A stretch of 64,000 bases of DNA from Hyphomicrobium sp. (GTDB lineage Bacteria; Pseudomonadota; Alphaproteobacteria; Rhizobiales; Hyphomicrobiaceae). A program made the translations under genes and the position numbers. Below, piece by piece: positions 1 through 64,000 of the stretch. The stretch's first letter is position 1, and every line of letters starts with the position of its first letter. The stretch covers positions 186,001 through 250,000 of the forward strand of contig JASBTM010000003.1 of the NCBI GenBank assembly GCA_030148425.1, in the 5' to 3' direction. Under the pieces are notes generated by a model. The model had not been told where the DNA came from and did no database searches. It saw only the letters and a program-made list of their open reading frames with translations.

Positions 1-480
1 CGAGAGCCTCGCAATGTTATGCTTGGCGATGTCGCCGCACATTTTGAGATAGCGCAAACGCGACACGGTGATGTCGGCGACCACATCGATTTCGCCCAGG
101 TTGACGCCTTCGGCGATAAATTCCCCTTCAAGCCAATCTGCGAACGCCTCCGTCGCCGCGCTTAAAGGAACGGGATCGCCTCCGAGCATCGGATTCGAGC
201 AAACCTGACGCAAATGATACAGCATCGTTAGATCGGATGGCCGGACACCACTAGGCACCGGCTTGAAACCCAATGGCGGGAGCGCCCCTTTGTAGGAACG
301 GATTTCCGATAAGAAATCGCCAAGCAGGATCGCGAACAGCCGGGCGCTGTGAGATGTAACGAAAATCAAATTGGAAAGCTCGGCTTTGTCGGTCTTCACG
401 AACATGGCCCAGTTCACCATGTCGTCGATCATCTCCCACGCGGTTTTGAGAGTGATGATTTCGCGCTCGGTATCATTCAT
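1..480 (-). CDS. Hypothetical protein, 3' end cut by the window edge
   Basis: The frame opens with ATG at 480 and stays open for 160 codons to base 1, so the gene is partial here. The visible protein begins MNDTEREIITLK, is acidic and largely helical in appearance, and ends at the edge in a stretch containing GDIAKHN. Short K-H-N or R-N-x-H segments at the end of a helix occur in HEPN-like proteins, so a relation to the HEPN-like gene next door is possible but not shown. It runs in the same direction as that gene, 75 bases downstream of it, so the two may be co-transcribed. Function unknown. Confidence 0.6.
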   Translation of the reverse strand, partial: MNDTEREIITLKTAWEMIDDMVNWAMFVKTDKAELSNLIFVTSHSARLFAILLGDFLSEIRSYKGALPPLGFKPVPSGVRPSDLTMLYHLRQVCSNPMLGGDPVPLSAATEAFADWLEGEFIAEGVNLGEIDVVADITVSRLRYLKMCGDIAKHNIARLS

Positions 481-555
481 GCGTACCCGTCACCGTCTGA
501 ACGGTCACAACAGTTCGGCGAGACTGTAGCGGGAAAAAGATTAGCATACCCTCAG

Positions 556-1638
556 CTAGAGTCTGCGCACGAGCGCCTTGATCCAGATCATGCTAAACTC
601 GATGGCCCACTCCGTCTGCGGCCGGGTAAGAGACGGCATCTCCGCGCTGCCCGCGCCGTGCCCCAGCGGGTTGCGCACATCACTGAAGAACGACTTCAAC
701 GACTGACCTTCCCATGGCGCAATGAACGCATTTTTCTTGGCAGCCAGATTGTCGATGAAGTTGCTAGCACCCCGTTCATTCCCGGTGGTCCAGCACTTCT
801 TATCCGATATGATCTTGATAGTGCTCTCCAGCGCACGCGCCGCATAGAATGCAGGATCGCGACCGTCTGAGTCCCGCAAGTCCAGCGCCTCTTTCATATC
901 GAGGTCGACGTTCTTCCAAATTGGATCGGACACGGCCGACCAGAAAGGACTCTCGACCTCCTGTTGCACGACATTATCCGTGGAAAATTGAATGAAGCCG
1001 TTGTGATAGTGGAGCGGATAGTCGGCTTGGAGGAAGCGGGTATTCAACTCGTCTACGGCAGCTTGAAACGCAGCAGTCTTCTGCTGTCTCCACGTCAGCC
1101 CGCCTTCGGTGGGATTACCCGATATACGTAAACTGCTCATGAGCGCATCCACGCTCGTTGATTCAGCGGCATTCATGGCGGCGGTTTTCTTTTCACGCTC
1201 CCTGAATCCCAACTCAATCAAGCTCAGCCGTTCCTTGACGTATTCGTCCACAGAACCAACGGCAGGCAGCATCAACCAGTTTTCACAAACCTGAACCAAT
1301 GTATGTTTGTGCGTTTGGATGTGATCGACCCCGTTCCATTTCTGCGTATAGGAAAACCATAACGGAGAAAGCTCTTTAAGCCCTAGCTCGCGCGACAAGC
1401 GGGAGTGGAGGTCGGTCCAGAACTGCACCGCCTGCATATCCTCCTTGCCGCCCTGATAGTAGGGGCAAAGGTCTTCTGCGAGAATTCGGAATGCTTGCGT
1501 CAGCAGCCTAATATCTCGCTGCTCGATGACCGCACGAAGCGGTACTTCCTGATAGCGTCGTGCAAAAATATCAACAAGCATGGGACGAGTGAGACCAGAA
1601 ATGTTGACGTCGTGCAAGCGGATGGGCGGCTTCTGCAT
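556..1638 (-). CDS. HEPN/abortive-infection-like protein
   Basis: The 360-residue protein carries RNPLGH near its end (R322 to H327), which fits the R-x4-6-H motif of HEPN ribonucleases, followed by a predicted closing helix. The segment before it (TGNERG ... FFSDVRN) resembles C-terminal domains of abortive-infection proteins of the AbiJ/Abi-C kind; this family link is from memory and not proven. An upstream ATG at 1731 would add 31 residues but would run into the divergent gene at 1714; the ATG at 1638, giving MQKPPIRLHD, leaves a normal intergenic gap, so I prefer it. In an element beside an integrase, a phage-defence RNase is the likely role. Confidence 0.6.
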   Translation of the reverse strand: MQKPPIRLHDVNISGLTRPMLVDIFARRYQEVPLRAVIEQRDIRLLTQAFRILAEDLCPYYQGGKEDMQAVQFWTDLHSRLSRELGLKELSPLWFSYTQKWNGVDHIQTHKHTLVQVCENWLMLPAVGSVDEYVKERLSLIELGFREREKKTAAMNAAESTSVDALMSSLRISGNPTEGGLTWRQQKTAAFQAAVDELNTRFLQADYPLHYHNGFIQFSTDNVVQQEVESPFWSAVSDPIWKNVDLDMKEALDLRDSDGRDPAFYAARALESTIKIISDKKCWTTGNERGASNFIDNLAAKKNAFIAPWEGQSLKSFFSDVRNPLGHGAGSAEMPSLTRPQTEWAIEFSMIWIKALVRRL

Positions 1639-1713
1639 ATCTATTTGAGTGCCTGACAGAGCAAGCCACCGAAACAAGCCCGCGCCTCTATCTTTTATCT
1701 TTACGATTGGCCT

Positions 1714-2118
1714 ATGCAGTTTGCCAATCATCCGGCCCGCATCGCCGCCGTGGCATCCGGCGGCCTACGTTGGACAGGCCCGTCATGTCCTCATCACGGC
1801 GCGACAGAACGGTGGACCTCATCGGGTCGCTGTATCGAATGCAGCCGCGTTTCCGCGCGCGAGCACGAGCGCCGCAAGATACCGCCAGAGGTGCGCGCGG
1901 CGCGCATTGCCGCCCGCGAGGCCGCTGAAGCCGAGCGCCGGGCACGTCCCAACATTCCCGCTCATCCTGACCGCCTTGCGGCACTAATAGCCGGAGAGCG
2001 CATCTGGCGCGGTCCCGATTGCCGCCATGGTCATGGGGGCCTCAGATACACGTCGCCCACTTCCGCCTGCGTCGAATGCAGGCGTATCTCGAATAGGAAA
2101 GCAGCCGATGTCCGCTGA
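1714..2118 (+). CDS. Small protein with two zinc-finger-like repeats
   Basis: This 134-residue protein has two copies of one module. Each starts with R-I/L-A-A and runs W-x-GP-x-C-x-H-G, an R-Y/W-T-S step, and then C-V/I-E-C-x-R (first copy about residues 9-46, second about 88-126). The Cys and His spacing is consistent with a zinc-binding fold per module. A charged, Arg/Glu/Ala-rich helix joins them. The stop overlaps the next start by 11 bases, so the two genes are probably translated together. Such small C-x-H ... C-x2-C proteins are common in phage genomes without a known function; nucleic-acid binding is a guess. Confidence 0.55.
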   Translation: MQFANHPARIAAVASGGLRWTGPSCPHHGATERWTSSGRCIECSRVSAREHERRKIPPEVRAARIAAREAAEAERRARPNIPAHPDRLAALIAGERIWRGPDCRHGHGGLRYTSPTSACVECRRISNRKAADVR

Positions 2119-2692
2119 GTTGAACGTCACCCTTGATCGCCGCAGCCTCGCGAAGTTCCGCACGCTGTTGAAAGCGAATCGGATGATGGCAGCCAAGAGC
2201 CTGACGTTCGTGGCGTACAAGGCCCGCGACGAGTGGCGCGCGTCTTTCCCGACCATGTTCCACCTCCGGAGGAAGTGGCTCATCACGGGCGCGCGTGTGG
2301 AAGTCGCAACGCCGAACCGGCTGCAATCAGCCGTTTATCACAAAGACAAGTACCTAGACCGGCACGTCAAGGGGCTGGATACGCCAAAGAAGGCGGAGGG
2401 GGGACGCCTGTTCGTGCCGGTGCAGCCGATTGAACAGCAAGGCACGCACACCCAAATCAGGGCGATGCTGCGCCGGGCCGACCGGACCAAGCGCAAGACG
2501 TTCCGCGTGCGCGATATGATCTTGCGCCGAATGAGCAAGGACCGAGACTCGATCAAGGTGCTTGGCGTGCTGCGCAAGTCCGTCAGCATCAAACCCCGCT
2601 TCGATGCAGTCGCAATGACGGAAAGGACTGTGAAGCGCGAGTTTCCAACGGTGTATGAAAAGCTGCTGCGCCAGTGGTCGGAGAAGGGGTGA
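2108..2692 (+). CDS. Phage-like protein, possibly virion assembly
   Basis: The 194-residue basic protein starts at ATG 2108, preceded by an AGGAAAG ribosome-binding site. It is rich in Arg and Lys, with a middle section (KDKYLDRHVKG ... GGRLFVPVQ) and a C-terminal part ending KLLRQWSEKG. The composition and the position in a tightly packed small-gene run suggest a phage structural or tail/neck assembly protein, but I do not recognise a precise family. A longer reading from 2027 would lie almost wholly inside the upstream gene and lacks a good ribosome-binding site. Confidence 0.55.
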   Translation: MSAELNVTLDRRSLAKFRTLLKANRMMAAKSLTFVAYKARDEWRASFPTMFHLRRKWLITGARVEVATPNRLQSAVYHKDKYLDRHVKGLDTPKKAEGGRLFVPVQPIEQQGTHTQIRAMLRRADRTKRKTFRVRDMILRRMSKDRDSIKVLGVLRKSVSIKPRFDAVAMTERTVKREFPTVYEKLLRQWSEKG

Positions 2693-3029
2693 GACGTAGC
2701 CGCGCCTACCCCCTGTTTTCGGTCCGGGTCCTCCCAAGGCCACCCCCAGTGCGCATTCGGTCGACAGCGAGGACATCCTCTAGATAATTTGAAATTTTTG
2801 ATTGTTGTTTCCACCCGGATAAAAATTGACAGGTAGCCCGCAAAAAAATGAATATAAAATTCCCAATTCCCGGCCTTATTTCGAATTGCGCCTCCGGCCG
2901 GTGTTGATGGAAAGCATGTAAAGTAGCCACCGAAGCCGTCCCGCTTAGGTTGGGAAAACCCGCCATCGTAACGGCATGCTTCATCACGCCATCACCCGGC
3001 CCGCCAGACCATCGCGCGTCACCACACCG
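2693..3029. other. Intergenic region with an AT-rich block inside the element
   Basis: This 337-base stretch has no convincing gene. Its middle (about 2785-2880) is much richer in A and T than the surroundings, with runs of A and T, and probably contains the promoter for the rightward genes from 3030. No tRNA or strong hairpin is visible. Confidence 0.5.
2826..2860 (+). promoter_or_regulatory. Possible promoter for the 3030-4056 gene run
   Basis: A perfect TTGACA is followed by an A-rich spacer and an AATATAAAAT stretch. The spacing to the best TATA-like hexamer (19-21 bases) is longer than the ideal 17, so this is only a candidate. It lies in the AT-rich block upstream of the helix-turn-helix gene. 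Confidence 0.3.
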
Positions 3030-3410
3030 ATGCATTGCCATCATCTCGTTCGCCTGACCTTTGAACTTATGAAGGCTACAGGCACCACCTACTCCGATCT
3101 GAGTTGGCGGAGCGGAGTCCTCGTGCAGTCGGTGAAGGAGTGGAGGCGCAGGAACATTCCATCCCTCCGCTCCATCGAAGCAGTGCTTGGCGCGTTTGAT
3201 TGGAAACTGACGCCCACACCCCCGCTCGATGTACTGCCGGACGAGGTACGAGCGAAGATCGAGGATATCGGCCAGCATTTCCGATCCGACGACGAAGTGC
3301 TGGCCGCCGCACTGGCTTATGTTGCCTCCACGCCCAAGCCGCACGTTGGCCCGACTAAAGCGCCGAAAATCGACTATCGCAGCAAATACTGGCTGGAGCG
3401 CTCGGTATGA
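3030..3410 (+). CDS. Helix-turn-helix protein of phage/element type
   Basis: The 126-residue protein has an N-terminal XRE-like helix-turn-helix: a first helix, TTYSDLSWRSGV, then VQSVKEWRRR and a third part in which SLRSIEAVLGAF matches the usual end of such domains. The C-terminal half (residues about 65-126) is acidic and then Pro/Lys-rich. Starts at 2976 or 3069 are also possible; 3030 keeps all of the DNA-binding domain. Its stop shares ATGA with the next gene. It may regulate the element, or be a small accessory protein of the same transcript. Confidence 0.5.
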   Translation: MHCHHLVRLTFELMKATGTTYSDLSWRSGVLVQSVKEWRRRNIPSLRSIEAVLGAFDWKLTPTPPLDVLPDEVRAKIEDIGQHFRSDDEVLAAALAYVASTPKPHVGPTKAPKIDYRSKYWLERSV

Positions 3411-3634
3411 GCATGGTCCGCCTAGAATTTGCACTCCCGTCCGGTTTCAAGGGCATCCCCGACACATTGTACGTGCCAGTCCGCAATCTGCGCGTCGAAG
3501 AACTGGAAGCCCTTCAGGGGGCAGATGACGACGCCCTTATGGCAGTCTGCACCGGCCTGTCACTCGCACAGGTGGCACGCCTCACCGCCAATGACCGCGC
3601 CAGTATCATCGCAGCGCGAAGGAGCATCACATAA
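3407..3634 (+). CDS. Small hypothetical protein of the element
   Basis: A 75-residue protein overlaps both the preceding gene (ATGA) and the following one (TAATG), so translational coupling across all three is likely. It has a beta-rich N-terminal part (VRLEFALPSGF, TLYVPVRNL), then an acidic helix (EELEALQGADDDALM) and a C-terminal Ala/Arg helix. I recognise no family. The strict overlap on both sides is the main reason for calling it real. Confidence 0.5.
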   Translation: MSMVRLEFALPSGFKGIPDTLYVPVRNLRVEELEALQGADDDALMAVCTGLSLAQVARLTANDRASIIAARRSIT

Positions 3635-4056
3635 TGACCGATCTGAAGGCGCTGGCCACGGCGCGTGAATTGTTGGCCGAAACCGAGGCCAAGGCCACCG
3701 CTGGCGAGGGCGGGCCGTATGTTCAGCAGAACCTTGAATCTCACCGTCGCCGTGTGGCCCGTCTGGAAGCGCAAGGAGCGCCATTAGTACAGCCTCCGGT
3801 CGCTGTTGCCGCTGTCGCCTCGCAGAGGCCCGTAGCGGTTGCAGTACCCAAAAAGCCTGCCAGCCCTACCGGCACGCGAGAAGAGCGGCTGGCCCGACTG
3901 GCTGGGGCTTGGAAAGCTGATGAGACGTTGCTGGCCACTGCGATTGCCGAAGGAACAACGCCCGATGCGTTCGCGGTCCAACTGGCAGAGCGGAGGGAAG
4001 CGGAAAGCATTGCGGCGGCGATCATCGCAGCGGGTTGCAAGGGAGTGAAAAAGTGA
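3634..4056 (+). CDS. Hypothetical phage-like protein
   Basis: The 140-residue protein has a charged N-terminal helix (LATARELLAETEAKA), a Pro/Val/Ala-rich linker (about residues 50-78), and a C-terminal helical part (RLAGAWKADETLLATAIAEG ...). The last part resembles the tails of phage head-maturation proteases, which end in similar Ala/Glu helices, but no protease domain is present, so this may be only a compositional match. Its start overlaps the preceding stop, placing it at the end of a three-gene run. Confidence 0.45.
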   Translation: MTDLKALATARELLAETEAKATAGEGGPYVQQNLESHRRRVARLEAQGAPLVQPPVAVAAVASQRPVAVAVPKKPASPTGTREERLARLAGAWKADETLLATAIAEGTTPDAFAVQLAERREAESIAAAIIAAGCKGVKK

Positions 4057-4212
4057 GGCCGGTCGAGTCGATCATCGCCGGGAACCAACGGAATTTTCCG
4101 TCACGCCAACGGATTTATCCGGCCACGGTTTTTTAGCCACGCCGTCATGATTTCCGGCCGAACATCGATGCGCATGACATGATGCGCCGGTCACTTCGAG
4201 CCGGAGACAATC

Positions 4213-4470
4213 ATGGCAGCAGCACTGATCGCATCTTTCGACGAACTGGACGAAGCCCACGGGGAACGCATCGGCGCGCCTGATGACTCCATCAGCGCCG
4301 TCGTGCACTCGCTCGGAAATCATCTCATCGCAATTCGCTCCGACACCCCCGAGGCGCTCGCATGGAAAGTGCGTCGCCTGACTCGCGCGATTCAAAACGA
4401 TTGGCACGAGTCTGAGATAGTCGTGATCGCGAATTCGATTGCGCGCGATCTCAGCGCTCCCGCTACTTGA
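4213..4470 (+). CDS. Small hypothetical protein convergent with the integrase gene
   Basis: This 85-residue acidic protein starts at ATG 4213 with GGAG about nine bases upstream. It is mostly helical in appearance (SISAVVHSLGNHLIAIRS, AWKVRRLTRAIQND). Its last codons overlap the 3' end of the convergent integrase gene by eight bases. No family is recognised; it could be an accessory protein of the element. Confidence 0.45.
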   Translation: MAAALIASFDELDEAHGERIGAPDDSISAVVHSLGNHLIAIRSDTPEALAWKVRRLTRAIQNDWHESEIVVIANSIARDLSAPAT

Positions 4471-5749
4471 ATCCCAGCATAGTTTGGTCGGGCACGATCC
4501 CGGATTTGCTCTTTCCACGCTTGGCAGCGGCGGTTGCCTTCATAGTTGATGCTGGCGGGGATGTCGGACTTGCGACTGGCGCGGCCACAGGCGATGGCGC
4601 GGCTTCGCCTGTGCAAAAGACTGCCCAGTCCCGCATGAGGTCGCGGCGTCGGTCAAAGAAATCCGTTCGGCGATAGGCGCGTTTCACATCATCAGGAACT
4701 TCGTGAGCCAACGCGGCTTCGGCGATCTCTTCCGGATAATCCGTCTCATCTGCACGCCAATCCGCAAACGTCGACCTCATGCCGTGGACGCGGTATGGCA
4801 GGGCCATGTCGCGCAAGACCTTCGTTAGGGTCATGTCTGAAAGCGGCGTGCCCGCGTCTGACGGGAATAGCAGATCGCAGTCAGGTCGCTTGAACTTGGC
4901 TGCTCTCTCGATAACGGCCAATGCTTCTGGCGACAGTGGCACCCGATGGGGTCGCCGCATCTTCATGCGCGCGGCCGGGATTTCCCAGACTGCTTTCTCT
5001 AGGTCGATCTCATCCCACGTCGCCCCGCGTGTTTCCCCTGACCGTGCCGCATTGAGGATCGTGAATTGGAGCGCGAGCGAACCCTTGCTGTCCTTTGCCG
5101 CTAATCTCGCCATGAACGCGGCCAGTTCATTATACGGCATCGCCGCATGATGCTCGCCCGCCTTCTGCGCTGGCAGCCGGTCGGTAACAGCCTTAGCAAG
5201 CGCGCGTTCGAGCAAGTGGCCATCGGGGCGCGCGAAGCGCAGGACGCGGATTATATATTGGCGAACCCGCCGTGCAGTCTCTGGCTTTTGCGCCCAGATA
5301 GGGCGGAGCGCTTCGGCCAGCACATCTGCGTCGATGCTCTGGACTTCAAGACGACCGAGCTTGGGGTAGGCGTGCATCTCAAGTCGCGCGCGCATTCTGG
5401 AGATGGTCTTCTCGCCCAGCTTATCGCCCGCGAGGCCGGTGAGAGTCGCCTCTGCCGCGTCACGGAATGTCTGACGCTCAGGTTTTTTGAATTTGTACGC
5501 AAGCGGGTCGCGTCCCTCGCGAATGGCCGCGCGATATTCCTCTGCCACCTCGCGTGCCTTGCTCAGTGAAATGGCCGGGTATCCGCCGAGTCCGAAATCG
5601 CGGCGCTTGCCGTTGTAGCGTAGGCGCAGAATCCATGAGCGAGTGCCGGATGCCTTCACAAGCAGCATAAGTCCTCGCCCGTCGCCATACGTGCCGGGCT
5701 TGGTCAACCTACCGACTTCAAGTGCCGTGAGCCGCTTAGCGTTCGACAT
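4463..5749 (-). CDS. P4-type tyrosine recombinase (integrase)
   Basis: This site-specific recombinase of 428 residues would insert and excise the element at the neighbouring tRNA. It begins with the arm-binding domain of P4-like integrases (DGRGLMLLV, WILRLRYNGKR, LGGYPAISLSKARE). The catalytic part contains ARSGE for the first Arg, HGMRSTFADW for the His-x-x-Arg box, a downstream LAHEV His, and AYRRTDFFDRRR for the Tyr nucleophile. The ATG at 5749 with AGAGGA just upstream and the sequence MSNAKRLT fits the family better than the ATG at 5824, which would add an unrelated leader. It reads away from the tRNA. Confidence 0.9.
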   Translation of the reverse strand: MSNAKRLTALEVGRLTKPGTYGDGRGLMLLVKASGTRSWILRLRYNGKRRDFGLGGYPAISLSKAREVAEEYRAAIREGRDPLAYKFKKPERQTFRDAAEATLTGLAGDKLGEKTISRMRARLEMHAYPKLGRLEVQSIDADVLAEALRPIWAQKPETARRVRQYIIRVLRFARPDGHLLERALAKAVTDRLPAQKAGEHHAAMPYNELAAFMARLAAKDSKGSLALQFTILNAARSGETRGATWDEIDLEKAVWEIPAARMKMRRPHRVPLSPEALAVIERAAKFKRPDCDLLFPSDAGTPLSDMTLTKVLRDMALPYRVHGMRSTFADWRADETDYPEEIAEAALAHEVPDDVKRAYRRTDFFDRRRDLMRDWAVFCTGEAAPSPVAAPVASPTSPPASTMKATAAAKRGKSKSGIVPDQTMLGFK

Positions 5750-5909
5750 TCCTCTGTCCCCACAATTTCCCCACCGCTTTAGCGTGGATTGTGGTGGACG
5801 TCCATGGACGAGAAATTCAGCCAATGGGCGGAAAAATCCCGTGTATCAGCCGTTTATGTGAGGATGGAAAATCCTGCCGGACGCCTGTGGACGCCTGCGA
5901 ACAGGTAAA

Positions 5910-5995
<86 letters not shown>

Positions 5996-6196
5996 TTGCC
6001 GCTGTCAGGTAAATTGTACTGCGACGGAAGTCAATTGAGTGACAAACGCGGCCAATAAGCTCGCGGGGGACAGTTTCCTCTGATCAGCGGCGGATTGCCG
6101 ATCTGGGCGGCGCCAGCGAGCTTCACACCGTCACCGATCGCCGTTAGATGTGAATTACGATTTGGGCCGCCGGCTGGCGACTACAGCGAGGTTTCA

Positions 6197-7171
6197 ATGG
6201 CAGAAAACGGCAAGCTAGCGACTGTTTTCGGGGGCTCCGGGTTCCTCGGGCGGCATATCGTCTGGTCGCTGGCGCGCAGGGGCTACCGGGTCCGCGCGGC
6301 GGTCAGACGGCCGGACCTGGCGGGTTATCTGCAACCCATGGGCGCCGTCGGCCAAATCATGCCCGTTCAGGCCAACCTTCGATTTGCGGAGTCGGTGGCG
6401 CGCGCTGTGGAAGGAGCGGAGATCGTCATCAACGCGGTCGGGATTTTAGCTCCTACCGGTGCGCAGACGTTCGCTTCCATTCATTCCGAAGGTGCCGAAC
6501 GCGTCGCCAAGGCTGCCAAGGAGGCCGGCGCGAAGCGGGTCGTCCACATCTCGGCAATCGGCGCCGACAAGGCCTCGTCCGCTAAGTACGCGCAGACGAA
6601 GGCGTTGGGAGAGGAAGCGACACTTTCCGAGTTTCCAGGCGCAATCATTTTGCGGCCTTCGATCGTCTTTGGACAGGAGGACGAGTTCTTCAATCGGTTT
6701 GCAGCGATGGCCAGGATCAGCCCGTTTCTGCCGCTCATCGGCGGTGGCCGAACCAAGTTTCAGCCTGTGTATGTGGGAGACGTTGGACACGCCGCCGTTG
6801 CTGCCGCTACAGGCGCGGGCGTCCCGGGCAGTATCTACGAGCTCGGAGGCCCGGAAGTTTTAAGTTTCCGCCAGCTTCTAAAGGCGACGCTCGATTACAC
6901 GGAACGCAAGCGGCTGTTGCTGCCGTTACCCTTCTGGGCGGCGAAGTTGATGGCCATCGCGACTTGGCCCTTACCGAACGCAATCCGTCCGATGACCGTG
7001 GATCAGGTGAGGTTGCTGCAATCTGATAATGTCGTGTCGGATGCTGCAAAGCGGGATGGCCGGACTATTGCTGCGTTGGATGTTCCCCACCCCGCTTCGA
7101 TCGATGGGATTGTCCCGGGCTATCTCGAGCGTTTTAGGCCTCGTGGCCAATACGCGAGCTACCACCCCTAA
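6197..7171 (+). CDS. NDUFA9-like NAD(P)-binding protein (complex I associated)
   Basis: The 324-residue protein is an atypical short-chain dehydrogenase of the NDUFA9 family, proteins linked with NADH:ubiquinone oxidoreductase in alphaproteobacteria and mitochondria. The nucleotide-binding loop GGSGFLGR is at residues 12-19, and a Y-x3-K pair (YAQTK) follows later. Other typical segments are ILRPSIVFGQEDEFFNRF and FQPVYVGDVG. The ATG at 6197 with GAGG upstream puts the Rossmann motif near the N-terminus as usual; the ATG at 6095 would add an unrelated stretch. It stands alone and is followed by a clear terminator. Confidence 0.85.
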   Translation: MAENGKLATVFGGSGFLGRHIVWSLARRGYRVRAAVRRPDLAGYLQPMGAVGQIMPVQANLRFAESVARAVEGAEIVINAVGILAPTGAQTFASIHSEGAERVAKAAKEAGAKRVVHISAIGADKASSAKYAQTKALGEEATLSEFPGAIILRPSIVFGQEDEFFNRFAAMARISPFLPLIGGGRTKFQPVYVGDVGHAAVAAATGAGVPGSIYELGGPEVLSFRQLLKATLDYTERKRLLLPLPFWAAKLMAIATWPLPNAIRPMTVDQVRLLQSDNVVSDAAKRDGRTIAALDVPHPASIDGIVPGYLERFRPRGQYASYHP

Positions 7172-7212
7172 CGTTTCGACAGGGCGTGCGCTTCGTTCAG
7201 CGCCGGTTTTAC

Positions 7213-7248
7213 GAGCCGCCCAGATCGTTGGGCGGCTCTGTTCATTTC
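7213..7248 (+). terminator. Rho-independent terminator
   Basis: A ten-pair perfect stem (GAGCCGCCCA with TGGGCGGCTC, loop GATCGT) is followed by TGTTCATTT. It lies 40 bases after the NDUFA9-like gene and can also end the convergent DUF1150 transcript. Confidence 0.8.
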
Positions 7249-7263
7249 GACCTACCGTTGACC

Positions 7264-7551
7264 TCAATGCAGAGGTGCGATCGACAACTCGTCTTCTTGT
7301 GCGTGTCCGATGGCGGCCTGCAGCGTGTCCGTCAGAGCGATGGGCGTGCCGTCCGCCGCGTGGAGCGAGAACAGCGCGATGCCTTTCGGCAGACCTTCGA
7401 TCTGGGGAAACATCTCCAGGGCTTCGTCCGAGGTCAAAGTCTTGATGTAGGCAACCTCGCCGCCGCCGAGCCGTGCGAGTTCCAGCTCGCTCATGACTGG
7501 CGCGACGGCATCGTGGATATCCGTGGTTTTTACGGTGAACTTGGTATTCAT
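7264..7551 (-). CDS. DUF1150 family protein
   Basis: A 95-residue protein with the sequence pattern of DUF1150: a central LARLGGGEVAYIKTL, then FPQIEGLP and ALFSLHAADGTPIALTD. The family has no firm function and is restricted mainly to alphaproteobacteria, where it is often next to a small heat-shock protein gene, as here. It lies 141 bases downstream of the Hsp20 gene on the same strand, so they may be co-transcribed and both be part of a stress response. Confidence 0.85.
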   Translation of the reverse strand: MNTKFTVKTTDIHDAVAPVMSELELARLGGGEVAYIKTLTSDEALEMFPQIEGLPKGIALFSLHAADGTPIALTDTLQAAIGHAQEDELSIAPLH

Positions 7552-7692
7552 GACGCTCTTCCTCCTGGTGTCGAGGCCGGGCTCTCATCGCGGGTCGGGA
7601 ATTCCTGGCCCTTGGAAGGGCTCCCCGATCTGCTCGTCAGCTCCGATCCTCCGACGATTCGGTCGCCAGCGCTGTGACGCGAAAGACTCAGC

Positions 7693-8136
7693 TTAGGGGC
7701 GGCTTTTTGTGGTCTTGGCTGTTTCGATCTCAATTCGCCGAACGAGACGCTCCGGTTCGAGCCGCTGTAGATCGACAGCGAGCAGGCCGTTTGCAAGTTC
7801 CGCGCTTCTGACCTCAATTCCATCCGCGAGTACAAATGTTCTCGAAAACTGCCGGGATGCGATGCCGCGGTAGAGGTAGTCGCGAGTCTTGTCGTCCTGT
7901 TGCTTGCCTCGAACAGACAGCTGCTTGTCCTGGAGCGTTATCTCCAGCTCGTCGCGGGTAAATCCGGCGACCGCCAAGGTAATACGGAGAAGCTCCCCAG
8001 AATCGCCGTCCTGTACGATTCTCTCGATGTTGTACGGCGGGTAGCCGTCGCCGCCTTTTGTGGCGCGGTCAACGAGCCGCTCGATTTCCTCGAAACCCAA
8101 GAGCAAGGGGTTTGAAAGTGCAGTCACACGCGTCAT
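7693..8136 (-). CDS. Small heat-shock protein, Hsp20 family
   Basis: A holdase chaperone of 147 residues that binds unfolding proteins. It has a short N-terminal arm with LLLGFEEIERLVDRA, then PPYNIERI and an alpha-crystallin domain with ITLAVAGFTRDELEI, LSVRGKQ and FSRTFVLADGI, ending with the Leu-rich LLAVDLQRL. The ATG at 8136 with AAGGA upstream gives MTRVTALSNP, the usual start of this branch; the open frame extends to 8265 but adds an unrelated stretch. DUF1150 follows. No clear heat-shock operator was seen upstream. Confidence 0.9.
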   Translation of the reverse strand: MTRVTALSNPLLLGFEEIERLVDRATKGGDGYPPYNIERIVQDGDSGELLRITLAVAGFTRDELEITLQDKQLSVRGKQQDDKTRDYLYRGIASRQFSRTFVLADGIEVRSAELANGLLAVDLQRLEPERLVRRIEIETAKTTKSRP

Positions 8137-8395
8137 TTGAAGGTCCTTAAGCAAGCGACCAACGCTGTCTTCCGTCGGATGCCTTTCGGCCATCCAAACC
8201 GCCGTCATAATTGACCGGCGGCTCAGCCAAGATATGGGAACCGGCGGCGGCTCTTCAAGCGGCATGGCAAGGCGGCGTGTCGCCGGGGACGCAGAGGCAG
8301 GAAATTAGAGGGAGTCCGGATTTCCGCCTTAGTACTGCCTGCCTCGGTCGCGAAGACGCTCAGCCGTTTTAACTCCTTTTCCGCGTGGGGACGCC

Positions 8396-9079
8396 ATGAA
8401 GCCGGTATCCATCTTTTTTGCTTCTATCTTTGCTTTGATTACCCCCTTTTCGATCCAAATCGCAGCTGCGGAAGAGGCGGCCAAACCGGCCGGCGATTCC
8501 GGCACGGTTTTGGGTGATCCGGACGGTCCGCTGACGCCCGAAGAGAAGGCCGAAAAAGAGGCAAGGCAGGCCTGTAAGGTCGATCTGTGCCGGGCTTTCC
8601 ATTCGAAGGAGGCCGCAGGCAGCGATATCGCCTGCCACGTCATCAAGAGCTGGCGGAAAGAGCAGCTCGTGAAGCTGGTCGCAAAAATCAAGGTGAGCTG
8701 GCCCTACGAGGGTGCCCATTGCTCGACGGATCTCAACATCAAGCGCTCCGACCTGGTAAAGGCCATGAGTGAGCCTAAGGCGGAGCTGCAACTCGCTCAG
8801 CACAAGGTCACCTGTTCGATCGCAAGCGAGAAGAGCGGCTCGACGGACTTCTCTTTCGAACTCGCGCCGAAGGTGATGTTCGAGAACGGCAAGGCGGTCA
8901 AAGCCGAGGCCCATTGGGGCAAGATCGAAGCTCCGACGCTCATCAAGAGCGCACTTTGGACGGCGACGGCTGCTGACAATACCGTGAACGTTCTGTCGGG
9001 GTCTATTGTCGAAGAAGTGAACATGTTCGTCGGCAAGCGCTGCGACGAGGTGAAAGATCAATGGGCTGCGAAACAGTGA
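8396..9079 (+). CDS. Secreted hypothetical protein
   Basis: The 227-residue protein starts with a typical signal peptide (MKPVSIFFASIFALI, then ending near IQIAAA), so it is probably exported to the periplasm. The mature part opens acidic and Lys/Glu-rich and contains several cysteines (CKVDLCRAFH, DIACHV, HCSTDL, VTCSI, KRCDE) that could form disulfides. I do not recognise its family. It stands alone between Hsp20 (divergent) and pqqA, which follows 154 bases downstream in the same direction. Confidence 0.7.
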   Translation: MKPVSIFFASIFALITPFSIQIAAAEEAAKPAGDSGTVLGDPDGPLTPEEKAEKEARQACKVDLCRAFHSKEAAGSDIACHVIKSWRKEQLVKLVAKIKVSWPYEGAHCSTDLNIKRSDLVKAMSEPKAELQLAQHKVTCSIASEKSGSTDFSFELAPKVMFENGKAVKAEAHWGKIEAPTLIKSALWTATAADNTVNVLSGSIVEEVNMFVGKRCDEVKDQWAAKQ

Positions 9080-9233
9080 CAGTCCAAATCAAAGCGGCCG
9101 GGCGTGAACTGTTATACTGTTATTAGGGTCGCTTATGAGCGGTTATTGTAAATACGATTGGCACTGATTATCCGGCGCCTATAGGTAGGCTTCCGTTGTG
9201 AAGCGTGGACTAACCACACTTGGAGGAAAAACC

Positions 9234-9323
9234 ATGAAGACGTGGTCGAAGCCCGAAGTTCGCGAGCAGGAAGTTGGTCTCGAAGTGACCAGCTACCTCC
9301 CGGCTGAGATCGACGTCATCTAA
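9234..9323 (+). CDS. pqqA: PQQ precursor peptide PqqA
   Basis: The 29-residue peptide begins MKTWSKPEVREQE and contains EVTSY, in which Glu17 and Tyr21 are the two residues that PqqE links by a carbon-carbon bond and that become pyrroloquinoline quinone. The length and the T/S-W-S/T-K-P start match PqqA peptides of methylotrophs. A strong ribosome-binding site (TGGAGGAAAA) ends three bases before the ATG. A strong terminator follows 30 bases after the stop, so it is a single-gene transcript. No pqqB, C, D or E gene lies in this window, so the processing enzymes must be elsewhere. PQQ serves methanol dehydrogenase in such organisms. Confidence 0.88.
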   Translation: MKTWSKPEVREQEVGLEVTSYLPAEIDVI

Positions 9324-9354
9324 ATCGGATGATGTCGGCTTAGGTCGAACTTTG

Positions 9355-9392
9355 AAGCGGCGGCCGAATATTTCGGTCGTCGCTTTTGTTTG
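9355..9392 (+). terminator. Terminator after pqqA (bidirectional with uup)
   Basis: A fourteen-pair stem with two G-U pairs (AAGCGGCGGCCGAA with TTCGGTCGTCGCTT, loop TATT) runs into TTTGTTT. It closes the pqqA transcript and sits just before the end of the convergent uup gene. Confidence 0.8.
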
Positions 9393-9400
9393 TGCGAAGC

Positions 9401-11221
9401 TCAGTCCGCGTTCTCGATAGCTTCGCGTTTTTCTTCCAGTTCCAGCCAAAGCGTCTCAGCGGCTTCGAGCTGTTGCTGGGCTTCCTGCAGGCGCTCGCTC
9501 GCCCTGTCGAAGGCGGGGCGATCACGGGTGAACAGCTCGGCATCCGCGAGCTTTGCGCCGAGTTTCTCAAGTTCCGCTTCAAGCTTCGCGATTTCGCCGG
9601 GTAGGCTGGAGAGTGCGTGCTTATCCTTGAAAGAAAGCTTCTGCTTTGCCGCCGCCGTCATCGTGGCAGTGCTTTGAGCCGACGCGTTTTCGGTCCGGGC
9701 CGTTCCAGGCTTCCGGTCTTTCCGGAGCGCATCTCCCTTGCGCTGGGCGAGCATATCGGAATATCCGCCAGCGTATTCGGTCCAATGCCCGTTTCCAGTC
9801 GGCGCCAATACGCTCGTCACGATACGATCGAGGAAATCGCGGTCGTGGCTGACGAGCAAAATCGTGCCTGGGTAATCCGATAGGAGTTCCTGGAGCAAAT
9901 CCAGGGTCTCAAGATCGAGGTCGTTCGTCGGCTCGTCGAGCACGAGAACATTCGACGGCTTTGCCAGCGCCCGTGCAAGCATCAGACGCGCGCGCTCGCC
10001 GCCCGACAGGACGCGGATCGGAGAGAGGCGTTGCTCGGGAAGGAACAGAAAGTCCTTCATGTAGCTCGCGACGTGGCGCGCCTTGCCGTTGATGACGACC
10101 TGATCGCCGCGGCCGCCTGTCAACGCATCGGCTACCGTCCAATTCGGATTGAGTTCGTCGCGGCGCTGATCGAGAGCCACGACCTCGAGGTTGGCGCCGT
10201 GGCGGATCGTGCCGCTGTCGGGCGCGATCTGACCGATCAGGAGCTTGATGAGCGTCGTTTTGCCGGCGCCGTTCGGACCGACAATGCCGAGCCGGTCGCC
10301 GCGCATGATGCGAAGGTCGAGATCCTTGACGATGTCGTGACCATCGTAGCTTTTCGAAATGCCGGTAGCTTCCGCGACGAGCTTGCCGGAGACGCTGCCT
10401 TCGGCAACATCGAGGCGCACGGTGCCGACGACGTTACGCTGCTCGCGCACTTCCTGACGCATGGCGCGAAGCTCGCGGACGCGGCGAACGTTGCGCTTGC
10501 GGCGGCCGGTGACGCCGCCATGCATCCATTGATCTTCGCGAACAATCTTGCGGTCGAGCTTGTGGCGCTCGATCTCTTCTTCTTCGAGTACCTTGTCGCG
10601 CCAGTCCTCGAATGCGCTGAAGCCCTGTTCGAGACGGCGAGTCTTGCCGCGATCGAGCCAGACGGTGGCGCGCGAGAGGTTCTCGAGAAAGCGACGGTCG
10701 TGGCTGATGAGGAGCAGCGCGGACCGCATTCCGAGCAGCGTCGTCTCGAGCCATTCAATGGCCGTCAGATCGAGATGGTTGGTCGGTTCGTCGAGGAGAA
10801 GGACGTCGGGTTTGGCGGCGATCACGCGGGCAAGAGCGGCGCGGCGTGCCTCGCCGCCAGAGAGATGCTGGGGCTCGCTGTCGCCAGAAAGGCCGAGATC
10901 GGCGAGAAGGTATTCCGCTTGGTAGGGATCGTCGGTCGGGCCGAGCCCCGCTTCGACGTAGGCGCGTACCGTTGCGAACCCAGTAAAATCGGCTTCCTGC
11001 GGCAGATAGCGAATGCTGGCGCCGGGATGCGCGAAGCGCTCACCGCCGTCGGGCTCGACGAGGTTTGCCGCGATTTTCAGCAGCGTCGACTTTCCCGAGC
11101 CGTTGCGGCCGACGAGGCAGATGCGGTCGCCGGGCGCGACAGTTAATTCCGCGCCTTCGAGCAGCGGTGTGCCGCCGAACGTGAGATTGATATCTTTGAG
11201 CGTTATCAGAGGAGGTGCCAT
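9401..11221 (-). CDS. uup: ABC-F family ATPase, Uup-like
   Basis: A 606-residue protein with two ABC ATPase domains and no membrane part, the ABC-F layout; Uup-type proteins act on ribosomes or DNA rather than in transport. The first domain has GRNGSGKST and LSGGEARR, the second GPNGAGKTT and LSGGERARL, each with a Walker B LLLDEPTNHLD or VLDEPTNDLD. A charged linker lies between them and the C-terminal 80 residues form a Glu/Lys/Ala coiled coil, the feature that separates Uup from other ABC-F members. The ATG at 11221 has AGGAGG seven bases upstream, which decides against the GTG at 11227. Confidence 0.9.
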   Translation of the reverse strand: MAPPLITLKDINLTFGGTPLLEGAELTVAPGDRICLVGRNGSGKSTLLKIAANLVEPDGGERFAHPGASIRYLPQEADFTGFATVRAYVEAGLGPTDDPYQAEYLLADLGLSGDSEPQHLSGGEARRAALARVIAAKPDVLLLDEPTNHLDLTAIEWLETTLLGMRSALLLISHDRRFLENLSRATVWLDRGKTRRLEQGFSAFEDWRDKVLEEEEIERHKLDRKIVREDQWMHGGVTGRRKRNVRRVRELRAMRQEVREQRNVVGTVRLDVAEGSVSGKLVAEATGISKSYDGHDIVKDLDLRIMRGDRLGIVGPNGAGKTTLIKLLIGQIAPDSGTIRHGANLEVVALDQRRDELNPNWTVADALTGGRGDQVVINGKARHVASYMKDFLFLPEQRLSPIRVLSGGERARLMLARALAKPSNVLVLDEPTNDLDLETLDLLQELLSDYPGTILLVSHDRDFLDRIVTSVLAPTGNGHWTEYAGGYSDMLAQRKGDALRKDRKPGTARTENASAQSTATMTAAAKQKLSFKDKHALSSLPGEIAKLEAELEKLGAKLADAELFTRDRPAFDRASERLQEAQQQLEAAETLWLELEEKREAIENAD

Positions 11222-11283
11222 GAGCACCTCCTAGCCGTGGACGTGAGCCGGATCAATCGCAACCTAGGGGCTGCGCGGATAGG

Positions 11284-11499
11284 TCAGCAGCATCGGCCGA
11301 TTTTGCCGCCATCTGTGCCGTAGCGGCTCGCTTGGCGGTCTCGAAAGAAGTCACTGTAACTCATGATCGGCTCGCCCGGATGGGCTTGGCGGCGATGGGA
11401 CACGTACGCTTCATAGTCCGGGATGCCGACCATCAGGCGGGCCGTCCGGGTGAGGCTGCGGGCGAGACTGGCGGCCGAAATCTTAAAGGGGTTACGCAT
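11284..11499 (-). CDS. YbdD/YjiX family small protein
   Basis: The 71-residue protein has the family pattern: MVGIPDYEAYVSHRRQ in the middle and HPGEPIMSYSDFFRDRQASRYG near the end, with a CC terminus. Members are nearly always encoded straight after cstA, as here (four bases between genes), and are thought to help that peptide/pyruvate transporter. The reading is co-directional with cstA, so translation is probably coupled. Confidence 0.9.
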   Translation of the reverse strand: MRNPFKISAASLARSLTRTARLMVGIPDYEAYVSHRRQAHPGEPIMSYSDFFRDRQASRYGTDGGKIGRCC

Positions 11500-11503
11500 C
11501 GGC

Positions 11504-13552
11504 TTACTCCGCGGGTACGATGGCGGTTTCGCGCGCCGAGATGTTGGGCTCGGCGAGCGCCTTCAGGATCGCGGCTGTACCGAAGCAGGCCATGATAATG
11601 ACCAGCGCGCCGAGGAGGCCGGTTAGCGTGGCATTGACGTAGTCGTTGACTATGACGCGATGCATGTCGGCGATAGATTTGGCGGGCGCCAAGATCTGGT
11701 TTGTTTCGAGTGCCCTCGCGAACTTTTCGGCGTGCGCGAGAAAGCCTATGGCGGGATTGTCGCTGAACAGTTTTTGCCAGCCGGCCGTCAGCGTGCAGAT
11801 GCCGAGCCAGACTGCGGGGGCGAGCGTCACCCAGGCATAACGTTCACGTTTCATCTTGAAGAGAATGACGGTGCCAAGCACCAGCGCGATGCAGGCGAGC
11901 ATCTGGTTCGAGATGCCAAACAAGGGCCAAAGCGTGTTGATGCCACCAAGCGGATCGACGACGCCTTGATAGAGGAAATAACCCCAAGCCGAGACGGCGA
12001 TAGCGGTCGCGATAATATTGGCGCCCCACGATTTCGTTGCCCTGAAGGACGGCACGACGGTGCCGATCAGATCCTGGATCATGAAGCGCGAGACGCGCGT
12101 TCCGGCGTCGATGGTCGTCAGAATGAAGAGCGCCTCGAAAAGGATCGCGAAGTGATACCAGAACGCCATCAGGGCTTTGCCACCGATGGCGCTCGATAGA
12201 ATTTCCGCCATGCCGACCGCGAGCGTCGGTGCGCCGCCGGTCCGCGATAGAATGCTCGCTTCGCCGACATCGGTTGCGGCCTGTTTCAGCAGGTCCGGCG
12301 TAATCGTGAAACCCCAGCTAGAGATCGCGGCTGCGGCGGATTCGGGAGAGGTGCCGATAAGCGCGGCTGGACTGTTCAGCGCAAAGTAAATTCCGGGTTC
12401 GAGTGTCGTTGCCGCGACCATGGCCATGATCGCGACGAAGCCCTCCATCAGCATCGCGCCATAGCCGATGGCGCGGGCGTCGATCTCGTTGTCGAGCATC
12501 TTTGGCGTGGTGCCGGAGGAGATAAGCGCGTGGAATCCCGAAATCGCGCCGCAGGCGATCGTGATGAAAAGGAACGGGAAGAGAGAGCCGGCGAAGACAG
12601 GCCCGCTGCCATCGATGAATTTCGTCACGGCGGGCATCTTGAGATCGGGCAATACAACAAAGATGCCGAGCGCCAGGCCGAGGATCGTGCCGATTTTAAG
12701 AAACGTCGAGAGATAGTCGCGAGGCGCGAGCAAAGCCCATACCGGCAGGACGGATGCGAAGAATCCGTACGCCATGAGCATGATCGACAGCTCTTCGCCG
12801 GAATAATCGAACAACGGCGCGAGAGATGGATCTTCGGCAACGTGACGTCCGAACACGAGTGCGAGCATCAACAGCACGAAGCCGATCACTGACATCTCGC
12901 CGATCCGGCCGGGACGCAAGAAGCGGCCGTAAATCCCCATCAGAACGGCGATGGGAATGGTCATGGCGACGGTGAAAGTTGCCCACGGGCTATGCGTCAG
13001 CGCCTTGACGACGACGAGGGCGAGGACGGCGAGCAGGATCATCATGATGATGAGCACGCCGATCATCGCCGTGGTGCCGGCAAAGGCGCCGAGCTCGGCG
13101 CGGATCATTTCGCCAAGAGAACGGCCGTCGCGGCGGATGGACGCCCAGAGCACGACGAAATCCTGGACGGCGCCTGCGAACACCGCTCCAGCGATCAGCC
13201 AGAGCGTCCCAGGCAGATATCCCATCTGCGCCGCAAGCACGGGGCCAACGAGGGGGCCGGCACCGGCAATCGCCGCGAAATGGTGGCCGAAGAGGACGGT
13301 TTTATCGGTCGGGCAGTAGTCGAGGCCGTCGTTGAAGCGCTGGGCAGGCGTGGGCCGAGTCGCATCGAGCTGCAGCACATTGGTAGCGATGAAACGCGCG
13401 TAGAAACGCTCGGCAAGCATATATGAGCAGATCGCCGCCAGGACGAGCCAGATGGCGTTGATCGACTCGCCGCGCCACAGCGCCACGATTCCGAGTGAAA
13501 TCGCGCCGAGAACGGCGACGGCCGTCCAAATCATCTTGCTCTTGATCGTCAT
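11504..13552 (-). CDS. cstA: Carbon starvation protein CstA (peptide/pyruvate transporter)
   Basis: A 682-residue integral membrane protein with many hydrophobic segments, the usual size for CstA. Typical CstA stretches are LFGHHFAAIAGAGPLVGPVLAAQMGY near residue 90, then VQDFVVLWASIRRDGRS, and GFHALISSGTTPKMLDNE in the middle. CstA imports pyruvate or peptides, chiefly on nutrient limitation. The ybdD-like gene follows at four bases. No regulatory site was recognised in the 222 bases upstream, which end at the tRNA-Ala gene. Confidence 0.93.
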   Translation of the reverse strand: MTIKSKMIWTAVAVLGAISLGIVALWRGESINAIWLVLAAICSYMLAERFYARFIATNVLQLDATRPTPAQRFNDGLDYCPTDKTVLFGHHFAAIAGAGPLVGPVLAAQMGYLPGTLWLIAGAVFAGAVQDFVVLWASIRRDGRSLGEMIRAELGAFAGTTAMIGVLIIMMILLAVLALVVVKALTHSPWATFTVAMTIPIAVLMGIYGRFLRPGRIGEMSVIGFVLLMLALVFGRHVAEDPSLAPLFDYSGEELSIMLMAYGFFASVLPVWALLAPRDYLSTFLKIGTILGLALGIFVVLPDLKMPAVTKFIDGSGPVFAGSLFPFLFITIACGAISGFHALISSGTTPKMLDNEIDARAIGYGAMLMEGFVAIMAMVAATTLEPGIYFALNSPAALIGTSPESAAAAISSWGFTITPDLLKQAATDVGEASILSRTGGAPTLAVGMAEILSSAIGGKALMAFWYHFAILFEALFILTTIDAGTRVSRFMIQDLIGTVVPSFRATKSWGANIIATAIAVSAWGYFLYQGVVDPLGGINTLWPLFGISNQMLACIALVLGTVILFKMKRERYAWVTLAPAVWLGICTLTAGWQKLFSDNPAIGFLAHAEKFARALETNQILAPAKSIADMHRVIVNDYVNATLTGLLGALVIIMACFGTAAILKALAEPNISARETAIVPAE

Positions 13553-13774
13553 CGTCTCCGTCCCTTGGCGTTCGCGATGAGGTTTCGCAATGCGCCGAAA
13601 GAGGGAACCTACATAAATTGCCGAGAGTGGCTAGCGGTGCGCGGCTATGGGCGCTTTTTGGCAAAGGCGCGAGCGGATCCAGATTTCAGATATTTCTCGG
13701 ATGCAGCCTTCGTCCCTGCGGTTTTGCCGAGTCGAGGAGGCACACGGGCGCAACTCATGCGCGGGAACAAAGAT

Positions 13775-13850
<76 letters not shown>

Positions 13851-13940
13851 GAACCACCGTCATCGGCGGGGCTGGTTCCCGCCGAAGATCCGCCTGATAA
13901 GTCGTCTTTGCGAAAACTGCAAGGACGTTCGACGCGTTTA

Positions 13941-14321
13941 TTAGGGCTCTTCGTCGCCCTCGCCCGCCGGGCCGCCAATGATGTTCGAGACATCGCCGCC
14001 TTCTTCCTCTTCTTCCTCGAGGAAGGTTTCGTCGTCTTCGGCGCCGCCCGCGTCATCCGTTTCGACGTCCGCCAGGGCCTCTTCGCCCTCGACTACCGGC
14101 AATTCGCCGTCCGCATCCTCAACGACCGCAGCCTTTTTAGCCTTCTTGGCAGCGAGTTCGCGCTGTTCGGCTTGAAGGGCGGCGAGCGCCGCCGGCGACG
14201 ATGCGATCACGTATTTGGTGCCGCAGAAGGGGCAAATGATCGGGTCGTGACCCAAATCATAGAAGCGCTCGTCGCAGTTCTGACAGGTGCGCTTCGTCCC
14301 GCGCTCTTGCTTGGTCGCCAT
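13941..14321 (-). CDS. FYDLN acid domain protein (TIGR02300-like)
   Basis: A 126-residue protein with an N-terminal zinc ribbon (C-x2-C ... C-x2-C, in CQNC and CPFC) surrounding RFYDLGHDP, the signature of the family (FYDLN is the usual spelling; here Gly replaces Asn). The C-terminal half is very acidic, with long Glu/Asp runs and a Lys/Ala helix before them. It is widespread in alphaproteobacteria without a known role. The ATG at 14321 gives MATKQERGTKR, the standard start; the upstream ATG at 14366 adds an unrelated 15 residues. Confidence 0.88.
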   Translation of the reverse strand: MATKQERGTKRTCQNCDERFYDLGHDPIICPFCGTKYVIASSPAALAALQAEQRELAAKKAKKAAVVEDADGELPVVEGEEALADVETDDAGGAEDDETFLEEEEEEGGDVSNIIGGPAGEGDEEP

Positions 14322-14546
14322 TGATCGTGCCTCGGTTATCGGAAATTCAAGGGAGCCGTCTGCCATAGGCAGTGCTGCCTGTCAAAACGAAAAGGTGGGA
14401 GGATCTGGGGATGCGGCAAGGTCTTCAGCGACTGAATGCTTGACCTCAGCCCTCGCGTGCCGTTGACAGAGCATCGCGGACCAGTCTCTATCCCGGCCTC
14501 AATTCCCGGAAAATAAGCTATCCGCCCCGATTTCCAACGGCTTGGG

Positions 14547-15896
14547 ATGTCCGATTTGAAGGCTCAATCAACATCGAAACCGCTGTCGTCGGTCAAGGCG
14601 GGGCCGCTCACGGGCCGAGTCCGTGTCCCGGGTGATAAATCGATTTCTCACCGGGCGCTCATTTTCGGGGCGCTTGCCACCGGCACGACGCGGATCCGGG
14701 GCCTGCTCGAGGCCGAAGACGTGATCAATACGGCGCGAGCGGTCGAGGCCCTAGGAGCCAGCGCCGAAAAACAGGGCGATATCTGGGTGGTCAAGGGCCG
14801 CGGCGTCGGCGGGCTCCGGACGCCGGACGGCCCTCTCGATTTCGGCAATTCGGGCACGGGCACGCGGTTGATGATGGGTGTCGTCGCGGGGCATCCGATC
14901 ACGGTGACGATGACGGGAGATGCGTCGCTTTCGCGCCGGCCGATGCGCCGAGTGCTGGCGCCCCTCCTCGAGATGGGGCTCGAGATCCTGGAGCCTGGGA
15001 AAGAGACGCTGCCGCTGACCCTCCGGGGTACGGGCGAACTGATGCCGATCGTCTACCGGCTTCCCGTGCCATCGGCGCAGGTCAAGAGTGCGGTGCTGAT
15101 CGCGGGACTTCACGCCGCAGGGAAGACGACCGTCGTCGAGCGGGAGGCGACGCGTGACCATACCGAGCGCATGCTCCGGCACTTCGGCGCAACCGTGACT
15201 ACAGAAACGAAGGGCAACGGGACATACATAACCGTCGACGGCGATGCCGAACTCGCCGGCAGGGATATCGTCGTGCCTGGCGATCCGTCTTCGGCCGCAT
15301 TTCTGGCGGCAGCGGCGTTGATCGTTCCAGGTTCGGATATCACGATCGAAGGCGTTCTGACGAACCCGACCCGCATCGGGCTTTATCTCTCGTTACAGGA
15401 AATGGGCGGAGACATTGCATTCGAAAATGCGCGCGAGGAAGGCGGCGAGCCCGTCGCCGACATTCGCGTGCGGGCTTCGCGCCTCAAGGGCGTCCATGTG
15501 CCGGCGGAACGCGCGCCGTCGATGATCGACGAGTATCCCGTACTTGCGGCGATCTCGACCTTCGCCGAGGGGCAGACGCGCATGGATGGGCTTGCGGAAC
15601 TCAAGGTGAAAGAGAGCGATCGTTTGCAGGCGACCGCCGCAGGACTTACCGCGAACGGGGCGAAGGCAGACATTGATGGCGATACGCTGACGGTGACCGG
15701 GACGGGCGGCCTGAAGGGCGGTGGCATCGTCGCGACGCATCTCGATCATCGCATCGCGATGGCTTTTCTCACGGCCGGTCTTGCGAGCGATACGACCATC
15801 GTCGTTGACGATTCGACGATGATTGCGACGAGCTTTCCTGAGTTTCGTCCGATCATGGAACAACTCGGCGCTCGTTTCGACGAGGCGGCGCGATGA
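14547..15896 (+). CDS. aroA: 3-phosphoshikimate 1-carboxyvinyltransferase (EPSP synthase), class II type
   Basis: This enzyme transfers the enolpyruvyl group of PEP to shikimate 3-phosphate in chorismate synthesis. The 449 residues include GDKSISHRA (29-37), RRPMRR, SAQVKSA, RDHTERM and NPTRIG, which together match the pattern of class II enzymes (the CP4 group). Unlike CP4, the loop after residue 100 reads NSGTGTR, so the residue that is Ala in CP4 and confers glyphosate insensitivity is Gly103 here. The stop overlaps the start of cmk (ATGA), so they are translated together. Confidence 0.95.
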   Translation: MSDLKAQSTSKPLSSVKAGPLTGRVRVPGDKSISHRALIFGALATGTTRIRGLLEAEDVINTARAVEALGASAEKQGDIWVVKGRGVGGLRTPDGPLDFGNSGTGTRLMMGVVAGHPITVTMTGDASLSRRPMRRVLAPLLEMGLEILEPGKETLPLTLRGTGELMPIVYRLPVPSAQVKSAVLIAGLHAAGKTTVVEREATRDHTERMLRHFGATVTTETKGNGTYITVDGDAELAGRDIVVPGDPSSAAFLAAAALIVPGSDITIEGVLTNPTRIGLYLSLQEMGGDIAFENAREEGGEPVADIRVRASRLKGVHVPAERAPSMIDEYPVLAAISTFAEGQTRMDGLAELKVKESDRLQATAAGLTANGAKADIDGDTLTVTGTGGLKGGGIVATHLDHRIAMAFLTAGLASDTTIVVDDSTMIATSFPEFRPIMEQLGARFDEAAR

Positions 15897-16528
15897 CGTT
15901 GATCATTGCCATCGACGGGCCGGCGGCGTCCGGCAAAGGCACGCTTGCGAGACGTATCGCGGCGCATTTCGGCCTCGCGTGGCTCGATACGGGTCTCTTA
16001 TATCGTGCCGTGGCGCGGGATGTGCTGGCGAACGGCGGAGATCTCGACGATGTCATAGCCGCGGCGGAAGCCGCGCGGGTCATCGAGGCGCAATCGTTGG
16101 ACGATCCTGGATTGCGCGGGCCAAAGGCGGGCGATGCCGCTTCGATCGTCGCGAAATTTCCGGAAGTGCGTGCCGCGCTTCTCGACTATCAGCGTGCCTT
16201 CGCCGCGCAGGAGGCCGGCGCGGTGCTCGATGGGCGAGATATCGGCACGGTCGTCTGTCCGAATGCGCGCGTGAAGGTTTTCGTCACCGCATCTGACGAA
16301 GCTCGGGCGCAACGGCGCTTTCTCGAGCATCTGGGGCGGGGCGAAGCCGTTTCATACGACGATCTTCTGGCCGACATTCGCCGCCGAGACGCGCGCGACA
16401 GCGGCAGATCGGCGGCACCGATGCTGGCAGCCGCTGACGCCCTTCACCTCGATACGACGCATCTCGACGCCGATCAGGCGTTCGAAGCCATCATGCAGCT
16501 CATCGCAGCGCGCGTAGCGGGAAACTAA
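15893..16528 (+). CDS. cmk: Cytidylate kinase
   Basis: A 211-residue kinase that phosphorylates CMP and dCMP. The P-loop GPAASGKGT is at residues 8-16; LDTGLLYRAVA and VLDGRDIGTVVCP are typical, and the lid has RRRDARDSGRSAAPM. It overlaps aroA by four bases. In many proteobacteria rpsA follows directly; here a PepSY gene and a pyruvate dehydrogenase cluster intervene. Confidence 0.95.
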   Translation: MTLIIAIDGPAASGKGTLARRIAAHFGLAWLDTGLLYRAVARDVLANGGDLDDVIAAAEAARVIEAQSLDDPGLRGPKAGDAASIVAKFPEVRAALLDYQRAFAAQEAGAVLDGRDIGTVVCPNARVKVFVTASDEARAQRRFLEHLGRGEAVSYDDLLADIRRRDARDSGRSAAPMLAAADALHLDTTHLDADQAFEAIMQLIAARVAGN

Positions 16529-16558
16529 GACGGCGTCCGAATTTTTCGGCAGCGAGCG

Positions 16559-16831
16559 TCAATCCCTGTCGATCTCTTCCTTCAGGAAACTTCCCGAGCG
16601 CGGATCGACTTCGAATTCCGTGATCTGGCCGTTTTTGACGCCCTTGCCTTCCCAATGGCCGTCATCGGCGTGAATCCCTGTGACGTTGGAATATCCCGCG
16701 GCTTCGAGCTTCTGAATGACCTGCTCCTGGGGCATCCAATCGGCTCCTGGGACGTCGTTATCGGCAAAGGCAGCTGCGCTTCCTGCCAGGCCGAAGGCTG
16801 CAACGAGTGCTAACGCTTGCGCGGGTCGCAT
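16559..16831 (-). CDS. Secreted PepSY-domain protein
   Basis: The 90-residue protein has a signal peptide (MRPAQALALVAAFGLAGSAAAFA) and one PepSY-like unit: a helix with PQEQVIQKLEAAGY, then strands VTGIHADDGHWEGKG and ITEFEVDPRSG. Such small exported proteins may bind or inhibit periplasmic proteases, or sense envelope state, but the role is unproven. The ATG at 16831 has a strong GGGAGG site upstream; an ATG at 17011 would add an unlikely leader. It is divergent from aceE. Confidence 0.8.
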   Translation of the reverse strand: MRPAQALALVAAFGLAGSAAAFADNDVPGADWMPQEQVIQKLEAAGYSNVTGIHADDGHWEGKGVKNGQITEFEVDPRSGSFLKEEIDRD

Positions 16832-17053
16832 ATGGGCACCTCCCTGAGGGTTTTTATCGAGCGTCAAAGCACAACAGGAATTCTTAATGCAAAGTTCCGG
16901 ATCGTGAGGCAATGCGGAGCATTTCAACGAAGAGGTGCTCGTAAACAGGGATCTGCATAACCACTTCAATTTAAGGGCATAAGCGGCGTTCGGGCGTTTG
17001 TGGTAAACCACTCTTCGACAGGATCGCCGTAATGTCGGCGGGCAAGGATTGTC

Positions 17054-19726
17054 ATGGGCAAAAATGAGCAGAAGTCCCTGAAGCCTGAGGATCTGGAGAT
17101 CCAGGATTGGCGGGAATCGATCTCATCGGTCATCGCTTACGAAGGGACGGGACGCGCCGACGACATTCTGGGCGAGGTAGTGGAGCGCGCGCGCGCAAGT
17201 GGTGCGGCAATTCCTTTTGCGTCAAGCACCGCCTACATCAACACCATTTCCGTAAAGGACGAGGCGCCGATTCCGGGTGACCGGGAGATCGAGCAGCGCA
17301 TTGGTGCAGCGATACGTTGGAACGCGGCGGCATTGGTGCTGCGCGCCAACAAGGAGTCGACCGAGCTCGGCGGGCATATCGCCAGTTATCAATCGGCAGC
17401 AACGCTCTACGAAACCGGCTTCAATCACTTCTGGCATGCGCCGTCTGACGCACATGGTGGCGACCTCGTGCTCATTCAGGGGCACTCGTCGCCGGGGATC
17501 TATGCGCGCGCATTTCTTGAAGGCCGTCTCTCTGAAGATCAGCTTTTGAACTTCCGGCAGGAAGTCGGTGGGCATGGACTTTCGTCGTATCCGCATCCGT
17601 GGCTGATGCCGGATTTCTGGCAGTTCCCAACGGTCTCGATGGGCCTCGGGCCGCTGATGGCCATCTATCAGGCGCGCTTTTTGAAGTATCTGCATGCGCG
17701 CGGTCTGGCGGATACCGAGGACCGTAAAGTCTGGGTGTTCTGCGGCGATGGCGAGATGGATGAGCCGGAAAGCCTCGGCGCCATCGCGCTCGCGGGCCGC
17801 GAAAAGCTCGACAATCTGATCTTCGTCATCAACTGCAACCTGCAGCGGCTCGACGGTCCCGTTCGCGGTAACGGCAAGATCATCCAGGAACTCGAACGCA
17901 ACTTTCGTGGCGCGGGCTGGAACGTCCTGAAGGTCATCTGGGGGCCGCAGTGGGACGAGCTTCTCTCGCGCGATACGACAGGCAAGCTTCGCCAGCTGAT
18001 GGAAGAGTGCGTCGACGGCGAATACCAGGTCTTCAAGTCGCGCGACGGCGCTTTCATTCGCAAGAATTTCTTCGGTCGTTACCCAGAGACGGCAGCGCTC
18101 GTCGAGGACTGGTCGGATGAGAAAATCTGGCGGCTGACGCGCGGCGGACATGATCCGTCGAAAGTCTATGCCGCTTACGCAGCCGCGTCCGAACACAAGG
18201 ATCAGCCGACGTGCATCCTGGCCAAGACGGTGAAGGGCTACGGCATGGGCGCCGCGGGCGAAGGAACGATGCTCGCGCATTCGTCTAAAAAGATGGACGT
18301 CAATACGCTGCGGCAGTTCCGCGATCGCATGAAAGTGTCGGTCAGCGAAGAGCAGATCGAGAATCTATCTTTCATTCGGTTTCCTAAAGGCTCTCCGGAA
18401 GACAACTATCTGCATGCGATGCGCGACAAGCTCGGCGGGTATCTGCCGCAGAGGCGGCGGAAGTCGATCTCGCTCGAAGCGCCACCGCTGTCGCTGTTCG
18501 AATCTCAACTCAAAGGTTCGGATGGCCGCGAGATTTCGACGACGATGGCGTTCGTCCGCATTCTTACGGCCTTGATGCGCGACAAGGAGCTGGGGCGCCG
18601 CATCGTGCCAATCGTGCCGGACGAAAGCCGTACCTTCGGCATGGAAGGTATGTTCCGCCAGTTCGGCATCTTCAGTCAGGTCGGGCAGCTTTACGTGCCG
18701 CAGGATGCCGACCAATTGATGTTCTACAAGGAAGACAAATCCGGCCAGATGCTTCAAGAGGGCATCAACGAGGCTGGTGCGATGGCGTCGTGGATTGCGG
18801 CCGCGACGAGCTACGCGACGTCGAACGTGCCGATGGTGCCATTCTACATTTTCTATTCGATGTTTGGGTTCCAACGCGTCGGCGATCTTGCTTGGGCGGC
18901 GGGCGACGAGCGTTCGCGCGGTTTTCTGCTCGGCGGCACGTCGGGGCGCACGACGCTCAACGGCGAAGGCCTGCAGCATGAGGATGGGCACAGCCACATA
19001 CTCTCGGCGACGGTGCCGAACTGCGTCTCCTACGATCCGACCTTCAACTACGAAGTCGCCGTCGTCATTCAAAGCGGCTTGAAGCGGATGCTGACGGATC
19101 AGGAGGATGTGTTCTTCTATCTGACGCTGCTCAACGAAAATTATGAACATCCGGCGATGCCCGAGGGCGTCGAAGATGGCATCATCAAGGGCATGTACCT
19201 TTTCCGCGCGGCGGAGAACGCCAAAGGGCACAAGGTGCAGTTGATGGGTTCGGGCGCTATCCTCCGCGAGGTCATCGCAGCGGCCGATCTTCTGCGCAGT
19301 GACTGGGGCATCGAAGCGGACATCTGGAGCGTGACGAGCTTCACGGAGCTTGCACGCGAAGCCCGCGACGCCGAGCGCTGGAATTTGCTGCATCCGACCG
19401 AAAAGCCGCGCGTGCCCTATGTCACGCGGATGATCTCCGAACGCGGCGAAGGGCCGGTGATCGCATCGACGGACTACATGAAGATGTATGCCGATCAGGT
19501 GCGTCCGTCGGTGCCGAACAAATATTCGGTGCTGGGAACGGACGGTTTTGGCCGGTCGGATTATCGCCGGACGCTTCGCTATTTCTTCGAGGTCGACCGC
19601 CACTTCGTGACGATTGCCGCGCTGAAAGCGCTGGCGGACGAGAACAAGATCCCGTCGATCAAAGTGGCGGAAGCCATATCGAAGTACGGGATCGATCCCG
19701 AGAAGCCCAACCCGGCACACAGCTGA
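17054..19726 (+). CDS. aceE: Pyruvate dehydrogenase E1 component, homodimeric type
   Basis: An 890-residue thiamine-diphosphate enzyme that decarboxylates pyruvate and passes the acetyl group to the lipoyl arm of E2. The cofactor-binding segment GDGEMDEPESLGAI is followed by LIFVINCNLQRLDGPVRGNGK; GGHIASYQSAATLYETGFNHFW is near residue 115. This is the single-chain type of gammaproteobacteria and Ralstonia, not the two-chain PdhA/PdhB common in alphaproteobacteria. E2 follows 17 bases downstream and E3 directly after, so the three form one operon. The start at 17054 gives MGKNEQKSL and a normal family N-terminus. Confidence 0.95.
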   Translation: MGKNEQKSLKPEDLEIQDWRESISSVIAYEGTGRADDILGEVVERARASGAAIPFASSTAYINTISVKDEAPIPGDREIEQRIGAAIRWNAAALVLRANKESTELGGHIASYQSAATLYETGFNHFWHAPSDAHGGDLVLIQGHSSPGIYARAFLEGRLSEDQLLNFRQEVGGHGLSSYPHPWLMPDFWQFPTVSMGLGPLMAIYQARFLKYLHARGLADTEDRKVWVFCGDGEMDEPESLGAIALAGREKLDNLIFVINCNLQRLDGPVRGNGKIIQELERNFRGAGWNVLKVIWGPQWDELLSRDTTGKLRQLMEECVDGEYQVFKSRDGAFIRKNFFGRYPETAALVEDWSDEKIWRLTRGGHDPSKVYAAYAAASEHKDQPTCILAKTVKGYGMGAAGEGTMLAHSSKKMDVNTLRQFRDRMKVSVSEEQIENLSFIRFPKGSPEDNYLHAMRDKLGGYLPQRRRKSISLEAPPLSLFESQLKGSDGREISTTMAFVRILTALMRDKELGRRIVPIVPDESRTFGMEGMFRQFGIFSQVGQLYVPQDADQLMFYKEDKSGQMLQEGINEAGAMASWIAAATSYATSNVPMVPFYIFYSMFGFQRVGDLAWAAGDERSRGFLLGGTSGRTTLNGEGLQHEDGHSHILSATVPNCVSYDPTFNYEVAVVIQSGLKRMLTDQEDVFFYLTLLNENYEHPAMPEGVEDGIIKGMYLFRAAENAKGHKVQLMGSGAILREVIAAADLLRSDWGIEADIWSVTSFTELAREARDAERWNLLHPTEKPRVPYVTRMISERGEGPVIASTDYMKMYADQVRPSVPNKYSVLGTDGFGRSDYRRTLRYFFEVDRHFVTIAALKALADENKIPSIKVAEAISKYGIDPEKPNPAHS

Positions 19727-19743
19727 TAACATAGGTCCGTTCC

Positions 19744-21024
19744 ATGCCGCTCGTTGACGTCAAGGTTCCGAACATCGGTGATTTTGAAAGTGTGCCGATC
19801 ATCGAGATACAGGTGAAGGCAGGGGATGAGGTCAACGCCGACGACCCGCTGATTACGCTCGAAAGCGACAAGGCGGCGATGGACGTTCCGTCGCCTGTCA
19901 AAGGCAAGGTCGCTGAAATTCTCGTTTCCATCGGCGACAAAGTGAGCGAGGGAAGCGCCATTCTTCGTCTCGACACGTCGGAAGGCGGAAAGACGGAGCC
20001 GGCGTCGAACGGTAAAGATCGGAAGACGACTGAGACATCGGCGAAATCCAATCCGGCGGAGAAATCGCGCGCGGCGGAGCCTTCCGACGATAGCGCGCTG
20101 CCGCCGCCTGCCGATTTCGATGCCGTTTTTGCGAGCCCCTCGGTTCGGCGCATCGCCCGTGAACTCGATGTCGATCTGACGAAGGTGAAGGGCACGGGCG
20201 ACAAGGGCCGCGTCACGAAGGAAGACGTGAAAGCCTTCCTCTCGCGCGGTGGCGCTGCAACGAGCGGAGCGGCATCAAGCACGGCGACCGGCATTCCGGA
20301 AATCCCGCCGCAGGATTTCGCGAAGTACGGTCCGGTCGAGACGAAGCCGATGTCGCGCTTGAAGCGGCTGACAGGGCCTAATCTTCATCGTGCTTGGCTC
20401 AACGTTCCTCACGTCACCAATTCCGATGACGCGGATATCACCGACCTCGAAGACTATCGCAAGGAACTCGATGTCTCCGCGAAAGCGAAGGGCTATCGCG
20501 TGACGCTCGTCGCGTTTCTGCTGAAGGCGTCCGTTTCGGCGTTGAAGGAATATCCCGACGTCAATTCCTCGCTCTCGCCGAGTAAGGATGCGCTGATCTT
20601 GAAGCGCTATTACAACATCGGGGTCGCGGTCGATACGCCGGACGGCTTGGTCGTGCCAGTGATCAAGGACGTCGACCGCAAGGGTATTCTGGAACTCAGC
20701 CAGGAACTGACGGCCGTCTCGGCGCGCATGCGCGATGGCAAGATCGCGCCGGGCGATATTCAAGGCGCAACGTTCTCTATTTCGAGTCTCGGTGGGATCG
20801 GGGGCACGAACTTTACGCCTATCGTCAACGCGCCTGAGGTCGCCATCCTCGGGGCGGTGCGCGCGCAGATGAAACCCGTGTGGGACGGCTCGTCCTTCCA
20901 GCCGAGACTGATGCTGCCGCTCTGTCTTTCCTACGATCATCGCGTCGTGGATGGTGCGCTCGCCGCGCGCTTCCTACGCAAAATCTGCGATGCGCTCGCG
21001 GATGTTCGGCAGCTGGTTCTGTAG
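19744..21024 (+). CDS. aceF: Pyruvate dehydrogenase E2 (dihydrolipoyllysine acetyltransferase)
   Basis: The 426-residue E2 has one lipoyl domain (lysine in ITLESDKAAMD, about residue 42), a peripheral subunit-binding domain (SPSVRRIARELDVDL, KGRVTKEDV, about 136-172) and a catalytic domain ending with LCLSYDHRVVDGA. It forms the core of the complex and makes acetyl-CoA. The linker between the first two domains is Lys/Ser/Pro/Ala-rich. Only one lipoyl domain is present, where Escherichia coli E2 has three. It overlaps no gene; lpd starts 10 bases after its stop. Confidence 0.95.
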   Translation: MPLVDVKVPNIGDFESVPIIEIQVKAGDEVNADDPLITLESDKAAMDVPSPVKGKVAEILVSIGDKVSEGSAILRLDTSEGGKTEPASNGKDRKTTETSAKSNPAEKSRAAEPSDDSALPPPADFDAVFASPSVRRIARELDVDLTKVKGTGDKGRVTKEDVKAFLSRGGAATSGAASSTATGIPEIPPQDFAKYGPVETKPMSRLKRLTGPNLHRAWLNVPHVTNSDDADITDLEDYRKELDVSAKAKGYRVTLVAFLLKASVSALKEYPDVNSSLSPSKDALILKRYYNIGVAVDTPDGLVVPVIKDVDRKGILELSQELTAVSARMRDGKIAPGDIQGATFSISSLGGIGGTNFTPIVNAPEVAILGAVRAQMKPVWDGSSFQPRLMLPLCLSYDHRVVDGALAARFLRKICDALADVRQLVL

Positions 21025-21034
21025 GCCGAAAGAC

Positions 21035-22792
21035 ATGAGCAAAAAAGAAATCCGCGTTCCCGATCTCGGCGATTTTCAAGACGTGCCCGTCATCGAAGTG
21101 CATGTGAAGCCCGGCGCGACCGTTGCGCCTGAAGATCCGCTCATCACGCTCGAGAGCGACAAGGCGTCGTTCGATGTTCCGGCACCCGAGGCGGGTAAGA
21201 TCGTCGATGTGTTGGTCAAGGTCGGCGACAAGGTGAGCGAAGGCAGCGTGATCCTCACGCTCGACGTAGCCGGGTCAACTGCCGCAGCTGAAGAAACTCC
21301 GGGCGCCAAGGAAGAAAAGGCGCCGCTGGTCGCCGCTGGTCCAGCAAAAGAGTTCTCTGGCGCCGCCGATCACGTGTGCGAAGTTCTTGTTCTCGGCGCG
21401 GGTCCGGGAGGTTATTCGGCAGCGTTCCGCGCGGCTGATCTTGGCGCGAAGACGATCCTGGTCGATCGTTGGCCGGCTCTCGGTGGCGTCTGCCTTAACG
21501 TCGGCTGCATTCCGTCGAAGGCGCTGTTGCACACGGCATTCATCATCGATGCTGCTACTGCGATGAGCAAGCACGGCGTGACGTTTGCCGCGCCGAAGAT
21601 CGATTTGAAGAAGCTCGCGGCTTACAAAGACGGCGTTGTCGGCAAGCTGACAGGCGGTCTCGCGTCGATGGCGAAGGCACGCAAGGTGACGACGCTGCGG
21701 GGCACAGGCACGTTCGCGAGCACGCATCATCTCACGGTGCGCTTCGACGATGGTCATGAAGAGACGGTGCGTTTCGAGAAGGCGATCATCGCAGCGGGAT
21801 CGGAAGCGGTGGCGCTGCCGTTCATGCCGTTCGATCCGCGCATCGTCGATTCAACCGGAGCGCTGGAGCTTCAGCAAGTGCCGGAGAAGATGCTCGTTAT
21901 CGGCGGCGGCATTATCGGGCTTGAAATGGCGACGGTCTATTCGACGCTTGGCGCGCGCGTGGAAGTCGTCGAACTGCTCGACGGCCTGATGGCGGGCGCC
22001 GACCGCGATCTGGTCAATACGTGGCAGAAGGTCAATGCGCGCCGCTTCGATAAGGTGATGCTGAAGACGAAAGTCGTCGGGGCGGAAGCGAAGCCTGACG
22101 GTATCCATGTCACGTTCGAGGGCGAGAACGCGCCGTCCGAGCCGCAGCGATATGGGCTGGTGCTTGTCGCGGTCGGCCGAAAGCCCAATGGAAAAGCGAT
22201 CGGAGCGGAGAACGCGGGTGTCGCTGTTTCGGATCGAGGCTTCATTCCGGTCGATAAAGACATGCGGACGAACATTCCGGATATCTTCGCCATCGGTGAT
22301 ATCGCGGACGAACCGATGCTGGCGCACAAGGCCGTGCATCAGGGGCATGTGGCGGCCGAGAACGCTGCAGGTAAAAAAAGTTTCTTCGATGTGCGGCAGA
22401 TCCCGTCGGTCGCATATACAGATCCGGAAATCGCGTGGGCCGGTTTGACCGAGACCGAGGCGAAGGCCAAGGGAATTCCTTATAAAAAGGCGGTGTTTCC
22501 TTGGGCCGCGTCGGGCCGTGCTATCGCCAATGGTCGCGACGAGGGCTTCACGAAGCTGCTTTTCGATGAGGAAACTGAGCGGATCATCGGCGGAGCTATC
22601 GTCGGGACGGAAGCCGGAAACCTCATTTCCGAGATCTGTCTCGCTATCGAGATGGGGGCCGACGCCGTCGATATCGGGAAGACGATCCATCCCCATCCGA
22701 CGCTGTCGGAATCCGTCGGGATGGCGGCCGAGGTGGCTGAAGGCGTTTGCACTGACTTGATGCCTCCGAAGCCACCCAAGACGAGGAATTAA
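21035..22792 (+). CDS. lpd: Dihydrolipoyl dehydrogenase (E3) with N-terminal lipoyl domain
   Basis: A 585-residue flavoprotein that reoxidises the lipoyl group of E2. Residues 1-80 are a lipoyl domain (ITLESDKASFD), joined by an Ala/Pro/Glu linker to the E3 part: FAD loop GAGPGGYSAAFRAADLG, redox disulfide GGVCLNVGCIPSK, NAD loop GGGIIGLEMA, and the C-terminal HPHPTLSESVGMA base. The added lipoyl domain is known in several PDH-linked E3 proteins. The ATG at 21035 is chosen because it starts the lipoyl domain as in E2; the ATG at 20951 lies within aceF. Confidence 0.95.
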   Translation: MSKKEIRVPDLGDFQDVPVIEVHVKPGATVAPEDPLITLESDKASFDVPAPEAGKIVDVLVKVGDKVSEGSVILTLDVAGSTAAAEETPGAKEEKAPLVAAGPAKEFSGAADHVCEVLVLGAGPGGYSAAFRAADLGAKTILVDRWPALGGVCLNVGCIPSKALLHTAFIIDAATAMSKHGVTFAAPKIDLKKLAAYKDGVVGKLTGGLASMAKARKVTTLRGTGTFASTHHLTVRFDDGHEETVRFEKAIIAAGSEAVALPFMPFDPRIVDSTGALELQQVPEKMLVIGGGIIGLEMATVYSTLGARVEVVELLDGLMAGADRDLVNTWQKVNARRFDKVMLKTKVVGAEAKPDGIHVTFEGENAPSEPQRYGLVLVAVGRKPNGKAIGAENAGVAVSDRGFIPVDKDMRTNIPDIFAIGDIADEPMLAHKAVHQGHVAAENAAGKKSFFDVRQIPSVAYTDPEIAWAGLTETEAKAKGIPYKKAVFPWAASGRAIANGRDEGFTKLLFDEETERIIGGAIVGTEAGNLISEICLAIEMGADAVDIGKTIHPHPTLSESVGMAAEVAEGVCTDLMPPKPPKTRN

Positions 22793-23077
22793 GGCCGTTG
22801 CAACCCTTGCGTTCTTAGAAGCCTTTGGCTATATCCAGCCCCATTCGACGTCGCCGTCGGGTAGTCATGAGGAAGATTTGCCGGTTGGGCGCCCTATAGG
22901 GGCCCCGAATTCTGACCGGTAGGGCTGCGGCCCATCACGGCGATTTCTATTCCAGATATCGGCGCCAATAAGCTGGGCATCGCGTTCGCGCGGGTCGGCC
23001 GAATGGCGTTTTCAACCATTCAACGCAATTTGTCCGGCCTTCGCGCCGTGCATGCTGTCATCAACCTAGGAGACCTA

Positions 23078-24799
23078 ATGTCCGCCGAAGTCGCTACTAA
23101 AGAACTCAACCCCTCGCGCGAGGACTTTGCCGCCCTCCTCGCTGAAAGCCTTGCCAAGGACGACCTGTTCGAAGGGTCCGTCGTTAAGGGCAAGATCGTC
23201 GGCATCGAAAAAGACATGGCGATCATCGACGTCGGCCTGAAGATGGAAGGCCGTGTCGCAATGAAAGAGTTCGGCATCGGCGGCAAGCCGAGCGAGCTCA
23301 AAGTCGGCGACACCGTCGAAGTTTACCTGGAGCGCGTCGAGAATGCGCTCGGTGAAGCGGTGCTCTCGCGCGACAAGGCTCGCCGTGAAGAAAGCTGGAC
23401 GCGTCTCGAGCGTCTTTACGAAAAGGGCGAGAAGGTCACGGGCGTCATCTTCAACAAGGTCAAGGGCGGCTTCACGGTCGATCTCGACGGCGCAGTGGCG
23501 TTCCTTCCGGGTTCGCAGGTCGATATCCGTCCGGTTCGCGACATTGGACCTCTGATGCATCAGCAGCAGCCGTTCCAGATCCTCAAGATGGACCGCCGTC
23601 GCGGCAATATCGTCGTGTCGCGTCGTTCGGTTCTCGAAGAGAGCCGTGCCGAGCAGCGTACTGAAATCGTCGCCCGTCTCGCCGAAGGCCAGATCATCGA
23701 CGGTCTCGTCAAGAACATCACCGATTACGGCGCGTTCATCGATCTCGGCGGCATCGACGGCCTGCTGCACGTCACCGATATGGCGTGGCGCCGCGTGAAC
23801 CATCCGTCGGAGATCCTCAACGTCGGCGATACGGTGAAGGTGCAGATCATCCGCATCAACCCGGAAACGCAGCGTATCTCGCTCGGCATGAAGCAGCTGC
23901 AGTCTGATCCGTGGTCTTCGATCGAATCCAAGTATCCGATCGGCGCCAAGGTGAAGGGCACCGTCACGAACATCGCCGACTACGGCGCGTTCGTCGAGCT
24001 GGAGCCGGGCGTCGAAGGCCTCATCCACGTCTCGGAAATGAGCTGGACGAAGAAGAACACGCACCCGGGCAAGATCGTTTCGACGAGCCAGCAGGTCGAA
24101 GTGCAGGTCCTGGAAGTCGACCCGCAGAAGCGCCGTATCTCACTCGGCCTCAAGCAGACGCAGGAAAATCCGTGGGATTCGTTCCTCACGCAGCACCCGA
24201 AGGGTTCTGTCGTCGAAGGTCCGATCCGCAACATCACGGAATTCGGTCTGTTCATCGGTCTCGACAACGGCATCGACGGCATGGTCCACCTGTCCGACCT
24301 CGACTGGCAGAAGGCGGGCGACGAGGTCATCAAGGACTACAAGAAGGGCGACAACGTCAAAGCTATCGTCCTCGACGTCGATGGCTCGAAGGAGCGCATT
24401 TCTCTCGGTATCAAGCAGCTCGCCGGCGATCCCGCCGACGCGATGGCGAAGTACAAGAAGGGCGATGCAGTAACCAGCACGGTGACTTCGGTCAGCGAAG
24501 CCGGCATCGAGGTTCGGATTGCGGACAGCGAGCTGACGTCGTTCATCAAGCGTGCCGATCTCTCTCGCGACCGTTCCGAGCAGCGTCCGGAGCGCTTCAA
24601 CGTCGGTGACAAGATCGATGCTGCAGTCTTGTCCGTCGACAAGGCGGCACGCCGCATCGCGGTTTCGATCAAGGCTCTCGAGCTTGCGGAAGAGAAGCAG
24701 GCGGTTGCCCAGTACGGCTCGTCGGATTCGGGCGCTTCGCTCGGCGACATCTTCAAGGCCGCAATCAAGAAGCGTGAAGGCGCCGACGACAACGAGTAA
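23078..24799 (+). CDS. rpsA: 30S ribosomal protein S1
   Basis: The 573-residue protein has six S1 RNA-binding repeats, for example GKIVGIEKDMAIIDVG, GVIFNKVKGGFTVDLDG, VKNITDYGAFIDLGGIDG and GTVTNIADYGAFVELEPGVEG. It helps mRNA bind the 30S subunit. The ATG at 23078 with TAGGAGA upstream gives MSAEVATKELNPSRED, a standard start. It follows the PDH cluster after 285 bases and ends with a strong terminator, so it is probably its own unit. Confidence 0.97.
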   Translation: MSAEVATKELNPSREDFAALLAESLAKDDLFEGSVVKGKIVGIEKDMAIIDVGLKMEGRVAMKEFGIGGKPSELKVGDTVEVYLERVENALGEAVLSRDKARREESWTRLERLYEKGEKVTGVIFNKVKGGFTVDLDGAVAFLPGSQVDIRPVRDIGPLMHQQQPFQILKMDRRRGNIVVSRRSVLEESRAEQRTEIVARLAEGQIIDGLVKNITDYGAFIDLGGIDGLLHVTDMAWRRVNHPSEILNVGDTVKVQIIRINPETQRISLGMKQLQSDPWSSIESKYPIGAKVKGTVTNIADYGAFVELEPGVEGLIHVSEMSWTKKNTHPGKIVSTSQQVEVQVLEVDPQKRRISLGLKQTQENPWDSFLTQHPKGSVVEGPIRNITEFGLFIGLDNGIDGMVHLSDLDWQKAGDEVIKDYKKGDNVKAIVLDVDGSKERISLGIKQLAGDPADAMAKYKKGDAVTSTVTSVSEAGIEVRIADSELTSFIKRADLSRDRSEQRPERFNVGDKIDAAVLSVDKAARRIAVSIKALELAEEKQAVAQYGSSDSGASLGDIFKAAIKKREGADDNE

Positions 24800-24832
24800 G
24801 GCCGGCGACGGGTCTTAGACGAAAGATTAACG

Positions 24833-24869
24833 AGCGCGCGGCAAGCCATTGCCGCGCGCTTAACTTTTG
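24833..24869 (+). terminator. Rho-independent terminator after rpsA
   Basis: A twelve-pair perfect stem (AGCGCGCGGCAA with TTGCCGCGCGCT, loop GCCA) is followed by TAACTTTTG, 34 bases beyond the rpsA stop. Confidence 0.75.
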
Positions 24870-24986
24870 TGCGAGACGCGGCAGCGTCCCCCGTTGCCCG
24901 CGGACCAAACCTTGCCTACGGTCGCGCCAGAATAGCTGCACTGGCGCCCCCCGGTTTCCAGCAGCGGCGAGGGAGAGGCTCACCCC

Positions 24987-25952
24987 ATGCTCGAAACGGA
25001 AACAGTTCTTGACCGCCGGCGGCTTCGCAGGTCGGTTTCACTCTGGCGCGGCGCCGGTTTGGCGGCGATCGCGATAGCGCTTGGCGCTCTGGCTCTCGGA
25101 AACAACAAGCTTGCGTCGCTGGCGGGCGAAAAGCAGATCGCGCGCATTTCGATCGAAGGCACGATCTCGGAAGATCGCGACCAGCTCAAAATGCTGAAGG
25201 ACATCGCCGACGACAACAGCGTGGCCGGCGTTTTGATGTTCGTGAACAGCCCCGGCGGCACCACGACCGGCGGGGAAGCGCTGTATCAAGGCCTTCGGGA
25301 ACTCTCGAAAAAGAAGCCTATCGTCGCCCAGTTTGGCACGGTTGCGGCGTCCGCGGCCTATATCGCCGGGCTTGCGACGGACCACATTGTGGCGCGCGGA
25401 AACTCCATCACGGGCTCGGTCGGCGTCATCGTGCAGTGGCCGGAATTCGTCCAGCTTCTCGACAAACTCGGGGTGAAGGTGAACGAAGTAAAGAGCGGCC
25501 CGCTGAAGGCCTCGCCCTCTCCCTTCGAGCCGCTCGACGACGCCAGTAAGAAAGTCGCTGAGAATATGGTCAACGATGGTTTCAAGTGGTTTGTCGGGCT
25601 GGTCGAGACGCGGCGTGGCGTGAAGGCGGCGGACATACCGGGCTTGCTAGACGGCCGGATTTTCTCGGGCCGTGAGGCGCTTCAGTCCAAACTGGTCGAT
25701 GAAATCGGCGGTGAGGATGAAGCCGTCAAATGGCTGAAGGACGCTAAAGGCGTGCCTCAGGATGCCAAAGTGACGGACTGGAAGCCCGGTACGAGCAGCA
25801 ACTACGGCTTTGCCGGCATGTCGGCCGGGGTAGCGGGCTGGCTGTTCGGGCAGACGGCGGCAGATGCAGCAAATTTTTTGCTTCGTGATCGGACGATTTC
25901 TACTCTCGGGCTTGACGGTCTCGTTTCAGTTTGGCACCCTTCTGAAAAATAA
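24987..25952 (+). CDS. sppA: Signal peptide peptidase SppA
   Basis: A membrane serine-lysine protease of 321 residues that degrades cleaved signal peptides. An N-terminal membrane segment (GAGLAAIAIALGALALG, residues about 19-35) anchors it. The catalytic Ser is in GNSITGSVGVIVQ near residue 147, preceded by VNSPGGTTTGG; FSGREALQSKLVDEIGG is the usual stretch after the catalytic Lys. This is the short, single-domain type. It precedes ihfB by about 30 bases, an arrangement often seen in alphaproteobacteria. Confidence 0.92.
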   Translation: MLETETVLDRRRLRRSVSLWRGAGLAAIAIALGALALGNNKLASLAGEKQIARISIEGTISEDRDQLKMLKDIADDNSVAGVLMFVNSPGGTTTGGEALYQGLRELSKKKPIVAQFGTVAASAAYIAGLATDHIVARGNSITGSVGVIVQWPEFVQLLDKLGVKVNEVKSGPLKASPSPFEPLDDASKKVAENMVNDGFKWFVGLVETRRGVKAADIPGLLDGRIFSGREALQSKLVDEIGGEDEAVKWLKDAKGVPQDAKVTDWKPGTSSNYGFAGMSAGVAGWLFGQTAADAANFLLRDRTISTLGLDGLVSVWHPSEK

Positions 25953-25985
25953 GGATAAATGTCTATCGGTGCTGGGGAGCGAAAC

Positions 25986-26282
25986 GTGATCAAATCCGAG
26001 CTGGTGCAAAAGATCGCCACTGCCAATCCGCATCTTTACCATCGAGACGTCGAGCGCATTGTGAATGTCATCTTCGACGAGATCGTTGATGCCTTGTCGC
26101 GCGGCGATCGTGTCGAGCTTCGCGGTTTCGGAGCATTTACGGTGAAACATCGCGCGTCCCGGCAGGGAAGAAATCCCCGCACGGGATCTACGGTAGCGGT
26201 CGCTGAGAAGTTCGTGCCGTTCTTCAAGACAGGCAAGGAACTCCGTGACCGACTGAACAAACTCAACGGCGGACAGCACTGA
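25986..26282 (+). CDS. ihfB: Integration host factor subunit beta
   Basis: A 98-residue DNA-bending protein of the HU/IHF family. It has the typical helix [39 protein letters not shown], and the DNA-contacting arm [12 protein letters not shown] beta partners IhfA. I chose GTG at 25986 (MIKSEL, GGGGAG upstream), because family members start at that residue; an ATG at 25959 with AAGGA would add nine residues and cannot be excluded. It follows sppA closely. Confidence 0.92.
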
Positions 26283-26325
26283 ACGAAAGTCTTGCTGGTC
26301 GTTGAAAGCCTAAGTGAGGTCGAGC

Positions 26326-26676
26326 ATGTTCCGGCGTATTCTATCGCTGCTTATCGGCTTTCCGATCGGCATCATTCTCGTGGCGATCGCGGTTTCTAAT
26401 CGCCAGCCCGTCGATCTGATCCTCGATCCATTCCGGCCGGAAACGCCCGCGCTTTCTATCGAGCTGCCATTCTACATCTATTTGATGGCAGCGCTGGTCG
26501 TTGGCGTCGTGCTTGGCGGCGTCGCGACGTGGATGGGACAGAGTCGATGGCGTCAAACAGCGCGTACGCAGGGCCGTCGCGCTGCTCGTTGGCAAGCAGA
26601 AGCCGACCGCCTTGTGCGTGAGCAGGACGCCGTCAGCCAGCCGGTGGGGCAGTCCCTCGCGATCTCCGGCCGCTGA
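26326..26676 (+). CDS. LapA-domain membrane protein
   Basis: A 116-residue protein with two membrane segments (about residues 3-23 and 46-68) and a cytoplasmic basic helix after the second (SRWRQTARTQGRRAARWQ). VAIAVSNRQPVDLILDP and IELPFYIYLMAALVVGVVLGG are typical of LapA/YciS proteins, which help lipopolysaccharide or envelope assembly in enterobacteria; its job here is not established. The ATG at 26326 has GAGG upstream. LapA after ihfB is a common gene order. Confidence 0.85.
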   Translation: MFRRILSLLIGFPIGIILVAIAVSNRQPVDLILDPFRPETPALSIELPFYIYLMAALVVGVVLGGVATWMGQSRWRQTARTQGRRAARWQAEADRLVREQDAVSQPVGQSLAISGR

Positions 26677-26892
26677 CCGGACGAAGCTTGCAATCGCATT
26701 CGGCGCTCTGACGCTCTGCTGCTTCGCCGCTGTCCCTTGGCGTATCGGCTTGCGCGATGGGCTCAATCTATGGATTTCTCCGGGGCGCGTGGCTGTCCGG
26801 ATTGATCGAATGGTGGCGGACCTTCGTCATTATGAAGCGCTGGCAAAAGCGGCGTCTCACTGGTATCCCCGCGGCCTAACCCGTGAAGCTCG

Positions 26893-27543
26893 ATGAGCAT
26901 TGTTGCGAAAATCTGCGGAATAACGACGCCTGAGGCGTTGGATGCAGCCATCGAAGGCGGCGCCGACTACATTGGTTTTGTCTTTTTTCCGAAAAGTCCC
27001 CGCCATCTTGATATTGCCCGTGCCAAGGAATTTGCCGGGCTCGCGCGCGGCCGCGTAAAGATCGTCGTGCTGACGGTCGATGCAAGCGACGAGGCTTTGC
27101 AGGAGATCGTCGACGAGGTGGCACCGGACGCTTTGCAGCTTCACGGCTCGGAGACGGCGGAGCGAGTGGCTGAGATCAAACGGAAGTTTGGGCGTGCGGT
27201 CTTCAAGGCTATTGCAGTCGCGACGGCCGAAGACGCCCAGAAAGCGCGCGATTTCAGCGGCGTCGCGGATCTCATTCTTTTCGACGCCAAGGGCGTTGCC
27301 GGCGTGGATTTGCCGGGCGGTAACGGGCGGACCTTCGACTGGGCGGCCCTCGATAGCTTAGCGGGCGCGATGCCGTTTATGTTGTCCGGAGGTCTCGATC
27401 CCGACAACGTCGTCGCGGCAATCGCGCGGACGCATCCCTTCGCCGTTGATGTATCGTCGGGGGTTGAAAAAGCGCCCGGCATCAAGGATCCCGAGCGGAT
27501 CCGTCGCTTTCTTCGTGCGGCAAAGATCGGTAAGCACACCTGA
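26893..27543 (+). CDS. trpF: Phosphoribosylanthranilate isomerase
   Basis: A 216-residue TIM-barrel enzyme of tryptophan synthesis. It starts with [35 protein letters not shown], the family's N-terminus, with the catalytic Cys in KICG. Later motifs are LQLHGSE, LFDAKG, and [14 protein letters not shown] at the end. The 216 bases before it hold no convincing gene. trpB follows after about 50 bases. Confidence 0.95.
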
Positions 27544-27593
27544 GAGAGTTCTCTCTGCCCGCACGCGGGGAGGGGGGCGCAGAGAGAAACCTT

Positions 27594-28835
27594 ATGGCGA
27601 CCAAATCAAAGACAGTGGCGGAAGCCGCACTCAACAGTTTTGCAACGGGGCCGGACGACAGGGGCTTTTTTGGCATCTTCGGCGGCCGCTTCGTCGCTGA
27701 GACTTTGATGCCGCTCATTCTAGAACTGGAGCGCGCCTACGAGGCCGCGAAAGCCGATCCGGCCTTTCAACGCGAACTCGATAATCTCAGCCTTCATTAT
27801 GCCGGACGTCCGAGCCCGCTCTATTACGCGGAGCGCATGACGGCCGAGCTTGGCGGCGCGAAGGTTTACTTCAAGCGCGAAGAGCTGAACCATACCGGCT
27901 CGCACAAGATCAACAATTGCCTGGGCCAGATCCTGCTGGCCCGGCGGATGGGCAAGACGCGCATCATCGCTGAGACCGGCGCGGGCCAGCACGGCGTTGC
28001 GGTCGCGACCGTCTGTGCGAAATACGGTATCCCGTGCGAGATCTACATGGGCGCAACGGACGTCGAGCGCCAAGCACCAAACGTTGCGCGCATGGCGTTG
28101 CTCGGCGCGAAGCTCAATCCGGTCACGTCGGGTGCGGGCACACTCAAGGATGCGATGAACGAAGCCCTGCGCGATTGGGTGACGAACGTTCGCGATACCT
28201 ATTATCTCATCGGCACGGCAGCAGGCCCGCATCCCTATCCTGCGATGGTCCGCGACTTCCAAGCCGTGATCGGCAATGAAGTCCGCACGCAGATGATGGA
28301 AGCCGAGGGGCGCTTGCCCGATACGCTCGTTGCATGCATCGGCGGCGGCTCGAATGCGATCGGGCTGTTCCATCCGTTCCTCGATGACAAGGACGTCGCG
28401 ATCTTCGGTGTTGAAGCGGGCGGTCACGGACTAGAGGTCGAGAACGGCCATGCCGCGTCGATGACCGGAGGCTCGCCTGGCGTGCTGCATGGCAATCGCA
28501 CGTATCTGCTGCAGGACAGGGACGGACAGATCCTTGAAGGGCATTCGATCTCTGCGGGGCTCGACTATCCGGGCGTCGGACCTGAGCACTCCTGGCTCAA
28601 GGACATCGGCCGCGTGACCTACGTTCCGGCGACCGACAAAGAGGCGCTTGCCGCCTTGCAATTCTGCACGAAGTTCGAGGGCATCATTCCCGCGCTGGAG
28701 TCGAGCCATGCTTTGGCGCACGTGATGAAACTCGCGCCGAAGCTGCCGAAGGACAATCTGCTCGTCGTCAATATTTCGGGCCGTGGCGACAAGGATCTCG
28801 ATACTGTCGCGAAGCATCTGGGAATGAAGATTTAG
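27594..28835 (+). CDS. trpB: Tryptophan synthase beta subunit
   Basis: This 413-residue PLP enzyme condenses indole with serine. [13 protein letters not shown] holds the lysine that binds [15 protein letters not shown] follows, [10 protein letters not shown] is the phosphate loop and GRGDKD is near the end. Length and order are normal. It lies between trpF and, after an inserted DUF559 gene, trpA. The gap to trpA (492 bases) contains the palindrome-flanked nuclease cassette. Confidence 0.97.
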
Positions 28836-28843
28836 TTCGGCTT

Positions 28844-28888
28844 CCCTCTCCCCGTTTTTCACGGGGAGAGGGTCAGGGTGAGGGGCGG
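28844..28888 (+). repeat. Left palindromic repeat of the DUF559 cassette
   Basis: Stem CCCTCTCCCCG (28844-28854) and CGGGGAGAGGG (28862-28872) enclose TTTTTCA and are followed by TCAGGGTGAGGGGCGG. It begins eight bases after the trpB stop, so it could also act as a hairpin at the transcript's end. Confidence 0.8.
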
Positions 28889-29314
28889 CCTAAGATAGGA
28901 CTATGAGGCGATCACAGCCGTGGCTAACGAACCGATCTCGAGTGCTTCGTGCTGCTGATATTCCAGCAGAGCGGCGTTTGTGGTCGGAATTACGCAACAG
29001 AAGGCTCTCTGGATTTAAGTTTGTTCGCCAAGAGCCAATTGGAAATTTCTTTGCCGACTTTGTCTGCCGAGAACGAAAATTGGTCGTTGAGGTTGACGGC
29101 GGAACACATGGGGAAAAATCTGAAATCGGGCGAGACGCAGAGCGGGATGCCTTTTTTCGAAGAGAGGGCTATCAGGTTTTGCGCATAGGCAACGAAGATG
29201 TGGCTGCCAATCTAACTGGTGTACTGGATACGATCATGTCTGTTCTGGATAACGCAGCGGTTTGCCCCGATGCCGCCCCTCACCCCAGCCCTCTCCCCGC
29301 GGGCGGGGAGAGGG
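28844..29314. mobile_element. DUF559 nuclease cassette with inverted palindromic ends
   Basis: A nuclease gene is bracketed by two copies of an imperfect 43-45-base sequence in opposite orientation. Each copy has an outer hairpin (CCCTCTCCCCG with CGGGGAGAGGG) and an inner arm (TCAGGGTGAGGGGCGG on the left, its near complement on the right). The unit lies between trpB and trpA, genes normally adjacent. The right hairpin is the last thing before the trpA start, and the nuclease gene's final codons run through it. It has the form of a small transposable unit, but no target duplication was identified. Confidence 0.55.
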
Positions 29315-29331
29315 AGAAGAGGTTCAAATGA
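28903..29331 (+). CDS. DUF559 nuclease (PD-(D/E)xK / Vsr-like fold)
   Basis: A 142-residue protein with the DUF559 pattern: [21 protein letters not shown], then [22 protein letters not shown] with the D ... E-x-D of a PD-(D/E)xK-type site, and [19 protein letters not shown]. The fold is that of very-short-patch repair endonucleases; a biological role is not known. The gene starts 15 bases after a left palindrome. Its last codons, giving [10 protein letters not shown], are made by the right palindrome, and the stop overlaps the trpA start (ATGA), so it is coupled to trpA. Codons at the end look non-selected. Confidence 0.85.
29273..29315 (-). repeat. Right palindromic repeat of the DUF559 cassette
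   Basis: CCGCCCCTCACCCCAG is followed by stem CCCTCTCCCCG (29289-29299) and CGGGGAGAGGG (29304-29314) with loop CGGG. It is an inverted copy of the left repeat, is translated as part of the nuclease C-terminus, and ends 13 bases before the trpA ATG. Confidence 0.8.
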
Positions 29332-30158
29332 CCAAGCACGAAACACGTATCGACGCGCGCTTCGCGGCGCTGAGGAAAGAGAAGCGTCCGGCGCTCGTCA
29401 CGTTTGTGACGGCGGGTGATCCCGATCTCGAAACGAGCAAGGCGATCCTGGACGATCTAGCAAAAGCCGGAGCCGACATCATCGAACTCGGCATGCCGTT
29501 CTCCGATCCGATGGCGGACGGACCGGCGATCCAGGCTTCATCGCAGCGGGCGCTCAAGGCCGGCCAGAACATGATCAAGACGCTGCAGATGGTGCGGGAT
29601 TTTCGCGCGCACGACGATGTAACGCCGATCGTGCTTATGGGCTATTACAACCCGATTTACGTTTACGGCAACGAGCGCTTCATCAAGGACGCAAAGGCAG
29701 CGGGTGTCGACGGTCTGATCGTCGTGGACGTGCCCCCCGAGGCCGACGACGAGCTTTGCCTGCCCGCATTGAAGGCCGGGCTCAACTTCATCCGCCTTGC
29801 GACGCCCACAACGGACGAGCAGCGTCTCCCTGCGGTTCTGCAGAACACGTCGGGTTTCGTTTACTATGTGTCGATCACCGGTATCACCGGGGCGGCCGCG
29901 CCAGTCGTGAATGATGTTCACAACCAGGTGGGGAAAATAAAGGCAAAAACACCCCTTCCGGTTGTTGTAGGCTTCGGCGTCCGTACTGGTGCGCAGGCGA
30001 AGGCGATATCAAAGGGTGCGGATGGCGTGGTCGTTGGATCTGCTATTGTATCCACAATCGAAAAGACTTTAGGATCGAAGGGCGAGCCGACACCAGAAAC
30101 GCGAGAGCGCGTCACCGCGCTTGTGCGCGAATTAAGCTCGGCCTTAAGCGCCGACTAG
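29328..30158 (+). CDS. trpA: Tryptophan synthase alpha subunit
   Basis: The 276-residue subunit cleaves indole-glycerol phosphate. [26 protein letters not shown] (with both catalytic acids' region), [10 protein letters not shown] and [10 protein letters not shown] are present. The ATG at 29328 gives [24 protein letters not shown] lies upstream, partly inside the repeat. A start at 29262 would be inside the nuclease gene and is repeat-derived. It overlaps the DUF559 stop by four bases, so translation may depend on that gene. Confidence 0.96.
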
Positions 30159-30339
30159 CGCTTTGGCCTGAGAGGCTTTATTGAATACAGCCTTCTGCAC
30201 CCTGTTCTGGGCAGTGTCCTCGCGCCGGTCCGCTGCAACGCGCTGATGAGAGCGAGCGGACCTCGAGAGGGTGCCATCGTGCCCGCACATGGATGCGGTA
30301 CGCACGGCCGTACAGCGGCTTATGAGGAGCCAACAGGAC

Positions 30340-31416
30340 GTGAATTGGATCAATAACGTCGTCCGCCCCAAAATCAGCGGGCTTTTGTCGACGGCGAAGC
30401 GCGAAGTTCCGGACAATCTCTGGGTGAAATGTCCGGAGTCGGGCCAGATGGTCTTTTACAAAGACCTTGAGGCGAACCAGTTCGTGGTGCCTGGCTCAAA
30501 CTTTCATATGCGCATGGGCTCGCAACAACGGTTGCAGCATCTCTTCGATGCCGGCGAATATCGCACGGTGGCCGTTCCGTCCGTCCAACAGGATCCGCTC
30601 AAGTTCCGCGACGGCCGCAAGTATACCGACCGCCTGAAAGACGCTAAGGCCGAGACGAAGCTCGAGGACGCCGTTCTTGTCGGCGAAGGGCAGCTCGAAG
30701 GGCTTCAAGTCGTCGCTGCTGCGCAGGATTTCCGTTTCATGGCGGGCTCGCTTGGCATGGCGGCGGGCGAGGCCATCATAGCGGGCATGTTGCGGGCGGT
30801 CGAACTCAAGACGCCGTTCATCCTCTTTGCGGCTTCCGGCGGCGCGCGCATGCAGGAAGGCATCCTGTCGCTCATGCAGATGCCGCGCACGACCATTGCC
30901 GTGCAGAAGCTGCGCGATGCCCGGCTGCCTTATATCGTCGTTCTGACCGATCCGACGACGGGGGGCGTTACGGCGTCTTATGCCATGCTCGGTGACGTTC
31001 ACATCGCAGAGCCTGGCGCGCTGATCTGCTTCGCCGGTCCGCGTGTCATCCAGCAGACGATCCGCGAGCAACTGCCCGACGGCTTCCAGCGGGCTGAATA
31101 TCTCCTGTCGCATGGCATGGTCGACATGGTCGTGCATCGCCACCAGCTCCGCGAGACGTTGGCGCGCGTATGCAGACTGTTGATGAGCGGCGCCGGTGCT
31201 GCCGCGCCGAAAGAGGCGCGCAAGGTGAATGGAAAGCCGTATGCCAACGGCTCGTCCGTCGACGGCAAGGTCATCGAAACAGCGGCGAGAGAGAGCGGCG
31301 TTATCGAACCCGAGGCAGTTCCCAACAGCCAGCGGTTCGATCCCGGCAAGGCCGAGAAGCCGAAGCGCGATGACGGCGGCGCATCTTCGCAGAAAGACGC
31401 GCCGAGAAACGCCTAA
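30340..31416 (+). CDS. accD: Acetyl-CoA carboxylase carboxyltransferase subunit beta
   Basis: A 358-residue subunit that with AccA moves CO2 from biotin to acetyl-CoA. The zinc-ribbon region of the family is degenerate: [27 protein letters not shown] keeps only one of the four cysteines, as in rhizobial relatives. Later parts such as [12 protein letters not shown] and [14 protein letters not shown] are normal. I chose GTG at 30340 ([17 protein letters not shown] upstream), as this is the standard family start; ATGs at 30289 and 30322 give extra residues. The C-terminal 60 residues are Lys/Asp-rich and variable. Confidence 0.93.
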
Positions 31417-31452
31417 GAGTTCAAAGAAAAAAATACGCGGGGCGCGCGGAGT

Positions 31453-32802
31453 ATGACCTCGTCCACAAAACGGCTGACCAGCGACGCACTTCTCGCTGAC
31501 ATGATGCTTTTGCATCCGAAGCTAATCGACCTGTCGCTTGGACGGGTCGAGCGTCTTCTCGGGAAGCTCGGGCATCCGGAGAAGAAGCTTCCGCCCGTCG
31601 TCCATATCGCCGGGACTAACGGTAAGGGCTCGGTGACGGCTTACCTTCGCGCCTTCGCGGAAGCAGCGGGCAAGCGCGTACATATCTATACGTCGCCGCA
31701 TCTTGTTCACTTTCATGAGCGTATCGCGCTCGCGGGGGATGACGGCAAATCGCGTGCGATCGACGAAGCGTCTCTCGTCGATGTGCTGACGCGTGTTCTT
31801 GCCGTCAACGACGGCGACGACATCACTCAATTCGAGATCACGACGGCTGCGGCCTTCTTGGCGTTCTCAGAGCGCCCGGCAGACGTGCTGCTCTTGGAAG
31901 TCGGGCTCGGCGGTAGGCTCGATGCCACCAATGTGGTCAAGGAGCCGGCCCTCACGATTATCACGCCGATTTCCATGGACCACGCGGAGAAGCTTGGGCC
32001 GACGCTTGGCAAGATCGCCTTCGAGAAAGCGGGCATCCTGAAACGCGGCGTCCCGGGCATTATTTCGCAGCAAACCGACGAAGTGCTGAACGTGCTCGAA
32101 ACACGCGCGCGTACGGTCGGCGCGCCGTTGACGGTGTGGGGTCAGGATTACGATGCGTATGAGCAGGCCGGGCGCCTGATCGTGCAGCGCGAAGACCGGC
32201 TTCTCGATCTGCCGCTTCCAGCGCTGATCGGCCGTCATCAGATCATCAATGCCGGAACTGCGGTCGCGGCCGCGCTCGTCCTTGGCGAGAAAGTGTCCGC
32301 GCTTGCGGTCGATGAACGCGCGATTGAAACCGGGCTCAAAACGGTCGAGTGGCCTGCACGGATGCAGCGCCTTACCGCCGGTCCGCTTCCGGAGCTGCTT
32401 GGAGAGGAGACCGAGCTTTGGCTCGACGGCGGGCATAACCCGGCAGCGGGCGATATGCTTGCCGACACGCTGGCTTCGCTCGACGAGAAGTCGCCGAAGC
32501 CCGTTTATCTCGTGGTCGGTATGATGGGAGGCAAGGACTCGCTCGGCTTCCTGGCTCCGTTCCGAGGGCTAGTCCGTGCCATCTATACGGTGCCGATCCC
32601 GGGCGCGCATGAGGCCCCCCACAGCGAGGAAGATCTCGCCGAGGTTGCTCGCGGGGCCGGTATGCAGGCGCTTGATCGCAAAAACGTGATCGACGCGCTG
32701 CAGACGATTGCCAGTCTTTCGGTCGGTCCGAAGCGCGTTCTGATCTGCGGTTCGCTCTATTTAGCGGGTCACGTTCTTTCCCTTCAGCTTGGCCTCGAAT
32801 AA
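31453..32802 (+). CDS. folC: Folylpolyglutamate synthase / dihydrofolate synthase
   Basis: The 449-residue ligase adds glutamate to dihydropteroate or folates. It has VHIAGTNGKGSV (P-loop) near residue 52, YTSPHLVHFHERIA, LEVGLGGRLDATNVV and SMDHAEKLGPTLGKIAFEKAGI. It lies 36 bases after accD in the order usual for proteobacteria. The 245 bases beyond it contain no gene I can support. Confidence 0.95.
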   Translation: MTSSTKRLTSDALLADMMLLHPKLIDLSLGRVERLLGKLGHPEKKLPPVVHIAGTNGKGSVTAYLRAFAEAAGKRVHIYTSPHLVHFHERIALAGDDGKSRAIDEASLVDVLTRVLAVNDGDDITQFEITTAAAFLAFSERPADVLLLEVGLGGRLDATNVVKEPALTIITPISMDHAEKLGPTLGKIAFEKAGILKRGVPGIISQQTDEVLNVLETRARTVGAPLTVWGQDYDAYEQAGRLIVQREDRLLDLPLPALIGRHQIINAGTAVAAALVLGEKVSALAVDERAIETGLKTVEWPARMQRLTAGPLPELLGEETELWLDGGHNPAAGDMLADTLASLDEKSPKPVYLVVGMMGGKDSLGFLAPFRGLVRAIYTVPIPGAHEAPHSEEDLAEVARGAGMQALDRKNVIDALQTIASLSVGPKRVLICGSLYLAGHVLSLQLGLE

Positions 32803-33047
32803 GCTGGCGTTGAGCGGCCTTCGACTTTGGGCCAAGTCAAAGCGAGTGGTCTGTATTCGGCGTTTTTTTGGGCTTCGGACAGCCGTAAAATGCGCTAGGT
32901 TGGTCTAGCTATATCGATCCAAACGTCGTCGTAATGCGGACCAGCCGCGGACCGAAAAAACGAGCGGAGTTCAGATCGCCAGCAAGAGCACGCTACTGTC
33001 ACCATCCAAAGCAATAAGATCGCCGATCAGGCGTCATTCCGGAGGAG

Positions 33048-34574
33048 ATGAATATGCAGCACGTAGCCATGGATAAGCTAAAAGGCCGGCAGATCATCAA
33101 GCCGCGCTACGATAATTTCATCGGCGGGAAATGGGTCGCGCCCGTTCGCGGACAGTATTTCTCCAATATTACGCCGATCACCGGTCAGCAGGTTTGCGAG
33201 ATCGCGCGCTCGACGGCGGAAGACATCGAACTGGCGCTCGACGCGGCACACAAGGCGCGTGAGTCGTGGGGTAATGCTTCGCCGGCGACGCGTGCACGCG
33301 TGCTCGCGAAGATCGCCGATCGGATGGAAGAAAATCTCGATGTTCTGGCGCTTGTCGAAACCATCGACAACGGCAAGCCGATCCGCGAGACGACGCACGC
33401 CGATCTTCCGCTCGCCATCGACCATTTCCGCTACTTTGCAGGCTGCATCCGCGCGCAGGAAGGTTCGATCGCCGAGATCGACCACGACACGGTCGCTTAT
33501 CATTTCCACGAACCGCTCGGCGTCGTCGGCCAGATCATCCCGTGGAACTTCCCGCTGCTGATGGCCGTCTGGAAGCTTGCGCCCGCCATCGCTGCCGGCA
33601 ACTGCGTCGTCCTGAAGCCCGCAGAGCAGACGCCGATGTCGATCATGGTCCTTATGGATTTGATCGCCGATATCGTTCCCGAAGGCGTCATCAATGTGGT
33701 CAACGGATTCGGCGTCGAAGCCGGTAAGCCGCTGGCCCAGAACAAGCGTATCGCCAAGATCGCGTTCACGGGCGAGACGACGACTGGCCGCCTCATCATG
33801 CAGTATGCATCGGAAAATATCATTCCGTGCACGCTGGAGCTTGGCGGCAAGTCGCCGAACATCTTCTTCGCTGACGTCATGGAAGCGGACGACGAATACT
33901 TCGACAAGTGCCTCGAAGGCTTCACGATGTTCGCGCTGAACCAGGGCGAGGTTTGCACGTGCCCGAGTCGCGCGCTCATTCAGCGTTCGATCTACGAGAA
34001 GTTCATGTCGCGGGCTCTGGAGCGCGTCGTAAAGATCAAGCAGGGGCATCCGATGGATGCTTCGACGATGATTGGCGCGCAGGCTTCCAACGATCAGCTC
34101 GAAAAGATCTTGAGCTATATCGAGATCGGCAAGAGCGAGGGTGCGCGCGTGCTAACGGGCGGCCGTCGGGCCAGCCTCGGTGGTGAACTCGCGAGCGGCT
34201 TCTACGTCGAGCCGACCGTTCTCGAGGGCCACAACAAGATGCGCGTCTTCCAGGAAGAAATCTTCGGGCCGGTTGTCTCGGTGACGACGTTCGAAGACGA
34301 CGAGGAAGCTCTCGCCATTGCCAACGACACGCTCTACGGCCTCGGCTCGGGCGTGTGGACCCGTAACGGCACCCGCGCGTATCGCATGGGCCGCGCGATC
34401 AAAGCCGGTCGTGTCTGGACGAACTGCTATCACGCCTATCCCGCGCACGCGGCGTTCGGCGGCTACAAGCAGTCCGGCATCGGCCGCGAGACGCACAAGA
34501 TGATGCTCGACCATTATCAGCAGACCAAGAACATGCTTGTCAGCTACAGCCCGAAGGCGCTGGGCTTCTTCTGA
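33048..34574 (+). CDS. NAD-dependent aldehyde dehydrogenase, ExaC/AcoD-like
   Basis: The 508-residue enzyme oxidises aldehydes. [31 protein letters not shown] (general base Glu) and [11 protein letters not shown] with the catalytic Cys are standard. The double cysteine CTC at the active site, and the neighbouring DUF779 gene, are typical of the ExaC/AcoD group, which takes over the aldehyde made by alcohol oxidation. This would fit an organism with PQQ-dependent alcohol dehydrogenases, but the true substrate is not known. RBS AGGAG is before ATG 33048; an internal ATG at 33054 is possible. Confidence 0.9.
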
Positions 34575-34659
34575 TGCGCTGCTAGCGTTTGAGACTTGTG
34601 GGGCACGCGTCGTACTTACGGTGCGTGCCCTTCTGCTTTACGCGAGGAGATTTTTTCCG

Positions 34660-35055
34660 ATGGTCAATCGCGTTACCGCGACGCCAGATACGCTGAAGCT
34701 CATCACGAAGCTCGAGGGGCTGCACGGTCCGCTGTTGTTCCATCAGTCGGGGGGCTGCTGCGACGGCAGTGCGCCGATGTGCTATCCGCGCGGCGAATTC
34801 AAAGTCGGCGCGCAGGATGTCTACATGGGCGAGATCGGGGGGCAGCCGTTCTACATCGGCCGCTCGCAATTCGAATACTGGCAGCACACGCATCTGATCA
34901 TCGACGTGGTGCCGGGGCGCGGCTCGGGGTTTTCGGTTGAAAGTCCGGAAGGCGTTCGCTTTCTCACGCGCTCGCGCATCTATACGGACGCCGAAAACGA
35001 CGAATTGGATGCGCTGGGTCCGCCGCCGACCGGCGTCGAGCATCCTCCACTTTAA
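34660..35055 (+). CDS. DUF779 domain protein
   Basis: A 131-residue protein with the DUF779 pattern: LLFHQSGGCCDGSAPMCYP near residue 23, FYIGRSQFEYWQHTHLIIDV, and RGSGFSVESPEGVRFLTRSR. The grouped Cys and His suggest a metal site. The family is usually encoded next to ExaC-like aldehyde dehydrogenases, as here (85 bases), and may assist their activity or regulation, which is unproven. Start chosen at 34660 with AGGAG upstream; the earlier ATG at 34537 overlaps the dehydrogenase gene. Confidence 0.88.
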   Translation: MVNRVTATPDTLKLITKLEGLHGPLLFHQSGGCCDGSAPMCYPRGEFKVGAQDVYMGEIGGQPFYIGRSQFEYWQHTHLIIDVVPGRGSGFSVESPEGVRFLTRSRIYTDAENDELDALGPPPTGVEHPPL

Positions 35056-35087
35056 TCGCTCATTCAAAACATCAGAGGGTTGATCCA

Positions 35088-35687
35088 ATGCCGGTCTCAC
35101 GGACGCTGCGCGATATTGCGGGAATGGGTAATACGCCCGCGAGCATCGGCAATTCCGCGCTCATTCTTATCGACTGTCAGAACACGTATCGCGAAGGCGT
35201 GATGCAGCTCGAGGGCGTCGAACCGGCGCTAGTCGAATGCCAAAAGTTGTTGAAGCGCTATCGCGATGCCGGGCGCCCGGTCATTCATATCCAGCATGAG
35301 GATGGCGAAGGCTCGCCGTATGACATTCGGGATCGCATCGGTGCGATCTCCGACCCAGTCGCCCCGCTTCCCGGCGAGCCGGTCGTCGTGAAGAATTATC
35401 CGAACTCGTTCGAGCACACCAATTTGGCCGATGTTATCAAGGGATTTGGCGTCGAGGATCTTACGCTCGTCGGGTTCATGACGCACTGCTGCGTAAATTC
35501 GACGGCGCGGGCGGCTTTCAATCGTGGCTATCGGGCGACGGTCGTTGGAAACGCGACCGCTACCCGGTCACTTCCCAATCCGGCGGGCGGCGTGATCGCA
35601 GCGAAAGACCTGCAGGCTGCGAGCCTGGCTGCGCTCAACGATATTTTTGCGGTGGTCGTGCCGTCGGCGGACAAAATTTCCGACTAG
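35088..35687 (+). CDS. Isochorismatase-like cysteine hydrolase
   Basis: The 199-residue protein has the three catalytic residues of the family: Asp in LILIDCQNTY, Lys in VVVKNYPNSFEHT, and Cys in GFMTHCCVNSTARAAF, with the usual cis-peptide region before the last. Members hydrolyse isochorismate, nicotinamide or related amides; the substrate here cannot be told. It follows DUF779 by 32 bases, so it may belong to the aldehyde dehydrogenase operon. A terminator lies 22 bases after it. Confidence 0.88.
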   Translation: MPVSRTLRDIAGMGNTPASIGNSALILIDCQNTYREGVMQLEGVEPALVECQKLLKRYRDAGRPVIHIQHEDGEGSPYDIRDRIGAISDPVAPLPGEPVVVKNYPNSFEHTNLADVIKGFGVEDLTLVGFMTHCCVNSTARAAFNRGYRATVVGNATATRSLPNPAGGVIAAKDLQAASLAALNDIFAVVVPSADKISD

Positions 35688-35708
35688 GCGCGGCCCGGCA
35701 GACAAACA

Positions 35709-35735
35709 AAAAGCCCCGCCAGAAGCGGGGCTTTC
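35709..35735 (+). terminator. Bidirectional rho-independent terminator
   Basis: A ten-pair stem (AAAGCCCCGC with GCGGGGCTTT, loop CAGAA) lies between the hydrolase gene and the convergent trxA. A run of A on the left and T on the right makes it effective in both directions. Confidence 0.85.
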
Positions 35736-35760
35736 GTATTCGTAGAGATCGTCTGTCTTA

Positions 35761-36093
35761 TTAGACAGAAGCGGCGACGCTGGAATTGATCCAGTCTTCC
35801 AGCTTCTTCTTCTGGACGATAGCGCCGGTGTGCTGCGCCGCGACCTTGCCGTCCTTGAAGACAAGCAGTGTCGGCATGGCACGAATGCCGTAATGGCCGG
35901 TCACCTGGGGGTTTTCGTCGACATCGACTTTCACGACCTTGACCTTGCCGACCATTTCCTTGGCGACCTGGTCGAGCGCCGGAGCCATGGCCTTGCACGG
36001 GCCGCACCACTGGGCATGGAAGTCAACGACTACGGGCTCGCTGGACTTCAGGACTTCAGTTTCGAAGCTGGCATCTGTCACTGCGGTAGACAT
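35761..36093 (-). CDS. trxA: Thioredoxin
   Basis: A 110-residue thioredoxin with active site WCGPC (near residue 30), DVDENPQVTGHYGIRAMPTLLVFKDGK and cis-Pro in MPT. It reduces disulfides in the cytoplasm. The ATG at 36093 with GGAGA upstream is used; ATG 36108 adds five residues. It lies 98 bases downstream of addA on the same strand, and the hairpin after its stop ends the long divL-trxA run. Confidence 0.96.
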   Translation of the reverse strand: MSTAVTDASFETEVLKSSEPVVVDFHAQWCGPCKAMAPALDQVAKEMVGKVKVVKVDVDENPQVTGHYGIRAMPTLLVFKDGKVAAQHTGAIVQKKKLEDWINSSVAASV

Positions 36094-36191
36094 TTGATTA
36101 TTCTCCATTTCCGGGGCCGGACTTAAGTGCCGGTCCCGTTTGCCTCGGTTGCGGGCAATCCAGAAAACCGACCCAACAAGTAGGGATTGGC

Positions 36192-39100
36192 TTAAACAGC
36201 GTCAAGACTGCCAAGATCGAGGTCCCAAAGGCGGGCGGTATAGGCGTCGAGGACGTCCGGTGGAATCTCCATGAGTCGCGGCCCATCCGTCCAGAGCAAG
36301 GCGGCGCGGATGGCCTTGCCAGGGTAGATTTCGCTGAGCGCGAGGCGGTATGCCGCGAGTTGGTAAAGATAGGCATCCGCAACTCCCTGCACCGCAAGGG
36401 GCGGGGGCCGGTTGGTTTTATAATCGATGATGAGAACTTCCGAGTCCGTGATCGCGATGCGGTCGATCTGGCCAGAGAGATCGAGTGCAGGCCCATGGCC
36501 GGATGCGCGCGGAATAACGGCTGCGAGGGGGGCTTCTGCAACGCTTTGCGGTCCGAAGATCGCTGCGAATGACGAATCGCTCAGAACAGCGAGCGTCTCG
36601 TTGACGATGCTGGCCTGGACTTTCGCCCCAAGCGCTGCGCCGCGCCGTTCGACGAATGCCGTGGCGATCTCTCTCCGCCGCTGCTCTTCGATTGATGGCA
36701 GGTGCTGCAGCAGGGCGTGGGTGATCGTGCCACGCAGAAAGCGATTGGCGCCGCCGGCGGCGAGCGGCGATGGACTATCGTTCGTCGAGGCAGCGTCGCG
36801 CTTTTGCGGCGCGACCGGCTCGCCCTCTGCGTCCGGCGCATAGGGTTCGAGCCGAGACGGTGCGAGTGGCACGGAAAGTTTTGGCTCCGCGGGCGCGCGC
36901 GCGTTGGCGAATTCCGGGCGGGCGATGGATTTTCCCGCGCCGCCCTTCTCGTGCTTCGGCACTTCGTGATCGGCAATCTGCGGAGATTCGATGCGCCAGA
37001 TCTTCTGGCCATTCTCGCGCACGATCTCTTGCATCCGGGAACCGAGGGCCTGGGATATGACGTCGTACCAGCAGCCCGGTGCTTTGCCGTTCGAGCCTTC
37101 GAAACCCGCGACGTAGAGACGGTCTCGCGCGCGCGTCATCGCGACATAGAGTAAGCGATTGCGCTCTTCGCCTTCGCGTACAGTCTTGTTTGCCACCGCA
37201 GTCGCGACGGCCGGGACTTTCGACGTTCCCTTGACGATCCAGACAAGCGACTCGGTCGGGCCGTCCGACGAACCGGCGTCGCCGATCTTCACGAGCCGCG
37301 ATGTCGCGTTCTCTCCGGAGGCTGTCGTGCAGGTATCGGGTAGGAAGACGATTGGAGCTTCAAGACCTTTCGCGCCATGAACGGTCATGACGCGAACCTC
37401 GTCGCGGCCATGGTCCATGTCGCGTTTGATTTCCGGGTTTGCAGCGCGGAGCTTCGCCAGGAACTGCGTCAGCGATGGAGGATCGCCATCGTCATACGAC
37501 AATGCGAGGTCAAGGAACTCGTCGATTACGTCGGCCGCTTCGAGGCCCAACCTGTTGAGCATGCGTTCGCGCATGCCGTCGCGTTCGAGAAGACCGGAGA
37601 AAAATTCGAACGGCGGTACGAAATCGGCTTTCGAGCGCCAACGCTTCAGCGTTTCGGCAGCGAATGTATATTCGGGCTTTTCGCCCGCTTTTTCTATCAG
37701 CGCCTTCCAGAGCGTCTTTTGTCCGCGACCTCGGGTGATGTCGAGCAAATCGTGATCGTCGAGATCGAAGAGCGGACTTTTGAGAACCGTCGCGAGGGCG
37801 AGATCGTCTTCAGGCAGTGTCAGGAAATCGCCGAGCACCATGAAGTCCTGCACGGCGATCTGATCCAGCAGCCTGATGCGATCGGAACCCGCGACAGGGA
37901 TGCCGCGCCGCTTCAGGGCTGCAACCATCGGAACGGCAAACGGCATACGCTTGCGAACGAGGATTAGAATATCGCCTGGCGAGATCGGCCGGTTCTCGGA
38001 GAGCAACCGCTCGCCGCGGTCGATCCAAGACTTGATGGTATCCGCGATGCGATCGGCGAGGCGGTTGGCGGGCGATTGCTCTTTCGTGTCGGACAGCGGC
38101 TGCCAAGGATCGGCATCAGGAATGTCTTCGGGCTTTTCCGTGTCCCAGATTTCGACGACGCCCGCGTGCCCGACGCGCTTGGCTACGTGATTGATGGTGG
38201 TATCGCCTGCGGTCAATCCTGGTGTCCGCTTCGAATCGAGGAACACCTGATCGACGGCCCAAAGAACCGGGGCAACAGTTCGGAATGACAGCGTCAGGGG
38301 AACGCGCTTCCATGTGCGCTCGGCCTGTTTCGCGAGATCGGCAAAATTCTGGCCCATCTTGGCGAACATTTCGGGTGCTGCACCCTGAAACGAATAAATC
38401 GATTGCTTCTCATCGCCCACGGCGAAGACAGTGCGCGTGACGGCACCTACGCCCATGTCGGAGAAGAACTCCCTCGCAAGTGCGGAGACGATGTCCCATT
38501 GCTCGGGGCTGGTGTCCTGCGCCTCATCGACGAGGATATGATCGAGGCCGCCGTCGAGCTTGAAGAGCACCCATTGCGCTTGGCCGTTCTCGCTCGTCAG
38601 CAGGTCGCGCGTTTTCAGAATGAGATCGTCGAAATCGAGTGCGCCCGCGGCATCGCGCGCGGCGGCGTAATGGCGGAGGACGTGGCCCGCGATCTGAAAC
38701 AGCGCGAGCGAGGCTTCGACGAGCGTCAAGGCCCGCAGCTCTTGCGTCAGTTTGAAAAAGTTTTCCTGCGCGCGCTGGCAGCGATCGTGAAAACCGGGCT
38801 TCTCCTGGATGAGCGCCTTGGTCATCAAGCTTTTGCGGAGGGCTTCGCCTTTCTCGATCAGGAAATAATCGGAGAGAATATCGGACCTGCGGCGGTGATC
38901 CGTTTCCGCGATAGCGGCCGCGAGCTTTGTCGCGTGACCGGTATCGGTTTTTCCGCCTTGCGCGAGTAATGCGGTGAGCTCGCGTAATTCGTCGGTGGAA
39001 AGGACGCTTGCGCATTGGCCGTGGAGATCGGTGACGGCGATCTCCATGCGCACGTTCAGCTGACGGCGCAGGGAGGCGTCCAACGCCTGAAGACTGCTAG

Positions 39101-39782
39101 CGAACTCGCCCGGATTGACGTGTGCCGCCACCTCGAGCCATTTGCGCTCTTCGACCGCCTTCGAGATAAGCTGATCGAACTGCGAATCCGCGGCGTAACG
39201 GATGATGACGTCGAGCGCTTTTCCGAGCGGCGAATTCGGATGGTTTGTTGCAGCGGTGAGAGCTTTCTCGATGGCGTCGGCCTTGAGATCGCCCGCCGCG
39301 ACGTCATCGAGGATCTTGAAGTCCGGCGGTACGCTTGCTTCGAGCGGAAAGCGCTGCAGCAGGCGTTCGGCGAAGGCGTGAATGGTCTGCACCTTCAGGC
39401 CGCCGGGAGTCTCGATGGCCTTGGCGAAAAGTGTGCGGGCGCGCGACAATAGCTCATTCGATGCAGGCTCGCCCGTCACATCGCACAACTCGGCGTGGAG
39501 CGCCTTTTCGTCCATCGTCACCCAACCGGCGAGACGATCGAACACGCGCTTCGACATTTCAGCGGCGGCGGCTTTCGTAAAGGTGAGGCAGAGAATGCGT
39601 TCCGGCTGCGTACCAGCGAGCAGCAGCCGCAGCACGCGCAACGTCAACACGTGCGTCTTGCCGGTTCCGGCGTTGGCGTTGACCCAGGCGGAATTCAACG
39701 GATGAGATGCGGCGCTCTGATAGCCGTTCGTCTCGCGCTGGATATCTTCGACCGATATCTTTTTGACTTCGAGGTTCATCAT
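36192..39782 (-). CDS. addA: AddA helicase-nuclease subunit (RecBCD-like)
   Basis: The 1196-residue subunit processes double-strand breaks. Helicase motifs start with NANAGTGKTHVLTLRV; VDEAQDTSPEQWDI and VMTVHGAKGLEAPIVFLPD follow, and a RecB-type nuclease part at the end contains IIDYKTNRPPP. The start at 39782 overlaps the addB stop (ATGA), indicating coupled translation; the ATG at 39815 lies inside addB. AddA works with AddB at free DNA ends and hands 3' tails to RecA. Confidence 0.96.
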   Translation of the reverse strand: MMNLEVKKISVEDIQRETNGYQSAASHPLNSAWVNANAGTGKTHVLTLRVLRLLLAGTQPERILCLTFTKAAAAEMSKRVFDRLAGWVTMDEKALHAELCDVTGEPASNELLSRARTLFAKAIETPGGLKVQTIHAFAERLLQRFPLEASVPPDFKILDDVAAGDLKADAIEKALTAATNHPNSPLGKALDVIIRYAADSQFDQLISKAVEERKWLEVAAHVNPGEFASSLQALDASLRRQLNVRMEIAVTDLHGQCASVLSTDELRELTALLAQGGKTDTGHATKLAAAIAETDHRRRSDILSDYFLIEKGEALRKSLMTKALIQEKPGFHDRCQRAQENFFKLTQELRALTLVEASLALFQIAGHVLRHYAAARDAAGALDFDDLILKTRDLLTSENGQAQWVLFKLDGGLDHILVDEAQDTSPEQWDIVSALAREFFSDMGVGAVTRTVFAVGDEKQSIYSFQGAAPEMFAKMGQNFADLAKQAERTWKRVPLTLSFRTVAPVLWAVDQVFLDSKRTPGLTAGDTTINHVAKRVGHAGVVEIWDTEKPEDIPDADPWQPLSDTKEQSPANRLADRIADTIKSWIDRGERLLSENRPISPGDILILVRKRMPFAVPMVAALKRRGIPVAGSDRIRLLDQIAVQDFMVLGDFLTLPEDDLALATVLKSPLFDLDDHDLLDITRGRGQKTLWKALIEKAGEKPEYTFAAETLKRWRSKADFVPPFEFFSGLLERDGMRERMLNRLGLEAADVIDEFLDLALSYDDGDPPSLTQFLAKLRAANPEIKRDMDHGRDEVRVMTVHGAKGLEAPIVFLPDTCTTASGENATSRLVKIGDAGSSDGPTESLVWIVKGTSKVPAVATAVANKTVREGEERNRLLYVAMTRARDRLYVAGFEGSNGKAPGCWYDVISQALGSRMQEIVRENGQKIWRIESPQIADHEVPKHEKGGAGKSIARPEFANARAPAEPKLSVPLAPSRLEPYAPDAEGEPVAPQKRDAASTNDSPSPLAAGGANRFLRGTITHALLQHLPSIEEQRRREIATAFVERRGAALGAKVQASIVNETLAVLSDSSFAAIFGPQSVAEAPLAAVIPRASGHGPALDLSGQIDRIAITDSEVLIIDYKTNRPPPLAVQGVADAYLYQLAAYRLALSEIYPGKAIRAALLWTDGPRLMEIPPDVLDAYTARLWDLDLGSLDAV

Positions 39783-42700
39783 GTCGCGTCCTCGCCTTCG
39801 ACGTGAGCCGACCATTCGGCGACACGCGCGAGATGGGCGTAGGCGTCGTAATTGTAATTATATCTTGGACGCCGGATGGCCCGGTAAGGCGTTTCGGGAT
39901 TGTCGAACGTCGCAATCAGCTGCTCTAGACCCGCCAGGGCATTGGCGGCGAGAGCCGCGACATCGGGGGTTTTGATAATGCGCTCTTCACCGGCTGGCTC
40001 GCTCCCCGAGGCGCGTATGTAACGCAAAGCTTCGACCGCGCGTCCGGCGAGGTTGGGAAAGCCGATGTCGCTCGCTGCGATGGCTGCCTCCAGTGGAAGC
40101 TGCGGAGATCGACCTGAATTGACGGCCTTGTCGCTCGGCGCGGCGCCCGTCTTGTAGTCTGTGATGATGATCGATGAGCCTTTGTCGTCGATGCGGTCGG
40201 CTCGCGCGCTCAGCCTGAAGGGACCACCGGGTGCGTCAAGCACGAGACGGCCGGAGGTTTCGGCGATGATCGTGTTCACGTCCTTGCGGCGCGCCGTTTC
40301 CGTCAGTGCGAACCAGTCGAGAAAGCGCTTCAGGCGCGGCAGCCAGAAGGCGGCGATGCGCGGATGTCCGGTGAAACGTTCGAGCACACGCCGCGCGATG
40401 CGTTCGAGTTCGATCGAGGGGTCTGCCGGAAGCGCATCGGGAAATGCCTGCGCGAACTCGGATACGACCTGATGAACGAGGCCGCCGCGCAGACTGGCAT
40501 CGGGCGCTGCGCCAAGCTCTGGCAGCGGATCGACCTTCAAAATATGGCGCGCGAAAATCGCATACGGATTGCTCGTCCAACGCTCGATTTCGGTCACGCT
40601 CATTTTGCGCGGCCGCATGTCGAGCGGCGGGCGCGGTTCGGGCGCCTGAATCGTACGGCGGTTTCGGTCGTCGATGTGATCGCGTGCGCGCGCCCAGGCA
40701 AGCCAGGGCTTTTCGGGGCGGAGCACGTCCTTTAATTCCATGCCCTTCAAAAGAGCGGTGACTCGCATCAGCCAGCGCGAGGGCACCGTTGGCACGCCAT
40801 CGACCTTTTCGGCGCGAGTGAGATAGACCGTTTCGGCGCCGAGCAGTGAAACGAAATCGTGGGCGGCGCGGCCCGTTTCTTCTTCCGGCGAAGGGAGTTT
40901 GAGTTCACTGCGCATCGGCCGGTTCAGCCATGCGCTGGGCTCGGCGGCTTCGGGCCATGTCCCTTCGTTGAGCGAACCGACGATCAAGACATCGGGCTGC
41001 TGAAGGCGGGCTTCGAAGGGACCCCAAATGGCGATGCGCGGATGGACGGGGCGGCGCTCACGAACGTTTTCGCGGGCGAGAAGCGTCGCGTAGAGATCGG
41101 CATAGTCGGCGGCGTGAATCTCGACGCTCGGCGTTTCCGGCTTCATAAGCTCGGAGAAAAAGAGCGACGCAGCCTCTCCGGCTTCGCCCTGCCAAAGGGG
41201 ATTGGATTGCGCCGCAGCGTTTCTTTCGTCGTCGGGAAGCGTCGCCAATGCTTCGGCCGCAGTGGCGTGGGCGCGGGCGAGTTCAGCAAGCGTGTGCTTC
41301 TCGTCGCTGCCATAGAGATCGGTCAGCGGCTTGAACGCCTCCGCCATCTTGGTGACGATGGAGCGAGCCCCTTCTGTATCCTCCGTCCAGAGCCGCTCGG
41401 CGGCGGCGTGCTTGCGTTGATCTTCATCGAGGTCGGCGTGATCGAGCGCGGCAACGATGCCCTCCATTCCGCGGCCGAGGTATGGCCTGCGAAAGGCGCT
41501 GATTTCCAGCGCGCGGGCAAAGCGGCGGATGTCGAATGTCTTCAATCCGATCCGGCATAGGGGATGACGAAGCAGCGCCATCGTTTCGGCCGGCGCAAAT
41601 TTCGCGACGGCTGCATTGATGACGAGCGCGAGAAAAGCGCCGGGAACGGTTTTCGCGAACGGGCGTCCGGCGCTATCATCGACACGGATGCCCCAGGCTT
41701 CAAGGCGGATCGCGACACGGCGCGCCAAGACACGATCCGGCGAGACGAGAGCCGCTGTTCGTCCCGGAGTTTCGATCGCTTCGCGCAGGATCAGCGCGAT
41801 CGTCTCGGCTTCGTCCTGAGCCGATGGCGCTTCGATCAACGAGACGGATGATAGTGCGTTGCTGAGTTCTGTCCGGTCGGCGCGGGTGGTGAAATCGTGC
41901 CAGAGATTCGTCGTCGCGGAGGGGCGCATGGCCTCGCTGAAGAACGCGGAGCGCGTGCGCCGGGCAGCGTCGGGCGTGGTGCCGCCAACTTCCCGCACAT
42001 CGGCGCGTTCAACGCCGAGGGTGTCGAGCAATTTTTTCAAGCCGAACTGCGGATGCTCGGGATGGCCCGGCGTGATCTTGTTCCAGCTATCGTTGTCCAG
42101 TGCCAGGTCGAGCGCGGGCAGAACGACTGCGCCCGATACGTGAGTTGCGACGGCGAGCATGAGGTCTGCGGTTGCGGGTATGGAGCCGGTCACGCCGGCC
42201 ACGATCACAACCTCGTCCGGTCGGAGCTTGGCGATGCGCTTGGTTTCGGCCAGGATCGAAGCATTGCGGCGCGCTTCCGGCGATACGAGATCGTTGACTT
42301 CGAGATAGGCGGGCCAAAACTCGGTGACGATCTGGAGGAAGTCGACAGTCTTCTTCCAGTGCTCCGAGTAATTTTCCGGAACGAGCGATTGAATGCCAGA
42401 GAGCGAAACATTCTCGCGCTCGATGTCGTCCATAAGCTTGGCCAATTCGGCGGCGAGCTGGGCGGCTTGCGCGGGAGTCGAACCCAATCCGGTTCGTTGA
42501 GATGCTGGCGCTGTCTCCGCCATAGACTTTCGCCAATGGCCGACGAGCTGCATCAGGACGAGTGTGCGATCGAGCGCGTTGATCGCAGGTTTCTGTTCGA
42601 GCGCATCAATGCCGGAGGCGCCGGATTCGATCAGTTCTGCGATCAGCGAGCCGTCGCCATCGCCTTGGGAGATCGGCTGAATACGCGGCATGATGAGCGC

Positions 42701-42901
42701 GCGCGTCTTGGCGACCGACAGAAATGCTTCGCGGGCGGCGCGGGCGGCGCGGCGGGTCGGGAGCAGGAGTGTGATCTTCGGCAGCGTCAGGATGTCGGGA
42801 GCTTTGCCGCCGGGGCGGGGTAGATCGCCATTCAGGATGGCGCGCGCCAGCGCTTCCAAAAACGGCACCCCGAGCGGCAGTGTAAAGACGTTCGGCGTCA
42901 T
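39779..42901 (-). CDS. addB: AddB nuclease subunit
   Basis: The 1040-residue partner of AddA. It contains the residue pattern of the alphaproteobacterial AddB family, such as PTRRAARAAREAFL near the start and an IIITDYKTGAAPSDKAV nuclease core near residue 900. I see no cysteine cluster of the kind that binds iron-sulfur in Bacillus AddB. The start overlaps the murU-like stop by one base and the end overlaps addA. It is the fourth gene of the minus-strand operon. Confidence 0.94.
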   Translation of the reverse strand: MTPNVFTLPLGVPFLEALARAILNGDLPRPGGKAPDILTLPKITLLLPTRRAARAAREAFLSVAKTRALIMPRIQPISQGDGDGSLIAELIESGASGIDALEQKPAINALDRTLVLMQLVGHWRKSMAETAPASQRTGLGSTPAQAAQLAAELAKLMDDIERENVSLSGIQSLVPENYSEHWKKTVDFLQIVTEFWPAYLEVNDLVSPEARRNASILAETKRIAKLRPDEVVIVAGVTGSIPATADLMLAVATHVSGAVVLPALDLALDNDSWNKITPGHPEHPQFGLKKLLDTLGVERADVREVGGTTPDAARRTRSAFFSEAMRPSATTNLWHDFTTRADRTELSNALSSVSLIEAPSAQDEAETIALILREAIETPGRTAALVSPDRVLARRVAIRLEAWGIRVDDSAGRPFAKTVPGAFLALVINAAVAKFAPAETMALLRHPLCRIGLKTFDIRRFARALEISAFRRPYLGRGMEGIVAALDHADLDEDQRKHAAAERLWTEDTEGARSIVTKMAEAFKPLTDLYGSDEKHTLAELARAHATAAEALATLPDDERNAAAQSNPLWQGEAGEAASLFFSELMKPETPSVEIHAADYADLYATLLARENVRERRPVHPRIAIWGPFEARLQQPDVLIVGSLNEGTWPEAAEPSAWLNRPMRSELKLPSPEEETGRAAHDFVSLLGAETVYLTRAEKVDGVPTVPSRWLMRVTALLKGMELKDVLRPEKPWLAWARARDHIDDRNRRTIQAPEPRPPLDMRPRKMSVTEIERWTSNPYAIFARHILKVDPLPELGAAPDASLRGGLVHQVVSEFAQAFPDALPADPSIELERIARRVLERFTGHPRIAAFWLPRLKRFLDWFALTETARRKDVNTIIAETSGRLVLDAPGGPFRLSARADRIDDKGSSIIITDYKTGAAPSDKAVNSGRSPQLPLEAAIAASDIGFPNLAGRAVEALRYIRASGSEPAGEERIIKTPDVAALAANALAGLEQLIATFDNPETPYRAIRRPRYNYNYDAYAHLARVAEWSAHVEGEDAT

Positions 42902-43641
42902 CAGTCGGAACTCGTCGTCAGCGGCTCGGTGAGGGCGGCTTCGGCTTCAGACAGTGCGTCGGGCGTTCCGACGTGCATCCAGACGCCTTCGAGGCGAAGC
43001 CCATAAAGGCGGCCTTTTTCGATTGCCCGGTCCCAAAGCCTGTTCAAAGAAAACGCGCCTTCCGGCGCGCCATCGAATAACCGCGGATGGGCGATCGAGA
43101 CGCCCGCAAAAACGAATGGCGCCATCTTGGGGCCGGTCTGACGCGTGAGCCGTCCGGTGGCATCCATCTGAAAATCACCGAGGCCGTCGTAACCGATGCT
43201 GGCTGCGAGAGGCGCGACGAGCATCAGGCTGTCCATCGTCGCCTCGTCCCACGTGCAGAGCAAGCGGTCGAGGTTCGAGCCCAAGCCTTCGATCCAGACG
43301 GAATCCGAATTGTGGATGACGAACGGTCCGTTGCCGAGCTTCGGGAGTGCATGGAGCACGCCGCCGCCGGTGTCGAGCAGATGCTTGCGCTCATTGGAAA
43401 AGACGATTTTCGGTTGGGTGCGATGGGCGAGGTGGGCTTCGAGCTTGTCGGCGAGATAGTGGAGATTGACGACGGCTTTCTTGATGCCGGCCGCGGCAAG
43501 GCGGTCGAGAACGTGATCGATAAGAGGTTTGCCGCCCAAGGGGACCAAGGGTTTCGGGATCGTGTCCGTCAGGGGGCGCATGCGCTGGCCCATGCCTGCG
43601 GCGAGAACGAACGCGCTCGTTGGGCGCTTGGCGGACGTCAT
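42901..43641 (-). CDS. murU: Nucleotidyltransferase, MurU-like
   Basis: A 246-residue sugar-phosphate nucleotidyltransferase with VLAAGMGQRMRPLTDTIPKPLVPL at its start, then LLDTGGGVLHALP and VIHNSDSVW. These match N-acetylmuramate 1-phosphate uridylyltransferase (MurU), which works after an anomeric kinase of the AmgK family to return muramic acid from the cell wall. Such a kinase domain is encoded directly upstream, which supports the call. A role in mannose-1-phosphate metabolism is the alternative. Confidence 0.8.
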   Translation of the reverse strand: MTSAKRPTSAFVLAAGMGQRMRPLTDTIPKPLVPLGGKPLIDHVLDRLAAAGIKKAVVNLHYLADKLEAHLAHRTQPKIVFSNERKHLLDTGGGVLHALPKLGNGPFVIHNSDSVWIEGLGSNLDRLLCTWDEATMDSLMLVAPLAASIGYDGLGDFQMDATGRLTRQTGPKMAPFVFAGVSIAHPRLFDGAPEGAFSLNRLWDRAIEKGRLYGLRLEGVWMHVGTPDALSEAEAALTEPLTTSSD

Positions 43642-43666
43642 TAGCGATGCGTCTCCGAAATTCGAA

Positions 43667-45214
43667 TTAGATATTCAAGGCTTCCCCGCGCAGGCTCCGA
43701 GGCAGGTTCTCGTCATACCATGCCTTGAGGGCGCTCAAATCCTCGTGCTGCAGATCGCGTTCGAGATACCCCCAGATCCGTGGCAAATGTGCGAGATACT
43801 GGCGTTTTCCGTCCCGGATCGCGAGGCGGGCGAAGATGCCGAGGATTTTTGTATTTCGTTGGGCGCCAAGTGCGGCATAGGCGAAGGAAAATTCCTTGCC
43901 ATCGAACGCCGGATTGCGCGCGGACATGGCCGCGATGTAGCGGGCAAGCAATTGCTTTTCTAAGCCTTCCGGCACATCGACGCGGGCGTCCTGCAGGAGA
44001 GACACGAGATCGTACGCGGCGGGGCCGATCATGGCGTCCTGGAAATCGATGATGCCGACGTCACGCGGACGAGGGCGATCATCGAGGGCGATGAGATTGG
44101 GCGAATGAAAATCGCGCAGAAGCCAAGTTTTCGGTTGCGCGAGGACGCGGTCTAGGATGGCTTTCCAGTGAGCGGTGAAATCATCGCGCGCCGTTTTCGG
44201 CGCCGGATGGCCGCGCAACGCCGGCCAGTACCAATCGAGCAGCAGCTCGGTCTCGATTTGGAGAACGCCTTCGTCCGCGACCGGCAATTCGAACTGCGAG
44301 CCGTCTGAGAGTGGAATGCTCGGCGGGGGAGGTGTGCTCTGCACGGCGACGAGGGCATCGACGCCCCGCTGCCAAAGTGTGGCTTGGTCGCGGCCCTTTT
44401 TAACTTCGGAGCCGAAGACTTCATCGCCGAAATCTTCGATCAGCAGAAGACCTTCGGAAAGATCTTCAGCCAGGATGTGCGGCACCGATAGGCCGCATGC
44501 TTCGAGCGTCCGGTCGATGGCGACGAAGGCTTTTACGCTTTCCGCGAGATGCGCGATGGCGCTGTAGGATTTGCCGTCGCGAATGGGTGGGCCGTCGGGG
44601 CGTTGGGGGGAATCCATCAGAATGGCGCGCGTGCCGTCTGCTTTCACGAGGCGAGCGTAGCGGCGAGGAGAAGCGTCTCCTTGCAAATAGCTAAACGCTG
44701 TAGCCGCGTCGCCCCATCCGGCGCGCTGGAGGAAAGAGCGGATTGCTGCGAAGCGCTCGACGCGGGTCGCGAGATCGCTTGCGGACCCGAGCATCACGTT
44801 TCGCCGGTCGAAGGATGCCGCTTCATCGAAGCGCAACGTCAGCCGGTCTGCGGGGATGCGGCCGTCGCCGCGTGAGGGCCACTCGACGATGGCGACGCCG
44901 CGCGCCAACGCCGCATCGAGGCCAAGCTCATCGATTTCGCTCGCGTCACCCAAGCGGTAGAGATCGAAGTGCGCGATCTCGAAGCGCGGCGTCTCGTACG
45001 ACTGCACGAGCGTGAACGTCGGGCTCGGGATTTCGAGGTCGGGATTTCCGGCAATGGCGCGGATCAGGGCGCGCGCAAATGTCGATTTGCCAGCGCCGAG
45101 GTCACCTTCGAGGGCGAGCGTATCGCCCGGCTGCAGCAGGAAGGCCATTTCCTGCGCCAATCGCGCAACATCGCTTTCGGTCAGGTGGGGGAATGAATAA
45201 ACCGTCTGTGTCAT
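43667..45214 (-). CDS. Fusion of TsaE (t6A synthesis ATPase) and AmgK-like sugar kinase
   Basis: The 515-residue protein joins two enzymes. Residues 1-150 are TsaE, with P-loop GDLGAGKSTFARAL (about 38-51), PSPTFTLVQSY and HFDLYRLGDASE, used in making N6-threonylcarbamoyladenosine in tRNA. Residues about 160-515 are an aminoglycoside-phosphotransferase-like kinase, with LLIEDFGDE, LLRDFHSPNLI and GIIDFQDAMIGPAAYDL; in cell-wall recycling the equivalent is AmgK. MurU is encoded next. It lies 11 bases after divL, so the operon is tight. The fusion is seen in alphaproteobacteria. Confidence 0.88.
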   Translation of the reverse strand: MTQTVYSFPHLTESDVARLAQEMAFLLQPGDTLALEGDLGAGKSTFARALIRAIAGNPDLEIPSPTFTLVQSYETPRFEIAHFDLYRLGDASEIDELGLDAALARGVAIVEWPSRGDGRIPADRLTLRFDEAASFDRRNVMLGSASDLATRVERFAAIRSFLQRAGWGDAATAFSYLQGDASPRRYARLVKADGTRAILMDSPQRPDGPPIRDGKSYSAIAHLAESVKAFVAIDRTLEACGLSVPHILAEDLSEGLLLIEDFGDEVFGSEVKKGRDQATLWQRGVDALVAVQSTPPPPSIPLSDGSQFELPVADEGVLQIETELLLDWYWPALRGHPAPKTARDDFTAHWKAILDRVLAQPKTWLLRDFHSPNLIALDDRPRPRDVGIIDFQDAMIGPAAYDLVSLLQDARVDVPEGLEKQLLARYIAAMSARNPAFDGKEFSFAYAALGAQRNTKILGIFARLAIRDGKRQYLAHLPRIWGYLERDLQHEDLSALKAWYDENLPRSLRGEALNI

Positions 45215-45225
45215 CGCGCCCGTAT

Positions 45226-47754
45226 TTACGCTGCGCGCGAGCCGCCCGCCAGCCGATTTGCGCTTACCCCGCTCGTGCCGTTGTCCGTCGTCTGAGCGAC
45301 GGGGTTTTCGGGAATGCGTACGATGACGCGGGTTCCCCGGCCCTCTTCCGAGGTGATTTCGATAGTGCCGCCGTGAAGTTCTACGAGGCTTTTGGCAATT
45401 GAAAGGCCGAGCCCGGCCCCCCGGTGCTCCGATCCGCGGCTACGGCTCTCGAAACGCTGGAAGACGCGCCCGATCTGGTCTTTCGGGATGCCGATGCCCT
45501 CGTCGTCGATCCGGAAGTTGATGGTGCCGTTTTCGCGCCAGCAGGCGAGGTGCACGGTGCCGTTGACCTTCGAGAAGCCGACTGCGTTCGACAGGAGATT
45601 GTAAAGCACCTGCCGCATGCGCGTCTCGTCGACCATGATTTCCGTGACGTCGTCGGCGACGGCGATGTCGATGGTGAGGCGAGAGCGGACGGCGCGCTCG
45701 CGGATACCGAGGATCGCGGCGTCGATAATGGCGCGCACGCCCGCCGGAGCAAGCTTCAGCTCGAGGCCGCCGGCTTCGATGGTCGTCAAATCCAAGATGT
45801 CGTCGATGATGGCGAGCAGCGTCTTCGACGAGAACATGATGTCGGCGAGGTATTCGCGCTGCTTTGCGTTCAGGTCGCCCATCGCGGGGCTCGAGAGCAT
45901 ATCGGAGAAACCGATGATGGTCGTCAGCGGCGTCCGGAGCTCATACGAGATATGGCCGATGAAATTGGTCTTGAGCCGGTCGGCTGCGACCAGAGCTTCG
46001 TTGCGTTCGACCAAGGCGCGCTCGGCGAGCCTGACGTCGGTCACGTTGGCGAACGTCAGAAGCGTGGCGCCGTCAGGCAGCGGCATCAGTGCGTAATCGA
46101 CGACGAGATGATCGGTGCGATCCATCTGACCTGAGAAAGTCTCGCGCTCGTCCTGGAAGGCGGTCACGGCGCGGCCGATGCGCAGCCACGTACCGGCGTC
46201 CGGGAAGAGCGCCTGGACCGCGGCGATGATCTCGCCGATATGCGGCAGCTCGCCGAGCTTGCGCGGCGGAATCTGCCAGATATCGCAGAACGCGCGATTG
46301 AAGAGCTTGAGCCGTCCATCAGTGCCGAACACCGCGACGCCCTCTTTGAGGCTATCGAGGGTTTCACTTTGCACGTCGATCAGAGCGTTATAGCGGCTTT
46401 CGAGCGAAATACGGTCCGTCTCGTCAACGAAGAGATAGGTGACACCGCCGTCTGTCCGCTGCTCGGCAATGACCTTGACGATCCGGCCGTCCGTCAAATG
46501 CCAGGTGTCTTCAAGCGACGTGCCAGCACGCGAGCTTGCGAGCACTTGCGCTTTCCAATCGCGATGGCTGACGACGGGCGGCAAAACGCCGATTGCCCGT
46601 AGGCGGTCGAGGATTTCGCTGTCCGATGGCCGAGCGGAGAGCCACTCCGGGTCGAGCGACCAGAGTTTCGTGAAGGCCGCATTGTGGAAGACGAGTTTCT
46701 GCTCTTTGTCGAACAGGGCGACCGCCGTTTCGACGCGATCGAGCGTTCGGTCATAAGCCGCCACCTGCCGGTCAAGTTCGCCCTGGGCGGTTTCGATGTC
46801 GGTGACGTCGACGGCTGCTCCGGCCGTCATGCCGTCGACGGGCAGAATGACGATATCGTGCGGCTTGCGCTGGCCGCCCGCGATGAGGTGGACGCGAGCC
46901 TTGTAGCTTTCGCCTGCTGTCACGGCCTTGGCAATGTGCCGGCGCTGGCGTGTTTCGAGAAGCTCGATCTGGCGTTCGAGCACTTCAAGCTCGCTGTCGG
47001 CTTCCACGGCTTTGACATAGGCCGTGTTGACCCAGATGAGGCGACCGGCGTGATCGCGCAGCCAGACGGGCATCGGCAATGTTTCAAGCAACGCCCGGCT
47101 TGAGCGGATATCGCGCGCCAGCGCCGTGTGGTGCTCGTCGATGCGGGCGATTTCGGCCTTATAAGTCGATACGTCCTTGAAGCGCAGCACCGCTCGTCCA
47201 CCGGCCGCGCGACCTTCGGCTTCGAGCCTGTCGCCGGCATTCGTCTTCATGATGAGGCTGAAGGAGCGTCCGTTGGCGAAAAGTTTGTCGAGAGAGGTTT
47301 TGAGGGCATCGGCGGAGTCTGCTGCCAGCCATTGGCCGAAGCGCAGGATTTCGGCGTGCTGCTCGGGAAGTCCACGTATGCCCGTCAGCGTATGAGATAC
47401 GATGCGGACGGCCTCTCCCTGCTCCCAGAAGATCAGAACCTGGGGCTCGGCGCGGATGATCGCCTCAGCGGACGCGAGATTGCGGCGAAGCTGTTGGCTC
47501 TCGGCCTTGGCTTTGCGAGTCTCCTTCCGGGCGACGTTCGCCATGTGCCAGATGATCAGTCCAGCGATGAAGATCGCGCCCGCCACGAGCCCGCCGGCGG
47601 CCAGTTGGCGCATGTTCAACGCACCCGGTTCGAGGCGGCTGCCGCCGACGAAAATGGCAAGCATTGCCGCGACGCAGGCCATGGCCGCAACGAGCAGAAG
47701 CGCCAATTGCAGCTTGGTCGTTGAACGTCGACCGGATGGAGGCGTGACGGGCAT
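45226..47754 (-). CDS. divL: DivL-type cell-cycle kinase homologue
   Basis: The 842-residue protein has two membrane segments (near residues 18-40 and 55-75), PAS-like domains, a HisKA region and a complete HATPase domain (NLLSNAV, DDEGIGIP, GAGLGLSIAKSLV). The phospho-acceptor site reads HISYELRTPL: the usual His is Tyr604 (codon 45943-45945). This is the signature of DivL, which in Caulobacter controls CckA and CtrA rather than phosphorylating itself. The ATG at 47754 is chosen because the earlier one at 47961 would pass through the ahcY terminator. The gene heads the tsaE-murU-addBA-trxA operon. Confidence 0.9.
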   Translation of the reverse strand: MPVTPPSGRRSTTKLQLALLLVAAMACVAAMLAIFVGGSRLEPGALNMRQLAAGGLVAGAIFIAGLIIWHMANVARKETRKAKAESQQLRRNLASAEAIIRAEPQVLIFWEQGEAVRIVSHTLTGIRGLPEQHAEILRFGQWLAADSADALKTSLDKLFANGRSFSLIMKTNAGDRLEAEGRAAGGRAVLRFKDVSTYKAEIARIDEHHTALARDIRSSRALLETLPMPVWLRDHAGRLIWVNTAYVKAVEADSELEVLERQIELLETRQRRHIAKAVTAGESYKARVHLIAGGQRKPHDIVILPVDGMTAGAAVDVTDIETAQGELDRQVAAYDRTLDRVETAVALFDKEQKLVFHNAAFTKLWSLDPEWLSARPSDSEILDRLRAIGVLPPVVSHRDWKAQVLASSRAGTSLEDTWHLTDGRIVKVIAEQRTDGGVTYLFVDETDRISLESRYNALIDVQSETLDSLKEGVAVFGTDGRLKLFNRAFCDIWQIPPRKLGELPHIGEIIAAVQALFPDAGTWLRIGRAVTAFQDERETFSGQMDRTDHLVVDYALMPLPDGATLLTFANVTDVRLAERALVERNEALVAADRLKTNFIGHISYELRTPLTTIIGFSDMLSSPAMGDLNAKQREYLADIMFSSKTLLAIIDDILDLTTIEAGGLELKLAPAGVRAIIDAAILGIRERAVRSRLTIDIAVADDVTEIMVDETRMRQVLYNLLSNAVGFSKVNGTVHLACWRENGTINFRIDDEGIGIPKDQIGRVFQRFESRSRGSEHRGAGLGLSIAKSLVELHGGTIEITSEEGRGTRVIVRIPENPVAQTTDNGTSGVSANRLAGGSRAA

Positions 47755-47884
47755 TGCATTCCATTGCGCGTAGGATCGATCGGCCGGTCCGGTGCGGACA
47801 TGCCCGATCGCTTCCCGAATCTCTCGATACGAATCACATTGAGTATGCGGTGCCGGAGCGGCGGCCGCTACCGCGAGAGGCTGA

Positions 47885-47923
47885 CGCAAAATGAAACGGC
47901 GCCAGAGTGTTTCCCTGGCGCCG
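47885..47923 (-). terminator. Rho-independent terminator after ahcY
   Basis: On the minus strand a nine-pair stem (CGGCGCCAG with CTGGCGCCG) is followed by TTTCATTTTG, 35 bases beyond the ahcY stop. It separates ahcY from divL. Confidence 0.8.
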
Positions 47924-47957
47924 CGAAAGTTGCTGATTCGGCAGGGCCGAACGACCA

Positions 47958-49367
47958 TCAATACCGGTAATGGTCGGCCTTGAACGGTCCTTCGGGCTTC
48001 ACGCCGATGTAGGAAGCCTGGTCGGGGCGAAGCTTCGTGAGCGTGGCGCCGATCTTCGCCAGGTGAAGCATCGCGACCTTTTCGTCGAGGTGCTTCGGCA
48101 ACGTGTAGACTTCTTGCTTGTACTTGCCCTGGTTCGTGAACAACTCGATCTGCGCCAGCGTCTGGTTCGTAAACGAAGCTGACATGACGAACGAAGGGTG
48201 ACCCATGGCGTTGCCGAGGTTCACGAGGCGGCCCTCCGACAGCAGGATGATGCGGCGGCCGGTCGGAAACTCGATTTCATCGACCTGCGGCTTGATGTTG
48301 TTCCACTTGAGGTTCTTGAGGCCAGCGACCTGGATCTCGTTGTCGAAGTGGCCAATGTTGCAGACGATCGCCCGGTCCTTCATCGCACGCATGTGCTCGA
48401 CCGTGATGATGTCCTTGTTGCCGGTCGCAGTGACGAAGATGTCGGCGCGTGGCGCGGCGTCTTCCATCGTCACGACCTCATAGCCTTCCATCGAAGCCTG
48501 CAGCGCGCAGATCGGGTCGATTTCCGACACCATCACGCGGCAACCCGCGTTGCGAAGCGAGGCGGCGGAACCTTTGCCCACGTCGCCAAAGCCCGCGACC
48601 ATCGCGACCTTGCCGGCCATCATGACGTCGGTGCCGCGGCGGATGCCGTCGACGAGGCTTTCACGGCAGCCGTACAGGTTGTCGAACTTCGACTTGGTGA
48701 CGCTGTCGTTGACGTTGATCGCCGGCCACAGCAGCGTGCCGGCCTTCTGCATGTCGTAGAGACGATGAACGCCCGTGGTCGTTTCTTCCGAGACGCCCTT
48801 GATGCTGTCGGCAAGTTTCTGGAAATAGCCTTTCGGCTTTTCTTTAAGGATGCGCTTGATCAGCGCGAAGAAGATTTCCTCTTCCTCGCTGTTGTGCTGA
48901 TCGAGGAACATGGTGTCGCCCTTCTCGGCGCGCAGGCCGAGATGCACGAACATGGTCGCGTCGCCGCCGTCGTCGAGGATCATGTTCGGCGCGCCGCCGT
49001 CACTCCAGTCGAACAGCTTGGCAGTGTAGTCCCAGTAATCTTTCAGCGTTTCGCCCTTCCAGGCGAAAACCGGGATGCCGGCAGCCGCGATGGCTGCAGC
49101 AGCATGGTCCTGAGTCGAGTAGATGTTGCACGATACCCAGCGGATATCGGCGCCGAGAGCAGCCAGCGTCTCGATCAGAACTGCCGTCTGGATCGTCATG
49201 TGCAACGATCCGGCGATGCGCGCGCCCTTGAGCGGCTTGGAAGCACCGTATTCCTCACGTGTCGCCATGAGGCCCGGCATTTCGGTCTCTGCGATGGAGA
49301 TTTCCTTGCGCCCCCATTCGGCGAGGCCGAGATCTTTGACGATGTAATCGGAGAATTTTGTGCTCAT
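47958..49367 (-). CDS. ahcY: Adenosylhomocysteinase
   Basis: The 469-residue enzyme splits S-adenosylhomocysteine, the product of methylation. Features are [13 protein letters not shown] near residue 30, [17 protein letters not shown], and the NAD domain with [17 protein letters not shown], and [12 protein letters not shown] ... [18 protein letters not shown] at the end. The ATG at 49367 gives [12 protein letters not shown]; longer frames to 49520 are not supported. I saw no SAH riboswitch upstream. ahcY before divL and near the HPr genes is usual in alphaproteobacteria. Confidence 0.96.
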
Positions 49368-49743
49368 GCGGCTTGGTTCCTCATAGATGCACCGGACGTC
49401 GCGCGGTTTCGCGCTGTGCCGATGCGGTTCGTCTCGCCCGGCTAGGGAAGTGGCTCCCGGAGGCCTGTTCCGCGGCTCGTATAGCGAAGTCGGGCGGCGG
49501 ACGCAATAACATATAAGCAAGTCTTTATGTCTTCATCGCGTCGCATGCGAGGTGGGAAGGCCGCGAAGGGCAAAGCTTTCGTGGTTATGAAATCATGTAT
49601 TCGCGCGAATTTTATTGATTTGATTTATATATATAGAAGTAATCATCCATTAATCTCGCGATAAATTAAAAATTATCACATTAATTGCTTTTAAATCTAC
49701 CGCCGCCAAGGTCCAGGGATGTATTTCTCCGTGGAGCGGAACG
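49368..49743. other. Intergenic region between ahcY and the TadG-like gene
   Basis: This 376-base region separates two divergent genes. The part next to ahcY (49368-49510) is GC-rich and has no coding signal I accept. The part from about 49580 to 49710 is very AT-rich, with TATATATATA and several A/T blocks, quite unlike the surrounding genome, and probably holds the promoter of the rightward gene. No tRNA or clear riboswitch was seen. Confidence 0.5.
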
Positions 49744-51162
49744 ATGAGTATTGCGTCTGTATTGCGTGCTCTGGGCAGGGATGAAGTTGTGCGCCGCTTA
49801 GCGGCGGCCAAGGCTCGCGGCCTCTCGCGATTGAATGCCTTTGGCGACGACACACGTGGCAGCGTGGTCATAATTTTCGGTCTCGCCATCTTTGTGCTTT
49901 TCATGATGGTGGGGCTTGCTGTCGATTTCGGTCGCTTCGTCAACGCGCGCAACCAAACCATCGAAGCCACCGACGCAGCCGTGTTGGCCGGGGCGCGCGC
50001 GCTGCAGACCAATGGCGGCAACCAGTCTGCGGCGCAGGACGTCGCGATGACCTATTATCAGCAGGCAATCAAGGATCGCATCCCGCTGGCCTCCGACAGC
50101 ATCAAATTCCTCGTGACCGACAACGGCACGGCGATGATCGCGGATGGCAATGCCAGCATCGCGACGCCTTTTATGCATCTCGGCTTCCTGGGCACCGACC
50201 AGATGAAGACCCTGCCGCTGCTGCACTCAAACGGCACGGACTATTCCAAGGCTGTTCTCGCGGTTGGCGGCAATGGTCAGACGAACCTTGAAGTCTCGTT
50301 GATGCTCGACATCACGGGGTCGATGTCTGGTCAGAAGTTGACCGATATGAAGGCGGCCGCGAGCGATCTGGTAAACATCGTCGTTTGGAAGGACCAGAGC
50401 GAATACACGTCGAAGATCGCGATCGTGCCGTTTGCTTATGATGTTCGATTGCCGACAACTTCCAACAATGCTTTTAAGTTGGCGACCGGGAACACGAAAA
50501 CGAACTATCCGTGCGTCGTAGAGCGCACAGGTAGCCAGAAGTATACAGACGCAGCTCCGAAATCGGGGCAGTACGTCATGGTGCACAGCTCTTCCAGCAG
50601 TTCGGTATCGCCGACGTGCGATTTGCCCTCGGCGGCAGAGGCTCTTCCTTTAACGAGCAACACCACAACTTTGTTGAGCAAGATTTCAGGGCTGAAGACG
50701 GCTGGTAGCACTGCGGGCCAAGTCGGAACCGCTTGGGCATGGTACATGCTTTCCCCCAACTGGTCGTCGCTTTGGCCGAATTCGGCTGCAGCTGCTTACG
50801 GAACAGATAAGCTGAAGAAAATTGCCGTGCTCATGACGGACGGTGAATACAACACGTCCTACACGTCGGTTGGTTATCCGGTGAGCGAGTCGATCAATGG
50901 CACCAAAGTGACCTGTAAAAATGCGGCCAACGTTGATTGTTCTGCTGCTCAGGCGCTCAAGCAATGCGATGGGATGAAAAAGGCCGGGATCGAAGTATAT
51001 ACTGTCGGCTTCCAGCTTGGCGGCAGTCAGCTTGCAATCAATACGCTGTCGGGCTGCGCAACGGACGCCAACCACTTCTACAATTCGTCGACGGGTGATG
51101 CTTTGAAGGCCGCGTTCCGGGACATCGCGCTCAAGATTTCGACCCTTTATCTCTCGCAATAA
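49744..51162 (+). CDS. TadG-like surface/pilus protein with VWA domain
   Basis: A 472-residue protein with an N-terminal basic stretch, then one membrane segment (SVVIIFGLAIFVLFMMVGLAVDF, residues about 40-62) with the TadE/TadG helix continuation VNARNQTIEATDAAVLAGARAL. A von Willebrand A-like domain follows, with the metal-binding DITGSMSG and VLMTDGEYN motifs, and Ser/Thr-rich, Cys-containing loops. TadG proteins help tight-adherence pili or envelope adhesion. No other tad genes are here, so its machine, if any, is elsewhere. It lies between ahcY and HPr, which are often close neighbours. Confidence 0.82.
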   Translation: MSIASVLRALGRDEVVRRLAAAKARGLSRLNAFGDDTRGSVVIIFGLAIFVLFMMVGLAVDFGRFVNARNQTIEATDAAVLAGARALQTNGGNQSAAQDVAMTYYQQAIKDRIPLASDSIKFLVTDNGTAMIADGNASIATPFMHLGFLGTDQMKTLPLLHSNGTDYSKAVLAVGGNGQTNLEVSLMLDITGSMSGQKLTDMKAAASDLVNIVVWKDQSEYTSKIAIVPFAYDVRLPTTSNNAFKLATGNTKTNYPCVVERTGSQKYTDAAPKSGQYVMVHSSSSSSVSPTCDLPSAAEALPLTSNTTTLLSKISGLKTAGSTAGQVGTAWAWYMLSPNWSSLWPNSAAAAYGTDKLKKIAVLMTDGEYNTSYTSVGYPVSESINGTKVTCKNAANVDCSAAQALKQCDGMKKAGIEVYTVGFQLGGSQLAINTLSGCATDANHFYNSSTGDALKAAFRDIALKISTLYLSQ

Positions 51163-51191
51163 GGGGCGGCACGAACGGGCACTCCCAAAAG

Positions 51192-51222
51192 GGGGACGCT
51201 TCGGCGTCTCTCTTTTTGTTTG
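51192..51222 (+). terminator. Rho-independent terminator after the TadG-like gene
   Basis: A six-pair stem (GGACGC with GCGTCT, including one G-U pair) capped by the stable TTCG loop is followed by CTCTTTTTGTTT, 31 bases after the stop. Confidence 0.75.
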
Positions 51223-51272
51223 TGCTTGGCGACTCCGCTGCGCGGAGCCGGCTGCCAAGCACGAAGATAGTT

Positions 51273-51578
51273 TCAAGCGTCGCCGACGCATTCCTCGTCG
51301 AAGCCTGCTTCGACCAGCTGCACCAACGCCTGGAGGGCTTCGGGTCCCTGCGGGCCTTCAGCGACGATGTGCAATTCCGAGCCCGGCCCCGCGGCGAGCA
51401 TCATCAAGCCCATGATCGATGTGGCGCCGACCGAATTGCCATGGTGGGTGACTGTGACGGTCGCATCGAAAGATTCGGCGCACTTGACGAACTTTGCCGA
51501 TGCGCGGGCGTGCAGGCCCTTGATGTTGCGGATGATGACTACGGCTTCAGGTTTCAGGCTATTGGCCAGTTCTGGCAT
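51273..51578 (-). CDS. HPr-like phosphocarrier protein
   Basis: A 101-residue HPr protein. The phosphorylated His is in GLHARASAKF, and the regulatory Ser is in ATSIMGLMMLA. There are no sugar permease genes around; with EIIA and HprK it belongs to the incomplete regulatory phosphotransfer system of alphaproteobacteria, which links carbon and nitrogen status to signalling. It is the last gene of the chvI-chvG-hprK-EIIA-HPr run, nine bases after EIIA. Confidence 0.93.
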   Translation of the reverse strand: MPELANSLKPEAVVIIRNIKGLHARASAKFVKCAESFDATVTVTHHGNSVGATSIMGLMMLAAGPGSELHIVAEGPQGPEALQALVQLVEAGFDEECVGDA

Positions 51579-51587
51579 GTGTCGCTC

Positions 51588-51989
51588 TCAGCCGCCGGAG
51601 AGTTCTTGACTAGCAACCTTGATGTATTTCTTGCCGGCGTCGCGCGCCATAATGACAGCTTGGTCCAGCGGTGTCTCGCCACGAATGCTCGCGAGTTTCA
51701 CAAGGATCGGCAGGCTGATCCCGGCGATCACTTCCGCCTTCGTTTCATCCATGACGGAAATTGCGAGATTGGACGGCGTTCCGCCAAACATATCCGTCAA
51801 GATGATGACGCCTTTGCCGCCGTCGACGCTTTGTACGGCATTTAGAATCTCGAGCCGGCGCGCTTCCATATCATCATCAGGTCCGATGGCGATCGTTTCA
51901 AGCGACGCTTGTTTTCCGACGACGTGCTCAAGCGCGTTGCGAAACTCTTGCGCAAGCCCGCCATGGGAGACGATGACAAGTCCGATCAT
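51588..51989 (-). CDS. PTS EIIA protein, mannose family
   Basis: A 133-residue EIIA-Man domain with the active His in VIVSHGGLAQEF, VIILTDMFGGTPSNLA and GISLPILVKL. It accepts phosphate from HPr; in these organisms it probably has a regulatory role because no EIIB/C genes follow. It lies between hprK (108 bases upstream) and HPr (nine bases downstream). Confidence 0.93.
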   Translation of the reverse strand: MIGLVIVSHGGLAQEFRNALEHVVGKQASLETIAIGPDDDMEARRLEILNAVQSVDGGKGVIILTDMFGGTPSNLAISVMDETKAEVIAGISLPILVKLASIRGETPLDQAVIMARDAGKKYIKVASQELSGG

Positions 51990-52097
51990 GAGCGACGGGC
52001 CATTTCATTACCATCCGGCGTGGTCGACTGACCTACGCCGTATGGCGCGGAAAGTGGCAAGTGTTTGGCGCGGGTGCAAGCGGTTTCTCGACCGGCC

Positions 52098-52574
52098 TCA
52101 GGCCTTTGATGAGGGACGTGGCTGGGGAGCCATGAGAATGGCTGTTACAAGTTTTAAGGCGCTGGAACTCTCGAACGGCGACAGCCGCAGCAGGGGGATA
52201 TCGAGGCCCAGAATGCGGGCCACGGGCCACGGATCGGGATATCTCTCGATGGCGCCGCCGCGGATAAGGTCTGCGACCAGAACGACCTCCGCCTCGGGGA
52301 TCGCGGGGATTTCGAGGATGCCGACCCCGCGGATTTCAAGCTTTCCCCTGAGCGTCGCAGGCGCGCTGGCGACAATCGCGGACCTTTGCTCCTTTAGTAG
52401 CACCTGATCGTCGGCGACCAGTCTGACGGCGTCCTGGACGATTGCGGATGGGGCTAGACCCAGGCATCTCAGCGCCAGATCGGATTTGCCCGAGCCTGAG
52501 GGGCCGCGGATCAGGGCGGCGCGAGTGCCAACGGCAATCGCCGTCGCGTGCACGCGCTCAGCTTCGCCAGACAA
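52098..52574 (-). CDS. hprK: HPr kinase/phosphorylase, short alphaproteobacterial type
   Basis: The 158-residue protein contains only the C-terminal catalytic domain of HprK. GPSGSGKSDLALRCL is the P-loop, VADDQVLL and EIRGVGILEIP (with the E-I-R-G signature) follow. It phosphorylates the regulatory Ser of HPr. It lacks the N-terminal domain of the 310-residue Gram-positive enzymes, as usual in rhizobia. Its start overlaps the chvG stop by 17 bases. Confidence 0.92.
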   Translation of the reverse strand: MSGEAERVHATAIAVGTRAALIRGPSGSGKSDLALRCLGLAPSAIVQDAVRLVADDQVLLKEQRSAIVASAPATLRGKLEIRGVGILEIPAIPEAEVVLVADLIRGGAIERYPDPWPVARILGLDIPLLRLSPFESSSALKLVTAILMAPQPRPSSKA

Positions 52575-54405
52575 GACCGGTTCCTACTATAGGCGAGAGT
52601 GGAAGGCGGACCGTAAACCGTGCGCCCTTGCGCGACGGATCGTCGTTCGCGCCGCGATTTTCCGCGAAGATTTCGCCGTTGTGGCTGACGATGATCTCGC
52701 GGGAGATGGAAAGGCCGAGGCCGGAGTTCTTTCCGCGCTTGGCGTCCGTCAGCGGCCGGTCGCTGTAGAACCTGTCGAAGATCTGACCGAGCTTGTTTGG
52801 CGGGATTCCCGGACCTTCGTCCTCGATCGTGATCTCGACCTTGCTGCCGTTCGTACGGGCGCGAACTGTCACCATTGCGCCTTCGGGCGAGAACGACAGG
52901 GCGTTGTCGATGAGATTGGTGAAGACTTGGCCTAGCCGGCTATCGTTTCCGCGCACCATGTACGACGCCATCGAGCCGGGCTCGACGAATAGGCGGATAT
53001 TGCGGCTGTCATCCGCCAGCATGTCGGTAAAGAGGCTGTTGACGCTTTCGAGCACGGTCCGGATGTCGATCGGCTGCATTTCCTGGCGTGCGAGTTCGGC
53101 GTCAAGGCGCGACGTGCTTGCAATATCGTTGATCAGGCGGTTGAGGCGTTTCAGCTCCGCCTGGATTTCCTGCACGAGCGCGGTGCGGTCGGCATCGGAC
53201 TTCGCGTATGCCATGGCTTCGGCAGTCGAGCGTGCGGCGGCGAGCGGGTTTTTGAGTTCATGGGCGACGTCGGCCGCGAACTTCTCGCTTGCTTCGATGC
53301 GCCGGTAAAGCGCGTTCGTCATGGCGACAAAGGCGCGGCCGGTCTGGCCGACCTCGTCGCGGCGCGCGGCCAAATCGGGCAGCTGTTCGCGCGCCGAAAT
53401 ATTCTGCGAAACGCGGTTGGCGGCGTCGGAAAGCCGGCGCATCGGCCCTGCAACCGTACGCTCCAGCACCAGGGAGCTTCCTATCGCGACGAGGAGTGCC
53501 ATCGCGGCGATCTGCAGGATCAGCCAGCGCTCGTCCCACAGGATGTCGTCGATGTCGCCGGGGTTCGTCGAGATCAACAGCACGCCGAGGATCTTGTTGC
53601 CGCGCTTGATCGGCTCAGCCATCGAGACGATTTGCTGGCCGTGGCGATTGAGCAGGAGGATCGGCGTTTCTATGCCATTCTCGGCGGCGTTGCGAACCTC
53701 AGGATAAAGGAAGCCATTGGCCGTGCCGAGCTCACGATAGACTTTGAGTTCTTTGTTGATCACCCAGTAATGCAGCCGGGTCCAGAAATTCTTGAGGCGG
53801 GGTGTCGGGTCGTTGGCGTCGATGGAGTTATCCGTGGCCTCGCCGCTCGAAAACAGCGCGTCGCCGTTCAAAATGAGCGTGCCCTTCGTCGAATAAATAC
53901 GCGCCTTGAGATCGGCCGGGCCGACGAGCTTTCTCAAGATGACGACGGCTTGATGCGGGTCGATCGGCAATTCGAGGGCGGCGAAGGCGTCGTCGCGCTG
54001 GGCGCGGGGCAGCGTCTTTTCGGGGATGCGATTGGGATCGAAGATCGCGCGCTCGTTGACGGCGCGATAGGCGATGGCTTCGGCGGTGATGCGCGAGACC
54101 GTCTTGACGACGTCGACCTTCGCGTCGAGCAGCCAGCCGTGATGGAGGCTGAGATAGAGCATCGCGCCGAGCAGGCCGGCCAAGCCGAGCAGGTTCGCAA
54201 GGAGGATGCGGCGCCTCAGGTTTTTCCCGATGGCGCGCGCGATCCAGCCTTTCGCCAACCAGCTGCCGACCCCGTTGGCCGCGCGCAGAAAGACGCTCCG
54301 CAAGTCGAATTTCGGCCGCGTCTTGGCTGCTTCGGGCGCAGCGATTTCGCTCGCGGGGCTATCGAGCGCCGCCGCTGATGCGATGTCGTTGCTGTCTAGT
54401 GCCAT
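52558..54405 (-). CDS. chvG: Sensor histidine kinase ChvG
   Basis: A 615-residue membrane kinase. It has a short cytoplasmic N-terminus, a membrane segment (NLLGLAGLLGAMLYLSL), a periplasmic domain of about 190 residues, a second membrane segment (LILQIAAMALLVAIGSSLVL), HAMP, HisKA with ADVAHELKNPLAAA, and HATPase (NLIDNALSFSP, DEGPGIPPNKLG, GLGLSISREI). With ChvI it forms the acid/envelope system of Hyphomicrobiales (ExoS in Sinorhizobium). It lies between chvI (26 bases upstream) and hprK, the standard layout. Confidence 0.93.
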   Translation of the reverse strand: MALDSNDIASAAALDSPASEIAAPEAAKTRPKFDLRSVFLRAANGVGSWLAKGWIARAIGKNLRRRILLANLLGLAGLLGAMLYLSLHHGWLLDAKVDVVKTVSRITAEAIAYRAVNERAIFDPNRIPEKTLPRAQRDDAFAALELPIDPHQAVVILRKLVGPADLKARIYSTKGTLILNGDALFSSGEATDNSIDANDPTPRLKNFWTRLHYWVINKELKVYRELGTANGFLYPEVRNAAENGIETPILLLNRHGQQIVSMAEPIKRGNKILGVLLISTNPGDIDDILWDERWLILQIAAMALLVAIGSSLVLERTVAGPMRRLSDAANRVSQNISAREQLPDLAARRDEVGQTGRAFVAMTNALYRRIEASEKFAADVAHELKNPLAAARSTAEAMAYAKSDADRTALVQEIQAELKRLNRLINDIASTSRLDAELARQEMQPIDIRTVLESVNSLFTDMLADDSRNIRLFVEPGSMASYMVRGNDSRLGQVFTNLIDNALSFSPEGAMVTVRARTNGSKVEITIEDEGPGIPPNKLGQIFDRFYSDRPLTDAKRGKNSGLGLSISREIIVSHNGEIFAENRGANDDPSRKGARFTVRLPLSPIVGTGLVWRS

Positions 54406-54431
54406 CCAGTCCCCGGTGGCTGATCGGCCGC

Positions 54432-55136
54432 TTACTCCTTGAAGCGGTAGCCGACGCCATAAAGTGTTTCGATCACGTCGAAATCGTCATCGACCTGCTT
54501 GAACTTCTTGCGCAGCCGCTTGATGTGGCTGTCGATCGTGCGATCGTCCACATAAACCTGATCGTCGTAAGCGGCATCCATCAAGGCGTCGCGCGTCTTG
54601 ACGACGCCGGGGCGTGTCGCGAGTGCCTGCAAGATCAGGAATTCGGTGACTGTCAGCGTCACGCCCTTGTTGTCCCAATGGCAGGTGTGGCGCTCCGGAT
54701 CGAGCTTAAGTTTGCCGCGCTCGAGCACCCGCTTGGCTTCGTCCTCGGTCGTCGTGCCGTCTTTCGGCGACACGCGGCGGAGCACGGCCTTGACGCGCTC
54801 GACGATGAGGCGCTGTGAGAAGGGCTTCGCGATATAATCGTCGGCGCCCATCTTGAGGCCGAACAACTCGTCAATTTCCTCGTCTTTCGAGGTCAGGAAA
54901 ATGACTGGCATCGCCGACTGCTGGCGGACCCGGCGCAGGAGTTCCATGCCGTCCATGCGCGGCATCTTGATGTCAAAGATGCCAAGGTCGGCCGGTTCTT
55001 CGGTCAAGGCTTCGAGCGCAGAGACGCCGTCTCCGTAGGTGCGAACCTTGTACCCCTCGGCCTCCAGCGCCATCCGCAACGAGGTCAGGATGTTCCGCTC
55101 GTCATCGACGAGTGCGATGGTGCTCTTTTCCTTCAT
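54432..55136 (-). CDS. chvI: Response regulator ChvI
   Basis: A 234-residue OmpR-type regulator: receiver [13 protein letters not shown], phosphorylated Asp in [12 protein letters not shown], Lys in FLTSKDEE, followed by the winged-helix domain with [13 protein letters not shown] and [15 protein letters not shown]. The ATG at 55136 has AGAGGAAAAG upstream and gives [13 protein letters not shown], the family start; the ATG at 55205 does not. It lies divergent to pckA, a known position in rhizobia, so it may control that gene as well. Confidence 0.94.
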
Positions 55137-55600
55137 CTTTTCCTCTTCTGCCCCTCGGCCGCGGCGGGATGCGCACCGCGCCTCATCAGGCGCATATGGC
55201 GGCATGGTGTAGCAATTGTGGCGCTCCGTCCAATGGGCTCCGGAGGCTGAATACCACCTGAATAGGCGACCGAGCCCTCAACAGCAAGCAGAGGGCCCGA
55301 TTTCTATGCTCACAATTGCACATTTCCGCTTGTTTAGCGCATTTTCTCGAACCATGGTCCGTATGAAGACGAGTCCGCGGATTGTTTCGCGGTAACATCC
55401 TGTTACTGGATTTTGCGCATTCTTATCGCTTTCTAGGACCTTAGAATAGCTTGAGTTTTGGATCCCGGTTCGCCAACAGCGATAGGGACTGCGGAAGCGG
55501 CCATATTTGTGCGGCACAAAAAAGCGCGTCAGGCGTTCTTGGCTGTGCCGTTGAGATCGCATGCATTTCACCCCGGCGCTTTTCCTGAAGGCAACCATAG
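55137..55600. other. Divergent regulatory region between chvI and pckA
   Basis: The 464-base region has no gene I support. It contains the matching sequences GCAATTGTG (55212-55220) and CACAATTGC (55311-55319), which are exact reverse complements and each include the palindrome CAATTG, about 90 bases apart. A second AT-rich part (55310-55440) may hold the promoters. One frame on the minus strand (55278-55631) is not convincing. Confidence 0.5.
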
Positions 55601-57190
55601 ATGACCGAACTGTTCCCGACCCAGCCGTCACAGAAAGTCCACCGCAATCTTCGCGAACCGGAGTTGATGGAACTCATCATCCGGCGCGGCGAGGGCCGGC
55701 TGGCCGAGAGTGGAGCAGTCGCCGTCGAGACGGGGCAGCACACTGGCAGATCCGCCGAAGATAAATACATCGTCCGCGACGCTGCCACCGACGGCGCCAT
55801 TTGGTGGGACAACGCCAAGGAGATGTCGGAGGAGCAATTCGATCGATTGCTGGCCGACTTCGTCAGTTATGCGCGGCATAAGGAGATCTTCGTCCAGGAT
55901 CTCTATGCTGGCGCGGATGCGGAGCATCGGCTCAATACGCGCATCGTGACAGAGCATGCGTGGCAGTCGTTGTTCATTCGCCATCTTTTGCGACGACCAG
56001 ATGCAAGCGAGCTTAAAGATTTCGCCGCGGAATTCACCGTTGTCGATCTGCCGAGCTTTCGCGCCGCGCCGCTCTATCACGGCACGCGCAGCGAGACCGT
56101 CATTGCCTGCAATTTCACGAAGCGCATCGTCCTTATTGGCGGCACCAGCTATGCAGGCGAAATCAAGAAGAGCGTTTTCTCGTATTTGAATTATCTGCTG
56201 CCGATGAAGAACGTCATGCCGATGCACTGCTCGGCGAATGTTGGGAAAGATGGCGATTCTGCCGTGTTTTTCGGCCTTTCCGGCACGGGCAAGACGACGC
56301 TGTCCGCCGATCCCGCGCGCGAGCTTCTGGGCGACGACGAGCACGGATGGTCGGAGAAAGGTATCTTCAATTTCGAGGGTGGCTGCTATGCGAAAACCAT
56401 TCGCCTGTCGAAATCGGCGGAGCCGCAGATCTGGGCCGCGTCCAATCGCTTCGCGACGGTTCTAGAAAACGTTGTCATCGACCCGCAGACGCGCGTTCCA
56501 AACTTTGACGACAACCGTCTCGCGGAAAATTCGCGCTCGGCTTATCCGCTTGAGGCCATCGCGAACGCTAGCTCTACGGGGACGGCGGGCCATCCGAAGA
56601 ATATCGTGATGCTGACGGCGGATGCCTTCGGCGTTCTACCGCCGATTGCCAAGCTGACGCCGAGCCAGGCGATGTATCATTTCCTTTCGGGTTTCACGGC
56701 GAAGGTCGCGGGCACGGAAAAGGGCATGGGCGCGGAGCCGAAACCGACCTTCTCCACATGCTTCGGCGCGCCGTTCATGCCGCGCCATCCGAGCGTTTAC
56801 GGCAATCTCTTGCGCAAGCTTATCGCCGAGCACGGCGTCGACTGCTGGCTCGTCAACACAGGCTGGACGGGCGGCAAGTACGGCGAAGGCACGCGCATGC
56901 CTATCAAGGTAACGCGCGGGCTGCTCGACGCGGCGCTGACGGGCAAGCTCAAGACGCAACCGATGCGGATCGATCCGGTGTTCGGTTTCTCTGTCCCGGT
57001 AGCAATGGACGGCATTGACGAAGAGCTGCTTACCCCCCGCGAGACCTGGAGCGATCCGAAAGCTTACGACGCCATGGCGTCGAAGCTCGCGCAGATGTTC
57101 CACGACAACTTCGCGAAGTTCGCGGCGTATGTCGACGCCGACGTGATGAAGGCGAGCCCCGTCGTACATCCCGGCGTCGCAGCAGAATAG
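55601..57190 (+). CDS. pckA: Phosphoenolpyruvate carboxykinase (ATP)
   Basis: A 529-residue enzyme of gluconeogenesis that turns oxaloacetate into PEP. It has [14 protein letters not shown] near residue 46, [22 protein letters not shown], the kinase P-loop [14 protein letters not shown], and [15 protein letters not shown]. The ATG at 55601 gives [12 protein letters not shown]. It is divergent from chvI, as in many rhizobia where ChvI affects its expression; that link is inference here. Confidence 0.96.
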
Positions 57191-57304
57191 CCCCGCTGCG
57201 TTCGAGGCATCCATCCGAAGCGGCGCTGTGCGTCGCCTCGGACGTTGATCATCGCGATCACTCTGCCTAGAAAGACGCGCCGGCTTAAACTGGAGCGTCA
57301 GACA

Positions 57305-57976
57305 ATGGGCACCCGTATTCCTTTCACCCGACCCGACGGAAAAGCCGCCGAGGGATATCTCTCGCTGGCCGGCAAGGCGAATGCGCCGGGTGTGGTCGTC
57401 ATTCAGGAATGGTGGGGTCTGCAGGAGCAGATCAAGGGCCTATGCGATCGCTTTGCCCTTCTCGGCTACGACGCGTTGGCTCCGGATCTCTACGCCGGGA
57501 CCGTCATTCCTTACCACGACAGCGATGCGGCGTTGCGCGAGATGCAGTCGCTCAATTTTCTCGATGCGTGCGATCAGCTGGTGCGTGGAGCGGCACAATT
57601 TCTGCTGAAGTCCAGCCCGAAAGTTGCGGTATCGGGATTCTGTATGGGTGGCGCGGTGACTGTGCTCGCTGCCGCACGCGTGCCTGAGTTCACCGCTGCG
57701 GTTTCGTTTTATGGCTTGCCGCCGGAAACGGTGGCGACGGCCGCGGATGTGAAAATCCCGCTGCAAGGACACTTCGCGAATAGCGATGACTTCATCACGC
57801 CGGAGAACGTCAACGCGTTCGAGGCGGGCCTCAAAGCCGCAGGCAAGACGTACGCGTTCTATCGTTACGATGCCAGCCACGCGTTCATGAACGAGCAGCG
57901 CTCCGTGCATGATCGTCACTGTGCGGAGCTTGCCTGGGACCGCACAAGCGCGTTCTTGAAGACACATATCGGATAA
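57305..57976 (+). CDS. Dienelactone hydrolase family protein
   Basis: A 223-residue alpha/beta hydrolase of the dienelactone hydrolase family. The catalytic triad is seen as Cys in GFCMGGAV, Asp in FANSDDFITP and His in SHAFMNEQ. Sequence QEWWGLQEQIKG near the start and LDACDQLVRGA are usual. Members act on lactones or esters from aromatic breakdown; no such genes are nearby, so the substrate is open. The start at 57305 has GGAG upstream. It is followed by a palindromic repeat unit. Confidence 0.9.
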   Translation: MGTRIPFTRPDGKAAEGYLSLAGKANAPGVVVIQEWWGLQEQIKGLCDRFALLGYDALAPDLYAGTVIPYHDSDAALREMQSLNFLDACDQLVRGAAQFLLKSSPKVAVSGFCMGGAVTVLAAARVPEFTAAVSFYGLPPETVATAADVKIPLQGHFANSDDFITPENVNAFEAGLKAAGKTYAFYRYDASHAFMNEQRSVHDRHCAELAWDRTSAFLKTHIG

Positions 57977-57986
57977 GGCATTGGTA

Positions 57987-58075
57987 CGTGATCCCGGTGC
58001 GGGCCGAGATCTGTCCAGGCCGAAAGTTGGCCCGAACATTTGCTTGGACGGATCCCCGCCTTCGCGGGGATGACG
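57987..58075. repeat. Palindromic repeat unit A (about 89 bp)
   Basis: It starts CGTGATCCCGG, has a left hairpin (imperfect), and a right hairpin ATCCCCGC-CTTC-GCGGGGAT (58052-58071), ending CGGGGATGACG. The ends are inverted copies of each other, as in the units at 62432 and 63049. It sits between the dienelactone hydrolase gene and pyrE. Confidence 0.75.
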
Positions 58076-58086
58076 GTGGACGAGCA

Positions 58087-58665
58087 CTAACTCCTGAAAT
58101 CGCTCAGCGTCAGCAGCGGCTCGAATTTGAAGCCAGCGGCTGCAAAAGCTTCGTCGGCGCCATCGAGGCGGTCGACGATGGTGATGACGCGGACGATGTC
58201 GGCCCCTGCTGCCTTCAGCGCGTCGGCGGCCTTTAACGCCGATCCGCCGGTCGTCGTTACGTCCTCGACGACGACAACCTTCTTGCCCGCCATGCTCTCG
58301 CCCTTAGCCAGCCCTTCGACGAGCGACTGCGTGCCGTGTTCTTTCGCCTGTTTGCGGACAAAAAACGCGGGGAGATTGCGCCCCTCGGTGAAGGCAACTG
58401 CGGCGACGCTTGAAGCAATCGGAACGGCGCCCATTTCGAGGCCCCCGATCAAGTCGGCGTCGACGCCTTGAAGCTGGTCCAAAATCAGCGATGCGACGAG
58501 ATAGGCACCCTCGCTGTCGAGCATCGTCGGCTTCATGTTGAAGTAAAACGTCGATGTTTTGCCGGATGCGAGCTTGAACTCCGGCCCCTCCTGGAAAGAT
58601 CGCGCCTTAATGAGATCGATGAGGCGTGCCCTACGGGCGCTGTGGTCAGCCGATTTTCCTGGCAT
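58087..58665 (-). CDS. pyrE: Orotate phosphoribosyltransferase
   Basis: The 192-residue enzyme joins orotate and PRPP in pyrimidine synthesis. LASGKTSTFYFNMKPT, then GGLEMGAVPIA, and the PRPP-binding VVVVEDVTTTGGSAL are present. The ATG at 58665 (MPGKSADHS) is used; the frame to 58746 adds residues that overlap the divergent glycosyltransferase gene and are unlikely. Its 3' end is 11 bases from repeat unit A. Confidence 0.94.
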   Translation of the reverse strand: MPGKSADHSARRARLIDLIKARSFQEGPEFKLASGKTSTFYFNMKPTMLDSEGAYLVASLILDQLQGVDADLIGGLEMGAVPIASSVAAVAFTEGRNLPAFFVRKQAKEHGTQSLVEGLAKGESMAGKKVVVVEDVTTTGGSALKAADALKAAGADIVRVITIVDRLDGADEAFAAAGFKFEPLLTLSDFRS

Positions 58666-58724
58666 GCGGACGTTGGCCCTTGCGTTTTTTCGTTCGGATG
58701 CGCAAACAGCCGACTTCCGAAAGC

Positions 58725-60494
58725 ATGTCAAGTTTCGAGGGAGCATTTGTGGTGGAGCGCCAGCGCACGTTGTGGAGCGGGTGGGCGGATTTGGCCGCCA
58801 AACCGTGGAAAGCCGTGTTGGCGCTCGCGGCGCTTTGCGCCATCGTCTATCTCCCAGGCATGCTGCGCCTGCCGGCCCTCGACCGCACTGAGGTGATCTG
58901 GTCCGAGACGACCCGCGACATGGTCGAGCGCGGCGACTGGACCGATCCCCGCTTTGGCAATGCCGTTCACCAATACCGCCCCATCGGGACGTTCTGGGCG
59001 CAGGGCGCGGCGCGCTGGATAGCGGGAGCCTCGCAAGACCGGAATATCGTCATCTATCGCATTCCGTCGTTTCTTGCGGTGATGCTGGCGGTGCTGGCCC
59101 TGTTTTGGCTCAGTCGCGGACTGGTCGGAGCGGAGACGGCGCTTGTTGCGTCGGCGCTTTTCGCGGTGGCGCCGCTGACGATACTCGTTTCGCAACTTGC
59201 CATCGCCGAAGGGCTATCGCTCTTTCCTGCGACGGTCGCGATGCTGGCGCTGGTGCGCATATATACGAATGACAAGGAGCCGATCGGCACGGTGGTGCTG
59301 TTCTGGATCGCGCTCGGCTTCGGTATTCTGATCAACGCGCTCCTGGTTCCCATTCTCGTTCTGGCGACCATCATCGCGCTTTACATTTTCGATCGCGACT
59401 GGACGTGGCTGAAGCGCCTGAAGCCGCTCATTGGCGCCCCGATTGCGCTAGTGCTCGGCGCGCCGTGGATTCTGGTGCGCATCCATCAGGATGGAACCGC
59501 GTTCTCGGATATGAGCGTTCGGGAATTTCTCGGCGCGCTCGGCGGCGCGCAGGACATGAAGCTTCGCGCGTTTCCCGGCACTTTCATTCTCGCGCTGCTG
59601 CTCGGATTTATTCCCGGTACTATGCTCGTCGGCACGGCGTTCAAGCGGTTTTGGGCGGAGCGCGACCAGCGTCTTCCTCGCTTTCTGCTCGCCTGGGTGA
59701 TCGGATATCTCGTCTATCTCGAAGTGCTGTCGTCCAAGCCCGGCACGTACATGGTGCAGACGATGTTTCCGGCGCTTGCGCTTGGCGTCGCGATCATGGT
59801 CACGCGCGAACACGGAGAAGGCAAAAAACCGGAATGGAGCGGATTCTGGATCTGGCCGACGGCGCTTTGCGCGTTGCCGCTTGCGGTGTTTGCAGCGGTC
59901 TATCTTTTCGTCGGGCAGCTTCCGAGCATTATTGCGCTTCTGCTTATCGCGCTCGTCGCCTGTCTTTTCATCTGGACGGGACAACTCGGGCGCGAAGGGC
60001 AACTCAGGCGCTGGGCGGCGGTCGGTTCAGCCGCAGTTGGCCTTTTCGGCTTGACGCTTCTGGGCGTCGTTTTTCCGAGTGCCGAGAAGATCTGGCCGGC
60101 ACAAATGATTGCGAGGGCGATTGAGGCGTGTCCCAAGGATGGGGCGCTGCTCGTCGGATTTCGCGAGCCGTCAGGGCGGTTCCTGCTCGCCATACCGCCC
60201 GAGCGGCAGACGCCTGAGGCCCTTGCCGCGAATGCGACGGCGAAGACGCCGGTGCTCTCGATCGTCGAAGACCGCTGGGCGAAGCGGACCAACTGGACCC
60301 TGCAATCACAATCGCAGGACCGCCTACCGCAACCCACGGCGTGCGTCTCCGTCTATAACGTTATGCGCGGCTGCCCATTGTATTTCCGAATTTATTCTCC
60401 CAATCCGGCAGAGCCATGCACCGTTCCGTCCGAGTTTAAATGCTCGGAGAAAACGGCGCCTATCGGCTTTGAAAAGTCAGGGAACTGCGACTAG
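58725..60494 (+). CDS. GT39-like membrane glycosyltransferase
   Basis: A 589-residue protein with about a dozen membrane segments, the layout of polyprenyl-phosphate-dependent glycosyltransferases (ArnT/GT39). LDRTEVIWSETTRDMVERGDW has the acidic residues of the first external loop and NAVHQYRPIGTFWAQ follows. The C-terminal 140 residues are a soluble domain with several cysteines. It probably adds a sugar to lipid A or another envelope component. ATG 58725 (MSSFEGAFV) is preferred; ATG 58698 is possible. Its 5' end is 59 bases from the divergent pyrE. Confidence 0.8.
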   Translation: MSSFEGAFVVERQRTLWSGWADLAAKPWKAVLALAALCAIVYLPGMLRLPALDRTEVIWSETTRDMVERGDWTDPRFGNAVHQYRPIGTFWAQGAARWIAGASQDRNIVIYRIPSFLAVMLAVLALFWLSRGLVGAETALVASALFAVAPLTILVSQLAIAEGLSLFPATVAMLALVRIYTNDKEPIGTVVLFWIALGFGILINALLVPILVLATIIALYIFDRDWTWLKRLKPLIGAPIALVLGAPWILVRIHQDGTAFSDMSVREFLGALGGAQDMKLRAFPGTFILALLLGFIPGTMLVGTAFKRFWAERDQRLPRFLLAWVIGYLVYLEVLSSKPGTYMVQTMFPALALGVAIMVTREHGEGKKPEWSGFWIWPTALCALPLAVFAAVYLFVGQLPSIIALLLIALVACLFIWTGQLGREGQLRRWAAVGSAAVGLFGLTLLGVVFPSAEKIWPAQMIARAIEACPKDGALLVGFREPSGRFLLAIPPERQTPEALAANATAKTPVLSIVEDRWAKRTNWTLQSQSQDRLPQPTACVSVYNVMRGCPLYFRIYSPNPAEPCTVPSEFKCSEKTAPIGFEKSGNCD

Positions 60495-60567
60495 CGCAGG
60501 GCGGCCCCCTACGCAGCGGGCGGTCCAGTGCTATATAAAGCGAAATCACGCAAAGGATCACGGTCAC

Positions 60568-61299
60568 ATGTTCAATCCCGAACGTCCGCCCGAAATCGTC
60601 GCGCAGCGTTGGCTCAACTCCGATGGCAAGCGCACGCTGAAGGCTGAGAAGGGTAAAGTCGTCGTCGTCGCGATCTGGCAGCTTGTCTGCCCCGGCTCGC
60701 AGAAGTTCGGCCTACCGCAGGCGATGCGATTGCGTGGCGCGTTCGAAGAAGGCGAAGTGACGGTGTTCGGGCTCCACATGGCGTTCGAGCGTCTCGACGA
60801 GCAGACGCCGGAGAAGGTTGAAGCGTATCTTAGCGAGAACGGCATCACCATTCCCGTGGCGCTCGACAAGCCGAACGGCGACGGTCTGCCGGAGACGATG
60901 AAGGCTTACGAGCTGCAGGGTACGCCCGCGCTGCTTCTGTTCGACAGGCAGGGCCGCCTGCGCCGCCACTACCTCGGCGCGGTCGACGATTTCCGGCTCG
61001 GCGCGGAAGTGATGGCGCTGCTGATCGAAGACAAGGACAGCCCGCGCGAGATGTCGATTGCGCTTGAGCGCAAGCTGGCGGCGGCGCTGGTCGATCCGGA
61101 AGCGCATCATCACGATCATGGCGACGGGTGTGGCTGCGGCCACGATCACAGTCACGATCATGACCATGGGCATGATCACGCGCACCATCATCACGATCAT
61201 GACCATCATCACCACGGCCATGATCATGACCACGATCACGGTGCGAACATCGCACATGGTCTGCCGGGGCACGTCCACGGACCTGACTGCAAGCACTAG
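60568..61299 (+). CDS. Thioredoxin-fold protein with long His-rich tail
   Basis: The 243-residue protein has a TlpA/redoxin-like N-terminal domain (about residues 1-160): VVVVAIWQLVCPGSQKFGLPQ with one active-site Cys (C-P-G-S rather than C-x2-C), then the cis-Pro region LQGTPALLLFDRQGRLRRHYLG. From about residue 180 it becomes a run of His, Asp and Gly with a CGCG pair, ending GPDCKH. Such tails bind zinc, nickel or copper. No signal peptide is seen, so it is probably cytoplasmic. It may store a metal or protect against it; not proven. ATG 60568 follows AAAGGA. Confidence 0.8.
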   Translation: MFNPERPPEIVAQRWLNSDGKRTLKAEKGKVVVVAIWQLVCPGSQKFGLPQAMRLRGAFEEGEVTVFGLHMAFERLDEQTPEKVEAYLSENGITIPVALDKPNGDGLPETMKAYELQGTPALLLFDRQGRLRRHYLGAVDDFRLGAEVMALLIEDKDSPREMSIALERKLAAALVDPEAHHHDHGDGCGCGHDHSHDHDHGHDHAHHHHDHDHHHHGHDHDHDHGANIAHGLPGHVHGPDCKH

Positions 61300-61450
61300 T
61301 CTTTAATCGGCGTTGGCTAAAACCCGGTGCGGGAGCCGGCCGCCAACGCCGGACCCGTGCTTTTCGCGTTGCTGGCCAAGTGTGATCTTCATCCGGCCAC
61401 CCGAATCAGGGTTCTCTCCGCCCTACAAGTCGAAGGCGGAGACGAAGCTG

Positions 61451-62413
61451 ATGGTCGAGCGGGTGAAGTCTTTGGGCGCGGCCTACTCCGCTAAGCGGGG
61501 CAAAGCGGTTGCGTCGGACGGACAGCGCACCAAATCTCGTGCCGGCGGCCGGGGCGCCGCAGGCGAGCCGCCAGCGCCAGACAAGAGAGTCATCGCACTC
61601 GTCTACGATTTCGACGGCACGCTGTCGCCGCGGCCGATGCAGGAATATGCCTTCCTGCCGAAGCTCGGCATCGAGCCGAAGGAATTCTGGGCCGAGTGCG
61701 CGCGCGTCTCGAAGGCCGAGCGCGCCGACGTGCTCATCACCTACATGCACCTCATGTACAAGAAGGCGAAAGAGAAGGGCGTCCGCGTTGACCGCGCCGA
61801 TCTCGTCGCGCAGGGAAAGACCGTCGAGCTCTATCCGGGCGTCGAGGCTTGGTTCGACGCGATGCATGCTTACGTGAAAAAGCGCTCGGGCGACGAGGGC
61901 ATCACGGTGAAGCATTACCTCGTGTCGTCGGGTCTGACGGAGATCATTGAGGGCACAAAGATCTACCGGCATTTCGCCAACGTCTTCGCGAGCGAATACT
62001 GGTTCGACGCCTACGATCTACCGTTTCCGAAGCGAGTGATTTCAGACACCGGCAAGACGCAGTTTCTGTTTCGCATCAACAAGGGCATCGAGGACTTGGG
62101 GCAGAGCATTAATCTGCACATGCCCGAGGACGAGCGGCCTATTCCGTTCTCGAACTTCATCTACTTCGGTGATGGCGATACGGACGTGCCGTCAATGGCG
62201 CTCCTGAAGAAGAACGGCGGCCACGCGATCGCGGTGCATGGGCCGGATGAAAACGCGACGAAGTGCGTCGAGCTTTTCAAGGCGGGACGCTGCGATTTCT
62301 ACGCGACTGCGGACTATCGGAAGGGATCGGACTTGTGGAAGCGGACGTGCCTGCTTCTGGATCGTATCATTGCGGATGTGAAAGTGAAGGAAGAGGCGAG
62401 GGGGTTGGGGTAA
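61451..62413 (+). CDS. HAD-superfamily phosphatase
   Basis: The 320-residue protein has a variable basic N-terminus of about 45 residues, then VYDFDGTLSPRPMQEYAF (motif I, nucleophile Asp), YLVSSGLTEIIEGTKIY with the motif II Ser, and YFGDGDTDVPSMALLKKNGG (motif IV). This is the order of HAD-IB enzymes related to phosphoserine phosphatase; the substrate is unknown. ATG at 61451 (MVERVKSLG) with GGAGA upstream is chosen over 61313, which adds a low-quality leader. Confidence 0.85.
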   Translation: MVERVKSLGAAYSAKRGKAVASDGQRTKSRAGGRGAAGEPPAPDKRVIALVYDFDGTLSPRPMQEYAFLPKLGIEPKEFWAECARVSKAERADVLITYMHLMYKKAKEKGVRVDRADLVAQGKTVELYPGVEAWFDAMHAYVKKRSGDEGITVKHYLVSSGLTEIIEGTKIYRHFANVFASEYWFDAYDLPFPKRVISDTGKTQFLFRINKGIEDLGQSINLHMPEDERPIPFSNFIYFGDGDTDVPSMALLKKNGGHAIAVHGPDENATKCVELFKAGRCDFYATADYRKGSDLWKRTCLLLDRIIADVKVKEEARGLG

Positions 62414-62431
62414 CGCCCGAGCGTAAATTCA

Positions 62432-62521
62432 CGTCATCCCGGCGCAGGCCGGGATCTGCCCGGGCTCGAGTTTTGCGAGGACTTTGTGCTTGGACGGATC
62501 CCCGCCTTCGCGGGGATGACG
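62432..62521. repeat. Palindromic repeat unit B (90 bp)
   Basis: CGTCATCCCGG at the left and CGGGGATGACG at the right are inverted copies of each other. Inside are two hairpins: ATCCCGGC-GCAG-GCCGGGAT (62436-62455) and ATCCCCGC-CTTC-GCGGGGAT (62498-62517), separated by about 42 bases. It is the best short copy of the family in this window. Confidence 0.85.
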
Positions 62522-62646
62522 TTTGTGGGGGATGCTAATTTTTTCCCAGCATCCCGGCGCGGGATAGGATTTATCCTGGTGCATATATTGAGGAACGGTT
62601 CAGTTCGCGGGATGGCGTATCGGCTGGATGTCCGTAAGATTGAGCC

Positions 62647-63021
62647 ATGAAGCAGCCCTGCGTCTATATTCTGGCCCGTAAGCCATACGGCACACTGTAC
62701 GTCGGCGTGACGAGCGATCTGGCCCATCGTATCGCGCAGCACGAGCAGGGTCTCATCGAAGGTTTCACGAAGAAATATGAGATCAAGACTCTCGTCTATT
62801 ACGAAATGCATGCTGCGATGGACGTCGCTATCGCGCGAGAGAAAGGGCTAAAGCGTTGGCGCCGGGAATGGAAGTATCGGCTTATCGAACAAATGAATCC
62901 AGAGTGGCGAAACCTGTTCGAGCCGAGCTCCGGAGAGATTGCTTTTGGTTCAGTCGATAATCCGAATTTGGATTTCGACCCAATTCCCGATTTGGACGGA
63001 TCCCCGCCTTCGCGGGGATGA
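62647..63021 (+). CDS. GIY-YIG nuclease domain protein
   Basis: A 124-residue single-domain nuclease. VYILARKPYGTLYVGVTSDLAHRIAQH has the GIY-YIG-type start (here YIL and YVG), with the catalytic Arg in the following helix, and IAREKGLKRWRREWKYRLIEQ and NPEWRNLF give the usual Glu/Lys residues; it is of the small UPF0213/YhbQ-like type. The last ten codons are made by a palindromic repeat, giving DLDGSPPSRG. Its promoter is not obvious. Such proteins are often found beside palindromic repeats, but no role has been settled that I know of. Confidence 0.9.
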   Translation: MKQPCVYILARKPYGTLYVGVTSDLAHRIAQHEQGLIEGFTKKYEIKTLVYYEMHAAMDVAIAREKGLKRWRREWKYRLIEQMNPEWRNLFEPSSGEIAFGSVDNPNLDFDPIPDLDGSPPSRG

Positions 63022-63023
63022 CG
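62992..63023. repeat. Right-end hairpin within the 3' end of the GIY-YIG gene
   Basis: TTGGACGG leads into ATCCCCGC-CTTC-GCGGGGAT (63000-63019), then GACG. It is identical in the core to the right ends of units A and B, and includes the stop codon of the nuclease gene. Confidence 0.85.
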
Positions 63024-63048
63024 TTTGTGGGGACGCCAACTTTTATCC

Positions 63049-63141
63049 CGTCATCCCGGCGTAGGCCGGGATCTGTCCAGGCTTGATTTTTGGCGATGAA
63101 TTTCGCGGCTTGGACAAATTCCGGTCTTCGACCAGATGACG
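63049..63141. repeat. Palindromic repeat unit C (93 bp, right end decayed)
   Basis: It begins CGTCATCCCGG with hairpin ATCCCGGC-GTAG-GCCGGGAT (63053-63072), then CTGTCCAGGC as in unit A. The right half (TTGGACAAATTCC ... CCAGATGACG) keeps the ends but has lost most pairing. Confidence 0.7.
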
Positions 63142-63151
63142 CTATCGATGC

Positions 63152-63280
63152 TCAACGTCCCTCGATCTTGATGCCCGGCAGATCGACGCGCACTTTGGTC
63201 TGGTTCGCGTCCCAGAGCATGTAGCCAAGCACGGCGACGGCGATGGCGAGAATGATGATAATCAGTGATTTGGTATCCAT
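63152..63280 (-). CDS. Small membrane protein of 42 residues
   Basis: On the minus strand ATG 63280 opens MDTKSLIIIILAIAVAVLGY, a single membrane helix, followed by MLWDANQTKVRVDLPGIKIEG and a stop at 63152. AGGAG lies nine bases before the ATG, an excellent ribosome-binding site, which is why I call it despite the small size. Function unknown; small single-helix proteins of this kind often adjust membrane complexes. Confidence 0.65.
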   Translation of the reverse strand: MDTKSLIIIILAIAVAVLGYMLWDANQTKVRVDLPGIKIEGR

Positions 63281-63404
63281 CGCCCACGGCTCCTAAGGTC
63301 ATGCACTCAAACGTTAGCGCATCAATCGCCATGGCGGCGATGACGTGTCAAGGGTGCGGATTTGCGATGCTTGGGGCGTGTCGAAGATCGCTTTCGCCGA
63401 ACGC

Positions 63405-63438
63405 AAAAAAGCAACGGCCCCGCGCGAAGCGAGGCCGT
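63405..63438 (-). terminator. Rho-independent terminator after the Gly/His/Arg-rich gene
   Basis: On the minus strand the stem ACGGCC ... GGCCGT (extended by G/C pairs inside) is followed after TGC by a run of six T. It lies about 40 bases beyond the stop of the gene at 63481. Confidence 0.8.
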
Positions 63439-63480
63439 CGAGACTTTCAATTGTGCTTGGGCTCGGGTGCTCAGCGCACC

Positions 63481-63849
63481 TTAGTAGCAGACCCAGACGA
63501 AGCGGTCGTTGTACGGCGACCAGCGCCAGCAGCTGCCGACGCCGTAGGCCCACCAGCGGCCATGCCAGTAGCGGCGATGGCCACGCCAGTGGCCGCGATG
63601 GCCCCAGTTCCGACCGCGGTTCCAGTGACGTCCACCGTTCCAGTTGCGCCCGCCACGGAAATGGCGTCCGCCACGGAAGTGCTGGCCACCGCGGAAGCCG
63701 CGATGTCCGCCGAAATGCTGGCCGCCGCCACGGTGTCCACCGAAGTGATGACCGCCGCCGTGGTGGCCGCCTCCATGCCTCGCTTCGGCAACGACCGGCA
63801 TCGCCAATGCCGTCATCATCGCCATCACGAATATGAGTATGCGTCTCAT
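63481..63849 (-). CDS. Gly/His/Arg-rich secreted protein
   Basis: The 122-residue protein has a signal peptide (MRRILIFVMAMMTALAMPVVAEA) and a mature part made of repeated GGHH, HFGG, RGG and W/N-rich units, ending with WAYGVGSCWRWSPYNDRFVWVCY, which has two Cys. Such small basic Gly/His/Trp-rich exported proteins are common in Hyphomicrobiales and often unnamed; metal or envelope binding is a guess. A terminator follows. Confidence 0.7.
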   Translation of the reverse strand: MRRILIFVMAMMTALAMPVVAEARHGGGHHGGGHHFGGHRGGGQHFGGHRGFRGGQHFRGGRHFRGGRNWNGGRHWNRGRNWGHRGHWRGHRRYWHGRWWAYGVGSCWRWSPYNDRFVWVCY

Positions 63850-64000
63850 TGTGGCTCCTTGGGTTTTTTTAGGGGTGCAACAGCAGCATCGCGCGCCAAC
63901 ACGAGCGATATCCGCTCAACGGCGTTCAATCGCTGCGGTTCCCAGAAACCGGACACACAATTAACCTCCGATGAACTGAACGAAAGAATTCCAATCCTGC

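Follow-up and report, generated by a model that had tools for sequence, protein, structure and literature searches.

A 64,000-nucleotide stretch of Hyphomicrobium sp. DNA (the window, whose coordinates are used below) carries a small GIY-YIG nuclease gene among short palindromic repeats at 62432–63141. The locus raises the question of whether gene and repeats form one unit, and whether the nuclease is the enzyme that recognises and spreads such repeats.

The nuclease gene and its repeats

A sequence-only reading had described three tandem units at this locus, the outer two of 90 and 93 bp and the middle one with a decayed left hairpin, an intact right hairpin and a GIY-YIG gene between them, together with similar spacers after the first two units and a fourth short copy. 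All of these features were present, as follows.

57987–58075, + strand: fourth gene-less CGTC-REP dimer (89 bp)
62432–62521, + strand: gene-less CGTC-REP dimer, unit 1 (90 bp); left stem CCCGGC, right stem CCCCGC
62490–62579, + strand: direct repeat, copy 1, ahead of the nuclease gene (right hairpin, spacer, next left hairpin), from alignment
62549–62565, + strand: left hairpin of the nuclease unit, decayed or shortened; coordinates approximate
62647–63021, + strand: GIY-YIG nuclease gene (PF01541), open frame of 124 aa
62992–63081, + strand: direct repeat, copy 2 (right hairpin, spacer, left hairpin)
62998–63023, − strand: right CGTC-REP of the nuclease unit, intact; stem ATCCCCGC, tag outward
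63049–63141, + strand: gene-less CGTC-REP dimer, unit 3 (93 bp), right hairpin decayed

The fourth dimer lies 4.4 kb upstream of the nuclease unit, and the other gene-less dimers lie on either side of that unit. Because 62490–62579 and 62992–63081 are 81% alike in alignment, the spacers resemble each other as part of a more extended direct repeat. Scored as an inverted repeat, the halves of unit 1 reached 35, compared with a best score of 26 among 2000 shuffles. The last codons of the nuclease frame and its stop codon (63019–63021) lie inside the right repeat.

Repeats of this kind have already been published as CGTC REPs (Di Nocera, De Gregorio, Rocco 2013; PMC3733652). As described there, a CGTC REP has an unpaired CGTC or TGTC tag, an 8–9 bp stem starting with AT, a loop of 4–5 nt and a CCA tail; the REPs occur as head-to-head dimers, and they take in Neisseria dRS3 and Rickettsia RPE-6 and RPE-4. 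The same paper presents a large family that lacks a dedicated transposase, and it reports no association with transposase genes.

Judged by sequence, the repeats flanking GIY-YIG genes fit this form. Among 188 hairpins called beside nucleases, in a search that itself demanded GTC and a stem of at least 8 bp, the tag was CGTC in 136 and TGTC in 43, and the stem measured 8 bp in 139, 9 bp in 23 and 10 bp in 25. The first two stem bases were AT in 154, the loop had 4 nt in 119, 5 nt in 34 and 3 nt in 25, and the tail was CCA in 142; in the window genome the tails were mostly CTG or CCG. Tag and AT stem, loop and tail, and dispersed head-to-head dimers, the features that define a CGTC REP, were thus all found. 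In addition, regular tandem arrays of REP dimers, with a period near 336 bp, were seen on contigs C1 and C2 of genome G136 (for example C1:519426–522137).

The search of the window's own genome for the 90-bp unit, which had been proposed together with the sequence-only reading, returned 46 BLAST matches, and 14 sites covered at least 83 of the 90 bases. By our reading, 12 of these near-full units have the stem CCCGGC at one end and CCCCGC at the other, and two have one decayed end. The sequence CGTCATCCC occurred 112 times genome-wide versus 5 times for its non-complemented reverse. The same genome (3.72 Mb, 17 contigs, 86% complete) gave one PF01541 match, the window gene. The UvrC RNase H domain had no match in it, which probably reflects this incompleteness.

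In the profile search, the window nuclease matched PF01541 with 50.2 bits (cut-off 22.6; E 3.1e-13). It keeps the residues that are invariant among its relatives, and its predicted structure has a mean pLDDT of 89.3, so that profile match, catalytic-type residues and fold are all present. E65 is among the residues that we take to be of catalytic type, and residue 70, beyond E65, ends helix 58–70 in a good structure model. Homologs at E up to 0.001 were detected in 163 of 387 class genomes, in 1 to 11 copies. No homolog was found at E 1e-5 among 50,697 phage records, NCBIfam contained no family matching the window nuclease, and solved structures included no relative close in sequence (best E 0.4). 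Moreover, Foldseek with the nuclease model gave no match at E up to 0.001, the structural search yielding fold relatives only. UPF0213/YhbQ-like proteins, Slx1, the UvrC N-domain and I-TevI provide no solved relative close in sequence, and to our knowledge none of them has been described as the enzyme of a repeat family. On a Planktothrix plasmid (locus L115), the neighbours of a GIY-YIG element were annotated as an MmeI-type restriction enzyme gene on one side and DISARM drmA on the other.

Bracketing, copy number and site occupancy

The association of nuclease and repeats was evaluated by comparing the 350 bp left of each gene with the reverse-complemented 350 bp to its right; a locus was called bracketed at a score over 28, the highest score among 66 displaced controls. 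In the first set, which includes the window locus, 53 of 70 nuclease loci were bracketed (displaced control 0/66). The second set, 80 named loci from a pattern-limited scan of which 75 had enough flank, gave 66/75 (control 1/65), and the third gave 71/85 (control 1/82). Pooled, 190 of 230 loci were bracketed, compared with 2 of 213 windows displaced by 1 kb, and 40 nucleases had no matching pair of ends; such genes therefore usually do have flanking repeats. Plasmid loci were bracketed in 11 of 12 cases. As REPs are intergenic, a gene-centred control was added, in which 2 of 105 neighbouring genes (at least 150 aa, same loci) were bracketed. The published REP form itself, with the tag outward, stood on both flanks of 76/157 loci versus 1/143 displaced windows, and of 43/85 loci in the new set versus 0/82. 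Hairpins of the opposite sense were also common (48 left and 42 right of the 157 loci), as is expected from dimers and arrays.

The two ends of one element also tend to match. At 48 of 76 loci both ends had the same inner stem, where 7.8 would be expected if right ends were dealt anew. In ten multi-copy genomes, a nuclease copy's own left–right pair was the best match for 25 of 31 copies, with a mean end-match score of 51.5 for own pairs and 22.3 for left and right ends from different copies. Repeats of GAG type (long and asymmetric, in our classing) went with a K-[GA]-G-S-R nuclease at 5/5 loci. Part of the left–right match can be descent, as ends and gene are inherited together. On the nuclease tree, loop class needed 20 changes, compared with 27.6 when labels were shuffled (2 and 0 of 500 shuffles reached so few), which is weak evidence from an alignment of 92 columns with 5 of 108 inner branches well supported.

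Copy number was surveyed over 387 class genomes using two exact patterns, one per loop class, with a strong homolog defined by E below 1e-15 (134 genomes; the 253 others include 29 with a weak homolog). At least five REP copies were present in 68/134 gene-bearing genomes and 27/253 other genomes (odds ratio 8.6, P 1.7e-17). When the comparison was confined to the 43 mixed families, 40 genomes with at least five copies were observed versus 31.3 expected (P 1.5e-4), indicating that the repeats are not equally numerous without the gene. By these two patterns, 47 of the 134 gene-bearing genomes had no copy at all, and 12 of the 253 genomes without the gene had at least 20.

Orthologous sites differed in occupancy. 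In Azospirillum lipoferum 4B, the gene and three REP dimers or parts of dimers lie in a 617-bp gap between sufB and sufC, which measures 91, 87 and 129 bp in A. ramasamyi, A. oryzae and strain B510, respectively. The DNA of these relatives is 95–97% identical to that of 4B in the aligned parts; they have no REP in the gap, and the spacer there is not alignable. In Sphingobium, the element stands beside fnrL in four aligned strains, with its frame broken in TYG73, and the same site holds a single palindrome of the same type in TYG64 and TYG74 and a different repeat in TYG72. A 50-kb comparison of five Sphingobium plasmids showed one more dimer that differs in presence, not cleanly. The proposal to compare filled with empty sites was therefore borne out as to presence and absence, as both the sufB–sufC gap and the fnrL region differ; it did not yield a clean junction, since the spacers in the Azospirillum and Sphingobium comparisons fail to align to the base and no clean empty site was found there. 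Outside the ends of 119 elements, there was no excess of direct repeats of 2–9 bp, the longest being one exact 5-mer.

Other palindromes were seen at these sites. The sufB–sufC gap has received independent nuclease–palindrome insertions in three genera (loci L113, L125 and L126), two with GIY-YIG and one with DUF559: Shinella PSBB067 has a different nuclease with REPs, and in Sphingomonas parapaucimobilis a DUF559 gene is accompanied by other palindromes. By the fix region, Sphingobium loci L301 and L303 have the palindrome family CGTTCGGGCTGAGCTTGTCGAAG where related plasmids carry a CGTC dimer.

Residue 70 and stem base 6

Covariation between nuclease and repeat was analysed for REPs with an 8-bp stem and a GNAN loop, in 67 dereplicated loci and over 427 column pairs. 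Residue 70 and stem base 6 gave a mutual information z of 19.1, and the next pair gave 5.9. K70 occurred with C in 34/34 loci, E70 with G in 15/15, D70 with G in 2/2 and A70 with A in 5/5, so that K versus E or D by C versus G stood at 34:0 and 0:17. R70 occurred with T twice and with C once, the C case being the window gene. Across all 98 tetraloop loci, the counts were K–C 51/53, E–G 18/19, A–A 6/6, N–G 4/5, and for R two C and two T. With its R70 beside C6, the window nuclease fits the rule poorly; this and the decayed left end of its unit suggest that it may be a member whose active life is past.

The rule was fixed in writing before 85 new loci were fetched, which had no DNA in common with the first set; 27 of them had tetraloops, and 25 of these a residue covered by the rule. 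The base was right in 20 of 25 loci, compared with 13.3 under shuffling, which reached 20 in 11 of 20,000 trials. The five misses were K–T twice, N–C, R–C and an E70 locus (L214) at which the automated call fell on a distant hairpin; on visual inspection, the near repeats there have G6 beside E70, and the locus was still scored as a miss.

Furthermore, nuclease pairs 62–95% identical outside residues 67–73, which are non-independent, shared base 6 in 522/530 comparisons when residue 70 was the same and in 167/778 when it differed. In one example, nucleases 79% identical elsewhere differ by E and K at residue 70, and their repeats differ by G and C. Independent pairs on supported branches numbered one testable case. 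In pentaloop REPs (36 loci), H70 went with G at stem base 4 in 11/14 loci and R70 with C in 13/14; residue 70 scored z 7.2 in this class, and residue 19 was as strong (z 7.6).

Gene-less copies were counted genome by genome. The 21 genomes with only K70 among their sampled nucleases had 506 copies with C6 and 11 with G6, and C was the majority in 13/13 of those that carry gene-less copies. In eight genomes with E, D or N, the majority was G in four and C in three, and one had none; genome G407 of this group alone had 257 C. Three A70 genomes had neither C6 nor G6 copies, and the window's own genome had 13 C and 25 G. Gene-less copies thus appear to follow the rule for K well and those for other residues partly. 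The sequence-only reading had asked whether nuclease phylogeny tracks repeat sequence; both end matching within multi-copy genomes and the correspondence of residue 70 with stem base 6 indicate that the nuclease does so.

Proposed recognition and mobilisation, and alternative explanations

The sequence-only reading had suggested an autonomous nuclease unit with short non-autonomous relatives, comparable with REP/RAYT systems and using another enzyme. This suggestion is supported, and none of the three results named as refuting it was obtained, namely nuclease genes that usually lack flanking repeats, repeats equally numerous without the gene, and syntenic sites that never differ. The locus is probably a minimal REP-bounded element whose nuclease would recognise its own REPs, cut, and let units be copied or moved. 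Such an element would consist of a GIY-YIG nuclease gene (about 95–125 residues) between two head-to-head CGTC REPs, and the scattered gene-less dimers would be its non-autonomous relatives. The nuclease may bind its own REP hairpin via the loop after helix 58–70, with residue 70 reading stem base pair 6; on the covariation of these two positions, recognition of the REP by the nuclease is very likely. As a presumed property of its family, the enzyme would then nick or cut at the REP. From dispersal, matching ends and presence/absence differences, we infer that it mobilises the REPs, and that REP-bounded units, both gene-bearing and gene-less, would be copied or moved without target duplication, much as the RAYT transposase is presumed to act on GTAG REPs.

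The main rival is homing, in which the nuclease cuts REPs or REP sites without the gene and gene conversion copies the gene-bearing unit in, so that REPs would be targets and docking sites rather than the ends of a moving unit. We consider this unlikely. The putative recognition hairpins remain intact at both ends of the element, and insertion would therefore probably give no protection from its own enzyme; in genomes with several copies, each has matching ends of its own; and the arrival of gene-less dimers at new sites is left unexplained.

It is less probable still that the nuclease gene is a passenger trapped between two REPs whose spread is due to a different enzyme or to host recombination. 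In favour of this reading, some genomes have REPs at high density, for example near the Neisseria gene described below, and genomes without the gene are sometimes rich in them (12/253 with at least 20). However, ordinary genes of the same loci are bracketed in 2/105 cases only, one residue and one base are associated far above all other column pairs, and the window's own genome (86% complete) has no match to the Y1 transposase profile PF01797. A host enzyme, with which the cell would trim REP hairpins or cruciforms in a structure-specific manner and whose gene would stay next to REPs for control of its own expression, is very improbable, as the patchy occurrence (163/387 genomes, 1 to 11 copies) and the presence/absence differences at orthologous sites fit mobile DNA better. 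Chance or base composition is refuted by the shuffled, displaced, cross-paired and gene-centred controls and has a negligible probability.

The resemblance to REP/RAYT systems (REPtrons, REPINs) lies in one gene between two inverted tagged palindromes and many gene-less dimers. In contrast, RAYT belongs to the HUH (Y1) transposases and the REPs that go with it are tagged GTAG, whereas the enzyme here has the GIY-YIG fold (PF01541) and its REPs are tagged CGTC or TGTC. DDE insertion sequences differ in making a target-site duplication, which the 119 elements lack. Whereas the CGTC REP paper names no dedicated transposase (PMC3733652), a GIY-YIG gene that covaries with such repeats lies between them here. 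As residue 70 tracks the stem base, the GIY-YIG nuclease becomes a strong candidate for the hitherto missing agent of CGTC REP dispersal.

Neisserial intergenic mosaic elements and dRS3 are a further related system; the N. gonorrhoeae enzyme is of K70 type and goes with C6 repeats. Its gene (locus L133, 6267 bp) lies amid 16 copies, at 2115–3688, of ATTCCC-N8-GGGAAT, which we take to be the dRS3 core pattern; dRS3 arrays are very dense in Neisseria, so that closeness of the nuclease alone proves little.

In the titles and abstracts of the open PMC matches listed, no link between GIY-YIG and REPs appeared. As far as that search shows, the enzyme and the residue–base code are new; the repeats and a REP/RAYT-like lifestyle were already known. 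Now that there is a candidate enzyme, and one of its residues corresponds to one base of the repeat, the question of the CGTC REP transposase is directly testable with short DNA oligos. If the proposal is true, the missing enzyme of CGTC REPs, including Neisseria dRS3, would be found, and GIY-YIG would be a new class of REP-mobilising enzyme, adding a nuclease fold to those that spread repeats. It would also explain the dRS3 repeats, used in typing for decades and blamed for rearrangements, and would provide a very small protein whose recognition of hairpins looks programmable. We regard as evenly balanced the wider proposition that tiny nucleases from two or more families unrelated to each other, GIY-YIG and DUF559 among them, form self-spreading elements under 600 bp, among the smallest known, each with its own REP class, and that the GIY-YIG code is close to one residue for one base pair and swappable.

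DUF559 is a further nuclease family that comes with palindromes of its own. Genes of this family were bracketed by CTCTCCC-type repeats at 21/30 class loci versus 1/30 in the displaced control. The window itself contains one, at 28927–29247 (+ strand), which is bracketed by CTCTCCC palindromes with an inverted score of 49 and, from a reading of its flanks, apparently lies between trp genes.
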